A stretch of 64,000 nucleotides of DNA, taken from NCBI GenBank assembly GCA_944472155.2, contig OX235279.1, positions 176,803,868 through 176,867,867 of the forward strand. Reading direction: 5' to 3'. The stretch comes from Trichobilharzia szidati (taxonomy: Eukaryota; Platyhelminthes; Trematoda; Strigeidida; Schistosomatidae). Positions 1-64,000 of this stretch are shown here, one piece after another. How positions within the stretch are numbered: position 1 is the stretch's first letter; the number at the start of each line of letters is the position of its first letter. The notes under the pieces were generated by a model that was not told the origin of the DNA, searched no databases, and saw nothing but the letters and a program-made list of their open reading frames with translations. The position numbers and the translations under genes are program-made.

Positions 1-75
1 CAGAGAACACAACCACATCAAAATCATCCACCTGAGCTACAAATCTTCTCAATCAAATCCATATATATATATATA

Positions 76-252
76 GTGCGTCTGTGGCACAGTGGTTAGG
101 ACGCTCGTCGACCATGTACATGGTCCGGGGTTCGATCACCAGCCACCGAATCACTCCTTTACCTCGCTAAGCCAGAAATGAAACCCGGTAAAGAGGAAAC
201 TTCAAGCCTCTAGCTTGAAGTTGCCCTATGTTCCACTGGGAACGTGAAGGAA
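76..252 (+). mobile_element. tRNA-derived SINE, family A (short variant)
   Basis: The head looks like a tRNA: a box-A-like TGGCACAGTGG followed by a box-B-like GGTTCGATC, the two parts of an internal Pol III promoter. It is followed by the family's TTTACCTCGCTAAGCCAG segment and a tail containing CCCTATGTTCCACTGGGAAC. This copy lacks the roughly 55-bp middle segment (GTTGGGCATGAGGCTAGC and onward) seen in the copies near 28.2 and 62.4 kb. The tail resembles the 3' end of the RTE LINEs in this window, so mobilisation by RTE machinery is inferred. Confidence 0.8.
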
Positions 253-257
253 TTATA

Positions 258-643
258 TATAAATGTACATTCAACAGTAGTATATTCCAAACCTACATAA
301 GAACCTTGACAGTCATTCGACATGTAAAGCTGTCTTCAGTGAAAAAGACGATATAAAATGGTAGCCGCGTAGAGAGAATCAAACACCTTTAGGATGAACA
401 GTTTTATCCAAACACCTCAAATGGTATTTCATTTCGTTCATATATATATATATATATATATGAACGAAATGAAATACCATTTGAGGTGTTTGGATAAAAC
501 TGTTCATCCTAAAGGTGTTTGATTCTCTCTACGCGGCTACCATTTTATATCGTCTTTTTCACTGAAGACAGCTTTACATGTCGAATGACTGTCAAGGTTC
601 TTATGTAGGTTTGGAATATACTACTGTTGAATGTACATTTATA
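258..643. repeat. Perfect 386-bp palindrome (193-bp arms, AT centre)
   Basis: Read base by base, 258-450 is the exact reverse complement of 451-643. The symmetry axis lies between 450 and 451 in a 20-bp TA run. I found no mismatch. The right half leads into a decayed PLE and contains a hammerhead-like string (CTGAAGA, short stem, GAA) near 560-597. The simplest reading is two tail-to-tail copies of a PLE terminal repeat (pLTR). Complete identity implies a very recent origin, ongoing conversion, or an assembly fold-back artefact. Confidence 0.9.
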
Positions 644-1012
644 CTGATATCTGAGGAAGACATTTCAGGCAGCCTCCTTACGTATCCCATTCTCCCGCAG
701 ACAGTTAATTCAGCCAAGAGTTAAGGATAAGATAGCGCTTTTGGCCACCTCAGTGTATATTTATCAGTTTACTTGTTCACATGGAGCAAAGTATATCCAC
801 GGCGTACAACGTCAAGTCCCAAAACGTATTCGAGACACTGTCCAACCTGGTTAGCCAAAGGAGAAACGAAGAATACCAGTAACTCTATCTTTGAACACTG
901 TCGACTCTGGACATCGGGCAACCCCACTGTGACCAATTCACAGTACTACACAGAGTTCTTCAATATCGCACGAAAGAACTTTGAATGCGCCATCAAAACA
1001 TAATTGAATCAT
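644..1012 (+). pseudogene. Penelope-like element C-terminal remnant (GIY-YIG region)
   Basis: In one frame the region reads RVKDKIALLATSVYIYQFTCS and then GAKYIHG. This matches the KDKLPLWATS...YKFTC...GANYIG signature of the better PLE1 copies near 51.0 and 59.45 kb, where the Cys motif and YIG belong to the GIY-YIG endonuclease. Here YIG has become YIH and frames break after about 60 codons. A 76-residue open frame at 773-1003 is a shifted reading of the same remnant. It is a non-functional PLE 3' part. Confidence 0.65.
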
Positions 1013-1394
1013 TCACTCGCCTTACGGTGACTAGAGTAATGTTCTTACCATAATTTTGCTTCGTTTTATTTTGTAAATTTACAATCATCATTACTACCTT
1101 TGCGTGAACTTATGAATTCTTCGTTAAATGTAAGTACGATTGCACAGCTTTTGATAGTGACTCGTCGAAAAGAACATTTCCTTTGCTGTTTACGTCTTTT
1201 CTTTTTGTGTGTGTTTGCATGTGTGTGTGACCGTTACACTAGTAGAAAACGTTTTTGACGGGAAATCATAACTCATTAAGCAAAACTTATTTCAGTCATT
1301 TAATTCACCAAAACGCCACATAAACAAAAAATTATTAACCGCTAAGCTATCCTACTGAGAGTAAAGGATTCAGCTAATAACTTCTACTGAAACT
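1013..1394. other. No gene or repeat recognised
   Basis: AT-rich sequence with a short TG-rich run near 1206-1230. I see no convincing coding signal or match to other repeats in the window. Confidence 0.5.
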
Positions 1395-1740
1395 TAACGA
1401 ATTCATCGAGCCATGACCGGTAGGGCACAGCAGGTCCAAGGTGAGGACAGTTACGCATCGAAAAAGACATTGCAAAGTGGTCGCGCTATGTCGTGAACTG
1501 GCAGAAGTTAGAATTCACTGGCTGGTCATTGGATTGTGTCCCAGTGGTTGCTTAATGGTCCACGAGCTCGCCTTGTAACCAGAAGGCCCTGGGTCCGAAC
1601 CCCGCAGTGTGGGTGCGTACTGGTGAAGAGTCCCGAGCACTATGACGAAACAGCTGTCCAGTACTCCAGCGATGGTTTTCAATGGTTCTCTAACTGATGT
1701 CAGCTCATGATGAAACCCTCCAACCAATTAAACTAAGTCC
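1395..1740 (+). mobile_element. tRNA-like SINE with hammerhead-like box (SM-alpha-like)
   Basis: Contains a tRNA-like part (CCAGTGGTTGCTTAATGGTC, then a degenerate box B near GGGTCCGAACCCC) followed by a hammerhead-like layout at 1617-1665: GTACTGG, TGAAGA, a weak stem, GAAA, CAGCTGTC, CAGTAC. GTACTGG and CCAGTAC are complementary (helix I), and ACAG/CTGT could form helix III. The expected C of the CUGANGA core is G here, as in the copy at 61.28 kb. Schistosome SM-alpha SINEs are known to carry hammerheads. This copy is probably inactive. Confidence 0.6.
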
Positions 1741-2524
1741 CTACAAACCAATACTTGAAAATGCTTATCTATTGACATATGGTGCTTGCTTTAAATTCAC
1801 TATTTGAGACAGAAATGTCTTCAATCTGCACGCATAGAAAGGAAATCAAGACACATTGTCCCTAAAATTGGCTCTGAAATTAATTCTCATACACTCCTTC
1901 CAAATTTTTTTATTCATTTCTGCATAGATGAAGATTGATTTGTCCAATTGAACAGCCTGTGACAGTTCTGTTTTCCAGGTTAAATAAATGTCAGTGTCAC
2001 TTGTGAAGAATATTTCAGTTTTGTAAAATTTAAAATTCATGGGCTATTGTTAGCCTGACACATTGGTTGAATGGTAATGTGCTTAATCCTGTAACTTGAA
2101 TGGCCTTTTCAATCGTTGCTTGTCTCTTTGTCGTCCACTTGTTGATGAGTCTAAGGCTACCATGAAACACCCTTGTCTAACGTTCTGTTAATCCATGTAC
2201 ACTGTTTCAGGTTTCATTGAAACCATATTTTGTAAGCTAAATGAAAGAAGCCGACAGGACGCAATAGCCGTGTTCTAAGAAATACTCTGTGAGCGGAAAT
2301 TAGTGTAATTCCCCACTATCTAATAACTTTTCTCATCCTTTTATGTGTATACGTGGGCTGTGGGGATTATCCCACCCACCCACGCATTCTTTATTTTTCG
2401 CTTTAAACTGGTCATTTTGGAACTATATATTAACCCCCCCCCCCACACACACACACCTGCAAACTTGTTATAATTACTGCTTGGGGATGTTTGGTGTCCG
2501 ACATAACCTTTACAATTGATTTTG
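1741..2524. other. No gene recognised; short C/AC tract
   Basis: A homopolymer/dinucleotide tract of C followed by AC repeats lies near 2434-2456. The rest is AT-rich without a coding signal I would defend. The open frame at 1846-2040 shows no recognisable motif. Confidence 0.5.
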
Positions 2525-2758
2525 TTTTTCCTTCACCTTCCCGGTGGAACATAGGGCAACTTCAAGCTAGAGGTTTGAAGTTTCTGTAGCAGTGTTTATT
2601 TTTACAGGATGGGGTTGCTAGCCTTATACCCAACCTTTCCTCTTTACCAGCTCTATTACTGGCTTAGCGAGGTAAAGGAGTGAGTCGGTGGCCGGGGATC
2701 GAACCCCGGACCATGTGCATGGTCGGTGGGCGTTCTAACCGCTGTGCCACCGACGCAT
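2525..2758 (-). mobile_element. tRNA-derived SINE, family A
   Basis: Full-type copy on the minus strand. The tRNA-like head is at the high-coordinate end (box A and GGTTCGATCCCCGG box B read on the minus strand), followed by the GTAAAGAGGAAAGGTTGGG middle and the RTE-like tail CCCTATGTTCC ending in GAAGG at the low-coordinate end. Base changes in the stem suggest moderate age. Confidence 0.85.
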
Positions 2759-2764
2759 GAAAAG

Positions 2765-2836
2765 TCCGGCTCAGCTGGGAGTCGAACCTGGGACCACTCG
2801 CACCCGAAGCGAGTATCGTACCCGTAGACTAGCAAT
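2765..2836 (-). pseudogene. tRNA-Pro(CGG)-like pseudogene
   Basis: On the minus strand it reads like tRNA-Pro from the D arm onward: an anticodon arm ACTCGC-TTCGGGT-GCGAGT with anticodon CGG, then a T loop TTCGACT. The 3' acceptor strand CTGAGCC has no complementary 5' strand (TAATTGC stands where GGCTCAG would be expected), and two T-stem pairs are mismatched. It is therefore a dead or 5'-replaced tRNA copy. It lies immediately upstream of the head of the SINE at 2525-2758. Confidence 0.6.
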
Positions 2837-3529
2837 TATCTACAGCAGTTTATATTTGTCAGCCTGATGCTTGGATGTTATTTATTCGAGACCAACTGGA
2901 AACAAGACCAAAATTATTCGGAAATTAAGTTATTCAAAACAGCAGTATGCAGATACTATTGGCATAACAATCAATATTCAGTGAAGGGTGCTGCTAATAA
3001 TACTTTGGGAATTTAATCGAAGTTAGTTTAACCAAACCTAGACTAGTCTATAGCCAAAAATATGGCATGCTGCTATTAAGTTAGGTGATTAGGTTAACCT
3101 GTTGTGGTTATAACTCAGTAGTGGTGTTTTCCTTCGTAGGATACATTGATTGCACCTTCACATTCTGTGTGTAACTATTCGAGTCCTGAAGGTTGCATAT
3201 TTGCTTTATTGACGAGTACAGCCAATACAATATACTTCCGACTGACTGGTGCAAGCAGCTGGATACTGCTCACACTAACCACAACTAAGTGATTTAAACA
3301 AGGGACGGCCGTTTCGCCCGTCTGGGGACGAGGTCATCCACGCTGTAACCTGTAGAACTCAGCTCAAAAAGGTAAATGGGTTTATACCACTCGAACTACA
3401 TCCACTTGCAAATCACGTAAATAGAGTAACACTAGTATCACATGCGTCTAGTCCTTTGTGTTGATGGCGACTGAATTCTGTCAGTCAAGTTTGTAATGTA
3501 GCCATCATTCTAGGTGATTCGCCATCATC
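2837..3529. other. No gene recognised
   Basis: No recognised repeat or coding signal in this stretch before the PLE fragment. Confidence 0.45.
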
Positions 3530-4375
3530 GTGCATATGAGTGAAGCTTTGAAACTTAATAATCACCCTGATAAATTAATCAGGAAGTATGTAGGAAAATA
3601 TAAAAATAAAATAAATAATGCTAGTAGTGATAGTGATAATAGAAGTAATAGTGATAATAATAACAGTAATATTAATTACAACATGCATGTCAAACATGCA
3701 CAAGATAATGACAACACCAAAGATAAGGAACCTAAATCATCAGTAGTAATTCCATGCAAGGAAGGAGCCTTGAAAACCTTACGCAGAATGCTTAACAAGG
3801 CGGGAAACAAACTTTGGCTGTTAAATTATCTTGTGAAGCTAATTAAACAAAACAATTCAGTTGATCTAATACCCTGCCGTAATGATTATCAGAACAAATA
3901 CATAGGTTGAAGCAGTAGAACAGGTTAGTCAGTCTGTCATACTAGCGGAGCACAAAAACCAAGCAGCAAAATCCAGATTACTTGACCCGAATAAGATAAG
4001 AAATCTAGAGAAAAGTTCAGCCATAGTACTCAATACAGGCAGTAACACACAAACATACAATAGGATGGATGGGATAAGATGACAGTTTTCAAATCTAATG
4101 TCACAGAGTAGCGAGTGGGGAAGATTGATAACAGAAGCTTTGTTTATCGAATCAACTGAGAGAGAATACGTGTAATAGGAATGAAGGAAGGAACACCTGT
4201 CCCAGATATCTGGAAAATTCGACAACCCCACTGACGATGAATAAAAGAGAACAAAGAAAACTATAAAACTCAAGTTTCGAAGCCGTGTGATTATAATTGG
4301 TGATATGATTATGAACAATAGACTGTGTTCGAAACCTCTTCAACCAGTAAATAATACTGTCTCACTGACTGTGTG
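3530..4375 (+). pseudogene. PLE family 2 remnant with GIY-YIG part and 3' terminus
   Basis: The open frame 3530-3910 has the PLE linker between RT and endonuclease (VVIPCKEGALKTLRRMLNK), then NDYQNKYIG, the YIG of a GIY-YIG nuclease. After a stop the reading continues as EHKNQAAKS and NLEKSSA, matching EHKNLAKVR and NLEKSSA in the copy at 23.8 kb. An Asn/Ser/Asp-rich insert occupies residues about 30-65. Positions 4283-4372 match the family's terminal sequence (GATATGATTATGA, then TGTTCGAAAC). It is a 5'-truncated, frameshifted copy. Confidence 0.75.
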
Positions 4376-4861
4376 ATACATCTAATGAACAAACTAATAT
4401 AGAACTCATGTCCCCTGTGAGATTCGAACACGTGTCACCAAGAGCTACAGTCAGAGGTCTTCCCACTGACCCATTCGGGAAAACTTGATCGATGATGGAA
4501 TTCAGTCTGCACCAACGCCAACGACTATATGCATGACACTGGGTGCTTCCTACCTAGTGTTCAAAGTATTTTTAATGAAGTCAGTTCTACAGGAGGTCAT
4601 TTCGGAGTGTGAACAGCTCAGTGGGAACACCTGTGACTGTAGGTTTGAATGACACAGGTTTAAATCTAAGAGGGAAAATGAAATCCCTCAACATAGTTGC
4701 ATATATGTCTTGTTGACTGGTGATTGCCAATAAGCACGTAAACCTATATCAGGTTGGGCTTGGTGGCGATTGACTCCAAGAATCTCATAGTACGAATTCA
4801 TTGTGTACGGTGATGGCGAGTCACCTGGAATGTTGGCTTCATTGCAAACCTGGCTGATACT
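4376..4861 (-). repeat. Possible degenerate tRNA-like SINE, otherwise unassigned
   Basis: The minus strand has a box-B-like GTTCGAATCTCAC near 4410-4440 with a possible tRNA-like head around 4470. It resembles none of the other SINE families here closely. The remainder to 4861 is unassigned. Confidence 0.25.
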
Positions 4862-5004
4862 ATATATATGGAATTTTCGCATGTGATATCGGTAGCCCAA
4901 ATTTAACAGGCCGACCATTGACATCAGGTGTGCGTTGACCGGGGTTCGTACCCCTAACCACATGCATGGTCGGTGAGCTTCCTAATCGCTGTGCCACCGA
5001 AACA
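4862..5004 (-). mobile_element. tRNA-derived SINE, family B (CR1-type tail), truncated
   Basis: The minus strand has the same tRNA-like head as family A (GGTGGCACAGCGATTAGG, then ACCGACCATGCATG). It then diverges into TTTGGGCTACCGATATC and a tail with GAAAATTCCATA. That tail matches the 3' end of CR1-clade LINEs in this window, not RTE. This copy is degraded and cut off in the tail by a TA run. Confidence 0.65.
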
Positions 5005-5077
5005 CATTTATATATATCACAATTTAAGATCACATTATAATATGAAATAGCCAGCATGAATAACGTTTTTTATAAAG

Positions 5078-5133
5078 AATGGATACTGAACAAAGAATAC
5101 TCTTTTCGATAACTTCATCATCAGGCTCTACAG

Positions 5134-5177
<44 letters not shown>

Positions 5178-5545
5178 GAATGAATGAATTAGTGTTATGA
5201 ACAACATTAATGTTGCTGTTTAAATAACATCGAATCAATAATATTGATAGATTACAGCTGAAAAGAATCAACTTAAAATAAGCTGAATGTCAGAAACATT
5301 CATGAATTTGTACTATTATCTTTCATAATTCTTCTGACATTCAGCTTATTTTAAGTTGATTCTTTTCAGCTGTAATCTATCAATATTATTGATTCGATGT
5401 TATTTAAACAGCAACATTAATGTTGTTCATAACACTAATTCATTCCTTTCACTATAATGTATATATATAAATGTAGAGCCTGATGAAGAGCAGCTTATCG
5501 AAAAGAGTACTCTTTGTTCATTATTCATTCTTTTGAAAATTTTAA
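5078..5545. repeat. Inverted pair of PLE3 terminal repeats
   Basis: The segments about 5078-5295 (minus orientation) and 5332-5545 (plus orientation) are near-perfect reverse complements. The shared core runs from the Tn-TAGAGCCTGATGA box through AACATTAATGTTG to TTCTGACATTCAGC. A 35-bp TA microsatellite (about 5137-5171) interrupts the left arm. The plus copy carries CTGATGA at 5480 and GAAA at 5500, a hammerhead-like arrangement. A third partial copy is at 6977-7195. This fits the inverted pLTRs known for Penelope-like elements; no body lies between them. Confidence 0.75.
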
Positions 5546-5793
5546 TGGACATTTTTAATCAGTTAAAATGTTATTTATCCCTAAAACGTAACTTATTCAC
5601 AATCTCCTTGGCTTAGTTGAATTGATGAAACAATATATTCATCTTAGTATTTGAGGAAAATGAGGTTAATATCAGTTTCGAAAACCAGGAAAACCTTTAA
5701 TTTGTGTTGGCGCTTAAATGAATCTAACCATCTAATTTACAGTGACTCTACATTCACTTACAAGACAAAAAAAATAATATTAATCAGTCTTAC

Positions 5794-5941
5794 TTGTGCA
5801 TAGTGTGGAGCATCTGTGGATGAAATTGGCACAACCGGGTGACGATATCGTCTTTCACCTTGTGTTCCTGGCATCCTCGGTCCTGCTCTTTCATTGAAGA
5901 CACTATCCAATCTATAGAGGTTATTTCCAGAACCAAAAGCA
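5794..5941 (-). CDS. Possible host exon, function unknown
   Basis: On the minus strand an open frame reads RLDSVFNERAGPRMPG and onward to STDAPHYAQ, ending exactly at a strong donor (CAA|GTAAGACTG; GT at 5793-5792). A possible acceptor is AACCTCTATAG just upstream (about 5932). The open frame extends further upstream through a hydrophobic TIFIIIIITF stretch, but no ATG opens it. The protein is not recognised. The donor and open frame are what I see; that it is a real exon is inference. Confidence 0.3.
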
Positions 5942-6439
5942 TGATGAGACATCGGAAATGTGATAATGATAATGATAAAAATGGTGAAACAACACAATTT
6001 TTGCACACCACATATACTATGTATGTATCAGTAAACGAGTTTTTGATTGGAGAGACAATAATATTTCACTCTGGTCGATAAAAAGTAACTGAACAATCAC
6101 GGCATTGTGATTGGCTAATATAGACGGTACATTTTAATGACCTTGGTTTATAGATTGGTATGTTTTGGTATATATACACATATGCACAATGTAACACGCA
6201 AACAGACAATATTTAATTGCCAAGCACGTATAGTTAGAAGAAGAACATCGACAAATCTTTTCTAATTTTATTACGAGTAAATAGCTAAACTACACATTCT
6301 TATGCAGTAGTTTGCAATTAAAATACAAATATGGCCTTATGGTTACGGTATAGGGGGAAAGTACTTCGTTGTTGCAAGTTCAGTTAACTACTATCAATTC
6401 ACTCAGTATTACTTCTACTAAGCGAATTTTCGTTAATAA

Positions 6440-6875
6440 GCCCAGAAATAATAATAATAGCTTTATTCCAAACAGTATTTGTGGTACAGGTATGGAATTT
6501 TCAGCGTGCATTACAATATTGCATCTAATTACCTCATAAATTTTTATAAGATTTTAAAAAACAAAAGCAACAACAACAAAAAGAAAAAAAGAGAAATAAA
6601 AGAAATAAACAAGAACAGCATGAAAGATAATATGAAAGATAATTACCTCATAAATTTTTATAAGATTTTAAAAATCAAAAGCAACAACAACAAAAAGAAA
6701 AAAAGAAAAATAAAAGAAATAAACAAGAACAGCATGAAAGATAATATGAAAGATAATTACCTCATAAATTTTTATAAGATTTTAAAAATCAAAAGCAACA
6801 ACAACAAAAAGAAAAAAAGAGAAATAAAAGAAATAAACAAGAACAGCATGAAAGATAATATGAAAGATAATATTA
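6440..6875 (-). mobile_element. CR1-clade LINE 3' UTR
   Basis: On the minus strand this matches the 3' end of the CR1 copy at 63.44-63.63 kb: an A/K-rich run, then ATTAGATGCAATATTGTAATG, GCTGAAAATTCCATACCTG, GGAATAAAGC and a terminal (TTA)n. It is 5'-truncated with no coding part. It contains an internal triplication described separately. The open frame 6479-6886 on the plus strand is an artefact of that repeat. Confidence 0.8.
6528..6869. repeat. Three tandem 114-bp repeats inside a LINE 3' UTR
   Basis: The unit starting ATTACCTCATAAATTTTTAT begins at 6528, 6642 and 6756, giving a 114-bp period. The copies differ at only a few bases. 114 is divisible by three, so a chance open frame runs through all copies as repeats of NYLINFYKILK with Lys/Asn-rich linkers. 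The homologous 3' UTR near 63.5 kb has one unit, so this is a local expansion. Confidence 0.85.
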
Positions 6876-6979
6876 CAAATTCATGAGTTTATAGTCTCTA
6901 CTGAGGGCCAGGGCAAACAACAAGTCCAGCCCCTACAACTGCCCTGGCCCTCAGTAGAAACCATAAACTCATGAATTTG
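6876..6979. repeat. Hairpin: 40-bp inverted repeat with 24-nt loop
   Basis: Arms 6876-6915 and 6940-6979 are reverse complements except for about two mismatches and include CTACTGAGGG and CCAGGGCA. The right arm merges into the PLE3 terminal repeat. It could be a fold-back remnant at a retroelement junction or part of an unrecognised short inverted-repeat element. Confidence 0.7.
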
Positions 6980-7195
6980 CACTATAATCTCTTCTAATTC
7001 TTCTGACACTCAGTTTATTTCACGTTGATGCTGTTCAGCTGTAATTTATCAATATTATTGATTTGATGTTATTTAAACACTAATGTCGTTCATAAGACTA
7101 ATTCATTCATTCACCATAATGTATATATAATTGTAGAACCTGATGATGAATTTATCGAAAAGAGACGGTATTCTTTGTTCCGTGTCCATTCTTTT
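6977..7195 (+). repeat. PLE3 terminal repeat, plus orientation
   Basis: Diverged copy of the right arm at 5332-5545 (CAGCTGTAATTTATCAATATT, then GTAGAACCTGATGATG). It carries CTGATGA at 7140 and GAAA at 7157. Confidence 0.7.
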
Positions 7196-7639
7196 GAAAA
7201 TCGATTCGTTAAAAACGCGGGATACGTACGTGTGATAAAATTTTGCATTATCTGTGAATTTCATCAATTGAAAGCTTAAGCGTTATCTCATATTTTAAGC
7301 ACGTTTACCACCTCGTAGTCTTCGAATGAGATAACATATTCTCCACCCTGAACCTGGATGGTATATTAGTGCTTTAGAATTGTCTTTTGTAGTTTGAGCT
7401 GTTACTTTCTTGTCCGCGAAAGTATTAATAAAGTTGTTACTGTATCAGCTTCGACCACAATTAGAGGACTTAAATAGTATAGATGAGTTTGACTGCAAAC
7501 ATACGAGGAGTAGGTAGGATGCTATCACCGTTTTACAATTAGGCGTGTTTCTCGTCGGATTTCCGAACACCACCCTGCATAGTGGTTAAGCAAGAGACAA
7601 ATAAAATCCATTCATAGCTCTATTCTATCTCATCTCGTG
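7196..7639. other. Unassigned sequence
   Basis: Lies between a PLE3 terminus and a PLE3-like C-terminal fragment and is probably part of the same decayed element. No reliable reading frame. Confidence 0.4.
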
Positions 7640-7855
7640 GATACAGAACACAAGATTGATGTTAAAGACGCTTTCAAAGTAATTTACCGCATACCAGCTG
7701 GTCTTAACTTCACCTTAAGAGTTCGTCTACTACATACAGATTTCTGAGGCTGACCGTTGGAATCCACATTAAGAAACCCAACTTATGTATCGAAAAGAAG
7801 AAGTTGGTTCAGACACTGTCCTTACCATGGCCGTCAATCAAGACTTTAATGATCC
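7640..7855 (+). pseudogene. PLE3 C-terminal fragment
   Basis: Reads EHKIDVKDAFKVIYRIPAGL, then LNFTLRVRLLHT, and after a frameshift GIHIKKPNLCIEKK. This matches EHKVDVNTPFKIIYRIP...NLNFALRVRLL...GIHLKNPNLCVKK in the PLE copy at 24.6-25.1 kb. It is the part downstream of the GIY-YIG motif. At least one frameshift and a stop are present. Confidence 0.7.
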
Positions 7856-8065
7856 TTAATTTGTCAGGGTGATTTCCTTAATTTTATTTGATATTCTATT
7901 TGCTATTATATCTTTATTATTATTATTTAAGCATCTTTAATGAACTGTAATTCCATTGTGATCTTGCTTTACAAATCGATATTATTTAAAAGACCAATAT
8001 TGGTATTGACTACTATTCTAGAATATTCTATGTCACAAAATATACAAATCTGATCATAGGGAATA

Positions 8066-8925
8066 ATAAAAAGACAGTTGCAGCGAAGCAAAAATTTTTT
8101 TCGACGAAGTCATCAGCTAGGCTGTACATTCGTGTATTTATAATAAATGGGTGGGAAAGTTCCAGAATAATTTCCGGTTAAGGGTCAAATTAATAAAATT
8201 ACAATTAGGAATTAAAAAGGAGAACGAAAACGTGTATATAGTTCAGTGACAGAACATCTGGTCAATTCAGGACATTCAGCGCCATTAAAAAATCCTTTAA
8301 AAGGAGTAAAATCAAGACATCTGGGCATAGCCGAGGCACTAGCCATCCGAAAGCTCAAACCTACGCTATGTATCCAAAAGAAATACGTTCAGCCCTTGTC
8401 CCTGCCATGGCTATCACAAACTAGTAGTTCTTCTAATAGTGACCATCTCACTACCTTTCTTATCCAAACTTCCTGTTTATTCATGTTATTTTTAAGTTTT
8501 TCTTAATTCCTATTTACACTACCATATTTTCATATCTGAAATTCCTGTCTATTTTGTCATTTTATTATTTCTACATATTTAATCCCTGATTGCATAAACA
8601 ATTATTCGTCACATTAGTTATGATCCCACTAGATTTTTTATCCAACCATCTTGTTTATTGTTGTTATTTCTACATTTATAACCCTTAATTGCACAATATG
8701 TAAATCTTCCCAATAATTATGATGCTACTTTGTTTGAGTTTCTATTCCGTCCCCCTGTTTATTATGGCATTTTAATTCCTAATTGTAATCTTATTAATTT
8801 GACCCTTAACCGGAAATTATCCTGGAACTTTCCCACCCATTTATCATAAAAACACAAATGTACAGCCTAGTTAATGGCTTCGTCGAGAAAAAAGAAAATT
8901 TTCTTCGCTGCAACTGTCTTTTTAA
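8066..8925 (+). mobile_element. Truncated PLE with inverted terminal repeats
   Basis: Left arm 8066-8215 and right arm about 8770-8925 are reverse complements (GGGTGGGAAAGTTCCAG, CAATTAGGAATTAAAA), so terminal repeats flank the body in inverted orientation. Between them the open frame 8246-8506 reads EHLVNSGHSAPL and then LAIRKLKPTLCIQKKYVQPLSLPW, the usual PLE C-terminus after the GIY-YIG domain. RT and most of the endonuclease are missing. This is typical severe 5' truncation. Confidence 0.75.
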
Positions 8926-8959
8926 TATTCTATGTATATAAGCAAATATATACTTGTAG

Positions 8960-9208
8960 AGCCAGAAGAGGAAATTATCTTTGCCCACTTTTCTGATTTT
9001 TCTAGATATCTGAATGAATATTTTCGCTATATAGTAAAATGCTTTCAACTTCATATACCCACTGACATTATACATTTGGCTCTGATGCCTCTTGTTGAAC
9101 AGTTCTGTATTACAAACTACTGTTGTCTTTATTTATCTGAGAAACACTACATTACAAACAGGAAAGTTCCTTATATTCCAGTACTGAGTGAAACTGTTAT
9201 ACCTCACG
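8960..9208 (+). CDS. Possible host exon, function unknown
   Basis: An open stretch of 249 nt (83 codons) is bounded by an acceptor-like TATATACTTGTAG and a donor CACG|GTGAGC. It reads PEEEIIFAHFSDFSRYLNEY and later ITNRKVPYIPVLSETVIPH. Composition and the clean splice-like edges look like a real internal exon, and the length preserves phase. I do not recognise the family and found no partner exons nearby. It begins about 35 bp after a PLE terminal repeat. Confidence 0.4.
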
Positions 9209-10566
9209 GTGAGCTAAATTTACTTCTTCTTTTTGTGCATGACATAACCCTCTTTTAATTAGAAAGCTGTTTTTCAACCTTCTTATTTTGCATTTTGTTT
9301 CTCAAAGTTCAATTAGTAATAATGCTCAGAGTCAGCTACCTCATAGAAATCTACAGACAACAATTGTGAGGATACTTTTTGAGTATTTTGACCTTAAGCG
9401 GAAGTGAAGCAATACAGTCCTATCAATCTTATGTACCAAAAATGCACAATAAATTCATTCCATGGATACTAGGATACTCTAAGAAGCAGATAGCCATTCC
9501 TGAAACACAGCTTCTTTAGGTGTGCTCGGAGAATGCCGAAAATGGCAAAGCTGTAAACCAATGATGAATTCAGATGGTTTGCACAAACTTAAAAGTGAGG
9601 TAGATGGTTGTATGCCTTCATTCTGCTGGGTAGTTTTCGTAAAAGACTGGCAGATATTGACATACTTTTCAGGAACACTCTAATATATATTTCTTCAAAG
9701 GTAGTTCTTTGAAGAAGAGTGAATGTGCCTTCACTGTCAAGGAATACGACAGTTATTAGACTGTCATGAAAGTTGAAGAATGTGTAGCGTACTACAGAAG
9801 CATTCAGTCTGGTGATGACGCAATCGGCTCCTCGTGAACTGGTTCAACACGCATTTCTCAAAGCATAATAAGAGACTAGTCGATGACGCACTTGATTACT
9901 CACTGATGTCTCCGAAACAGCAACGTACGCTGGGGTAAAGGGATTTCACAGAATTACAAGGCGACAGAACGATTTAAGAATGCTGGCAGAGTTTCATACA
10001 GTCTAGTGAGCAATCCGATTAATTTTATAAGGTTCTGGAATGAAGTTTTCTACCTCTGTAACATTTGAAGTTTCTTCGCATATTTACTTCGATAGGTGGT
10101 TCTATACCAAATAGCTTCAGACTATTTAGATAGGCTGGGAACCGAAAAGGCAGCAGATTAACTTCATTTTCTTAGCACTTTTGACCGGAAAATCTCCTGT
10201 TCCATAGACCATCTCAATGACATCCGGCTTCTAGATGGCGTTAGGCTCATTCGAATACTAGAGGCTTTCAGCTTCGACACATACACTCGTTGTACCTGTT
10301 TCAACCTCACATTGTGAATGTCACATTTCCCTGATTTCCTGTGAATCTTTTGTAATTCCTTATTTATTTTGCGTAGTAACTGACAAACAAACTGAGGACT
10401 TGAACATAGCAGTATAACAACAAAGTGATGAGGATAAAAACACAGAGATCCATTTTATTTCATTGGCATCTTGTTATCTAATTCCTACAATCTAAGTGCT
10501 TTGAAAAAAGAAAATGTCAAGTAATAGATACAGAAACCTCGACTAGTTAACTAGCTTGCTAGTTTT
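9209..10566. other. No gene or repeat recognised
   Basis: AT-rich, no long open frame and no match to the repeat families of the window. It could be intronic to the candidate exon at 8960-9208. Confidence 0.4.
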
Positions 10567-13500
10567 CTAGCCGGTCCTAAGCTCGGGTAAAGAGGGGGGT
10601 TGGGCTTGGGGCTAGCGACCCTACACTACTAAACTTATCGAACAGCAAGAGAAATTTCAACGCACAGAAAATATATCAAAAATACAAAAAATGTGAAAAA
10701 CACACTTATTCTTCGCTGTAATCGGAGAGGCGAAATATCAAAGCAGTCACCCAGCCGATGTTCTCTCTACAAAAGCAAGAATAAGAATGGGGACGTGGAG
10801 TGTCCGTACAATGTACGAGGCTGGCTGGGAAGACTTAAGGTTTTTCAGGGCTTCTATTTCTGGTTTTGTCAGGTTAGGCTTTCCACATTTTTGTCGTTTT
10901 ACTGGGCTGGCTGACTGCCCAGACAGCCAAAGAAATGAGAAGATATGGTATAGAAGTTCTGGCAGTCTGTGAGAGCAGATGGAACGGATGTGGATTATCA
11001 AATTGTCAACTGGAGAGTCAGTAACATCCCAAATAACGACATCAAAACCTTCATGAATGTTAAAAATGCCAGGTGAGCTGGGAGTAGACAGTAAAGGAAG
11101 AGAACACATCATGGCATGAGAGGCTCTCACCCGGCGAAATGAATGGGAGCGGAGAACTCTCCATAGACTTCTAGGCTTTCAATGATTTGGTGGTTGCAGG
11201 CATTGGGTACAAACACAAGGATACACACAAAGCAAGATGGATTTCGACTGACAGACACACCAAAAGCCAGACAGACTTCATCTCAATGCCGCTTAAGGAA
11301 CTGGAGACACAGACTGCCTGCCTGCTGGACACAAAGTCGTGAAGGGGAGCAGATGTGAGCTCAGACCATCACCTATTGCAAGTTACCTTTAAGGTGAAGC
11401 TAAAATTCCCCAAAACAACTGGAAACAGGCCACCGTAATTCAAGTTCAACATTCAGAAACTGTAGGCCAAAGCCACAATGGATACCTGCCTTCATTTCAG
11501 AACAGGTCAAAGCAATGTCGGAGACACTACGTGGTATGAGTGAAGGAACACTGGAACTCTCTGAAGGTGATGGTGAGGGAAACGTGTGAAGTCGTTCTAG
11601 GGAGAAAGAAGAGACACGACAAGGAATTGTTCTCAACGGACACCTACCTGGAAGCTAATAGAAGAGAGGAGAGAAGAATGGTGAAAGAGAAGCTGACTCA
11701 ATGCAAAGATGGGCAGTAGAAGGAGAAGCTAAGTTCACAGCAATGCACACTGCACCGAATAAGGAAATAAGTGAAGAAGGCTGCTAGGAAAGACAAAAGA
11801 CAATTCTACGACACACTGGCTGGCAACTGAAGCAGAAGAGGCAGGCTGCAGGTAAAAGAGACATGAGTACATTAAACCACATAACCAGGCTGCTCGCTAT
11901 CCGAGAAGAGATTAAACCAGATGATGAAACCAATAAAAGATACTCAAGGAAACCAGATTACCGAGGAGGAGAAACAAATAAGACAATGGGCTGATCACTT
12001 TAAAGGACTCTCGAAACGATCATATCCTGTAACTCATCCAGAAATACACCAACAGCACGTGCGGAACTGCCTGCCAGTGGACACCATTCCTCCAAAGAAC
12101 GAAAGCAGAAATCCTAAATGCGATCAAGCTACTGAACGCCGGCCAGGAAGGCGGCAGGTCCAGATGGAATTCCTCCCGAAGCACTGAAAATGGACCCAGA
12201 GGCTGCGGCAGATTTTCTGATGACATTACTGCAAAAGGTTTGGAAAGAAGGAAAGGTACCTACCGATTAGAAGAAAAGCTGGTTACCTTGTCAAACTGCC
12301 AAAGAAGGGCGACTTAGGCCTGTGCAAGAACTGGCGTCGAATCATGCTTTTCCATGCCAAGTAAAATACTAAGTCGCATCATCCTGGAGAGAATGGGAGA
12401 TGCACTGGAAACAGAACTCCGCCACTCACCGAAACAAGCTGGCTGGCTTGAGGAAAGGCAAATCATGTGCTGATCAGATTGCAACTCTACGCATCGCTAC
12501 CATCATCGAACAAAGCAAAGGATGGCAGTCAAACCTCTCTCTACCTCACAGTGTTATACAGTAATATTTACTGATGACGTTTCGAGCACAATTTATTGCT
12601 CATAATCATATCAAGTTAATCACACGACTTCCATTGTTTTTCACTTGATTTGATTGGTAGTATTATTTTCCATATCTCGGGTATGAGTGATGATTCATTC
12701 CTATTGCATGTGTTGGGTGTAGATTCGATGAACAAAGATTCAGTAATCAACCTCTCTCTCCACCTACCTAGATTACTTTTTAGAATTTTAACCCTCTCCC
12801 ACCCTATTGTGTGGTTGTGTGTTAATGCATGCATTGCAATTGCCGAGCTTTTTTCCAAATTACTTATCTTCTCTGGGTCAACCATTCTTTTCTTAGCTAG
12901 ATGGAACTATATAAATGAATTTAGGAAATCGTGTGATTAACTTGATATGATTATGAGCAATAAATTGTGCTCGAAACGTCATCAGTAAATATTACTGTAT
13001 AACACTGTGAGACTCTATAAAAATAAAATTTACCCATAATGGAATTACACTCTACCACAGTGCCCAAGTTTTATTCTTATATCAATGACTCTCTCTACCT
13101 CAACTTCATTGACTTCGAAAAGTCCTTTGACAGCGATGACTGTGGAGTAATTTGGAAACTAATTCAACATTATGTAGTGGACCAAGTGTTTATCAACCTC
13201 ATTCAACCACAGCTATATGAAAGTGATCCACAACAGGAAACTCAGTGAGGCGTTCGAAGTGCATACAGGAGTAAGACAAGGCTGCGTGCCTATTAACACC
13301 AACGATGATATTCCTAAATGTGGTGGACTGCATTATGTGTCAGACTGGGCGCGTTGAGAGTGAGAAGACATGAATACGCTGCACTGACCGATAAGAAGAC
13401 TCGAGAAGATCTGGATTTCTTGTGTGTGGATGATTTATGTCTAATGTCACACAAACCCGAAGACTTACAGGCGAAAACTAGCTGAAGAAGCAGACAACGA

Positions 13501-14290
13501 AGACAGGACTCCAAATGAACATAGAGGAGGTGGAGACGGAGTTGATGAAGATAACCAACGAACCACCACCACAACAACAACCAGCACCAATCACCATCAA
13601 CGGGAGAGACTGAACAGAGGTTACTTCCTGCACTCACTTATCTAGGAAGCTTTGTTTCAACTGGAGGCGGAATGGATGAAAATGTCAAAATCAGCCACAA
13701 TCGGTTAGGGAAGATACACACGCCTTCATCCACCCGAAAGCGGATTGAAAATCGTCTACACTCAGCATCACAAGGAACAAGATTCAGATTTTCAACACCG
13801 ATGTCAAGTTGGTCAATTCTTCTATACAAGTCAGAAACCTGCACTGCATGTCACGAAAAGGATTTCCAATAGCTTGGTTCAGACTTGCATCAACAGCTGC
13901 CAACTTCAAATCGCTCGTTGGCCAGCCAGAAAGAATTAGCAATAAGAGACTCAGCAGTGGAAAAAACCAACAGGCAAGAGCCGACTGCTCAACAAATATG
14001 TAGGAGAAAATGGAGATGGATCGGGCATGCATTGAGTTGGCCATCGAATGACATGGCACAGCATGCAGTCCATCTCTCGAGTAGAATCCAAAGGGAAAGC
14101 AACGAGTGGGTCGTTTGTGAGAGGATGACATGGAGGAGGCCACGTGAGTAAGTCATGAGAGAGATTGGAAAATCGTGGACCCAGATGAAGAGGATGATAG
14201 AAAATATAAGAAAGTGGAGATGTGTTGTTGGAGCCCTATGTTCCACTCGGAATCCATGGGAACAACGATAGTAATAATAATAATAATAAT
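10567..14290 (+). mobile_element. RTE-clade LINE (copy B), degenerate, interrupted by a PLE
   Basis: Starts with GTAAAGAGGGGGGTTGGGC (5' region), then the endonuclease start MGTWSVRTMYEAG at 10788, ESRWN-like and QTDFIS segments near 10970-11280, the RT region (LAGKAAGPDG-like near 12150, NFIDFEKSFDSDD at 13110, DFLCVDDLC at 13415, where ADD has become VDD), and the C-terminal RRKWRWIGHALSWPS at 14000. It ends in an AGCCCTATGTTCCACTCGG tail plus (ATA)n at 14262-14290. Many frameshifts and stops. A PLE at 12549-13088 sits in the RT region. RTE elements encode an APE endonuclease and RT; this copy is dead. Confidence 0.85.
12549..13088 (-). mobile_element. PLE family 2 insertion with 14-bp TSD
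   Basis: Flanked by CTCTCTCTACCTCA at 12535-12548 and 13089-13102, so insertion boundaries are explicit. Inverted terminal sequences lie at both ends (GATGACGTTTCGAGCACAAT on the left; GTGCTCGAAACGTCATCAG on the right). Between them the minus strand encodes the PLE C-terminus: DPEKISNLEKSSAIAMHAL, then RERLITESLFIEST (12616-12885). It has lost RT and the core of GIY-YIG. The right end carries CCACAGTGCCCAAGTTTTAT, shared with the mini-elements at 36.8, 43.0 and 55.1 kb. Confidence 0.9.
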
Positions 14291-14916
14291 GAAGTGGTAG
14301 ATACAACTCATTTCCTTAGATTAACCTAATCTAAAATGACGAATATCATTTGGAGAGATAAATTTGGCGCATATTCCAGGACAACTATACTTCAGAAGTA
14401 TACACCAGAATTTGTCTTGCAGGTACACTTATTATTGGTAACTACTTGCACTAAGGTCTGATCAAATCTCAAGGGAAAACAACTCAGATGGCATGGCAGT
14501 AAAAGCTGTCGGAAGTCAAAATTAAATGCAAAAAGATGTTGAGCGGCAAACAACTGCAAAGAATTGTCTTTACACTCTAATCTGTAGAGGTTGTCTGTTT
14601 CTGGTGGTAGACCTAAAAAAACTTTTGGAGCAATTTTGAGGTTTTTTTCAGCAACTGCATGCAAAAAAATCGAACTCATTCACACTTAAACAGCGATCTA
14701 CCTCCGTGGATTCAGCACTGATACAAAAACTCGCAGGTAGAAAACCATTTCTGTGATCTTATCGAGTAGTGTATCCTTAGTTTTGCTGTTTGGAGTGACA
14801 TCAATAACATAAAAACTACATGGATTAAGCCTACTCCTGAAAGTGACAGATGTGTTACTATTATTACTATTGAAACACGAAATTAGCATAGTATAAGATC
14901 CTAGAGATGTGCCCCC
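14291..14916. other. No gene recognised
   Basis: Lies between two RTE 3' ends. Minus-strand open frames at 14392-14679 and 14698-14889 lack recognisable motifs; host origin cannot be excluded. Confidence 0.4.
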
Positions 14917-16366
14917 ACATTATTATTATTATTTCCTTTAATTCCTAGAGGAACATAGGGCTTCAGCTGCGCGTATCCATTGCGTTCGCCTGGCTCCAAG
15001 TCTGCCAACATGCTCTCATCTCCTCTTCACATGACCTCCTCCAAGTCACCCTCGCAATGACGACCAACTCGCCGCTTCCCTTTCGGGTTCCACTCGAGCG
15101 ATGGCTTGTCTAGTGATGTCACTTGATGGTTTCATTCTCAGAGTATGGCCAATCCCATCCATCTCCATTTCTTCCTGCTCGTTTGGTAAACAATCGGTTC
15201 CTGGTTGGTCCGCTCATTGCCACAGATCCCTGTTGCTGATCTTTTCTGGCCGGCTATCTGATCTTGAGTATTGAGGGAAGACGACTGTTAATGAAGGTGT
15301 GTAGTTTGTTTGAGGTGCTCTTTATGACGCACAGTGCAAGTCTCTGATCCGTATGTTGAGTAGCACTGACTTCACATTGGAGTTGAAAATCCGGATCTCA
15401 TTTTTCATGCTGAGTGTTGTTGACCTCCACACAGACTTGAGAGTAGTGAAAGCTTGTCCTGCTTTTCCGATGCCTGCTTTGATATCCTCGTCAGTTCCGT
15501 CCGCCTGTAGTTGAAATGATGCTTCCAAGGTCGGTAGGTAAGGTTGGTTGCTTCTTTCAGGTTCCTTCCATTTATGCTGATTGTTGTCTGTTGTTGTTGT
15601 TGCTGTTGGTAGTGTTGCCCAGGATTCTTCATCACCCTTGTTCACCTGAAGTCCTATCTTTGATGCTTCTTCTGCCAACTTGTTGCTTTTCGCTTGCATA
15701 TCTTCCAGTTAATGGAAAATCAGACATATATCATCGGCGAAGTCCAGATCCTCCAAGTTCTTTTTTGTATGAGTCCATTTTATGCCTGTTTCCTCATTGC
15801 CCGTTGTTTGTCGCATTATCCAGTCTACTGCAATCAGGAAAATTACTGGCGATAGTAGGCAACCAGCTTGTCTTACTCCTGTCCTCACTTCGAAGGATTC
15901 CGTAAGTTTTCCGTTATGGATTACTTAGCATGCACGTTGTCGTACAACTGTTGGATGAGATGTATAATTGTCGGTGGCACCCCCTAGTAGCGAAGTAGTT
16001 GCCAAATCACCTCTCGATCGATGCTGTGCTATCAAAGGCCTTTTCAAAGTCGATGAAGTTGAGAGAGATGACTGCCATTCCAAACTTTGATTAATGATGA
16101 TCCGTAGTGTTGTGATGCGATCGATGCGTGACTTTTTCCTCCTGAATCCAGTCTGTTCCGGTCGAAGTTTTTCACCCAGGGCTTGTTCGACTCTCTCCAG
16201 GATGATGCGGCTTAGTATTTTGCTTGGTATGGACAGGAGCATAATTCCGCGCCAGTTCTTGCATTGACTTAAGTGTCCTTTCTTTGGCAGTTTGAATAAG
16301 TATCCTTTCTTCCAATCCGCAGGTACCTTGCCCTCTTTCCACACCTTCTCCAGTAGTGGTGTTATC
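14917..16366 (-). pseudogene. RTE-clade LINE (copy C), 5'-truncated RT
   Basis: On the minus strand, 16366 to 14917: LLEKVWKEGKVPADWKKGYL, LPKKGHLSQCKNWRGIMLLS, KILSRIILERVEQALGEKL, RPEQTGFRRKKSRIDRITTL (RT blocks), a segment with the YADD-region stop, then DEDIKAGIGKAGQAFTTLKS and LNIRIRDLHCAS. It ends in GAAGCCCTATGTTCC and an (AAT)n tail at the low-coordinate end. The endonuclease is absent. Frameshifts separate the RT blocks (about 15322-15699 and 15925-16420). Confidence 0.85.
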
Positions 16367-17235
16367 AAGTGCCCACAAAAGATGATGAAATAACAATATA
16401 AAGACAATAAGGACAGAATAAACAAGGGACAACGTCCAGAGAGCAGGTAGGCCATCTTGAAAAGCACATTCAAAGAAAGGTTCATTATTTTATGTTGCTT
16501 TCAGAAAAGGAAGGAACAAGGGAAGTGCGGAAAGTTCGCCAGTGATTACGATCCCTGGCCGTATCTTATAACATCTCGCCCAACTGGTTCGAACTATACC
16601 TCGGATCCTATCCAGGGAGTTGTGATGCACCGATGGATGGGAACCTAACCTAAATATCTTTCATCGCACGATGCGATGTCACAGACTGACCGACCTCCTC
16701 TCAGCTTTTTGTACCTGTTCCCAGAGCTAGCAAACAGCAAACAGTATGGGGGACGCCGGAATGGCATTCACAGCACGTGTTGAATCTATCGAAGTCTGGG
16801 TTCCAAGATGACAACATTTAATGAAGGACGACCTCTACCGCACTCTGGCGGACCTCAAAATTACTTACATAATGGTGCTATCGGGTGCAAAGATTCCTAT
16901 GGAGGCAACGATGATAAGATAGCAAGAGTCACCTCACATCCTAAGTTCGGATAGGCGAGATTTCACATGTGTAGGGCGAGACTGCGCACACAAAAGCATT
17001 GTAAACCCGATCTTTGGCAGCAAGACTGACATCACGACGGTGCCAAAGTTCGCTTATGCAGGCTTGCCTATTACTATACGATTAGACATCTTATGCGTAA
17101 CACCTCTTCCAGCACTCATACAACTACTACCTAGATATATGATAGTACCGACAACATCGAGTGGTCCACTCGAAATAGGGAGTGCAAGTACAGGCTCCTG
17201 CCAACCTTGCATTAATGATTTGCACTTAGACTAAG

Positions 17236-17817
17236 CAAAGTACTCACCATACTTTCAGGCACTGATTACTAACCAATTAAGTGTGATTCGGGCAATCTGT
17301 GTAGTAAGACAATATCGTCTAAATTCACCAAGGTTGAGATGTCTATCTCGAGAAAGCAGATCTACAACTTCACACACTTCTTTCAGAGCTGTCTCAAGTA
17401 CGTCATCAACGGTAAATTTGGAGAGAGAAAGTGAGCTGTGGCAACCCTGTCTAACGCCACTGGTTCTCGACAACAGCAGTGATAGCCAGTTGTATGCTCT
17501 CACTCTGTCTGAGGGGTTTCTATATAGGGCTTTCAGGACTATAACAGACTTATCAGAAATACCACTCTCTAACAGATAGCTCCTGAGTGCAGTTCTGCAC
17601 AACCAATTGAAGGCAGCTCTACTGTCAAGAAACATAACGATCGTTGGGTCCCAATACTATTGTTGCTCCGGCAATCGACGAGGGGTGAAATTATGACCAA
17701 AGTATCTGCAACCTAAGCGACACCCAGCCTGCTCTACATGAATTAATTCCTCATGTCTTACGCAACCTATTAAGGAAGACAACAGCAAACTAATAACTAA
17801 TTAATAAAGTGCTTAAT
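17236..17817 (-). pseudogene. F3 LINE reverse transcriptase fragment
   Basis: The minus frame 17255-17635 reads VMFLDSRAAFNWLCRTALRS, ISDKSVIVLKALYRN, VRAYNWLS and TSGVRQGC. These are RT blocks: FLDxxAAF is catalytic block A and SGVRQGC block B. Upstream, HVEQAGCRLG resembles the usual EQAGFRxG block. The expected YADD block is replaced by an aberrant NLGEFRRY-like reading, so catalysis is lost. Residues before and after are frameshifted. Confidence 0.65.
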
Positions 17818-19515
17818 ATTATGCTTTTTTCTCCAAAAATGTCGTACCTGTTGCATGGAAAGACATTAAAATAGTCCCTGTCCCTAAACCTGGCATTAGC
17901 AAGAACGTAAAGTTCAGACCCATTGCCATTAATTCCCCGTTTCTAAAGCTTATGGAAAAACTAATACTTCTTAAACTTGAACCCTCCCTTAAAAGCTTTG
18001 AAGACCCCAAACAATTTGCCTCTAGACAGGGTAGGAGCACCTTAGACACTACAGCTGTCTTACACAACAGTATGGTCTCATAATTAGATAAAGGTGCCAA
18101 ATACGTCCGCTGCACGTTTCTCGACTTCACTTCTACTTTTGACTCTGTACTTAGATGTCTCCTGCTAAATAAGCTCTCTTTGACAAAAGCTGAGTCCTAG
18201 GTCACTAACTGCTTGCATTCCTACTTCTCTAACAGAATGCAGTACACCGTATACAAAGGTAAATCCACCTCTGCTGTGTTCACTGAAGCTGGTGTTCCCC
18301 AAGGTGCTGTACTCTCCCCACTTTTCTTTTCTTTCTTTCTACATGACTTACCATCTTCAAATGACATTAATTTTGTCAAATATGCTGACGACCTGACTGT
18401 ATCTTTGCCTGTCAAATGTCAAAGCGACTGCTCTAAACTTAATGGCTTTCTATCAGAAATCAGCCAGTGGTCCAAGGAAAACGGTCTTATCTTAAACCCC
18501 TCCAAATGCCAAACAGCCAGTTTCACCTTTAGGCATAAATACGACCTAAACAAACTGGTTAGCTCTCACGAGGTATGCAACATAGATGGCACTGAAATAG
18601 AAACCAATTCGGAAATTAAATACCTAGGTGTCATTGTATCTGCTGATCTATCCTGGTCTTCTCATATCTTGGCGATTTCTAAGAAAATATTCCGTCTTAC
18701 CTCCTACATCAAGAAGTTAAGACACTCTGGTATAACCCAAGCCTTACTCCTACAATTCGTTAACTGTCGCATTCTGCCTATTATTCTCTATTGTTCCCCC
18801 TTAGTTTTTCTAGGGCTAGTGAAGAAAGACTATACCTTATTACGCAGGATGTTAAAGGTTGTCAGCAGGGTAAGCAACGTGCCACTTAACCAGCTTGTTA
18901 ATATTCTGGTCGACAGACACATGGATTCATGTGAAATGTGGGCTAAATCCATTTTATCTAACTCACACCATTCTCTTCATTCACAACTCTCGCCTTGCAT
19001 CTCATAAGGTAGAATTAGAAGCCTATATAGAAAAGTATATGCTCGCACTAGCAAGTACAAAAACTCAACCATACCCTACTTAGCTCGTGTTCTGTGTGAT
19101 AAAGAAAGCATTAGGCGCGATACCTATAACTTATCAAAATAGTCAGTAGAACCACTGGATCTCGTCTTTCCAACTCAAATCATTTATAGGTACAACATTT
19201 TCTTTCTTTCTTTTCCTTTTCCCTCTCTCTCTCTCTCCCTTTTTTTCCGTTATGTGCCACTTTGTTTCTTTCTCTCGCTTACGCCAGTAAATATGACAGC
19301 ACCTACTTTTCTAACACCTTCAAACACTGTTCAACTTTGACTTTGCTACCGACATGCCATGTCATAGTGAACTGAGATTTCCTTAATCTATGTAGAATTT
19401 CTATTTATTGATAATGTACTAACTGGATGTAATACTGTAATAAAAATGCTGAGAATTCCATTCTGTGTCACAAGTACTGTTTTGGAATAAAGCAAATTAT
19501 TATTATTATTATTAC
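17818..19515 (+). mobile_element. CR1-clade LINE (SR1-like), 5'-truncated
   Basis: Begins inside RT (VAWKDIKIVPVPKPG, then FRPIAINSPFLKLMEKLI), runs through ARMS to the C-terminus, has a pyrimidine-rich 3' UTR and ends in GGAATAAAGC and (ATT)n at 19497-19514. Related copies are at 26.97-28.54 kb (minus) and 62.79-63.63 kb (plus). It interrupts the minus-strand F3 element. I found no clear TSD. Confidence 0.8.
18213..19007 (+). pseudogene. CR1 reverse transcriptase C-terminal part
   Basis: 264-codon open frame. RT block B (TEAGVPQGAVLSP) is followed by catalytic block C, FVKYADDLT, with both Asp intact. Then LNPSKCQT (block D region), IKYLGVIVSADLSWSSH (block E) and the post-RT helical segment LRRMLKVVSRVSNVPLNQL. 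Upstream RT blocks at 17830-18210 are in other frames with stops (one at 18080, one at 18198), so the protein cannot be made as a whole. The catalytic core itself looks well kept. Confidence 0.8.
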
Positions 19516-19529
19516 TGGGATCCATATAT

Positions 19530-20085
19530 GTGCTCCAGAAGGAGCTGCAATCGTGTATGCACCTATATCATTGGTAACTGATAGATTTGACTTCAGTCGT
19601 AAGTGGCAGAAAGGGGGACGCTAGGTAGAGCTACGGTGATGGCAATGTCGGAAGTTAGTGCTGGGGAGAAATAGGTTGTGGTGTGCAAAAAGTCTCAGAA
19701 GACGGTCTCCATTCTCTCATCTGTAACCATATGGATCCCATCCAATAGTTAGTCGACTGTCCTCTGATTCTTTACGCCCAACCAGTGCACCCAAGTCCTT
19801 TAGCTAGCAGCACTAAGATATCTGTTTGACGCACCTACTTCAGAAACTCACTTAACTGATAGTATAACTCATCCTTCATCGTATCTGGGCTACAATTCAT
19901 CAGTGCCTAGACAGATTTGAGAAACAGACGCCACTTCTCTGGCCAGTTGCATCTTACTCTGGTAAAGCCTTTTAGCCTCGGGAAATAAACCACTGTTATT
20001 TGGTACCCAGTCGAGCAATACATAGTAAAATAATGCTGCAGGCTCTTTTATCAGATAAAATTATTCTTGAATGGAATATCACCAC
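19530..20085 (-). pseudogene. F3 LINE endonuclease fragment
   Basis: The minus strand reads CSPDTMKDELYYQLSEFLK, then VRQTDILVLLA and GWA.RIRGQ, the layout of an APE-type endonuclease around YxxL...DxxVLxGDxN. The GDxN catalytic motif is not preserved and stops are present. Confidence 0.45.
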
Positions 20086-20233
20086 CACAGTGTCCAAATT
20101 CTATTTTTCTATTAATGGAGAAAATTTAATCCGATAACAATAAAATACAAATTGTTAACATACGGTGGTAACGATTTCATAAGGACTAGTATAACTAATT
20201 GAGTAGCTTGGCAGCGTTTCACATGGAAGTTAC

Positions 20234-21022
20234 TTGAAGATCCGTTTGGATTTCTCATTATTGATTGCCATCACCATGATGTACCTGGTCGTGCTTGTAT
20301 ATCTGAATGATACGAGCTACACTCGATGGAACAGCGTGGCTAGTAAGAGTGACACGGACTGCCCGTCTGAAGATGACGCAGTAAGTGCCATCATGAATGT
20401 TACCACACCGGCGGTTACTATCCCAGTTACTCCGGAAGTAAAACCTACTAGGCGTTCGAAGCGTCATAGTAAGCGAAAAGGTAACAAAACAGAAGCTGCA
20501 AACAGCATCTTAGCACCAGAGAACACTGTAAGCGAAGTTCACCATGAAGGTGGTGCAGACACTGATCTTCATTGTACCATCAAAAACTGCAGCAGCCCTG
20601 AGAAGCAACTGCAGGCAGATGATAAGTGGGTAACAAAAATAAGCAATCGGAAGAAATATAGTAATATTGATGGTAGGCAAACGTCTGTCACCTGTAGCCA
20701 GGCTGCATCAATAGTGGTGAGAAATGACGTAGCCACTGCTAAATACGACAAGCTCTCCTTAGACTCTAACATAATTTTTGGAAATTTAGAAGAGTCCAAA
20801 GAATCTGATCCCGTGAAAAGGCACGATCACGACCTTATATTAGTGAGTAGTATTATAAGGAAGATGCTCCCAGCGAATTTCCCTGGAGTATCGATTAAAA
20901 AGCTGATTAGAATAGGCAAAAGAGATGATGTATGTTCTAATCAGCGTAGGTTGCTTAAGGTAGTCTTAGGTTCTCCTGATGAACGGAATCATCATCTATG
21001 CTTCCAAGACCTGTGTGGATAA
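20234..21022 (+). CDS. CR1-type LINE ORF1 protein
   Basis: 262 codons. Residues about 8-26 form a hydrophobic run (LLIAITMMYLVVLVYL), unusual for an RNA-binding ORF1p. A basic segment RRSKRHSKRKGNK follows (about 74-86). The C-terminal part has an RRM-like signature of LINE ORF1 proteins: SNIIFGNLEES, then IRKMLPANFPGVSIKKLIRIG and RRLLKVVLGS. ORF1p binds LINE RNA in family members. ORF2 starts 44 nt before this stop in the +1 frame. The first ATG is used as start, but codon choice is unproven. The frame is intact to its stop. Confidence 0.7.
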   Translation: MKIRLDFSLLIAITMMYLVVLVYLNDTSYTRWNSVASKSDTDCPSEDDAVSAIMNVTTPAVTIPVTPEVKPTRRSKRHSKRKGNKTEAANSILAPENTVSEVHHEGGADTDLHCTIKNCSSPEKQLQADDKWVTKISNRKKYSNIDGRQTSVTCSQAASIVVRNDVATAKYDKLSLDSNIIFGNLEESKESDPVKRHDHDLILVSSIIRKMLPANFPGVSIKKLIRIGKRDDVCSNQRRLLKVVLGSPDERNHHLCFQDLCG

Positions 21023-22151
21023 GCCAAACCGCATAGGAAGCCTGAAGGTAGTGTACACTAATATACGTAGTATCTGGAACAAATTTCATGAGCTAGGTGT
21101 ATTAGTGGAAGACTTTAGCCCAGGTATTGTGGCCATTACTGAAACATGGCTGGTTTCTGGATTAGATGACACACCTGAGCTATGCGGATTTAGTTGCTTG
21201 CGCAGCGACGGGGTTAAGGGTCGTAGAGGTGGCGGGGTTGCTCTGTACATCAACAACTCCCTACATGTTCGTTCCGTGAAATCTGAAGCGCATGACAGTG
21301 GGACAAGTGAGGTAATTAGCTGTGAAGTAAGCTTTGCAACTGGCGCTCTACTCATTGGAGTTCTGTATAGAAGTCCCTATTGTCAGTGTGATGACTTTAT
21401 TTTAGATCACCTCAAACAATGGAGTAAACACAGTAGCTGTCTTATTCTAGGTGATTTTAATGCACCTCATATAGACAGGGTAGCTGTCACATCTCCAGGA
21501 TCCACTAATAAGTTTGACAGCCGGTTACTCTTAACTATAATGGAAAATGCCCTAACACAACATGTCTTAGGTAGTACAAGACTCGGTTCTACCCAAGGAT
21601 CTTCCTTGCTGGACTTATTGCTTACTCATGACAACGACAACGTGGATGGTCTAGTTATTCATCCACCTCTAGCAAACAGTGATCATGGGGTCTTAGATTT
21701 TAACTTAAGGTCTGATAATTTAGTCAGTTTTCAACCCAAATCCCGACCTAGTGTTTGGCATGCTGACATAGTCGCTATAAAGGAGCGTGCTTCAACTGCC
21801 GACTGGTCAGTCAATATGGTCTCATCCATTGAAGATGAATGGGATAGATTTGAGAATACACTTGCGAGGATTACCACTGATTTCATTCCCTGGAGGGTTC
21901 CTAAAAGGCCAACAAATCGGCCACCATGGATAAACAGACAGGCTATAACACTCCTAAGACGGAGAAAAAGGTTCTGGAATCTCTTTGTTTCTACTGGGCT
22001 TCAGCAGTTCCGGCTGAAATACTGTGAAAGCGGAAACCAGTGTAAAACTTTTATTCACCAGTCAAGGATAGCTTACGAAACCCAGTTAGTTTTAAAGTTT
22101 ACCAGGCTGCCCAAAAAGACTCTTCTCATATATCAAGAGAAGAACACGTAA
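20979..22151 (+). CDS. CR1-type LINE ORF2, endonuclease domain (truncated by frameshift)
   Basis: 390 codons. APE-type endonuclease: LKVVYTNIRSIWNKFHEL (start), IVAITETWL (catalytic E), GGGVALYI, LIGVLYRSP, LILGDFNAPHID (catalytic D/N) and NSDHGVLDF (catalytic SDH). The C-terminal 120 residues are the linker toward RT (RPPWINRQAITLLRRRKRFWN). It stops at 22151 where RT should continue; the RT follows in other frames. All endonuclease active-site motifs are visible, so this domain decayed less than the RT. Confidence 0.8.
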   Translation: MNGIIIYASKTCVDKPNRIGSLKVVYTNIRSIWNKFHELGVLVEDFSPGIVAITETWLVSGLDDTPELCGFSCLRSDGVKGRRGGGVALYINNSLHVRSVKSEAHDSGTSEVISCEVSFATGALLIGVLYRSPYCQCDDFILDHLKQWSKHSSCLILGDFNAPHIDRVAVTSPGSTNKFDSRLLLTIMENALTQHVLGSTRLGSTQGSSLLDLLLTHDNDNVDGLVIHPPLANSDHGVLDFNLRSDNLVSFQPKSRPSVWHADIVAIKERASTADWSVNMVSSIEDEWDRFENTLARITTDFIPWRVPKRPTNRPPWINRQAITLLRRRKRFWNLFVSTGLQQFRLKYCESGNQCKTFIHQSRIAYETQLVLKFTRLPKKTLLIYQEKNT

Positions 22152-22173
22152 GAGTGATGCTATCCCACCTCTT

Positions 22174-23750
22174 ATGCTTGAAGATGACCAGACAAACATG
22201 GCTGAGGCTTTGTCCAAGCACTTTAGTCAAGTATTCTCTGATAATATTAACACCAGCTTTGTAACTTTTCCAGAAGGTTATTTGAAAATGGCACCCTTAT
22301 ACATTGGAAAGGATACTGCCCTAAAGTGGCTTCTAAGGCTCAATCCTGGTAAGTCCAGTGGCCCTGATGAACTCCACCCACGTATATTAACAGCATTGGC
22401 TGAAAACATAGCCGAGCCAAGCCATTGTCGGTAATCTTCAATATATCTCTGGACCAGTCTAAATGTATAAGAGACTGACTGGAAAGAAGCCATCATTAGT
22501 CCGGTCTTCAAAACCGGATCTAGCTTAGTTCACAACTTAGTTCAGAACTATCGTCCTGTTAGTTTGACCAGTATTGTTGTTGAACTACTAGAAAGAATAA
22601 TTCGTGATGCTATCATTCAGTTCATTGAAGGGAACAAACTTTTCGCTGTGGAACAGCATGGTTTTAGAGCAGGTCATTCTTGCTTGACCAACCTTCTTTT
22701 GGCCAGAGAAAGTTGGGCAAGCTCAGCTGATGCTAATATACCGATGGATGCCATATTCATCGACCTTAGCAAGGCGTTTGACAGGGTTTCTCATTCAGGT
22801 CTTCTAGTAAAGTTAGGTAGTCTGGGAATCAATAAAGTGGTTGCCGACTGGATTCAAGACTTTCTAAAGGACAGAGTGGCGTTCCTCAGGGTACAATTCT
22901 AGTCCCACTTCTTTTCCTGATTTATGTTAATGAGATTCCATCGGTAGTTAAGTCATCCTGCTTACCGTTTGCTGATGACATCAAGATATGGAGGGCTTTA
23001 CACGATGACAGTGACCAACTTGCTTTGCAGGAGGATTTAAACTTGTTAAGTGATTGGTGTAAGCACTGGGCCTTGGAGATTAACTTAAGCAAGAGTGTAG
23101 TTATGCATGTATCTCATAGTCACGTGCACAATTACTCAATGAATGGCATTACTCTCCCAGTGGTCACTGAGTACAAGGACTTGGGAGTGGTTGTGCAGCA
23201 TGACTTGAAAACAGTAACAAACTGTAGAGCTGCAGCCACTAAGGGTTTTCGAATATTATGGGCCATACGCAAGCAAGGCTTTTGGGAAATTTGACGCTGA
23301 TATATTTCGTATATTTATATCCCACTTATATCAGACCTCGTTTGGAATATGGGATCCAGGCAGCGAGCCCGTGTTTCAAATACGAAATAGACTTATTAGA
23401 AAGCTAATAAAGGGTTTCTCAACCCTCTTATATGAGGAGAGGTTAAGTCGACTGGGTTAATTTCCACTGTCATACAGACGACTTAGGGGTGAGCTAATAC
23501 TAGCATACCGTATCCTAAGAAATGATTTTGGAGCTAATTTATCCAATTTATTTCTTCCTTCTAGCACCAACCAATTGCGAGAACATCACCTCAAGGTTAA
23601 AAACCACGGTCGAATCGTCTGCGTTTGGAGATCCGTTTTTCGCATCGGATTGTGAACTATTGGAACTCCCTACGGGAACACGTCTTATCAGCGCCATCCG
23701 TTGATTCATTCAAGGCGAGATTGGACCTCCTGTGTGCAACAAATCGAAAG
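22174..23750 (+). pseudogene. CR1-type LINE RT and C-terminus, frameshifted
   Basis: Blocks appear in successive frames: LNPGKSSGPDELHPRIL (22340-22385), VSLTSIVVELLERII (22555-22600), EQHGFRAGHSCLTNLLLARE, IFIDLSKAFDRVSH (block A, 22755), PFADDIKIW (block C, 22975), WALEINLSKSVVMHV and YKDLGVVVQHDLKT (block E), ending with IRKQGFWEI. At least four frame changes or stops separate them. FADD replaces YADD, which is tolerated in some LINEs. Confidence 0.75.
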
Positions 23751-23799
23751 GATTAACACAGGCATATAGCCTACTATCCTAAATAAATTGTAAACTGCA

Positions 23800-24530
23800 A
23801 ACTGAAGGACCCGTTGGACCCAATTAAACAAAATAATATAACTTACAAAATACCCTGCAATGACTGTGAAGTCAACTACATAGGTCAAACTAGTAAGTCA
23901 GGGATAGTCAGATTATCAGAGCATAAGAATTTAGCTAAGGTAAGAATGGTTGACCTCGAGAAGATAAGTAATTTAGAAAAAAGCTCAGCTATTGCACTTC
24001 ACGCATTAACAAACAACCACACAATAGGGTGGGATAGGGTTAAAATTCTAAAAATATAGGTAGGTGGAGAGAGAGAGGTTGGTTACGGAATCCTTATTCA
24101 TCGAGTCTACACCCAACACATGCAATAGAAGTGACTCAATGCAAATACCAGAAATATGGAAGATATTATTACCGCCGGTCAAATCAGAAGAGGATAATAA
24201 ATAATCTTAAAATTCTATTTCCATTCAAACACATCAAAACTTTCTAACAATTAACTTATTATGACTATAAAAACACTCGTCGTATTTCCCATCTAATTGT
24301 AATGGATTAATAACACTCGTACTATTATTTCTGAATGTACATTATGTCATATTGAATTTTATTCCAATATGTAATCGATTCCACACATGAATATAAATGA
24401 AGGAAAGAAGTTGTGTGAGTAACTTGATATGATTATGAGCAATAGTTTGTGCTCGAAACGTTATCAGTTAATTTAACTGTACAACACTGTGTGATTTATC
24501 AAATAAAATCTTATCCATTATGGAAATGCG
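23800..24530 (+). pseudogene. PLE family 2, 3' part with GIY-YIG and terminus
   Basis: The frame 23814-24059 reads NNITYKIPCNDCEVNYIGQT, then VRLSEHKNLAK and VDLEKISNLEKSSAIALHAL. CxxC and YIG are the GIY-YIG nuclease start; the C-terminus follows frameshifted near 24060-24200. The 3' terminal sequence at 24410-24528 (GATATGATTATGAGC, GTGCTCGAAACG, then CAAATAAAATCTTATCCATT) matches the ends at 4.3, 12.6, 12.95 and 36.9 kb. RT is absent. Abuts the 3' end of the CR1 LINE. Confidence 0.8.
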
Positions 24531-25106
24531 TAGAATAAATTAATTTTACAAGGATAACACGTAATTAAACATGAAGTGATCAGAAAAAATAACTTAGACA
24601 ATTGTAATTTTTATAATTTTAAAGGTTTAGTGGGAGGGGGCGATGTAGTCTTGTTTATGCATTCCTGTAACGATGGCCACGGTAAGGAAAGTGGCTGTAC
24701 AAATCTCTTCTTAACACACAGGTTTGGATTCTTCAGGTGGATTCCGATTGCTTCAGCTGTCTGTAGAAGACGAACTCGTAGAGCAAAATTAAGATTAGTC
24801 GGAATGCGATAAATAATTTTAAATGGTGTATTAACATCAACCTTATGCTCTGTATCAACAGGGTGTGCTAAAATAGAGCTACGAGTAAATCTTGTTTATC
24901 CCTTGCTTAACCATGTTGGATGATGTTCGGAAATACGACGATGAAACTGCCTAATTGTACGCCCAATGTAGCTAGCTCCGCAGCTGCAGTCAAACTGGTA
25001 GATACACATAGAAGAGGCAAATTTAGGTAGTTTATCCTTATTTCTCGAACGTAGAATAGGGGCGGTTGTGAAGAGACAACGTACTTCTGCTGCATAATAA
25101 GCTCTT

Positions 25107-25439
25107 TTAACTGCATTCTTCAGGTGTTCGCTGTGTTATTATTTCGCTGATGTTGTTACCGAGGAACAGCAGTTTTATGAACATTGGTTTTTTCAGAACT
25201 GTTGCTATACTGACTCTCCTAGGTGCTGAATTCATATTTTTCTGAATGAATTTATCTGGATAACCATTTTTTCTAAGTAATTCTTTAATAATCTTAAGCT
25301 CCTCATTGAGGCAGTCGTCTGAACAGATTAACCTGGCTCTATGAACCAGACACTTTACCAGGTTACGTTTATATTTCAAAGGTACAAAACTCAAAAAAAT
25401 GAGTGTACTGACCTGTTCTTGTAGGTTTTCTATACACAC
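25107..25439 (-). CDS. PLE3 RT thumb and linker segment
   Basis: 110 codons overlapping the preceding RT frame by about 70 nt: LKYKRNLVKCLVHRARLICS, DDCLNEELKIIKELLRKNG, YPDKFIQKNMN. This basic helical region lies between RT and GIY-YIG in PLEs (compare YPPRFIEKNMN in PLE1 at 59.2 kb). The GIY-YIG part continues below 25107 in another frame. Confidence 0.75.
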   Translation of the reverse strand: MCIENLQEQVSTLIFLSFVPLKYKRNLVKCLVHRARLICSDDCLNEELKIIKELLRKNGYPDKFIQKNMNSAPRRVSIATVLKKPMFIKLLFLGNNISEIITQRTPEECS

Positions 25440-25968
25440 TCCTTCTTAGTGTGCCATCTTCTTTCCTTGCCATGAAGACGTCTAGGAATGAGATACTGTC
25501 ATTACTTTCTTTCTCCATAGTAAAGTTTATTGCTGAATGTGCATCATTAAACTTGTCAAGGATATTCATTGCATCATTCTCATCTTTCATAACCACAAAT
25601 GTATCATCCATATATCCACAGTAGAAATCCAAGTCATTAATTACTCCTTTCAGTGGTCCATTCTCTAATTTAGCGAGGAAAAAATCAGCTAGGATTGGAC
25701 CTAATGGGGAACCCATAGCTACACCATCAATTTGCCTGTAATATTCCTTATTGAATAAGAAATGAACATTCATTGTACATCTTAAAGTAAGTTCCTTCAA
25801 GGTGGATACAGAAATCCCTATGTCTGTGTTTCGTGTAGTAATCTCCTCACATATGAAATCCACTGTCTCCATTAATGGTACATTGGTGAACAAGAAGAAT
25901 ACATCAAAAGATATCATAAACTTGTCCTGAGGAAGCCTGATATAATACCCAGTTAGCAGTAGAAACAT
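25369..25968 (-). CDS. PLE3 reverse transcriptase domain
   Basis: 199-codon open frame holding the RT palm. Block A is FMISFDVFFLFTNVPLMET; RCTMNVHFLFNKEYYRQIDG precedes block B, GVAMGSPLGPILADFFLAK; block C is YMDDTFVV with both catalytic Asp; FLDVFMARKEDGTLRRSVYRK closes the domain. This is the PLE (telomerase-like) RT arrangement. A frame change at about 25370-25440 links to the next open frame, which carries the thumb and linker. It is the longest intact PLE RT in the window, but there is no in-frame start upstream. Confidence 0.85.
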   Translation of the reverse strand: MFLLLTGYYIRLPQDKFMISFDVFFLFTNVPLMETVDFICEEITTRNTDIGISVSTLKELTLRCTMNVHFLFNKEYYRQIDGVAMGSPLGPILADFFLAKLENGPLKGVINDLDFYCGYMDDTFVVMKDENDAMNILDKFNDAHSAINFTMEKESNDSISFLDVFMARKEDGTLRRSVYRKPTRTGQYTHFFEFCTFEI

Positions 25969-25999
25969 TGGTGAAGGATATCGATAGCTTGAAACGAAA

Positions 26000-26794
26000 C
26001 GTCAGTAAATATCAGTGGATTTCTGTTACCTGATTTGATCAGACACACTGAAGAAGACTAACTCCCATGGGCTACGGACATGATCAGGAGCGAAAGTCGT
26101 TCAGATGCAGGCGGATTAAATGTCTTTGCGATGACCATCAATCGCGGTACGCAAAAAGCCAAAGTGATTGGAATTACCAGTAGTACGTAACAGATTAGAA
26201 CTATTTAGACTCAGAAAATATACGGGCTATAAAAAAACCCACCGATAGGTGAAACAACCAGACAAAACCGTACTTTGGTTACTGTCCAGAACAGATAACG
26301 GGAAAGATGGATGGAAAACATTACGAATCAGGCAGCTCACATTCATCCAACATCTACACTTGAATGAGATGTAGACATAGGTCCTCCAACTGCAAACAAA
26401 GTTGCACAATCTGTCGCAAATCTCACAACTTAAAGAACGAGTCCACAGGCGTTTAAAGACCCTGATCAAAAATGTATTCACTGAGCTAGGGAAAACAACA
26501 GATGATAACAAGCATGATCTAAAGACTTTTCTGCAAGACTGGCATAGATCATGCATTAACCCAGTACACAAGAAGTGAGAAAAGTCATCTCCTAATCTAA
26601 ATGGACTAACCAATGCAGACTCCAACTATAAAGATGGGCAGTTAAGTAGTAGCTGAGCGTTTTGACCACTCCACTTATTTAGGATATTGCACCAGCCCCC
26701 AATCGACTGATTACAGATAATACCTCGGTAAGGATACAAAAAGCACGTATGATATTTGCCAACTGAAGCCGTCTCTGACGTAAAAGTAATAATA
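26000..26794 (+). pseudogene. Unidentified retroelement remnant
   Basis: Near 26660-26780 the plus strand reads FDHSTYLGYCTSPQSTDY and KSTYDICQLKPSLT, resembling the post-RT segment of non-LTR LINEs (TYLGS...ARIQKARxAFxxLxxLW). The upstream part has short open frames without motifs. Family assignment uncertain. Confidence 0.35.
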
Positions 26795-28540
26795 ATAATC
26801 TACTTTATTCCAAGACGAACAGTACTTAAAATACAGAATGGAATTCTCAGCATTTTTCACAACACCTTCCATCTGATTTACTCAAAATATAAATAATATT
26901 AAAACAAAATTAACCAGAGGAATTTGTCCACATTTAGGGTATACAGTCAAAAATATTCGAAGTACAAATGAGAATAATAATAATAGTAATAATAATAACA
27001 ACAGTGGGTTTGTTTCAAACAGTATTGTCGATTCAATTTGGAAATTTTAGCATGTTACAGATTATTGAATCTAATGTTCTGCTGATATAGCAGCACGGTG
27101 AGGGGAAAGACAAAATAAAAAGTTATAACACAGCTTAAATGATGTTTACACTTATGAGGGATAAAAATTGAGAGGATTATAAATGTAAGAAGAACAATAA
27201 CAATAAACCTTGGCGGAGTAAGGATGGAGGAAATGGTTCATTTACTAGTGCAAAGAAAGTTAGTTAGTTCATGCCTGACACTATTTACATCACATAAAAT
27301 ACATACCAAATATGGTATAGTGGAATTTTTACACTTGACGTACGTACAAAGTCTTCTGAAAAGACTTTTTGTTTTACCTGAGGTGACAAGGTTGGAGCTG
27401 CGGGTACAGCGGAGGCTCAGAGTCTGACAAAATTCCTTTAGCAAATTTGTTGCATGACATCAAGTGCCTGTCAGTGACAATGTCAACGATATGGCCCAAT
27501 GGGATACCACTCACCCTACTGACAGTCTTCAGAGTTCTACGAAGTATGCACGAGTTAACAAACTGTAAGAGGAGGGGTTGAGTTATGCCTGAGTGCCTCA
27601 ACTTCTTAATGTAAAAAGTCAGATGAAATATTATTTTAGAAATCGCTAAGACATGGGAAGACCAGGATAGGTCGAAAGAGAGAATTAATCCAAGGTACTT
27701 AACTTCAGATTTGATTTCTATATCACTATGATCAATTTTGCAAAGGTCATTGAAACCAACATCTTCATTTAACTTTCTTTTACATCGGAAACTGAAATTA
27801 ACAGTCTGACACTTGGAAGGATTTAGTTTAAGACCACTAGACGAAGACCATTTGCTAATTCCTGATAGAAAGTTGTTAATCTTAATGCAGTCAAGCTGAG
27901 AGTTAACAGACATTGGAATAGTTAGATCATCGGCATACTTCACAAAGTTCATTTCATCAGAGTGAGGCAAGTCATGAAAGAAGAAAGAAAACAGAAAAGG
28001 AGAAAGGACAGCGCCTTGAGGGACACCAGCCTCAGTAAGCAACGAAGTGGACGACTTTCCCTGACATACAGTGTATTGCTTTCTTCCTGAGAAATAAGAA
28101 TACAGCCATTTGAAAACCCAACAGTCAGTTTGAGTTTCAGCAAGCCTACTTAACATAGTGTGCGTCGGTGGTATAGCGGTTAGGACGCTCGCCGACCATG
28201 CACATGGTCCGGGATTCGATCCCCAGCTGACGCACTCCTTTACCTCGCTAAACCAGAAATAATGCTGGTAAAGAGGAAAGGTTGGGCATGAGGCTAGCAA
28301 CCCCATCCTGTAAAATAAACACAGCTACAGAAACTTCAAGCCACTAGCTTGAAGCCCTATGTTCCATTGGGAACGTGAAGGAAAAAACAAATAAATAAAT
28401 AATAACTTAACGTAATATTCCTAGATACTGAGTCGAAAGTAGATGTGTAATCTAGGAAGGTGCAGCGAACAAATGTCTAAAGTGGAGACAATGTTATGAT
28501 GCAAGACTGCAGCTGCATCTAAAGTACTTCCTCGTTTAGG
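26795..28540 (-). mobile_element. CR1-clade LINE (SR1-like), minus strand, interrupted by a SINE
   Basis: The RT body lies at 27374-28152 and continues beyond the SINE at 28412-28540 (minus: FLDYTSTFDSVSRN, block A). Block B is AGVPQGAVLSPFLF, block C FVKYADDLTI, block E VKYLGLILSFDLSWSSH. Two CR1-like 3' ends lie at the low-coordinate side (26801-26870 and 26965-27070, each with TTA-type tails), so a second short 3' fragment sits beside the main copy. One frameshift occurs near the C-terminus, around LRRTLKTVSRVSGI. Confidence 0.8.
28155..28404 (+). mobile_element. SINE A, full-length, with 7-bp TSD
   Basis: Flanked by ACTTAAC at 28148-28154 and 28405-28411. Order: tRNA-like head (GGTGGTATAGCGGTTAGG; GGATTCGATCCCC), TTTACCTCGCTAAACCAG, middle GTAAAGAGGAAAGGTTGGGC, then AAACTTCAAGCCACTAGC, the RTE-like CCCTATGTTCCATTGGG, and an A-rich tail. 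It splits RT blocks of the surrounding CR1 element, whose reading resumes on the other side. Confidence 0.9.
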
Positions 28541-28790
28541 AAGAAGTAAATCACGCTATGCTCACTTTCAAGTTCACTGAGCCAATATCGCAGCTCGACC
28601 AAATGTTTGGGAAGCTGATAAAAATGTGATCATATCAGCAGCCAACTCAGTAAACTGGTACATCAACCCAGAGTCCCAAGTAGAAGCCGCATGGAACTAA
28701 TTTAAACAACTTTATGCCCAAGTAACTGAACCTTTTATCCCTTGGTCTGTCCCAAAGGGTCAGAAACATTGTCCCCCTTGGATAAACCGA

Positions 28791-29567
28791 GTGATTCGTA
28801 AGTTACTCAGACGTAAACACAAATGTTGGAACCTGTTTGCCACACTTGAGACTCCTGAGACCAGGAAATTATATAACACTGCTAGGAATAAAGCTGTTGC
28901 AGAAATCCGCCAATCAAGGATGAAGTTCGAAGCACATCTGGCTCAAAATGCAAAGGCACAACCTAAGAAGATTCTCTCGTACATGAACTTCAGGAATAAA
29001 ACATCCAATGGTGTCCCAAACCTGACTATTGACACTGACACAATCGAAGAAGATCAAGCAAGGGCAGAAACAATGGCAGACTACTTCTCCCAAGCCTTCA
29101 AACAGGAGTCATCACTCCCTATAGGATCAGCTCTAGCTGCATCAGAGGAATTCGGGATAGATTCCGTTGACATCGACCAAGGCATTATACTTAACTGCCT
29201 AATGAAACTAGGTGCAGGGAAACCAATGGGTCCTGATAATCTTCATCCAAGGCTTCTCAAGGAGCTATCAGCTCACATAGCCGGCCCACTGACCATGATC
29301 TTCAAGCTCTGTCTCCTATATGGAGAGTTACCGTGTGACTGGAAAGACGCCATAGTAACCCCCATCCACAAAGGAGGTTCAAGACAAAGCCCTTCAAATT
29401 ACAGGCCTATCAGTCTCACCAGCACTTTAATCAAGACACTGAAAAGAATCATCAAGAGTAGCATAATGGCATATCTAGAAAATAGAAGCTTATTATCAAG
29501 AGCACAGCACGGCTTCCGAAGAAACCTCTCATGCCTGTCAAATCTCCTCACTGCGAGAGAAAGCTGA
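28791..29567 (+). pseudogene. CR1 LINE linker and RT N-terminal blocks
   Basis: 258 codons: IRKLLRRKHKCWNLFATLE (linker), MADYFSQAF, KLGAGKPMGPDNLHPRLLKE, LPCDWKDAIVTPIHKGGSRQ, NYRPISLTSTLIKTLKRIIK and QHGFRRNLSCLSNLL. Ends at a TGA (29565-29567); the reading resumes immediately as DVVFIDFSKAFDKVPQKRL (block A) in the same element at about 29600. Confidence 0.8.
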
Positions 29568-29657
29568 GTTAAATCAAGGGACAACAGGAGACCCGTTGAC
29601 GTTGTCTTCATAGACTTCAGCAAAGCATTTGATAAAGTACCTCAAAAAAGACTACTC

Positions 29658-30606
29658 ATGAAGTTGGAAAGTCTTGGTATCAAAGGCAGATTACTAAACT
29701 GGCTTACGAAATTCCTCATAGACAGGAGGCAGAGGGTTAGGATCAACTTGAAACTCGGACCTCTCCTATTCATTTTGTATATCAATGAGTTATCTCTGCT
29801 CACCGCCTCCCTTATGGTCCTATACGCAGACGACTTAAAAATTTAGAGAGCTGAGGGGCAAGTGATACGTCCACGTTGCAAGAGGACCTCAACAAATTGT
29901 CAGAGTGGTCCATAGAATGGATGCTAATTGTGCAACCATGCACATTGCACAAGCAAGCACGAGCTCTTATAAACTAGAGGGAATTACACTTCCATCAGTT
30001 CAGACTCACTTGGGCTTAGGTCTCATAGTTAGCCACGACTTAAAAACTACAGCACACTGTCGCGCGATGGCTGCACGTAGTTTCAGGTCCTTATGGGCAA
30101 TTCGTAGAGCCTTCACTAGAATCACCAGGGATATGTTCACCCCCTTATATACATCTCTGGTGAGGTCAAGACTGGAAAACTGCATCCAGGCCACCAGCCC
30201 TTGTCTAAAAGGGGACTCACACATTCTAGAAAGGGTTCAAAGGAAGGCAACACGTATGATTCTCGGAATGATTACTTTATCCTACGACGAAAGACTGGAC
30301 AGTTTAAATCTCTTCTCCTTGTCATACCGTAGGCAGAGAGGAGGTTTAATCACAATGTTTAAAATTTTAAATAATGACTATGGACCTGACTTTTTCTCTC
30401 TTTTCTTTCCCACCAGGTCGGAACACCTTATAGGACATAGCAGGAGAGTTCAAAAGCCAAGAAAAAATCATCTTGCTGTTCAGTACTGGTTCTCACATCG
30501 AGTCATAAACTCTTGGAACCGACTCCCAGAAAAAGTGGTGTCTGCAATCTCAATTGATTCATGCAAGGGTTTGGACAACCACAGAAATTTACTAGGAAAG
30601 GATTAA
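29658..30606 (+). pseudogene. CR1 LINE RT core and C-terminus, broken
   Basis: Continues with LESLGIKGRLLNWLTKFL, then GPLLFILYINELS (block B with an internal deletion of the usual VxQGxxL part), LYADDLKI (block C intact) and a stop. The next frame, 29905-30606, has LGLGLIVSHDLKTTAHCRAM (block E), LWAIRRAFTRITRDMFTPLY and a long C-terminus ERVQRKATRMILG...SYDERLDSLNLFSLSYRR. Deletion in block B plus stops make it inactive. Confidence 0.75.
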
Positions 30607-30650
30607 CATAGGCTTCAAGCCTTCTATCCTCAACCAATAAATCTGAATCA

Positions 30651-31967
30651 TCGTTATTAACTACGTTCAAAACATTCACCACATTATTATTCGATCCACA
30701 AAATAAGCCTGAAGAAGATCTAATAGAAAACATTATTGTTTGCTTATATGTCTTGTTCAAATATTAAAAATGGGAATATTTGAAAAAAGAGCATTATTAA
30801 TTAGGGTCTTTTTTTTGGAATTCGATATTAATATTTAACCCAACGCTTCCGAGTTTTACTCGACATACTTTAGCCTGGGTACCTTAGAGGAATTATAGTC
30901 TTAAACAATGAACGTGGCCTTCAACCTGCTACATGAACATTGTGTTCAGAGTTAGTTAGATCAAGCAAACAACTGACCGATACCGTCATTTTATATGAGC
31001 ATTAACACTCACTACCTGACCGTAAAGCCTTGATGTGAACTTACGAAGAGAAATATTCTATGCCGACTTGTCTCTATAATCTAGTATACATACAGTTCTT
31101 GGGAATGCAGACTTTAGACACCACAAAAATACGGTAAACTGAAGTACAACTTAATGCAGAAGTCCATTAGCTTGACCTACAATTTGTCAAAACCAAAGGA
31201 TAACGAGAGCTCAGTAATATATATATCATTTAGTTTAGGATACATAGGAGCTCAGTGTCCTACGGATTTTCCAGCTATCGAACAATGGATGTACGAATAC
31301 CAATTTACAGGTCTATTGCTTATGGAAAAATAAAGAACTCCACACGTGTTCCTCATATGATCAATAGCACTACGACAAGCGACACATTTTAATGAAAAGT
31401 CTATAGACACAGCTTGCCAACAACGTCAAAAATTCTACAGCAAAATGGAATCACCTACGGTTTTCTGAAAACTCTGATGCTCACTGCTGATTAAACCCAT
31501 ATTTAAACTAACCAGATTAGTACTGACGCATGGGAATAGTTAAGGCAAATTACACTTCGTAGCTGACATAAATTAAAATGCAACATTTAACCGGACTTTG
31601 TGGGTTAATACTCCAAATTGTCACCTCTGAATTGCAAGGCATTTAGTAAGCCTTAAGATTATTACAGAACTCGAAATCATTGGATATAGTCGAGTGAAAC
31701 ACACCTACATTCGGTGTTGCAGTTTCTATTTTGTCAAACTAACTTGACAGTGTTTCCAACCGCTGTGACGAAGCACGGTAGCAATCCAATTATTTCCTAC
31801 ATTATCATATATGGCCAACAGCATACTGTCGTATTTTCAGCATTTACACCCACATCGCAACGCATCAAATCTTCACGATACATTATGTCAAACAAATATC
31901 GTAGCAATCTTTCTAAAAGCTCGAAACCCACAAGCCATTCTGTCCTAGTAAATCTTGTGAATATTAT
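30651..31967. other. Repeat-poor intergenic sequence
   Basis: No LINE, PLE or SINE match seen and no convincing open frame. This is the left side of the low-repeat island around RPS21. Confidence 0.45.
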
Positions 31968-32045
31968 TTCACGTTTAATTGGTGGATGGCGACTAGCAGT
32001 GGAATCCAGAATGCGCATCGAAGGGAAAATCTAAAATTCAATTAA
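31968..32045. mobile_element. Fragment of SM-alpha-like hammerhead SINE
   Basis: TAATTGGTGGATGGCGACTA, then GCAGTGGAATCCAG and ATGCGCAT match one end of the palindromic element at 61681-61980. The hammerhead stem II and CUGANGA core are missing here. The adjoining GGGAAAATCTAAAATTC also occurs (reverse complement) beside the 61.6 kb copy, so the flank belongs to the family. Confidence 0.65.
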
Positions 32046-32640
32046 ATTACTTCACGTTTATTCATAGATTAACTGGAAAATTGACAGGACAGCTTCACCT
32101 TGTCGCACACTAACCGACAATCGCATACAATATGATCATGGTTTGTCAGGTACAGAATTACTTCACTTGACTGTTACACAGACGTCGCACTCACATACCG
32201 ACGAGTCTATAAAACGGTGATTCTCATGTAATAATTCAACTAATTTCTCCTATAATATGTTACATAATACCAACAGCTGTTCCCCGCAGACGTCATTCAG
32301 TTGGAGGTACACGGAACATCATGAGAGGTTTCGGTTATAAACGCGTTCTAAATTGAACTACTTAACTTCACGGATTGACAGCTTAACAATAACGTTTTCA
32401 GATACTGAATGAACAAGGTTTAACAAATTAAGAACTTCAATGGTCGCTCTGTCCCTTTGTGTTCATTAGGACAGTTACATTCAGAAAATCATTGAAGATG
32501 TCTTAACGCTCTGTCAGAAAGTCTACTTAGTTTAATTCATTACACTAACAAAACGCAAACGGTGTGGCAATTTTGACAACTTATCCAACCCAAAAACTCA
32601 CTAATACTCACAAAAACTTCCAGATCCATCACAAAGATTA
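32046..32640. other. Sequence downstream of RPS21; nothing recognised
   Basis: No repeat or coding feature supported. It is the 3' flank of the minus-strand RPS21. Confidence 0.45.
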
Positions 32641-33009
32641 TTTATTCGAAATTATTTCCCATAATTTTACAAGAAAGTCCTTTCGCAGAAGTTTCTACAA
32701 CGTAAATGAGTTATTAGATATTAAAATAACTTACGGTGGTAGCATGCCGTCTCTGACTGCCAGTCTATTTATGCAATCATCGACTTCACCCTAAGTGGCA
32801 ATTACAAACAAATTCTACCTTACCATTGATCGTATAGACCCCGAAATATCGTAGGACTTAATGCCTGTAGTCATTCTACCAGTCGTAGGATCCAAATCAA
32901 CAAACTGTATTTGGATAGAAGCGTGATCTTTCGCACCAATTAGTCTGTTGGTGACAGCACAGCGTCTCGGGATGTATAAATCAACGAATTCTCCGGCCTC
33001 GTTTTGCAT
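32641..33009 (-). CDS. RPS21: Small ribosomal subunit protein eS21 (RPS21), three exons
   Basis: Encodes ribosomal protein eS21 of the 40S subunit. Exon 1 is 33009-32824 (ATG to SM), exon 2 is 32790-32735, exon 3 is 32694-32667 ending in TAA. Introns of 33 nt (32823-32791, GTAAGG...TTAG) and 40 nt (32734-32695, GTAAGT...GTAG) have canonical ends and restore the frame. The product is 89 residues (family about 83). Conserved signatures: [36 protein letters not shown] and [15 protein letters not shown]. The C-terminus, [10 protein letters not shown], is slightly longer than typical. AATAAA lies at 32646-32641, about 20 nt after the stop; the listed range includes it. No frameshift or stop, so it is very probably functional. 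Confidence 0.95.
32695..32734 (-). other. RPS21: RPS21 intron 2 (40 nt)
   Basis: Starts GTAAGTTATTTT and ends TTACGTTGTAG. Removal joins CC to A to complete a Pro codon and gives [10 protein letters not shown] then stop. Confidence 0.85.
32791..32823 (-). other. RPS21: RPS21 intron 1 (33 nt)
   Basis: Starts GTAAGGTAG after ATG and ends CCACTTAG before GGTGAAG. Removing it joins the conserved Met to GEVDD in frame. 33 nt is close to the minimum for spliceosomal introns and typical of schistosome micro-introns. Confidence 0.9.
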
Positions 33010-34552
33010 CGTGGGCGATCCGACTTTTAAACTACCGCCTTCCCAACTGGATTCTCAAGGCTACATCTTCAACAAGCAATTCAATTGTACAAGGAAATCC
33101 TAATAACCATTTGCTTCCATAAAATCATGAAATAGCGGACACAGAGTTTTTAGTGCACATATAAGACAAATGAATTTGAAATGACAATGAATATGTCACA
33201 GGTATAACTCATCTAGTAAACCCACTGCAGTTATCTAGTTGATGCATTTCAGTCAAAATCGACGAATAAATCACTTCTAAAAAATTCTTACTAAGTTTGT
33301 GGAAGCGAGCGCAAATGACTAAACGAATTTATAGAAACTTACTAAGGAGGTATTTATTATTGTAATGGCCGATCCCGTTCAGTTATGCATGTTTCATTTG
33401 CGACATTTCCATCAATCCATCTGATAATACTGTATTCCTGTGTGTTATATGAAATTAACTTATCTAATTTGGAAGCAAATCAGTTCATGCGGAAGCACCA
33501 CAGAATTTACCTTAACTCCGATTCACCCAAGACCATTGTTGAAATACTTCTGGTCCATATCATAACAAAAGATCTTAAAGTGTATAAATTTGTTGAGGAC
33601 AACGCATGCAGGTCTACATTTGATGGTAATGGGGAGGAATGTGAAAATCTTCCGCCAGTAGATCAAGACTGATAAGGAAAAATAATACCTATTCATAAAA
33701 ATTTAATGACGGTTTAGGATGTTAAATTTTGAAGAATCTGGCATGTGCAAATAAAGTGGGCACTCCAGAAGAACAACCGAAGGGGGACTACATGCACGGA
33801 ATATCACCACTTGAAGTCGGGAATATTTGGTAGTTCTCACTGGAAGGCAATGAACTGTAACAAACTGCAATGAACGAAAACTTTAATATGATCAAGTATT
33901 CCACTAGTAGATTTGTGGCCCTACTCTTCTGACCACTATTCTCAATAAGGACCTCCGCATTCGACGTCAGTGGCATGCGGTGCAGGGGAAGGAAGAAGAC
34001 AGACTGTTGAGTGAAGCGCTCTCACTTCCTTGGACTGATGGTTCAAATAGCAATGATATAACGTCATCTAATACGTGTACATATGGATTTAAAAATAGAA
34101 CCAGTCAGCAGACAAAATATTAATCCGATATCACGTAGCAGGCAATTTTTGAAAAAGTCAAAATCATACTGATATGGTTAATACTGTCCTTTACATTAAC
34201 ATGGAATCTAGGGCATATAACAATACTGAGAGTATGCAGTACCTTTCCTGTCAAATGAAGAAACGAAACAACCGAAATCATTACCTATTCCTTTCGGGTT
34301 CACTTGGAACCGAGCCTCCGGAGATCTTCTGAGCTTGGATTTCCTCCTGTGTTGGAACTCCTTCTTGCACTTGTATTAGCATTTCCGTGGTTGATATTTG
34401 TGTCTCATCCATATATCACACCCCACTTCCCGCCCGACAGATTCCATCATTGGCGTGGTGGTCGGGCTGAAATATCGAAAAGGATTCTTCGTTCTGTGAC
34501 CGATAATATTGGTGACAGCCCATATTCTATATATATTTATTATTTTATTTTT
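33010..34552. other. RPS21 upstream region; no confirmed gene
   Basis: Immediately upstream of the RPS21 ATG; it presumably contains its promoter, but I cannot point to a definite TATA or initiator. A plus-strand open frame at 33385-33672 (reads KHHRIYLNSDSPKTIVEIL) has no recognised motif or splice support. 34304-34500 has a GC-richer patch of unknown nature. Confidence 0.4.
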
Positions 34553-34722
34553 TTTGATTTACAGCTTGATTCCACACCGTATTTTCAGTACAAGTATGGA
34601 ATTTTCAGCATGGATATCGGTAGCCCAAATTCAGGCTGACCATAGATATCGGGTGTGCGCCGGCAGGGGATCGAACCCCGGACCATGTGCATGGTCGGCG
34701 AGAGTCCTAACCACTGTATATG
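34553..34722 (-). mobile_element. tRNA-derived SINE, family B (CR1-type tail)
   Basis: Minus strand: CAGTGGTTAGGACTCTCG, GACCATGCACATGGTCCG and GGGTTCGATCCCC form the same head as family A. Then GAATTTGGGCTACCGATATC and a tail GCTGAAAATTCCATACTTG...GGAATCAAGCTG. That tail parallels the CR1 LINE end GCTGAAAATTCCATACCTG...GGAATAAAGC at 63.57-63.61 kb. The best copy of family B in the window. Confidence 0.8.
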
Positions 34723-34979
34723 CAGGAACATACCAATTGTACAGGCATGGATAAGTTATTACATAAATTCCACATATTTCGATGTATGGTGAATTTACAG
34801 TTTGTTTGTTCTTTCTGACATTAGAGTCAGCCCGAACAGTCTGCAAAATAGTCTGTCTGTGTAACACATAAAGAGATATAGAAATATTGTCTCTTACAGA
34901 CACACTGCCAACTTAATACTGAGAAGTTTAAAGTCAGGACCGTTCACAAAACTGGACAACAGGCATCACCAGCCACAAC

Positions 34980-35655
34980 TCTGGCATCTCAAGACATGAA
35001 TTTAGGTTGTCTTTCGGCGACACGCGCATAAGACCCAATACGGTTATTCACTTGCCAACAGGGTATATCTGTAAAATTCACCTTACGAGTGCTAGGAGGT
35101 TCTTCCGCCAGTTCGTGGATACTAGTATTTGTAGGGTTAGTACTGAGTGCTGGGTAGAAAAATTCCAAATCTACTGGATCCTAATGGATAGTCATTTGTC
35201 TACTGTTAGTCTGAACGGATCTGTCACAAATGGAAAAGAATATGTTGCCCGTCAACGTCTTCTCATAATCCCGGCCTACGCCCTTGGATAACTGTAGTTC
35301 GGACGAAATAAATGGTGAGGTCTAACAAAAAGTGCCCAGTTCGCTGCGAAAAGCAAAATGCCCAGATATAGTCGTTTTAATAGGACACTTTAGTGCTCAA
35401 GTAGGGAAGTTATGCCAGACTTAGAAGTATGTTAGTGGCACCTGCGGAGTTCCCCACCGACGAACTGACAACCATGATCGTCTTGTACAGTTCTGTTCAG
35501 ATAATCACCTGTTCCAAGCCAGCACTGACTTTAGGGGCAAAGACAGACATTGCCTTACCTGACGACTCTCATCACCTAATAAACATCAGACTCAGAAAGA
35601 CCATGTTGGTGACAGTCGGTAAAAGACTGTCGCCCGCTCTGGAAGGCGTGAGTTG
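34980..35655 (+). pseudogene. F3-type LINE endonuclease remnant
   Basis: In shifting frames the plus strand reads VVLIGHFSAQVG-like (35365-35405; GDxN has become GHFS), GVPHRRTDNHDRLVQFCSDN (35440-35505), LFQASTDFRGKDRH, then PNKHQTQKDH. This is the second half of a LINE endonuclease, in the style of DNGxRLxxFCxxxxLxLxSTxF. Frameshifts and loss of the catalytic Asp make it inactive. Confidence 0.55.
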
Positions 35656-36820
35656 ACTACAGTAAGTGATTTACTTTGCACATCAAACAGGTATAGACCA
35701 TGATAACTGAATTTATTGTTAAGCTGTTTCACATTTGATAACGCCCGTAAAGCTGCACATTGATGAGAGTAAACTATTATTATTCAAACAGGCAGCCACG
35801 AAGAGGAAATCAATTAGGTGTTAATATAGACAATGAGTAGCTATCTTTTGCAAATCACAAAGTATGGTTTTTGGTCCTTTCATGACAGTTTTTTATACAA
35901 CACTCTACTGTTTAAATTTCTAAATTCGAATGTACGGGCACAAATCCTAATGAAGTTATCTCTAAATTTTCCGAAAGACATATAAGGACAAAGTTGTGGA
36001 TGCAAAAAATTTTCAGCGCCCAACAAGGTGGCCCTAGTAAACTATTTACACTAATTAAAATACCTATGAACAACATTACCAGTTTTATCAAAAGCAACCC
36101 AACTGCCTCGCTTACAATATCTGTAATCCTATGCATTATGGCGTAATCTTTTCTCAGAAGCCCATCGAAAAAGAAAAGTTAAAACACAGGTTTCAATAAA
36201 TCTTGGGCGAATAGGTCAGTTTATACCAGAAAGTTTCAGCTTCCATATGTAATAGGTCGAAGCAAAATTCTCCCCGAAATCATCACCATGTGAGATTATC
36301 GACAAAGACTAGAAGGAAGACTGACACCAGATTAGCGATATTTGGTCCGTTCAATGTGTTAGCACAGTAAGTATCATACGACACATGGGATCGGGTCGGT
36401 GGGTGCAAGTCTTGTCCACCATCAATAACTAAAGATAAAATCGGCACATTTAGAGGGATTCAGTTAGATAGTAACTAGATGAGAACGCCGTTGATATTCA
36501 TACGAAAACAGTTTAGTGTAGAAAAACCGGAAAAGAGGGGTGGCGGGTTGTCAGAACGCCAAATAAGGCTAGTTTTCAATTGTTCTTCTCCATCGCTGTT
36601 CTAGTTTGATCAATAAAACAGCCTGTCAGCTGCCCTGCCTAATACTTAGAGAGAATCCAACCCCTGTCATACATAAACTTGTTGTTCTAGCAAAAAGCTT
36701 ACTACCGATGTTGCCTGTTGTATTGGTCCTGGATTTTAATTGAAATGTTGTGCAGATTATCTTTCTTCTGGAATCAAGATCATGCGTAGGGTGAAGACCC
36801 TACAGATCCAGTTGAGAGAC
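35656..36820. other. Unassigned; short plus-strand open frame
   Basis: The plus strand at about 35926-36145 reads TNPNEVISKFSERHIRTKL and later FIKSNPTASLTISVIL before a stop. No acceptor or family signature supports it. Otherwise nothing recognised. Confidence 0.3.
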
Positions 36821-36951
36821 ATAATGGATAAGATTTTATTTTGATAAATCACACAGTGTAGTACAGTTATATTAACTGATACGTTCGAGCACAAACTATT
36901 GCTCATAATCAACTTGCTCATAATCATATACCACAGTGCCCAAGTTTTATA
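36821..36951 (-). mobile_element. Mini-PLE (termini only), 131 bp, 13-bp TSD
   Basis: Flanked by CCAGTTGAGAGAC at 36808-36820 and 36952-36964. Consists only of PLE2 terminal sequence: ATAATGGATAAGATTTTATT, CGTTCGAGCAC and CCACAGTGCCCAAGTTTTAT. No coding sequence. Related elements with their own TSDs are at 43024-43161 and 55094-55231. Confidence 0.85.
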
Positions 36952-36964
36952 CCAGTTGAGAGAC

Positions 36965-38997
36965 CATGTAGTTTTGCGAAATGAAATTGACAGACTCAAG
37001 ACATCGGTTCTGAGCATCTAGACGACTCCCGCAGGAAACCCATACCCTCCTAGTTGACTCAAGTCCAGTGCCCACCGTGCATAATAGTGCGGAATGAGTT
37101 ACATAATATCTTCCTTTAATAACCCTGGTCTACCCAACACCATGTGCTTAACTTCATGGTTACTGGCCGTAGTAATCCAGAGCTAATGCGTTTCCGGTAT
37201 TTTCGGGCCTCCCACATTTAATGTCCAAGTCCCATTATTGTAAATGAAGAGAGGGTGAACAGTTGAAAAGCAGTACATTCTTTGGTTGACGTCCAGATAT
37301 AGAGCCCAAGCTAACGATTAACAGATCTGGTGAGTGCAGTGAAAAATTCTCGTGTATATACCAAGGTGATGTTAGCAACGTGATACTCATGTCACATATT
37401 GGAATTAAGATTTTCTTGCCACATTCCTTATGATACCACCGATTAGCATTCCACATCCTCCCGTGCCTTCCTTCACAACTTCGGAAGTCTTCAGTATGCA
37501 TATGATTGGCTTCTCGACCAGCCAAACACAGAATGTCGTCACTTCCTAGGAGACATTGATGTATACCTCTTGACATATGTGGCACATGTTATATACGGAA
37601 TTCTCCGAACTTCTTGATCACATTCTTTCATATCGAGTAATTTAAGTTCTATTGAGCTTTCTTCAAGTTCGTCAGAGTAGAGGTGAATCGCGTATTACGT
37701 GATTACGAAATGTGAAGCTGATCGGGTACAAACCCCCACAAATTTTTCTTCTTATTAATTACGCTATTCAACTACATCGTTTTCTAGAGTTTGACAGACG
37801 CCACGGAGTACTGTCTTAGTAGCTTTAAAGTGATTAGGCAGCCTAAATATTGGGAGGAAATGTAAGAGAAAAATAATCGCCTTACTCCATACAATATTCT
37901 AAAACAAGACAATTTTCACTGTGTTTGACTGAGTAAGATTTTCTGCTGGTATGGTGTCCTGAGGTTAAGGAATATACAACGTGACTTAGTGTTGTTCAAC
38001 CTGAAGCAGTATTCAGTTCTCTGCAACGTTTTTGGAGCCAATGAACTGTCAGCCGAAATCGCAGTGACTTTGACAACCAAGCAGAATTCATATGCGAACA
38101 GCCGCACTGCCGTTATAAAATACGTCGGAGGTAGAAGAAACATGGTATTGAACTAGATCACAGTCCCTTATGTGTTGTGAAAATGTCTTCCACTTTCTCC
38201 AGGAATAGTCTCAAGAGAAATCATAGCATACTAGATACTTGTATTGATTCAGGCGGCCGTAAATCATGTGATTTGTTGATATTCCTGACTATTTCCCTCA
38301 GCTTCCTGAAATTCAGTTTGATAGAATTAGCGTATGCGCCTTTGACCGGGTCCAAAAGACTGGTGGAGTTGTTGACATGATGGTTAGTATGATCTAAAGA
38401 TGGCAACTGGTTATAATCCCCCACTCGTCAATATGTAAAGTGGTAGCATATCTGCTGGACATTGTTTCAATGAAAGCTTTGCTCAATGAATTGCCTTGTA
38501 TTCTAAGCTCCTACACCTGATTGGCTCTTGTCGGCCCTCTGCTTTACCCCTTTGTTGCGAGAAGAGTTTTATCAATGTGAACGACTATCCCATTCCTTCG
38601 AGGTAGACAGTGATCCTCTCTAACTTCTATGGAGCTATGTCCTTACATTTCTGGTTCCACCGTAATGTAGACATCTGGCTCTTCTCCGTCTCAGTGGCTG
38701 CCCTTAGAAGTGTTCACCGATCCAAAGATACATCGGCCGTAGAATATCTGACGAAAATGGCTTAAATTTAGTGGAAAAAGTACTTAGGGAATAAGCAGAA
38801 CACTGCTCATGAACCGACTTTCTCATGTGGCATGAGTCGCATCTATAGCAATATTTATCCCACAAAGTTGTATCGGCTAAACTGTTAAAGTCTCCTCCTC
38901 TCCACACGCAAGTCCTAGTGGCTTCAACTAATTCCTTATGAATGTGCTTAAAAAATACCTGACATTTAAACATGCTTAGTCCATGTGTACATTATTA
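36965..38997. other. No gene confirmed
   Basis: Minus-strand open frames at 37235-37585 and 38221-38424 and a pair at 38704-38973 have no recognised motif. Codon-level evidence is insufficient to call genes. No SINE, LINE or PLE similarity noticed. Confidence 0.4.
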
Positions 38998-39472
38998 TCG
39001 TATTGATGATGCCCGTCAACTGGAGTCCCTCATGTGCATAAAGTGAGAATATATTATTATAAGATGCATTTTATTGTTATATGAGGGAATTGACTTCAAG
39101 CTTTATTTATCTTCCCAAGTATCTGTAATCCATCCAAAACACACTTAGGTGTTTTTGTTAATGCGAAGTCAATATCTCTATATTTCTTGATGTGGCCCAT
39201 TGAATCACTAGTTATCAAATTTTCCCCACAAACTAAAGACAGAATGGCAGCAACCATGCAATTTAACCGTAAATCATATAATTTAAACATGTAATTTAAA
39301 TAATACCTATCCATGCCTGCACAATCGGTGTGTCCTACATAGGTAAGAATAAATATGCAACTTATTATATTGTCATTACAAAATATGCTTACTAATCGTA
39401 TGTGTAATTTATCGAATTGATGATGCCTGTAAACTGGCATCCCGCATGTACAAAAATGAGAATATATTATTA
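38998..39472 (+). repeat. Two direct ~61-bp repeats 414 bp apart
   Basis: Segments 38998-39058 and 39412-39472 share ATTGATGATGCC, GTCCCTCATGTGCA/GCATCCCGCATGTACA and GAGAATATATTATTAT. Both end in an ATT-rich run, as LINE 3' ends do, so two short LINE 3' fragments are one explanation. A duplication flanking the open frame between them is another. Confidence 0.55.
39096..39339 (-). CDS. Possible terminal exon, function unknown
   Basis: The minus strand has an acceptor-like TATTCTTACCTATGTAG at about 39340 followed by 80 open codons (GHTDCAGMDRYYLNYM, then SDSMGHIKKYRDIDFALT) to a TGA just after an AATAAA-like string. No family recognised. It may be chance. Confidence 0.2.
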
Positions 39473-40441
39473 TTTGTTATAATACCATGTTGATTTAACC
39501 AATCGAAAGTCACATGTCAAAGGTGAGTTTCCTTACGTGGACTTGAAATAAAGCAGTTCCTTGTGGATGATTATGCGAAGTCTGCATCTCGGAATACTTC
39601 AACAAAGCATTGTGCCGGATTCCAGGGACTGGATGTCATGTATAAAAGTGGAAACAGTCCGAAGGATCTAATAACAGCTACTTTTGGGGTCTCATTCGGT
39701 ACCATCAGAAACTGATTGTCGGTTTTAACCAAGTTAAATTTTGAAAAGATAGTCAGACCAGATAATGTCTCTGAGAAGTAATGGATATGTGGCAGTGGAT
39801 AACGATTTTGAGCACTTTTATTTTTCAGCTGTCAGTGGATACTGATGTTTCGCGACTTATCTCTGCGTTTTTTCGGTGCTGAATTAAAAGGGGATACTGC
39901 CGGAAAACCTGTTCTTCCTAGACGATGAATTAAATTCTACCATTACTTCCATATCAAATCTCTGTGTGGTAAGTCCAGCTGTCTTGAACTACTACCAAAG
40001 CTTCAGGTGCCACTTCCGTAGTATCATCTTCCTCACTCATTCAGATAAACAAAACTTGCTGGTGTGCCACGTGATTGCTGTGAAGCTGATCAACCAGAAA
40101 GTCCTAGGTAAAGTCGAAAACCTTTTCTTTTCCTTACCTTGTACTTTATCACTCTTATTACTGTTCTGTTGGGTAGATACTGTTGCTCTCTTAGTCTTAT
40201 ATAGTATAAGTTATAATGATTGTTAATATGGCTGTTGAAAGTAGCCTTAGAAAAAGCAATAAAACACCATATTCTGTAGTCACAAGGGCTTCGGTCAGAG
40301 GAGGCAATAACCCGGGGATATCAGCCCCATCTCGCGTACCCATTATAAAGACCCGAGCACATCTTTCCTGTTTGCCCATTTTGTCGCCCTTGCACAGTCT
40401 CACAAAGCGCATCTGCGGATAGCAGAAGCAGTACTCCAGTC

Positions 40442-41411
40442 TTGTGTTCCGACACAGTCTTATGCAGCTCTCCACCTGACAACACCGCACTACCAGAACT
40501 TGGCAAAAACAGTAGGAAGGACACTCCAGCCCGATCGACTGGAAACACCAATCTTCACAAAATGAAAACTCCCAAGGTCATACCTGCAACATCAAAGGAT
40601 GATGAAATTGCCAAAGCACCACTTGCACCTGCTAGCAAGCATGGCAACATAGCAAAGGCTAGTCAGAACCTGGTGCAGTCTGAAGTGACTGACCTTGCAA
40701 GAGAGGACGAGCAGCCAAAAATCAAACTTAAGTCTGAGGTCAGTCGTTCTAATTTCCTTGTCTTGTTTAATGTACCCGTGTGCAATGATAGCTTGCTTGA
40801 ACAACGGGCCCTGTTTGATCGGGAACAGTGGTATAATTTGTGCAATAAATCAGGTCTGAATATCAATCCAGCAAAATTTTGCAGGCTGTGCAGGGGTTTT
40901 CGAACACCTCAAGGTGATCCACCCCCATTACACTGGGCTCTGCCAGAGAGGCCGAAAGGATACTATTACTGACTCAAGTACTAGCTATGGACAGGAGTTC
41001 CAGCACAGAAGTGAGACAAGATGGGCCATGGGCGAATAGGCTAATGGCGAGGGATTCACCGGAACTGAGCCTTCTACCTTCATGGTCATACAAGGTGTTC
41101 CGGAGCTGAAAACTAGCACTGCTTGTGAAAAACACATGCATGACGTACAGCAATGGAGACGGCTGTCATCTCAGGTGGCCCTTGGTGCTTCTGGGGCAAT
41201 CTCGATTTCCCAGACACCTAATCTCGCTAATCTCACGCTGATTAGCTCCCCAAGGCTGCTAAGCGTCGAATTCAACTCCCAAGAACAGTTGGGGCTAGTA
41301 CTTCAACGGTGGTACGAGACCAATGGTAAGTTTGGAAGGGCACATCCAATGCTACGAAAGCAGACCTCGAACCATAAGGAGGCAGCAAATGAGGCCTTAA
41401 TGCATCCCTAA
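40442..41411 (+). pseudogene. LINE C6 ORF1, frameshifted
   Basis: Two frames. 40442-40972 is Lys/Pro-rich then SRSNFLVLFNVPVCNDSLLE, DREQWYNLCNKSGLNINPAK and FCRLCRGFRTP. 41082-41411 reads VIQGVPELKTSTACEKHM, then RLLSVEFNSQEQLGLVLQRW. The pattern (L/IVxxVPE...V.FxSxEQxxLVLxR) is that of an RRM-like LINE ORF1. Repeated RRM-like units or a frameshift could explain two starts. Confidence 0.55.
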
Positions 41412-41455
41412 GCCTCAGTGACACTAGACAGATGCCGAACTAAGAATAACAGTCT

Positions 41456-42449
41456 GTGTCACACAAGTGTCCTATCCGAATCCAAGGGAAAAAACGACAA
41501 CTGGCCGGTTCCACCAAAATCGGCGAGCTAGTCCCACTATTAACTATTTTAACACCAGACAATGTAACATCAACTACTCCATATAAAGCTGAGGTTATGA
41601 GACTCACCGTCAGCTGCCTATATAGCAATGTGAGAGGGCTGAGAAGGAAAGTAAGTGGACTCAGAAACCTCCAGTCACAACTAGACCTTAAAATAATCAT
41701 CCTCACGGAGACTTGGCCAACCCCCGCTATGGAAACAACGAAATCAGTATAGGCGATATGGTTCTGGTGAGTTGAGACAGGGATAATAAGGAAGGAGGGA
41801 AGTTACTATATACTTTGACAAGAAACTTATATGTGTACGTGCAATGGACCCACCACTTATTGAACTACCAGACTCCATATGGTGCTATTTCACCGTAGGT
41901 CACACCAAGCACTTACTCGGTGGCATCTACCGACCATCCAACTGTGGGGCAAAGCACAACCAACTATCGCTAAACATCGTCACACGGAAACGGGACTTGG
42001 GCCGTGATCAAATCACCACACCTAGAGATTTCAATGCCCCAACCTTGAATTTTTGCTCGGGGTACGCTCAGGGAAAATTTGGTCGGCATCCACTACAAAC
42101 CAATAGAAATACAGCACTGACTGAGAATGTTAGAGACGACACCAGGTGGGGCCCTAGTGGAATGTCATCGAAACTAAATTATATTCTAACTAGTGACCAA
42201 CCACTCGTCGAGAAGGTCCAGATCATGACTCTACTGGGAAGTAGTGACCATGCAGTTATGGGATTCGATCTTATTCTCCGTGAGCACTTGTATGGGGATG
42301 CTACGCGACCATGTTTGTGCTATAACAAGGAGGACTATGCTGAAATGCGGAGGTCTTTGTCCGACGCAGAATGGCCCTTAGCATGGGATGAGGTATCTAT
42401 GGATGAACACTCGGAAGTGGTTAAAGAGATTATTCACTCAGCAATCTAG
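41456..42449 (+). pseudogene. LINE C6 endonuclease
   Basis: Frame 41456-41752: SCLYSNVRGLRRKVSGL and IIILTETW (catalytic E). A second frame, 41844-42449: LLGGIYRPSN, TPRDFNAPTLNF (GDFN has become RDFN), KLNYILTSDQ and LGSSDHAVMGFDL (catalytic SDH). The GD-to-RD change and the frameshift indicate loss of activity. Confidence 0.7.
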
Positions 42450-42696
42450 GATACCGTCCCTTTAGTCACAACACAGCCCAAAATAGGTCCTCATGGCTGA
42501 AGGGAATTAAGCAACGTATTATGCAAGCAAAGCGGAAGGCTTGGTCTACATGGCGAATATCCAAGAGTCAGACCGACCACGACGCACAGATGTAACTCAG
42601 GAACTGTTGCAACGCAAGAGTCAGAAGAAACAGGAGGTCATTTTAAGCTAACTTTGTCAAAAACTCCTGGCGAACCCCAAAATCTCGTATCGATTC

Positions 42697-44240
42697 ATGT
42701 CGGAGAGAAAACCAACCAACAAGAGGACATGTGCCTCAGTAGGTCCAAGCGGTCAGTACCTCACTAGTCTGGAGATGGCTGAAACATTGAGCTTAGCCTC
42801 CACCAAACAGTTAAACAGCAATGTGGGTATTACCGGTACGGGCCAAAATGGCGACACTAATATTTCGCCGGAGGAAAACCTAGCGGCCACTCCCCAAATA
42901 AACCCGGCAATAGTACTAGGGAAGCTACGGAGATTCACATCTGGAAAGTCCCCAGGTTATGATGGCATCAGGCCATCTGTTCTGAAAGAGTGCGCCGAAG
43001 CTCTCTGTAGGCCTTTATGCGACTTGATATAAGTATAAAACTTGGGCACTGTGGTAGAGTGTACTTTATTATGGATAAGATTTTATTTTGATAAATCATC
43101 AGTTAATATTACTGTGTAACACTGTGTGATTTATCAAAATAAAATCTTATCCATAATGGAATTTATGCGACACTCGATGGATTCGGGGAAACTGCCAAGT
43201 GAGTGGAAAAGAGCTATCCTTTCTCCTATTTTCAAGGGTGGGGACAGGCAAAATGTCACCAGTTATAGACCAGTAGCATTACTCCCGGTGGTATCAAAAG
43301 TACTGGAAAGCTTAATTGACGGTCACATTAGGAAGCACCTCGATAGGACTAACAGACTCCATGAATCACAAAGTGGTTTCAGGAAATGCAGATCCTGTGT
43401 AACAAACCTGCTATCAGCTTGGGACGATTGGAGATCATGATGGCGTATGAATATTCCGATCCATAAGTTCTTCCAAGACTTTGAGAGGGCATTTGATATA
43501 GTTCACCTTGACCTTCTCCTACACAAAGTAATTCAGACAAGTATAGGAAATTTTGCACTAAGGTCAATTGAGTTCGATCATTTGGGCACGGCTCGTCATC
43601 AGGAGCGTCGCAGGTCTTTATCCTATGACCACTAATGTTTTTGATTCTTATCGATGACCTACCATGCCCTCTAATCTGCCCAACTCCTTACTCTGACGAA
43701 GTAAAGATATGGGGCAATAAAGTGTTCGGAAGACTGAGATAGGCTGCAGGCAGTTCTAAAGCTTCTGGAAGACTGGGCGGTGGCCAGTGGCATGACTTTC
43801 AACCTGAAAAATTGCAAAGTAGTGAAGTTACGTACATGTAGACTGCAGAATGCAAGTTACACCCTGTACAATGAAAGCTTGTCCTGCACACTTCGGAACG
43901 TGACTTAGGTCTAGTTCTAATGGATAAAATGGACACAAGTGTGCATTACACGGGGGACGTAGCGAGGGCATATGCGGTCATACACTTTTCAAATAGAAAG
44001 TTAGGTGCACTCACTCTTGAGCTCTTTCTAAGGTTGTACAAAACATACGTCAGACTACACCTTGCAGTGCATAATATAATTGCACCCCTACTGCTTAGAA
44101 GAGACACGAATTTTTTGGAAAGAGACCAACGACCAGTGACAAAAGAAGTGGTGGGTCTCCGAAACAAACCATATGATGAACGACTGAGGAAGTTGGATAT
44201 CTTCACACTTAGCTACTGTCGGTCTAGGGGGGACTTGATT
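42697..44240 (+). pseudogene. LINE C6 RT, split by a mini-PLE
   Basis: KLRRFTSGKSPGYDGIRPSV (42910-42975), then the insertion, then SGKLPSEWKRAILSPIFKGG, SYRPVALLPVVSKVLES, SQSGFRKCRSCVTNLLSAW, FFQDFERAFDIVHLDLL (block A), PYSDEVKIWG (block C: YADD has become YSDE) and NKPYDERLRKLDIFTLSYCR. The catalytic Asp pair is lost. Confidence 0.75.
43024..43161 (+). mobile_element. Mini-PLE, 138 bp, 10-bp TSD
   Basis: Flanked by TTTATGCGAC at 43014-43023 and 43162-43171, interrupting a LINE RT frame that resumes on the far side. Starts with AAAACTTGGGCACTGTGG (minus-type terminus) and contains 31-bp inverted repeats (ATTATGGATAAGATTTTATT... at 43070 and its complement ending at 43158) around a short AT core. 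No protein. Confidence 0.9.
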
Positions 44241-44560
44241 ACAAATAACCAAAATCTGCCACTAAGTTTCCTCGTGGAAATCCCAGAAGGACAGCTCACC
44301 AGAGTGCAAGGACGCGGGCGCGCTCCCGCTTCTTTTCACTGCGTGTTTGCTGTCCCGGTAGATGTAGCCATGGCACTGTGGACGCCTTTAAGCGAAGGCT
44401 GGACAATCATGCAGCGACACAAGGACCGGGTCCAAATGGCCTATCTCCTCAAAATCGCATACACCATTCATGGGTTGACAACCAAATTCGTCGGTTTACT
44501 CCTTTACATTCTCTCCCGTCTTACTTTTCTGACTACTTCAACTACTTCACTTACATTTAT

Positions 44561-46415
44561 TATTATTATTAATATTGATATTATATATATATATATTTCA
44601 ACTTCAAATTTAATTAGCTGTCTGTTTATACGTTTTCTCTGTTTATTTTTCTGCTTTGAGTCGGAATAGCCTACACTTATTATATCCATTATTATGATTA
44701 TAACCTCTTTTCTTTTGACGACAATACCGGAGGACTAACTGCTGAAAGCAGCAACTCCACGCTACATACTACAAACAACATGTAATTTATCCCAGCACTA
44801 CTCCTTTTGAAGTTAACCAAAGCTACGACAGTCAAGTGGTGGGAAAAACTGTGCAGAAGTTTACCGAAGACCAGGAACCTTCACCTGGCAGTCAAGAAGC
44901 GAACACAAAGAAATCCAATTTTTGCTTACTTGCGCGTAAAAACGATACTGGATATTGGAAACGTATAACCGAGCTTTTCAGGAAAAAATGTCTTGTGGTT
45001 TAGATGTGATTCATAACATTGCGGGTTATATATAAGAAATCATTTACGCAGCAGTTAACATCAGGATACTTGTTGGGAGTTAGTCGCAAATTTGGATCAC
45101 ATGTGCTTTTATTAAACAACAGCAAGTTTTAGACTACTTAGACGGTTCTCTGAAGAGATAGTTTAGTGTTATCATCGCCGGAGGACATCAGCAAGTAGCT
45201 TATGATGGATGAGTAGATTCATATCAGTGATAAGCATAGGGACATTAGCATGAAGGAGAACACACAGAGTAGGTTTGGGTGAACTTGTGATCATACAGAC
45301 GTATCCTCTCACGAAGGTTACAGTGGGTTGCTCATTTGAAGCCTGCAAGTTAAAAATAAGTGCATTCCGTCGGTTTTCCCCCGTGGCAAGAAGGAGGCTG
45401 AATCGCGCAACCCTGTCAACAGGGTGATGGCTTTTACTGAAATTATTGATGTACAGCAAGCAGTTGCTGCAACTAGCTACGGTCTCCATTAACACGTGCT
45501 TATTTGATAGTTTTCTTCAGTCTTGATATCTTCGTTAAAACTACAGAATTTCAGGCAACATCGTGCTTTCAAGCCGAAGGCATTGTGATGTCAGTGTTAA
45601 GTACTGGTAGTGTTGTCGATTAGCTACACTTTACCAGTCCTTACTTAACGCAATTTACCTATGTACCTAATAATTCAGTACTCTACCTAACGTGTAAGTA
45701 TTGAAGACAAAGCGCAAATTAAAAAGACTTGGTTATTAGGGAAAAAGTGCTCGAGTGTTCCATATATTTGAGTAAAACAAAAGGTAAAGATTATCCAAGG
45801 AAAATGGTCTAGAGCTTATCTAACGGGTGTGACTTTATTACACACTCAAGGAATGTGAGTATAGACAGCACAACGAAAAAGAGCAAATTGGCGTTGATGC
45901 CAGTTCATGTACGTACAAATTCAAACAAGGTCTTTAACATTGGAATATGCACTACAGAGTATCCCCCCCATCATGGGATACTGACAACTCTTGATCCTAG
46001 CAGTTGACTATGAGACGCATACTAGTTTGATTGGGAGAATGGATGAAGTGGAAAATTGGTATAACTGGAGCTGCAGAACAATCCATACGGCGTTGGCAGG
46101 GACCGTTTTCACAGGTTCTCACCAGCTGTAAACGATATGATTTTTCTGTTTTCTCCTCCCCACTCCTCTACTATTTTGAAAGCATATAAACTGATGACAA
46201 ATTAAACTGAAATTTATAATGCACATATTTCATACGTGTTAATTTTGTTATGTTTTCTTCGCTACCATTCAAACATTGAGGTGTGTTATTTTCATTATTT
46301 ATAACCATTGCAATTTCGGGTAGTTTGCAGCTGAGGAGAACTCGTGAAATAGAATTATATCATTTTTGCTGCAAATCTGATCTTTCTTTCTGTATAGAAA
46401 AGGTCTGTTAAATTT
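44561..46415. other. No gene confirmed; one possible coding stretch
   Basis: A minus-strand open frame at 45172-45495 (107 codons) reads METVASCSNCLLYINNFSKS, then NEQPTVTFVRGYVCMITSS and LCVLLHANVPMLITDMNLL. Composition looks protein-like, but I see no clear donor, acceptor or family. The rest is AT-rich and unassigned. Confidence 0.3.
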
Positions 46416-47100
46416 CTTATTCTACTATGGTCTTATTCTCTTCCCTAATCGTTCACTTCTAGTTTTGGTAATTAACCTACTAATATCACTCTCACATGTT
46501 TCTTTGTTATATCCTCTCAAGCACTTCACACTTGTCAAGGGGATACTCGAATACCCTACTCCTCATTCAATAACAATTTTCACCTCGTCAAATTTCAAAG
46601 CATTTCTTCCGCTGTGCCGCTGTAACGACAGAAGATAAGGGCCAGGCAAAATCATTTATTGAGAAAATCAACAGATATTTATATATTTTTATGTACATTA
46701 CTACTCGTTATTGGCAGCAGAGAAGCAACGTCTTCTGACTGGTTGTTTCCTTGCTGAAGGTTATTCTGTTATCTCTTTGTGGCCGTCTCTTAGACAGTCT
46801 GGTCTGCGAATCGTATCTGCCCACGTTAAGTTTGCTGTGATCGGTTGTTGAGTTCCTCAAGGTTAGGCTTTGTTCTTGTTTTTTCTCATGACCCCCGATT
46901 TGGGACGTAAACATTGACGTCAATTGTTGCTTACAATTTTGGATTTCAGAAAGCTCTCACCACACAGCTGACTACTACGTAATCTTTTGAGTAGTTACAT
47001 TAATTATGCCCCCCCTATTACTCAATAAAAGACTATTATGCGTTTTTGGTGAATATAAATACGATTCTACAGCCTTTGAAGATGTCTTAACTGAAGTGCC
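46416..47100 (+). repeat. PLE1 terminal repeat interrupted by a ~340-bp insert
   Basis: Matches the PLE1 right terminal repeats (47.57-47.98, 55.25-55.72 and 59.78-60.24 kb): TCACTCTCACATGTTTC, CAATAACAATTTTCACC, CTATTACTCAATAAAAGAC, GAATATAAATACGATTC. At about 46625-46966 an unrelated stretch replaces the expected continuation GTTGAGTACTACGTAA. Confidence 0.65.
46625..46966. mobile_element. Insert of unknown type (possible solo LTR)
   Basis: Starts TGTAACGACAGAAGATAAGG and ends near CTCACCACACAG inside a PLE1 terminal repeat. TG...CA-like ends and the ~340-bp length would suit a solo LTR, but the flanking duplication (GCTG) is too weak to prove it. No similarity to other parts of the window. 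Confidence 0.3.
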
Positions 47101-47149
47101 TTATTTTATTCATGTATCATATAAAAAGTAATAATTTAAATCACCGAAA

Positions 47150-47990
47150 AAACTCATTGAGCTATGAAGAAAATAAAAGACAGTTCAGTGAAGAGAATAT
47201 TCTTTATCGATGAAATCATCTTTAGAGGCTGCACAATCATATTTATATTTGACAAAATAATGTGTATATTGACCGCATAAAGCGCACACTTTCCAAACGC
47301 ATCTCTGAACAACATCCTGCATGGTTAGCAAAAGGACAATGCAAGACAATTGCTAGTACAATTCTCGAGCACTTGGTGAGCACAAGCCACCCACCTCCAC
47401 CAGAGTCGTCTTTCAAGATCATCTACAGTGAGAGGCCAAAAGGTACAAAGGGTGTCAGCTTTCGGCGTTTGTGTATGATGGAGGCACTGGCAATTCTTCA
47501 ATACAACCCCGAACTCTGTATACAGAAAAAGTTTGTCCAGTCTCTTATTCTACCACGATGTTAACCTCTTAATTAGTTGTTTCCTGTAAATTTTTATTTT
47601 TATTTTTAATGATTACTTTGGTTTTACTCTAGTAATCAATTCACAATTATCACTCTTACATATTCCTTTTGGTCGTTTTGTCACCCTCTTCACATTTGTT
47701 AAACTGACACTCAACTACCTTTATTCTCAATACTCAATAACAATTTTTAACCTTATCAAATTCCTAACGCTTTCTTCCTTTGCGCCGTTGACCATTACGT
47801 AATTTATAACTTTTATTTTTACCTTTGAAGCCACTTCTGAGTAATGAACTGCATAATCCCCCTTCCCCCTATTACTCAATAATCGACTACTATACATTTT
47901 TTTGGTAAATATAAACACGACTGTACAGTACAGCCTGTGAAGATGATTTCGTCGATAAAGAAGATTCTATTGTCTGATTTGTGTTTTATT
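47150..47990 (+). mobile_element. Truncated PLE1 with inverted terminal repeats
   Basis: A short left terminal piece in minus orientation (47150-47262) precedes a C-terminal body (47262-47564), followed by a plus-orientation terminal repeat (47565-47990). The two terminal pieces share GAAATCATCTT...GCTGCACAAT / its complement. RT and the GIY-YIG core are absent. Confidence 0.75.
47262..47564 (+). pseudogene. PLE1 C-terminal domain fragment
   Basis: 100 codons: RIKRTLSKRISEQHPAWLAK, GQCKTIASTILEHLVSTSHP, FKIIYSERPKGTKGVSFRRL, LAILQYNPELCIQKKFVQSL. Nearly identical to the C-terminus of the copy at 59.5-59.8 kb. This is the part downstream of YIG in the GIY-YIG nuclease. The open frame is intact but truncated at the start. 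Confidence 0.8.
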
Positions 47991-48076
47991 TACTTCATAG
48001 AATAATTCAGTTAATTGTAGCGATGATTGGAGCTAGGGGGAGTGATACACACAAACTTCAAGCTCAGCACAACAGA

Positions 48077-48080
<4 letters not shown>

Positions 48081-48132
<52 letters not shown>
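48081..48132. repeat. TA microsatellite
   Basis: About 50 bp of alternating TA with one interruption near 48118. Confidence 0.9.
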
Positions 48133-48419
48133 CATAAAGTAGAAATGTAAATATATAACCCCAACTAAAATTATAAATTAATATTGGAGTTTCATACATT
48201 TATTCCCCTTAATGAATTTGAACAAAGCAACAACTACAGTTTTAGCAGAATAAAATGGTACCATCTTTTATTTCTTTGCCTTCTCGTCAGCTGCTTACAG
48301 GGCAAAGATATTATTAAATGTATCTGCAAAAACAATTTTAACACACTTGCACAGAGTTCATTTTTAAACAAAAATTCATCAATATATACATAAACTTATA
48401 TATATATAATTCAAATGAA

Positions 48420-49180
48420 CTGTCGTCAAGATTTGACTGAATAGTTCTAAAATATTTGGGCGCCGAGTGAGAAGTAGACATTTGTAAAAAAAATTATATT
48501 TGTAAAATCTCAGCGAAATTGAAATGAGTACTTCTAACGTTTCGTTCGGCAATCTGGTCCGAACTTATTCAGGGAAATTAATCGAAATTAACATAACATA
48601 GGTTTATATATAAAAGGCACTTTTTTTGTTTTTAAAAACTTTGTCCAATCATGATTCATAAAACAAGTATTAACAAGTATAATAAACAAAGTTGTATGAG
48701 CTGTGATCAAAATTTGACCTCGGACTTACAAATATTGGTCTACCTTTGTTAAACACCTTAAACAGAGTGTGCATGCTTGTGTGGGTAAACAGTTGTAAAA
48801 CATTTCTTAACGTCTCCATGAGAAGATATAGACAGTCAGGAGTTTGACCAAGTATTAATAATTAATGATGCATATCCATTTTTATTTATTAATCAGGATT
48901 TCCTATGCATCAGCTAACATCAAACCTTCATGTTTGTTCAGACTGCTAGTATCTAGAATTTTATGATTAGACGTATTTTCAAAATTATGGTGTTTAGGAT
49001 TAGAGTTTAGTTTAAGCGCCCTGTCGAACTTATTGCCTTTTAAATATATACCTCTGTTATGTTAATTTCGATTAATTTCCCTGAAGAAGTTCGGACCAGA
49101 TTGCCGAAAGAAACGTTGGAATTACTCATTTCAATCTCGCTGAGATTTTACAAATATAATTTTTTTTCCAAATATATATA
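48420..49180 (-). mobile_element. PLE family 4 remnant with inverted terminal repeats
   Basis: Inverted arms at about 48500-48612 and 49055-49175 share AATTTCGATTAATTTCCCTG and CAGCGAAATTGAAATGAG. Between them the minus strand reads NKFDRALKLNSNPKHHNFEN and then LDTSSLNKHEGLMLADA, a PLE C-terminus. Hammerhead-like strings (CTGAAGA, stem GTTCGG/CCGAA, GAAAC) occur in each arm. A third arm copy is at 63.8-64.0 kb. Confidence 0.7.
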
Positions 49181-49182
49181 TA

Positions 49183-50260
49183 TATATAATACTAAACATT
49201 ATTCCGAACAATAATGATCATATATAGTGGAAACTTTCCAGCATTACGCATTCAGATGAAAGAGAGAGGAAAAATATCCAGTTACCAGGCGGGCCAAGGA
49301 AAGACTGATAACCGCTTCTTTCTGAATGCATAAATCAGGTTTCAGGCGCTTGATGAAAATGGCTTCAGCAAACTTGAGGAGAATTGAGCTCTTTTGCCTA
49401 TTGATAATTTTGAACGACTTTTCGACGTCCACCTCATGACCCGTGTCAAGGAGATGCCTGGCGTTGGTACTGTTTAAAGCATTTGTTCCTTTGAGACGTA
49501 AGCTTTTTGGTACTTGTTCAGAAAATCGTAGATATGCTCTTCTTTCTGTCCTTCCAATGTAACTGCTCCCGCAGATACATGTAAATTTGTATATACAGTT
49601 GAGTTAACATGAGGAGGATATCTATCGATTTCTGATTGCATCAAAGAGCAAGTTGTTCGATAGACGGGGACGAGCTTAGCTGCAGAATAGGCTATGGCTA
49701 GTGATGTCCTCAGCTTTCTGTTGATCATCGCTGAAATGTTTTTATCTTTTTAATCAAGCTGAATGTAGATTGGCTTTTTTCTTACTGTGATATCGGAGTG
49801 ATGAATCACAGAACCACCTATAATAAAACAGATTCAAAGAAATCATAAAATGCGCGGTTGAAAATAGAAATTAATCCAGCCGACTAAGTACCTGGTCCGG
49901 GGTTCGATTCCTGGCCAACGCACTCCTTTACTTCGCCAAACCAGAAATAATGCTGGGGAAGAGGAAAGGTTAGGCATGAGGCTACCACCCCCATCCTGTA
50001 AAATAAAAACTGCTACAGAAACTTCAAGCCACTAGCTTGAAGCCCTATGTTCCACTGGGGAACGCGTAGAAAAAAAAATCCAGCCTAAGAATAAATACGT
50101 CAAATTAGTACACTCTGTCTACGTACCAAAATCAAACTCAAGAAAAACAATAGACAAATAAGAAAAGGCCTGCAGGTACAAAGAAAAGAAATATAAAATT
50201 AATATGACTATAAGTTTCCAGACCGCAGATGTTACCAATTTCCTGAAATAATTTGAGCGC
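49183..50260 (-). mobile_element. PLE family 5, copy 1 (minus), with SINE inside
   Basis: Minus-strand body: MINRKLRTSLAIAYSAAKLV (49728), then in the next frame CIYKFTCICGSSYIGRTERR (GIY-YIG), then EVDVEKSFKIINRQKSSIL and IKRLKPDLCIQKEAVISLSL (49432-49244). A one-base frameshift just before CIYKF is shared with the copy at 56.07-56.56 kb, so it predates their duplication. The X terminal segment at 49740-50260 contains a SINE A (49883-50076). Protein-level sequence of the two copies is identical over both open frames. Confidence 0.8.
49883..50076 (+). mobile_element. SINE A, 5'-truncated, 9-bp TSD
   Basis: Flanked by AATCCAGCC at 49874-49882 and 50077-50085. The paralogous sequence at 56.69-56.71 kb has a single AATCCAGCC and no SINE, an empty site. 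Begins inside the head (TGGTCCGGGGTTCGATTCC) and retains the RTE-like tail CCCTATGTTCCACTGGGG. Confidence 0.95.
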
Positions 50261-50699
50261 CGAGTCAGATTGAATCATTTCATTCAAAATAAAAGACAAA
50301 TTCAGTGAAGAAAATTTTCTCTATCGACGAAATCATCTTCACAGTCTCTACTGTACAGTCGTGTTTATATTTACCAATAAATGTATAGTAGTCTATTATT
50401 GAGTAATAGGGGGTGACGTAATTGATATGATTACTCGGAAGTGGCTTTAGAAGTAAAAAAATTAAAAGTTGTAAATTACGTACTACTCAATGGCACAAAG
50501 TTAGAAATTTGATAAGGTTGAAATTGCTATTGAGTGAGTGAGAATAGTTAATTGAGTGCCCATTTAACCAGTGTGAAGAGGGTGTGAAAATGTACAACAG
50601 GGAGCATATGAGAGTGATAATAGTGAATTAATTATTTAAGCAAAAGCAAAATAAAAGTAAAATTAAAATTCAAAAAAGGAAAAGAAAAAATCAAAATTT

Positions 50700-51113
50700 T
50701 TACAGGGACTGACTAGTGAAGAGGGTAGGAACATGGTGGAATAAGAGACGGGACAAACTTTTCTGTATACAGAGTTCGGAGTTGAATTGACGTTGAATCG
50801 CCAACGGCTCCGCCATACACGAATACCGAAAGCTGACGCCCTTTGTACCATTTGGCCTCACCTTGTAGTTAGTCTTGGAAGACGACTCTGTTGGAGGTGG
50901 GTGGCTTGTGTTCACCAAGTGCTCGAGAATTGTGCTAGTAATTCTCTTGCATTGTCCTTTTGCTAACCACACCAGATAATGTTCAACATTGGGTTCGGAA
51001 AGTGTGTGCTTTGTGCGGCCAATATAACTAGCTCCACACGAGCAGGTGAATTTATAAACACACGCTGAGGTTGCCCAAAGCGGCAGTTTATCCTTCATAC
51101 ATCCGTTGATCAT
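50700..51113 (-). CDS. PLE1 GIY-YIG endonuclease and C-terminus
   Basis: 137 codons on the minus strand: GCMKDKLPLWATSACVYKF, TCSCGASYIGRTKHTLSE (CxC and YIG of the nuclease), EHYLVWLAKGQCKRITSTIL and GTKGVSFRYSCMAEPLAI. A frameshift near Q-F-N alters the usual LAILQYN. The upstream RT/linker is in other frames with stops, so this is part of a dead element although the domain itself is legible. Confidence 0.8.
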   Translation of the reverse strand: MINGCMKDKLPLWATSACVYKFTCSCGASYIGRTKHTLSEPNVEHYLVWLAKGQCKRITSTILEHLVNTSHPPPTESSSKTNYKVRPNGTKGVSFRYSCMAEPLAIQRQFNSELCIQKSLSRLLFHHVPTLFTSQSL

Positions 51114-51670
51114 TTATCGGCTGTAGAAACTGATCCATAGCTCAATCGTAATGAAGGCTTTCCTCAGTGATCTGCATAAGCGATTCTTCCGGATATCAGC
51201 TGCGGTATCACCTTTAAATTCAACACTCATAAATTGCAGTTTCTTCGGCACCGTCTGGGTTCTTTCAGGCTTCTTCTTTAACTTCATGCTTTTCTAGAGA
51301 TATCTTGGAGGATATCCATTCTCCATGAGGACTTGTCTGAGATGCCCGAGTTCCCCGTCAATTGTATCACTGGATCATATCCTTCTTATTCTTGAGGATA
51401 AGAAGTGGATCGGATTTTTCTTTCTTCTGAAAGGGACTCAACTATGGAAATTTGTGTACTGACTATTCCATGTTGGTTTCCTGTAGATGGATCTTTGAAG
51501 AGAACCATCAGATCTCCGTTTTAGAAAAACATTCAAAAAATGGAATTCCGAGTTCACCTCAGATTCCTACGTGAAGTGAATGGCATGATGGCAGTTGTTG
51601 AACTCTTTAGTTATCAGTTTGATGTCGTCATTGTCGTCATATATGATGAAAGTATCATCCATGTATCTTG

Positions 51671-52677
51671 AGACAAAAGAAAAAGTCTTTGTGGGGACAT
51701 GGAATGTCCGTACCATGTACGAGATTGGTAAAGCTGCCCAGATCGCAAACGAAATGAAAAGATACAGAATTCAAGTACTGGAAATATGTGAAAGCAGATG
51801 GAACGGGAATGGACTCACCAAATTGTCAACGGGTGAGTCAGTGATCTACTCCGGTCATCCAGAAGATAACCACTCGCACACCGAGGGCGTGGCTATCATG
51901 ATGTCACCAACGGCAACCAAGGCCCTGATGCAATGGGAGGCGATCTCGCCCAGGATAATAACCGCCAGATTCAACTCAAAAGGAAGGAAAGTGTCAATTA
52001 TACAATGCTATGCACCGACAAACAACGCAGACCTCGAAAATAAAGAAGAATTCTACAGACAACTACAGACAACAATGGACAATACTCCAGCTGGTGACAT
52101 TAAAATACTAATGGGAGACATGAACGCCAAACTGGGATCAGACAACACAGGAAGGGAACTCATCATGGGTAGAGAAGCTCTCGGAGAAATGAATGAAAAC
52201 GGAGAACTCTTCGCCGACTTCTGCGCCTTCAATGAACTAGTGATTGGTGGCAGCGTATACAAACACAAGGATATCCACAAGGCTACATGGGTGTCACCAG
52301 ATGGGCGAACCAAAAACCAAATTGACTTCATCTCAATCTCAAGAAAGTGGAGGCGCAGCCTACTGGACACGAAAGTAAGAAGAGGAGCAGACTTTGGCTC
52401 AGACCACTACCTCGTACAAGGGACAATCCAAATCAAATTTAAAGCTTTCAGAGAAACAGGAGCTGCAGATAGACCACAAGCCAAGTTCAACACTCAAAAA
52501 CTGAAGGACCAGGACACAAAGGACATCTTCACTACAAGCATAAAGGACAAAGACGAGACACAAATCAACACTGGTGAAGTGGTCAGCGTCGAAAAGCACT
52601 GGAACAACTTGAAAACAGTGTGGAGTCAAACCTGCATGGAAGTTCTAGGCAGAAAGGAGAGACAGGACAAACAATAG
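51671..52677 (+). CDS. RTE endonuclease domain and linker (copy A)
   Basis: The open frame (start lost at the truncation; an upstream in-frame ATG belongs to the PLE) reads VFVGTWNVRTMYEIGK, VLEICESRWN (catalytic E), VSIIQCYAPTNN, DIKILMGDMNAKLGSD (GDMNA catalytic), HKATWVSPDGRTKNQIDFIS and GSDHYLVQG (catalytic SDH). These are all the APE-type endonuclease motifs of RTE elements. It stops at TAG (52675-52677), inside the linker that should lead to RT. Confidence 0.9.
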
Positions 52678-52716
52678 CTCACTACGGACACTTGGAAACT
52701 AATAGAAGAGAGAGGG

Positions 52717-54310
52717 ATGGTGAAACAAAAGATTCTCCAGTGCACCGATGAGCAACAAAAACAGGATTTGAACGCAAGCTACAAGACATTGAACAAGAGA
52801 GTAAAGAAGAGTGCCAGGGAAGACAAAAGAAAGTACTATGAAACCATGGCAAGTGAGGCAGAACCAGCCACAGTGCAGGCAAAGGAGACCTCGCAACACT
52901 CTACCAAACTACTAGGTACCTATCGGGAAAACGTTCGACACAAATCAAGCCGGTGAAGGATGACAATGGAAAGTCACTCAACAAAGAAGTGGAGCAAAGG
53001 AAACACTGGGCTGAACACTTCAAAAGACTCCTAAATCGACCACCACCTACAAAGCGCCCAGCAATACCAACAAAGGAGACGGAGCTACCAGTGAACACCA
53101 ACACCCCGACGAAATCAGAAGTCCTGAAGGCAATCAAGATGCTAAAAGCTGGAAAAGCAGCAGGACCAGATGGAATCCCAGCAGAAGCATTGAAAACGGA
53201 CCCAGAGACAACAGCGGACTTGATGACGCCACTACTGGAGAAGGTGTGAAAAGAAGGCAAAGTACCCAAGGATTGGAACAAGGGATACTTATTCAAGCTA
53301 CCAAAGAAAGGAGACGTAAGTCAATGCAAGAACTGGCGCGGAATTATGCTCCTGTCCATCCAAAGCAAAATACTAAGCCGCATCATCCTGGAGAGAATCA
53401 AACATGCCAACCTGGATGAAAAAATTCGACCGGAACAAGCTGGATTCAGGAGAAACAACTCATGCATTGATCAAATCGCCATATTACGGATCATCATTGA
53501 ACAAAGCTTGGAATGGCAGTCAAGTCTCTATCTTAACTTCATCGACTTTGAAAAGGCCTTTGACAGCGTCGATGGAGAAGTGATTTGGAAACTACTTCGC
53601 TACTACGGGGTGCCGTCGACAATTATACATCTCATCCAACAGTTGTACGACAATGGTGCATGCCAAGTAATCCACAACGGGAAACTTACGGAACCCTTCG
53701 AAGTGAGGACAGGAGTAAGACAAGCTGGCTGCCTGCTATCGCCAATGATTTTCCTGATTGCAGTAGATTGGATAATGAGACAGACAGCGGGCCGGGCAAT
53801 GAGGAAACAGGCATAAAATGGACTCACACAAAAAACGAACTTGGAGGATCTGGACTTCGCCAATTATATATGTCTGATTTCCCACAAACTGGAAGATATG
53901 CAAGCGAAAAGCAACAAGTTAGCAGAATAAGCATCCAGAGAAGATAGGCCTTCAGGTGAACATAGAGAAAACGGAGGTGATGAAAATTCCTGGGCAACAC
54001 CACCAACAGCAACAACAACAACAGACAACAATCAGCCATCATAAATGGGAGAAATCTGAAAGAAGCAACCTCCTTTACCCACCTACCTGGGAAGCATCGT
54101 TTCAACTACAGGCGGAACTGACGAGGATATTAAAGCAAGAATCGGAAAAGCAAGACAAGCTTTCACTACTCTCAAGTCTGTGTGGAGGTCAACAACACTC
54201 AGCATCAAAAATAAGATACGGATTTTCAACTCCAATATGAAGTCAGTGCTACTCAACATACGGATCAGAGACTTGCACTGCGCGTCATAAAGAGCATCTC
54301 AAACAAACTA
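52717..54310 (+). pseudogene. RTE reverse transcriptase and C-terminus (copy A)
   Basis: VKKSAREDKRKYYETMASEA, then after a frameshift QRKHWAEHFKRLLNRP and MLKAGKAAGPDGIPAEALK (52953-53249, TGA), ILSRIILERIKHANLDEKIR, RPEQAGFRRNNSCIDQIAIL, YLNFIDFEKAFDSVDGEVIW (block A) and GVRQAGCLLSPMIFLIAVDW (block B, with an extra A). Block C, FADDxCL in copy D, is FANYICL here, so the catalytic Asp pair is lost. C-terminal KARIGKARQAFTTLKSVWRS continues with stops. Confidence 0.85.
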
Positions 54311-54710
54311 CAGACCTTCATTAACACTTGTCTTCGCTCAATACTCAAGATCAGATGGCAGGCCAGAAAGGATCAGCAACAGGGAAAAATCTCTGGGGGC
54401 GAACCAACACAGCAGGAACCGATTGTGAAACAAATAGGCAGGAAGAAATGGAGATGGATGGGATTGGCCATACTCTGAGCAATGAAACCATCAAGTAACA
54501 TCACTAGACAAGCCATTGCTCGAGTGGAACCCGAAAGGGAAGCGGCGAGTTGGTCGTCAGTGCGAGGGTGGGTGACTTGGAGGAGGTGATGTGAAGAGGA
54601 GATGAAAACGTGTGGGGAGACATGGAGCCAGGTGAAAACTTTAGCAGAGAACCGAACGCAGTGGCGACGCACGGCTGAAGCCCTATATTCCTGTAGGAAT
54701 TAAAGGATAC

Positions 54711-54753
<43 letters not shown>
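54711..54753 (+). repeat. (AAT)n LINE tail
   Basis: About 14 AAT units forming the 3' tail of RTE copy A, ending at its TSD. Confidence 0.95.
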
Positions 54754-54756
<3 letters not shown>

Positions 54757-55093
54757 TATCTTTGGTACAAATGGAAACTATCGATAATAGGCCGTAACAT
54801 ACTATTCTCCAAACTTGCCAAGAAGCAGTCTGCAAGTAAAGGACCCAATGGTGACCCCATTGCCACTCCATCTTTTTGTCTATAAAGCATGTTGTTGAAC
54901 TTGAATTGAACGTTTAAAGTGCATCTCAACAGTAGTTCCTTTACGTAGTGGATCGGAACACACACGTCTACATTATTATCCTCAATGAATTTCCATATAA
55001 AGCAAATAGTTTCAGTGAGGAGAACATTGGTGAAAAGGGAAATAACATCCATGGATATCATTTTCTTCCCGGATACATTAGCATCAGTTATTA

Positions 55094-55231
55094 ACTCCAT
55101 TATGGATGAGATTTTATTTTGATAAATCACAGTGTTACACAGTCATATTAACTGATGACGTTTTATCAAAATAAAATCTTATCCATAATGGAGTTACACC
55201 TTACCACAGTGCCCAAGTTTTATCCTTATAT
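55094..55231. mobile_element. Mini-PLE, 138 bp, imperfect 12-bp TSD
   Basis: Flanked by CATCAGTTATTA (55082-55093) and CATCACTTATTA (55232-55243), one mismatch. Contains inverted ATTATGGATGAGATTTTATT and ATCTTATCCATAATGG around an AT core with TGATGACGTTTTATC, and ends with CCACAGTGCCCAAGTTTTAT. The PLE1 copy at 58.57-58.60 kb lacks it, so its insertion there is secondary. Confidence 0.85.
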
Positions 55232-55734
55232 CATCACTTATTAGTCTCTTATTCTACCTTGGTCTTAACCTCTTCACTAGTCGTTTCCTGTAAAATATTT
55301 CGATTTTTTCTTCTCCTGTTTTTAAACTTTTAATTTTACTTTTAGTTTGCTTTTACTTTAATAATTAATTCACTATTATCACTCTCATTTGCTCCCTGTT
55401 GTACATTTTCACACCCTCTTCACACTGGTTAAGTGGGCACTCAACTAACTTTATTCTCACTCATTCAATAGCAATTTTAACCTTATCAAATTTCTATGTG
55501 TGTGCCGTTGAGTACCATGTAATTTACAACTTTTATTATTTTTTTTTACTTCTAAAGCCACTTTCAAATGATTATATCAATTATGTCACCCTCTATTACT
55601 CAATAATAGACCACTATACATTTTTTTGGTAAATATAAACACGACTGTACAGTAGAGACTGTGAAGATGATTTCGTCGATAGAGAAAATTTTCTTCACTG
55701 AATTTGTCTTTTATTTTGAATGAAATGATTCAAT

Positions 55735-58075
55735 CTGACTCGGCGCTCAAATTATTTCAGGAAATTGGTAACATCTGCGGTCTGGAAACTTATAGTCATA
55801 TTAATTTTATATTTCTTTTCTTTGTACCTGCAGGCCTTTTCTTATTTGTCTATTGTTTTTCTTGAAGTTGGTTTCGGTACATAGACAGAGTGTACTAATT
55901 TGATGTATTTATTCTTAGGCCGGATTAATTTCTATTTTCAACCGCGCATTTTATGATTTCTTTGAATCTGTTTTATTATAGGTGGTTCTGTGATTCATCA
56001 CTCCGATATCACAGTAAGAAAAAAGCCAATCTACATTCAGCTTGATTAAAAAGATAAAAACATTTCAGCGATGATCAACAGAAAGCTGAGGACATCACTA
56101 GCCATAGCCTATTCTGCAGCTAAGCTCGTCCCCGTCTATCGAACAACTTGCTCTTTGATGCAATCAGAAATCGATAGATATCCTCCTCATGTTAACTCAA
56201 CTGTATATACAAATTTACATGTATCTGCGGGAGCAGTTACATTGGAAGGACAGAAAGAAGAGCATATCTACGATTTTCTGAACAAGTACCAAAAAGCTTA
56301 CGTCTCAAAGGAACAAATGCTTTAAACAGTACCAACGCCAGGCATCTCCTTGACACGGGTCATGAGGTGGACGTCGAAAAGTCGTTCAAAATTATCAATA
56401 GGCAAAAGAGCTCAATTCTCCTCAAGTTTGCTGAAGCCATTTTCATCAAGCGCCTGAAACCTGATTTATGCATTCAGAAAGAAGCGGTTATCAGTCTTTC
56501 CTTGGCCCGCCTGGTAACTGGATATTTTTCCTCTCTCTTTCATCTGAATGCGTAATGCTGGAAAGTTTCCACTATATATGATCATTATTGTTCGGAATAA
56601 TGTTTAGTATTATATATATATTGGAGTGATGAATCACAGAACCACCTAAGATAAAATAGATTCAAAACAAAGAAAAAATGCGCGGTTGAAAATAGAAATT
56701 AATCCAGCCTAAGAATAAATACGTCAAATTAGTACACTCTGTCTATGTACCAAAATCAACCTGAAGAAAAACAACGGACAACTAAGAAAAGGCCTGAAGG
56801 TATAAAGAAAAGAAATATTAAATTAATATGACTATGAGTTTCTACCTCAACTTTATAGACTTTGAGAAGGCCCTCGACAGCGCTGACCGCGAAGTAATTT
56901 GGAAACTACTCGAGTACTACGGCGTACCCCAAATATTCATCAACCTTATTCAACAGCTGTACGACAACGGCACATGTCAAGTGATCCACAACGGAAAAAT
57001 TAGTGAAGCGTTTGGAGTAAACACAGGAGTCAGACAAGGGTGCTTATTATCACCAATGATATTCCTAATCGTGGTGGACTGGATCATGCGTCAGACAGTA
57101 GGAAACGAGAAGACTGGGATACCCTGGACCGACGTGAAGAACCTAGAAGACCTGGATTTCGCGGATGATTTATGTTTGATGTCACACAAAATCGAAGACT
57201 TACAAGCAAAACCGACAAACTGGTCGAAGAAGCAGCAAACACAGGACTGACTCCAGGTGAACATAGAGAAGACGTAGGTTATGAAAATAACCAAACAACT
57301 ACCACCACCAACAACAGCAGCAACATCCAGTGCCAATCACCATCAACGGGAGGGATTTGAAAAAGGTTACGTCTTTCACTTATCTAGCTATGGAGCATTG
57401 TCTCAACTACAGGAGGAACGGACGAGGATGTCAAATCGAGCGAGAATCGGGAAGGCGAGAAACACATTCATCAACCTGAAACCAATCTGGAAATCTTCGT
57501 CACTCAGCAACACTCAACAACAAAATTCGGATTTTCAATACAAACGTCAAGTCAGTCAGTTCTTCTATACGGATCAGAAACTTGGCCAGTGTGTCACAGA
57601 GAATACTTCCAACAGCCTGTTGCAGACCTTTGTCAACAACTGTCTTCGTGCTATACTGAAGATCAAATGGCCGGAAAGAATCACCAACAAGAAACTATGG
57701 GAACAAACAAACGAAACAAGAACCAATCGCTCAACAAATATGCAGGAGAAAGTGGAGATTGATTGGACGCTCGCTGATGAGGCCGCTGGGTGACATCGAG
57801 CGTCAGGCCATCACTCGAGTGGATCCCGAAAGGGAAGCGGCGAGTGGGACGTCCAAGGGTGACATGGAGGAGATCGTGTGACGAGGAGCTGAAACAGTAT
57901 GGACTAACATGTATGCAAGTGAAAAGTACAGCAGAAGACAGAAGCAAGTGGAGACGTGCAGTTGAAGCCCTATGTTCCTCAAGGAACCCAGGAGAAAAAT
58001 AAAAATATAATAATGAGTTTCCAGACCGTAGATATTACGAATTTCCTGGAATAATTTGAGCGCCGAGTCAGATCG
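55735..58075 (+). mobile_element. PLE family 5, copy 2, with inverted X termini and RTE insertion
   Basis: X terminal segment (55735-56036, plus), body (56040-56560), then X again in minus orientation (56621-56841 and 58013-58075), the latter split by an RTE. Body frames: 56071-56325 and 56367-56555, with CIYKFTCICGSSYIGRT readable between them after a one-base shift. It is the reverse-complement partner of copy 1 at 49.18-50.26 kb. Confidence 0.8.
56842..58012 (+). pseudogene. RTE-clade LINE (copy D), 5'-truncated, 8-bp TSD
   Basis: Flanked by ATGAGTTT at 56834-56841 and 58013-58020. Starts in RT block A (YLNFIDFEKALDSADREVIW), then GVRQGCLLSPMIFLIVVDW (block B), NLEDLDFADDLCLMSHKIED (block C with both Asp) and a stop at 57250. 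Later frames give RARIGKARNTFINLKPIWKS and LRAILKIKWPERI, and the tail is AGCCCTATGTTCCTCAAGG plus an A-rich end. The endonuclease is missing. The palm is better preserved than in copy A. Confidence 0.9.
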
Positions 58076-58594
58076 AATCATCTCATTCAAAATAAAATCC
58101 GAATAAACAAAAGATAAATTCCGTGAAAGGATTCTCTTTTTCGACGAAATCATCTTCACAGGCTGCACTGTACGTTTGTATTTATACTTATCAAAAATGC
58201 ATAGTGGTCTATTAGTGAGTAATACAACTGGGGTGACATTATTGATATAATCACTCGGAAGTGACTTTAGAAGTATAAAGTTAAAAGTTGTAAATTACGT
58301 GGTACTCAACGGGACAAACATAGAAATTTGATAAGGTTAAAATTGCTATTAAGTGAGAATAAAGGTAGTTGAGTGTCAATTTAACAAGTGTGAAGAGGGT
58401 GTGAAAATATACAAAAGCAGCATATGAGAGTGATAATAGTGAATTAATTATTAAAGCAAAAGCAAACTTAAAATAAAATTTAAAAAAGGAAAACAAAAAA
58501 TTGAAATCTCTTTTTACGGGGAACGACTAGTGAAGAGGTTAAGACCAAAGTGGAATAAGAGACTGATACTTGATGCTAATGTATCTGGGTAGAA

Positions 58595-59260
58595 AATGAT
58601 ATCCATTGATGTTACTTCCCTTTTCACCAATGTTCTCCTCACTGAAACTATTTGCTTTATATGGAAATTCATTGAGGATAATAATGTAGACGTGTGTGTT
58701 CCGACCCACTACTTAAAGGAACTACTATTGAGGGGCATTCGAGTTCAACAACACGATTTATAAACAAAGAGATGAAGGTGCAATGGGGTCACCATTGGGT
58801 CCTTTACTTGCAGACTGCTTCTTGGCGAGTTTGGAGAATAGTATGTTACGCCCTACTATCGATAGTTTCCATTTGTACCAAAGATACATGGATGATACTT
58901 TCATCATATGTGACGACAATACCGACATTGAATTGATAACTAAAGAGTTCAACAACTGCCATCATGCCATTCAATTCACGTAGGAATCCGAGATGGACTC
59001 GGAATTCCATTTTTTGGATGTTTGTCTGAAAAGGAGATCTGATGGTTCTCTTCAAAGATAGATCTACTCAGTACACAAATTTTCATAGTTAGGTCCCTTT
59101 GAGAAGAAAGAGACACCTGATCCACTTCTTATCCTCAAGAATAAGAAGGATATGTTCCAGTGTTTCAATTGATGGGGAACTGGGGCGACTCAGAAAAGTC
59201 CTCACAGAGAATGGATATCCTCCAAGATTTATCGAGAAAAACATGAATCTAAGGGAAAAG
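58595..59260 (+). pseudogene. PLE1 reverse transcriptase
   Basis: MISIDVTSLFTNVLLTET (block A), NVDVCVPTHYLKELLL, then a shift to MGSPLGPLLADCFLASLENS (block B, 58783) and FHLYQRYMDDTFIICDDN (block C, YMDD intact). LITKEFNNCHHAIQFT is followed by a stop (58981), then ESEMDSEFHFLDVCLKRRSD in frame. A deletion near GIRVQQHDL damages the usual RCTLNVQFKFNN. One stop and about two frameshifts. Confidence 0.85.
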
Positions 59261-59298
59261 CCTGAAGGAATCCAGACAGTGCGAAGAAACCGCTATTT

Positions 59299-59793
59299 AT
59301 GAGCGTTGAATTTAAAGGTGATACCGCAGCTGAGATCCTGAAGAATCGCTTATGCACATCACTGAGGGAAACCTTCTTTATGGCTGAGCTACGTATCAAT
59401 TTCTACAGCCGACAAATGATCAACGGATGTGTGAAGGATAAACTGCCACTTTGGGCCACCTCAATGTGTATTTATAAATTCACCTGCCCGTGTGGAGCTA
59501 ATTATATTGGCCACACACTTTCTAAACGCATCTCTGAACATTATCTGACACAGTTAGCAAAATGACAATGCAAGACAATTGCTAGTACAATTCTCGAGCA
59601 CTTGGTGAGCACAAGCCACCCACCTCCACCAGAGTCGTCTTTCAAGATCATCTACAGTGAGAGGCCAAAAGGTACAAAGGGCGTCAGCTTTCGGCGTTTG
59701 TGTATGATGGAGGCACTGGCAATTCTTCAATACAACGCCGAACTCTTTATACAGAAAAAGTTTGTCCAGTCTCTTATGGTACCTTGGTCTTAA
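59299..59793 (+). pseudogene. PLE1 GIY-YIG endonuclease and C-terminus
   Basis: SVEFKGDTAAEILKNRLC, then FYSRQMINGCVKDKLPLWA, MCIYKFTCPCGANYIGHTLS (CxC, YIG), KRISEHYLTQLAK, a stop at 59563-59565, then QCKTIASTILEHLVSTSHPP and RRLCMMEALAILQYNAEL...KKFVQSL. Apart from one stop codon the reading is continuous. Confidence 0.85.
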
Positions 59794-60254
59794 CTTCTTC
59801 AATAGTCCTTCCCTGTAAAATATTTTTCTTTCTTCTTTTCCTTTTTTTAATTTTTTTCTTTTCCTTTTAGTTTGCTTTTGCTTTAATAATTAATTCACTA
59901 TTATCGCTCGCATATGTTCCTTCTGTACATTTTCGCACCCTCTTCACACTGGCTAAATGGACACTCAACTACCACCTTTATTCTCACTCACTCAATAACA
60001 ATTTTAACCTTATCAAATTTATAACTTTGTACCGTTGAGTACCACGTAATTTACAACTCTTAATTTCTTATTTCTAAAGCCACTTCTGAGTAATTATATC
60101 AATTATGTCACCCTCACTGCCATTACTCAATAATAGACCACTATGCATTTTTGATAAGTATAAATACAACTGTACAGTACAGCCTGTGAAGCTGATTTCG
60201 TGGATTAAGAGAATTTTTTTCGCTGAATTTGTCTTTTATTTTTTCTTCATGACT

Positions 60255-60400
60255 CAATGGGTATTTTCAGTGATTTAAAATCCGAATAATTCTCTTCTGA
60301 AGAAGCTTCGGCTTACACAGCGAAACGTTCAGAAAAATCTTTTTTTTGGTTTTTTTTTCTTAAACACGCTGAGATTATTTTTAATCATTTTTTGGTGGAT
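60255..60400 (+). repeat. PLE terminal fragment with hammerhead-like box
   Basis: CTGAAGA (60297-60303), AGCTTCGGCTTACACAGC, GAAACGTTCAG (from 60322), followed by AAACACGCTGAGATT. Resembles the PLE4 arms at 49.08 kb in order (CTGAAGA-stem-GAAACGTT, then CGCTGAGATT). Confidence 0.55.
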
Positions 60401-60944
60401 TAATATGACTCATCGCAAGTCAGTAAAACAGCCGTCTAACAAAGGTGAGTGGGCGGTAAATAAGCATCAGCCAATTCGACAAATCGGACTCTGTTCATTA
60501 GATTGATTGATAAACTAGTGCATAAAGGTAACTAAGACACCAAAAAATAACCTAAGCATTCAATTGGTAGGCAGACAAAAGTTATTGATGTTCAATTATA
60601 AAGTTGTTTTTGTCACATGACTCCAGAATCACAGGCATAGATAGCCTTAGGCATTAACACACCCTCATTTTATCGAAGTGTTCATTAAAATACTAGTCGA
60701 AACTGGCACTTATAGTACTGATAAGACTGCATATAGTTCATCTAGCCAATAATCTTTGAACTGATGAAATTTGAAAATCGATACGATGCATTTTGAAATT
60801 TTTAACAAAAACCATATTTGCGAATTAACGATTTAAATCGTCTCTTTTTTTACAAAATAAAAACAGATTTTAGGAGTGGGTATTTTGAAGAGAAAAGTAC
60901 TTTTCAAGTATTGGTTTTGTTGGGATTTTTGTTTGATTGCATGG
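60401..60944. other. No gene recognised
   Basis: AT-rich; no repeat match or open frame worth calling. Confidence 0.45.
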
Positions 60945-61385
60945 AGGATTTCATCATGAGCTGACATCAGTTAGAGAACCACTGGAAAACCTGAGAGTAC
61001 TGGACAGCTGTTTCGCCCTACAAAACCAATACTTGAAAATTAATCTGATGCTCATTAGCGACTGGACCTATTCAGAGAGTTAACCTGGGGTTCTACGGGG
61101 GTAGAGCAGGTTGAAGATGACGCAGTTACTCATCGAAGAAGACACTGTGAAGTGGTTGCGCTATGTCGTGAATTAGCAGAAATTAGAATTCATGGGCCAT
61201 TGGATCGGGTCCCAGCGGCTCAATGGTCAATGAGCTCGCCTTGTAACCAGAAGGTCGTGGGTTCGAACCCCGGTGGGTGCGTACGGTGAAGAGTCCAAAC
61301 TAGGACGAAACAGCTGTCCAGTACTCCCAGGTATTCCAGTGGTTCCATAACTGATGTCAGCTCCTGATGAAATCCTCCATGCAAT
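60945..61385. mobile_element. Inverted pair of SM-alpha-like SINE pieces
   Basis: 60945-61019 is a minus-orientation 3' piece (GGACAGCTGTTTCGCCCTAC); 61075-61385 is a fuller plus copy. The plus copy has a tRNA-like part (box B GGGTTCGAACCCC) and a hammerhead-like box at 61281-61324: GTACGG, TGAAGA, GTCC...GGAC stem, GAAA, CAGCTGTC, CAGTAC. As at 1.6 kb, the first C of CUGANGA is G. Confidence 0.65.
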
Positions 61386-61680
61386 CAAAGCAAAGCACTT
61401 GTTTGTCTGATAATTTAGGATACTCTTGAGTATTGATTGAAGGTGGAGTGAACATATAAGTTGCTTCAGGATTCGAACGAGCATCCTGTGAACGGGTAAA
61501 ATAGAAATCCATGACACGCTTTTGCTATCAACTCATACTATACGTATTTTAATGTTAATGTCTCTATTTTAATTGAATTTTAGATTTTCCCGTAGATTGA
61601 TTGGACTGAAGTGCTCGGTCTGAGGTTGACATGTTGGCTTCTTGTGCAAATGCTTCACCGATGTCTGGGCATTTAATTAG
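61386..61680. other. Short spacer, no gene
   Basis: Contains TGAATTTTAGATTTTCCC, a string also beside the fragment at 32.03 kb, so probably SM-alpha-like flank. Confidence 0.4.
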
Positions 61681-61980
61681 AATTTAATTGGTGGATGATG
61701 ACTAGCAGTGGAATCCAGGATAACGCGCATTTCGTCCTATTTGGGACTCGTCATCTGGATGTACCTGCATTTCCCAGTGAGTGATGATGTTTCCACCGAG
61801 GCTCGAACCCAGTGCCCATAGTTTCAAACGCCAAAGCGTTATCCACTGGGTTCGAGCCTCGGCGGGAACATCATCACTCACTGGGGAATGCAGGTACATC
61901 CGCTAGCTGACGAGTCCTAAATAGGACGAAATGCGCGTTATCCTGGATTCCACTGCTAGTCACCATCCACCAATTAAATT
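61681..61980. mobile_element. 300-bp palindrome of two SM-alpha-like SINEs
   Basis: 61681-61813 and about 61845-61980 are near-perfect reverse complements (outer ends AATTTAATTGGTGGATG and its complement), with a 31-nt centre that has its own small hairpin (AACGCC...GCGTT). Each half has box B (GGTTCGAGCC) and a hammerhead. The plus half has a canonical core; the minus half has a mutated one. Confidence 0.85.
61890..61955 (+). ncRNA. Hammerhead ribozyme (SM-alpha type), candidate active
   Basis: CTGACGA at 61907-61913 (fits CUGANGA), stem II GTCC/GGAC closed by TAAATA, GAAA at 61928-61931, then ATGCGCGTTATC followed by CTGGATTCC. CTAG before the core can pair with CTGG after it (helix I). 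Helix III is very short (ATGC/GCGT), as reported for schistosome hammerheads, with an extra TA before the presumed cleavage site. That insertion may weaken activity. Confidence 0.65.
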
Positions 61981-62328
61981 TTATTGTCTCTATATTTACA
62001 AAAGACTTTGGACTCACTGTTTGAAAGGTTAAAACTTCATTGAATAATATACACAGACACTAAGCAATTGTGAAACAATGCACTAAGCATAAAGTATGAT
62101 TAATTTTGTGTTAGTGATTTTGAACATTGTTATACAATAGGAAATCTGTACAACCAAAAAAATTTGCTGGAAATACATTTGTTCTGCTCATCTTCTTTAT
62201 CATGTTAGTGAGTCTGTGAGAATGTTGGTGTACATTGGAGTCAGTTAAGAAATAGGAATTCATCTGTTCTATGTCATTGATGCAAACCCCTCAGAATGAA
62301 TCTTGGAAAAGTGTATTTTTCCCGATGT
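61981..62328. other. No gene recognised
   Basis: AT-rich spacer upstream of a SINE A. Confidence 0.45.
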
Positions 62329-62339
62329 AAGGCATTCAT

Positions 62340-62566
62340 AGTGCGTCGGTGGTATAATGGTTAGGACGCTCGCCGACCATGCACATGGTCCGGGTTTCGA
62401 TCCCCGGCCACCAACGCACTCCTTTACCTCGCTAAGCTAGAAATAATGCTGGTAAAGAGGAAAGGTTGGGCATGAGGCTAGTAACCCCATCCTGTAAAAT
62501 AAACACTGCTACAGAAACTTCAAGCTTGAAGCCCTATGTTCCACTGGGGAACGTGAAGGAAAAAAA
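62340..62566 (+). mobile_element. SINE A, full-length, 11-bp TSD
   Basis: Flanked by AAGGCATTCAT at 62329-62339 and 62567-62577. Head GGTGGTATAATGGTTAGG with GGTTTCGATCCCCGG, TTTACCTCGCTAAGCTAG, GTAAAGAGGAAAGGTTGGGC, AAACACTGCTACAG, then CCCTATGTTCCACTGGGG and an A8 tail. The longest TSD and cleanest copy of the family here, so probably young. Confidence 0.95.
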
Positions 62567-62789
62567 AAGGCATTCATGGGTTTAATTATTTCCATAATAA
62601 ATGAAAAAGTCGCCACGCGCGATTCTCATTATTTTACTTGTCCACTTATAGAATGTATTGACAGCAGTCTGTCAGTCACATAAGCCATGACATCAGTAAG
62701 CTGGCGGATATGAAACGCTTGTAGATGGTGAAGTAGTTCTTCTGACGTAAGGGGGTTAATCAGCAGTTAGCCTTCGTCACAAAAAATGC

Positions 62790-63631
62790 ATCACTAAGTC
62801 CAGGGTACTTGACATTACATCCTCCGATCTTTCCTGGTCCTCTCAAATCTTGCTAGATACTAGAAAGATGTTTCGCTTAACGTTCTACGTTAGGAAGTTA
62901 AGGCAGTCTGGTATAAAGCAGTCTTTGCTTTCTCAGTTTGTCAACTCTTGTATTCTAACCATCCCTCTTTACTGCTCCCCATTAATCTTCCCTGGACTAC
63001 TTAAGAAACACTTTGCTTTGCTGAGAAGGGCACTAAAAGCTGTTAGTAGGGGAAGTGGGATTTCGTTAAACCAACTGGTTAACACTATTGTGGATAGACA
63101 TATAATGTCATGTAAGAAACTAGCGAATTCTATATTGTCAGACCCCGAACACCCTCTCTATACGCAGCTCTCTCCTTGCATTTCATCTGGTAGAACTAGA
63201 AGCAACTATAGGAGGCTATATGCCAGGACTACCAAGTACAAAACTCCACAATACCTTATCTGGCACAGCTGTTATATGATGAGAAAACTGTTAGGAATGA
63301 CAGGATCAACTTACTGCGGCACTCTAACAAATAGTTCCCATTAGCTTTTGTTCTCCTTTCTCTGTGATTATTATATTGTCGATCACATATTCTATTACAC
63401 ACTAATTTTATATTTCATATCCTCTGGTGTATTGTTTAAAATGTGAATGCAATTCTGTTCTTTTTTATTTCTTTTATTTCTCTTTTTTTCTTTTTGTCGT
63501 TGTTGTTTTTTATTTTTAAAACCTTGTAAAATTTATGAGATAATTAGATGCAATATTGTAATGCATGCTGAAAATTCCATACCTGTACCACAAATACTGT
63601 TTGGAATAAAGCTATTATTATTATTATTATT
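62790..63631 (+). pseudogene. CR1-clade LINE (SR1-like) C-terminus and 3' end
   Basis: The frame 62850-63344 begins after RT block E (SSDLSWSSQILLDTRK in the preceding frame) with MFRLTFYVRKLRQSGIKQSL, LYCSPLIFPGLLKKHFALL and RRALKAVSRGSGISLNQLVN, matching the end of the 18.2-19.0 kb copy. The 3' UTR has a T-rich stretch, GCTGAAAATTCCATACCTG, GGAATAAAGC and (TTA)n at 63613-63631. Most of RT is missing. Confidence 0.85.
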
Positions 63632-63789
63632 AAAGTAAAGGAAGCCTGAACAACTGTCGACTTATCGGTAGGAACTTTTTGGAAGTTCAAGAGTGTTAGT
63701 GAAGGAACACCAGATGTGACCATGCACTGTCTCACTGTTCAACCACCGAATAGAAATACAACACTTCACAGATCAAAATTACCACCAGT

Positions 63790-64000
63790 TCAAGACTAAT
63801 TCCTATGAACTGTGATCAAGATTTGACCGAATAGTTCCAAAATAATTGGGCGCCGAGTGTGAAGTAGACATATGTAAAAATTATGTTTGTAAAATCTCAG
63901 CGAAATTGAAATGAGTAATTCCAACGCTTACTATGTCCAGCAAACTGGTCCGAACTTCTTCAGGGAAATTAATCGAAATTAACATAACAGAGGTTTATAT
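63790..64000 (-). repeat. PLE4 terminal repeat, running off the window
   Basis: Matches the arm at 48.42-48.61 kb (GATTTGACCGAATAGTTCC, GGGCGCCGAGTGTGAAGTAG, AAATCTCAGCG, TTCAGGGAAATTAATCG). Minus-strand CTGAAGA at 63963-63957. Continues past position 64000. Confidence 0.75.

Follow-up and report, generated by a model that had tools for sequence, protein, structure and literature searches.

The window (the whole stretch of 64,000 nucleotides analyzed here) mixes LINE-like and PLE-like reverse transcriptases, and it contains three short insertions that consist only of end sequence of a Penelope-like element (PLE). Namely, in each of them an inverted arm (arm B), which begins at a conserved ATGG, is joined to an arm in the plus orientation (arm A), and arm A ends in a sequence that we call the tail (CCACAGTGCCCAAGTTTTAT…). 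In the following list, arm positions are given on a reference (ref) built from one genomic copy, L007, in which the leader occupies ref 1-105 and the tail ref 106-150.

36821..36951, plus strand: locus 1, 131 bp; arm B, filler and tail arm A
36820-36911: arm B of locus 1, inverted leader, ref 101 to 8
Between the arms of locus 1: filler of 17 nt
36929-36952: tail arm A of locus 1, ref 113-136
36808..36820: left target-site duplication (TSD) of locus 1, CCAGTTGAGAGAC
36952..36964: right TSD of locus 1, CCAGTTGAGAGAC
43024..43161, minus strand: locus 2, 138 bp, inside a LINE reverse transcriptase
43025-43098, minus strand: tail arm A of locus 2, ref 144 to 70
43096-43163: inverted arm B of locus 2, ref 39-106
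43014..43023: possible left TSD of locus 2, TTTATGCGAC
43162..43171: possible right TSD of locus 2, TTTATGCGAC
55094..55231, plus strand: locus 3, 138 bp, inside a PLE1; inverted arm B at ref 107 to 34, arm A including the tail at ref 73-144
55082..55093: left TSD of locus 3, CATCAGTTATTA
55232..55243: right TSD of locus 3, CATCACTTATTA, 1 mismatch
12549..13088, plus strand: composite of the same PLE ends, 540 bp, in an RTE-like LINE
23799..24524, plus strand: 3' part of a PLE copy, with a GIY-YIG-like stretch (23799-24056), 3' UTR and leader
20070..20104, plus strand: end of a diverged related PLE, tail with 3 mismatches

All three loci were found at the places and lengths given by the initial annotation, and the end it had described as shared is exact in each of them: CCACAGTGCCCAAGTTTTAT occurs four times without mismatch in the window (13055, 36931 and 55204 on the plus strand, 43035 on the minus strand) and once with three mismatches (20085, plus strand), and 100 shuffled versions of the window gave no match. 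Inverted repeats of the 31-bp class, also claimed for all three, are present at loci 2 and 3 but not at locus 1, which lacks a plus-strand leader and contains only inverted leader, the 17-nt filler and the tail.

All three loci represent genuine insertions. As for the independent TSDs of 13, 10 and 12 bp that had been ascribed to them, the first and the last stand, while the second is in doubt. At locus 1, CCAGTTGAGAGAC matches at 13 of 13 bp, which is strong. At locus 3, the TSD, CATCA(G/C)TTATTA, has a score of only 8, a value reached by 84 of 3000 null flank pairs; it is supported by its match at 11 of 12 bp and by a paralogous PLE1 copy elsewhere in the window (minus strand, near 58571-58578), in which the insert is absent and about one target copy is seen. 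The repeat at locus 2, given as GTCGCATAAA, matches at 10 of 10 bp and exceeds nearly all of the null: in two runs of 3000 mismatched flank pairs each, a score of at least 10 came up 0 and 21 times. That said, it is doubtful whether it is a genuine TSD, since deletion of one repeat copy, by our reading, leaves the LINE out of frame, and since the native length suggested by a related LINE at 29214 is a different one.

The ends of the inserts match the termini of a PLE with reverse transcriptase and a putative GIY-YIG endonuclease. The 540-bp composite runs from an inverted PLE 3' part through a plus leader into the tail, its flanks match LINE copies, and its 14-bp TSD, CTCTCTCTACCTCA, was read by eye (12535-12548 and 13089-13102). 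In the PLE copy at 23799..24524, the leader stops at the inner site (the ATGG) and is without a tail. In one genomic stretch, L029, leader and tail (7457-7604) sit 3' of a PLE-like ORF (6084-7235), whose match to the RVT_1 profile falls below the cut-off (E=0.00061), the same profile being clear in other PLE-like ORFs (2.9e-9 on the minus strand of L029; 7.9e-10 in the window, 25369-26001). The motif in the PLE copies we take to be GIY-YIG, with a weak profile match that is below the cut-off (E=0.12), and LINE clade names such as RTE-like are likewise presumptive. The inserts themselves contain no reverse transcriptase or endonuclease coding sequence, the two-arm forms being 131-281 bp of leader and tail, and they are therefore a product of a PLE and not an autonomous PLE. 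Their pattern, a pLTR with an optional inverted pLTR, a tail and a TSD, is that described in the accessible text on rotifer Penelope elements (PMC3846280).

According to the same accessible text, in the rotifer element Pen2a_Av the pLTR comprises the first 12 codons, and pLTR and tail together 22 (PMC3846280). Here, translation of the tail from ATG would give MELYSTTVPKFYTYIN or something near it, with the spacing kept in 36 of 37 tails found by pattern. However, the case for the tail as coding sequence is weak, since the pattern itself admitted only a narrow range of spacing, and since the codon changes over 36 tails are not mainly synonymous (65 nonsynonymous, 39 synonymous). Two further repeats of the window may be mentioned at this point: a 704-bp inverted duplication of 99.86% identity inside the PLE1-rich region (49178-49881 and 55918-56621), which would reflect very recent copying or conversion, and a unit of about 114 bp in three tandem copies of about 99% identity (6526-6871).

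Further copies were sought in the same genome (1.11 Gb). Locus 1 as the query gave 759 first-look candidates and locus 3 gave 4272, 40 being scored in each case, and at least 34 other matches, among those listed, cover nearly all of locus 3 (from query position 17 or before to 134 or beyond); 20 of these 34 were taken for comparison. The 44 clusters with two arms reduce to 41 independent copies, after removal of L001 (locus 1 itself), L025 (a duplicate of L016) and L065 (the same insertion as L073). These 41 are a non-random sample, in that 19 were obtained via the locus 3 query, which favours copies of its own length, 18 via the locus 1 query, 3 from the window and 1 from random stretches. 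A search for the tail in collections of bacterial/archaeal and of viral contigs gave no match in either, which is uninformative for an animal genome.

The outer end of arm B lies at ref 95-110 in 38 of the 41 copies (the exceptions are L007, with a tail on both arms, L038, in which B ends at 121, and L052, in which it ends at 86), and 40 of them have the outer end of arm A at ref 135-150. A TSD score of at least 9 is reached by 31 of the 41, as compared with 32 of 3000 mismatched flank pairs, and in these 31 the TSD is 10-17 bp long, most commonly 13 bp; the other 10 score below 9. The full range of insert lengths given above includes 26 copies at 131-159 bp, a cluster favoured by the queries. 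What is more, 16 random 10-kb stretches contained 11 leader clusters, one of them with two arms (L052); the latter is from a related PLE family and has the same form, with a 13-bp TSD and arms identical at 80 of 80 positions. From this single two-arm insert in 160 kb, one can make the very rough estimate that the genome holds two-arm inserts in the thousands, with a very wide error. A further 46 one-arm clusters, 2 of which have a TSD score of at least 10, were left out of the element count. A single-arm insert of leader and tail, 143 bp long and not inverted, was also seen at 1094-1236 of L033, with an 18-bp TSD containing one mismatch, and we regard it as a one-sided version of the leader-only product.

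The initial annotation had taken the three loci for members of a mobile non-autonomous family, for which many copies with sharp ends and TSDs would speak, and against which very few copies or randomly varying ends would count. Copies are indeed many, with sharp ends and TSDs, but this outcome does not discriminate, since a by-product of PLEs would also be numerous and sharp-ended if both its ends were reverse-transcription start sites. Would a family nevertheless be the better reading? In its strict form, a short palindromic master would be transcribed and re-inserted as a unit by the PLE machinery, and the large numbers of candidates for loci 1 and 3, as well as the at least 34 other listed matches along nearly all of locus 3, are what it leads one to expect. 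One can address the question by way of the internal junctions, where the two arms are joined, as copies of one master should share them. The 41 copies fall into 36 junction classes, only four of which recur (L005 with L011; L006 with L007 and L010; L063 with locus 3; L075 with L076).

The pair of L063 and locus 3, both of which carry GATGAG in arm B, is in favour of a family at first sight, and among the 20 copies fetched with the locus 3 query L063 is the only one with the junction of locus 3. However, junction sharing does not follow similarity for locus 3. Over aligned columns, with gaps uncounted, the identity of locus 3 to L063 is 88.4%, giving L063 rank 18 of 19 (L078, which has its tail on the opposite arm, was excluded from the ranking), and it reaches 95.0% for copies with other junctions, 17 of the 18 ranked copies of this kind being closer to locus 3 than L063 is; by BLAST with locus 3, on the other hand, L063 is about as good as the best of the others (88% versus 88% and 87%). 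Since L063 is less similar than 17 of those 18, the shared join looks like a microhomology event that occurred twice. In the same sense, L062 matches locus 2 at 97.5% identity despite a different junction, and the junction of locus 1 is found at none of the four other places that, among the matches listed, span locus 1 fully (L002, L003, L004 and L024). The idea that loci 2 and 3 are sisters, with a 3-bp difference at their joins and the GTGTAACAC variant in common, was rejected, as locus 2 is nearer to L062 than to locus 3 (94.4%). Altogether, we consider a true family unlikely. In other words, what stands of the initial proposal is that the inserts are derived from PLEs, non-coding, numerous and sharp-ended, with independent TSDs, and that they were most likely placed by PLE machinery; their status as a self-standing family is not supported, and the inserts look like by-products built afresh each time rather than members of a miniature transposon family.

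From the anatomy, the ends, the TSDs and the diversity of the junctions, we infer that the inserts are leader-only PLE insertions, primed on both target strands at two internal start sites of reverse transcription, with the two cDNAs joined head to head, and we put the probability of this reading at roughly two in three. The PLE protein would cleave both target strands about 13 bp apart, and from each exposed target end reverse transcription of PLE RNA would be primed at either of the two start sites: the inner one at ATGG and the outer one about 40 nt further on, at the end of the tail, both near the 5' end of the presumed coding region. With both sites presumably so near the RNA 5' end, no more than about 105-145 nt of cDNA (leader and tail) could be obtained from a monomeric transcript, and never the ORF. 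The two cDNAs would then meet head to head and be joined by microhomology, bluntly, or via a short palindrome in the leader. The result would be an insert of 131-281 bp that lacks an ORF, is palindromic in part, and has sharp ends and a TSD. The outer ends would thus be sharp probably because they are internal start sites, as in a lizard PLE, and no master element carrying them would be needed. In this way, dual priming on leader RNA would account jointly for the ends, the TSD, the absence of an ORF and the variety of junctions.

The arms themselves can be read in the same terms. In 5 of 22 elements (locus 1, L002, L003, L004 and L014) they do not overlap, and arm A ends at the point where arm B begins, which priming of both strands on a single RNA would lead one to expect; the pattern is as if two enzymes had shared that RNA. 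In 8 of the 41 copies the inner end of arm A lies at ref 94-113, beside the inner site. In the long forms, both arms extend to about ref 1-8, which may be the RNA 5' end. It should still be noted that the tail is on exactly one arm in nearly all copies, an asymmetry that independent choice of the two sites does not predict. Moreover, it is possible that some joined units have been copied, giving the recurring junction classes, and some junctions appear to have been altered after insertion, judging from two pairs of copies. Namely, L065 and L073 have near-identical flanks resembling a PLE 3' UTR and a leader-only insert with different centres, and look like one insertion, carried as a passenger or duplicated, whose centre was altered later. 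L016 and L025 lie 43 kb apart with identical flanks and TSD, one insertion present twice, and they differ in the hairpin loop (CAAGTTTCTTG versus CAAGAAACTTG), much as if the loop had been inverted.

Both pairs, with common flanks and differing centres, could also be taken to favour a shrinkage after insertion, whereby palindromes of about 240-250 bp would lose parts of their hairpin by slippage or recombination and so give the forms of 131-160 bp. We regard this as a rather improbable origin of the short forms, which are flanked by clear TSDs at many unrelated places, and the forms of the locus 1 type miss the leader of one arm, the other arm being nearly whole, where a central hairpin deletion predicts otherwise. 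Finally, there is the fold-back, proposed for rotifer Penelope in the accessible part of its report (PMC3846280), in which a single cDNA, or a template of antisense RNA, would prime itself at a palindrome and so generate the inverted arm. It agrees with joins that, by our reading, fall in the palindrome of the leader around ref 43-58 (L068, L072, L073, L075 and L076) and, as dual priming does, with arms that are similar on average within an element (mean difference 3.1% over 13 pairs, versus 6.5% over 312 pairs from different elements, the own partner being the nearest arm, with none closer, in just 8 of 26 tests). A fold-back is nevertheless very improbable, given that in the five non-overlapping elements about 94-106 nt of arm B are missing from arm A, so that B was not copied from A, and that in 38 of 41 copies arm B stops close to the inner site and lacks the tail, through which a fold-back copy should extend.

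Returning to dual priming, several known systems provide a comparison. In LINE-1 twin priming, two primings, one on each target strand, lead to an inversion. This fits the forms of the locus 1 type; in the long palindromes, unlike in twin priming, the arms copy the same region of RNA, which requires two templates or run-through. For the PLE of the lizard Anolis (PAc), the accessible text of a report from 2024 describes that both target strands are cleaved and extended and that reverse transcription begins at two adjacent internal RNA sites that bound the genomic tail (PMC11167929). The likeness is that here, too, the tail lies between two adjacent starts, arm B beginning at one end of it and arm A at the other. 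In contrast, the favoured start of PAc is 111-118 bp into the ORF, whereas the inner site here is at ATGG, and its start sites are reported not to differ between strands, whereas here the tail is nearly always on just one arm (PMC11167929, accessible text). The evidence for PAc comes from in vitro and read data, and the accessible text does not describe a class of leader-only palindromic inserts (PMC11167929). In Penelope elements of the rotifer Adineta vaga (Pen2a_Av and others), as far as the accessible text goes, pLTRs stand head to head with an optional 31-bp tail on one arm and TSDs of 8-10 bp, and solo pLTRs are reported (PMC3846280). The inverted pLTR, the optional one-arm tail and the TSD are as here, but in Adineta vaga, going by that text, this set of features borders an ORF or captured sequence, whereas here it is the whole insert, in many copies, with a commonest TSD of 13 bp.

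As a counterpart of MITEs or SINEs, which the initial annotation had called them, the inserts fare less well. Their outer ends are not mutual terminal inverted repeats (in 38 of 41 the left end starts close to the inner site, and in 40 of 41 the tail forms the right end), their TSDs do not have the fixed length expected of a transposase, and the 36 junction classes, four of them recurring, show no common internal structure derived from a master. A 3' end in common with an autonomous partner, as in SINEs, is present, in that tail and leader also occur in PLE-attached copies. On present evidence, the inserts are not a MITE or SINE family, even though insertion by PLE machinery is most likely. 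Another class of small elements is that of the metazoan retrozymes, described in the accessible text as small and non-coding, with type I hammerheads and tandem repeats, and with PLEs proposed as the helper (PMC7229834). A search of the window at the Rfam gathering threshold gave only four hits, all type I hammerheads (56.8 to 34.2 bits).

61281-61324, plus strand: hammerhead match
61713-61760, minus strand: hammerhead match
61901-61948, plus strand: hammerhead match
1617-1664, plus strand: hammerhead match

Two of these matches are oppositely oriented and 140 bp apart; the four are probably ribozyme-bearing retroposons. Taken with the mix of LINE-like and PLE-like reverse transcriptases, they would point to a flatworm of schistosome type. 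At the same threshold, no hammerhead was found in the three loci, and none was found at E<=10 in the related leader copies at 12400-13200 and 24200-24700. Being small, non-coding and linked to a PLE as helper, the inserts are like retrozymes as described in that accessible text, and they differ from them in type I hammerheads and tandem repeats, neither of which was found in the leader copies searched (PMC7229834). Hammerhead cleavage as the origin of the arm ends, which the joins of loci 2 and 3 near GTC^ATCAG had brought to mind, was rejected, because no Rfam ribozyme was present in the leader copies searched and because full arms pass the motif and continue to ref 1-8.

For PLEs, inverted pLTRs, tails and TSDs as well as solo pLTRs have already been published, as the accessible text of PMC3846280 makes clear. 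In a literature search, leader-only palindromic PLE inserts were not found described as a class; many subscription papers were outside its reach, and absence is unproven. Somewhat short of even odds, we tentatively suggest that leader-only palindromes are a major recurrent product of PLEs, the footprint of two-strand priming at two internal start sites, such that monomers would end blindly as mini-inserts and only tandem transcripts would give full copies, and that some palindromes may be mobilised again. For annotators, there is a caution in that a mini-repeat with sharp ends and flanking TSDs is not necessarily a mobile family. For the insertion mode of PLEs, mini-inserts with readable ends, TSD and join are a natural record of the reaction, giving the position of priming on each strand, the reach of the cDNA and the mode of joining. 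If true, dual priming would explain the tandems of PLEs, their inverted pLTRs and their optional tails.
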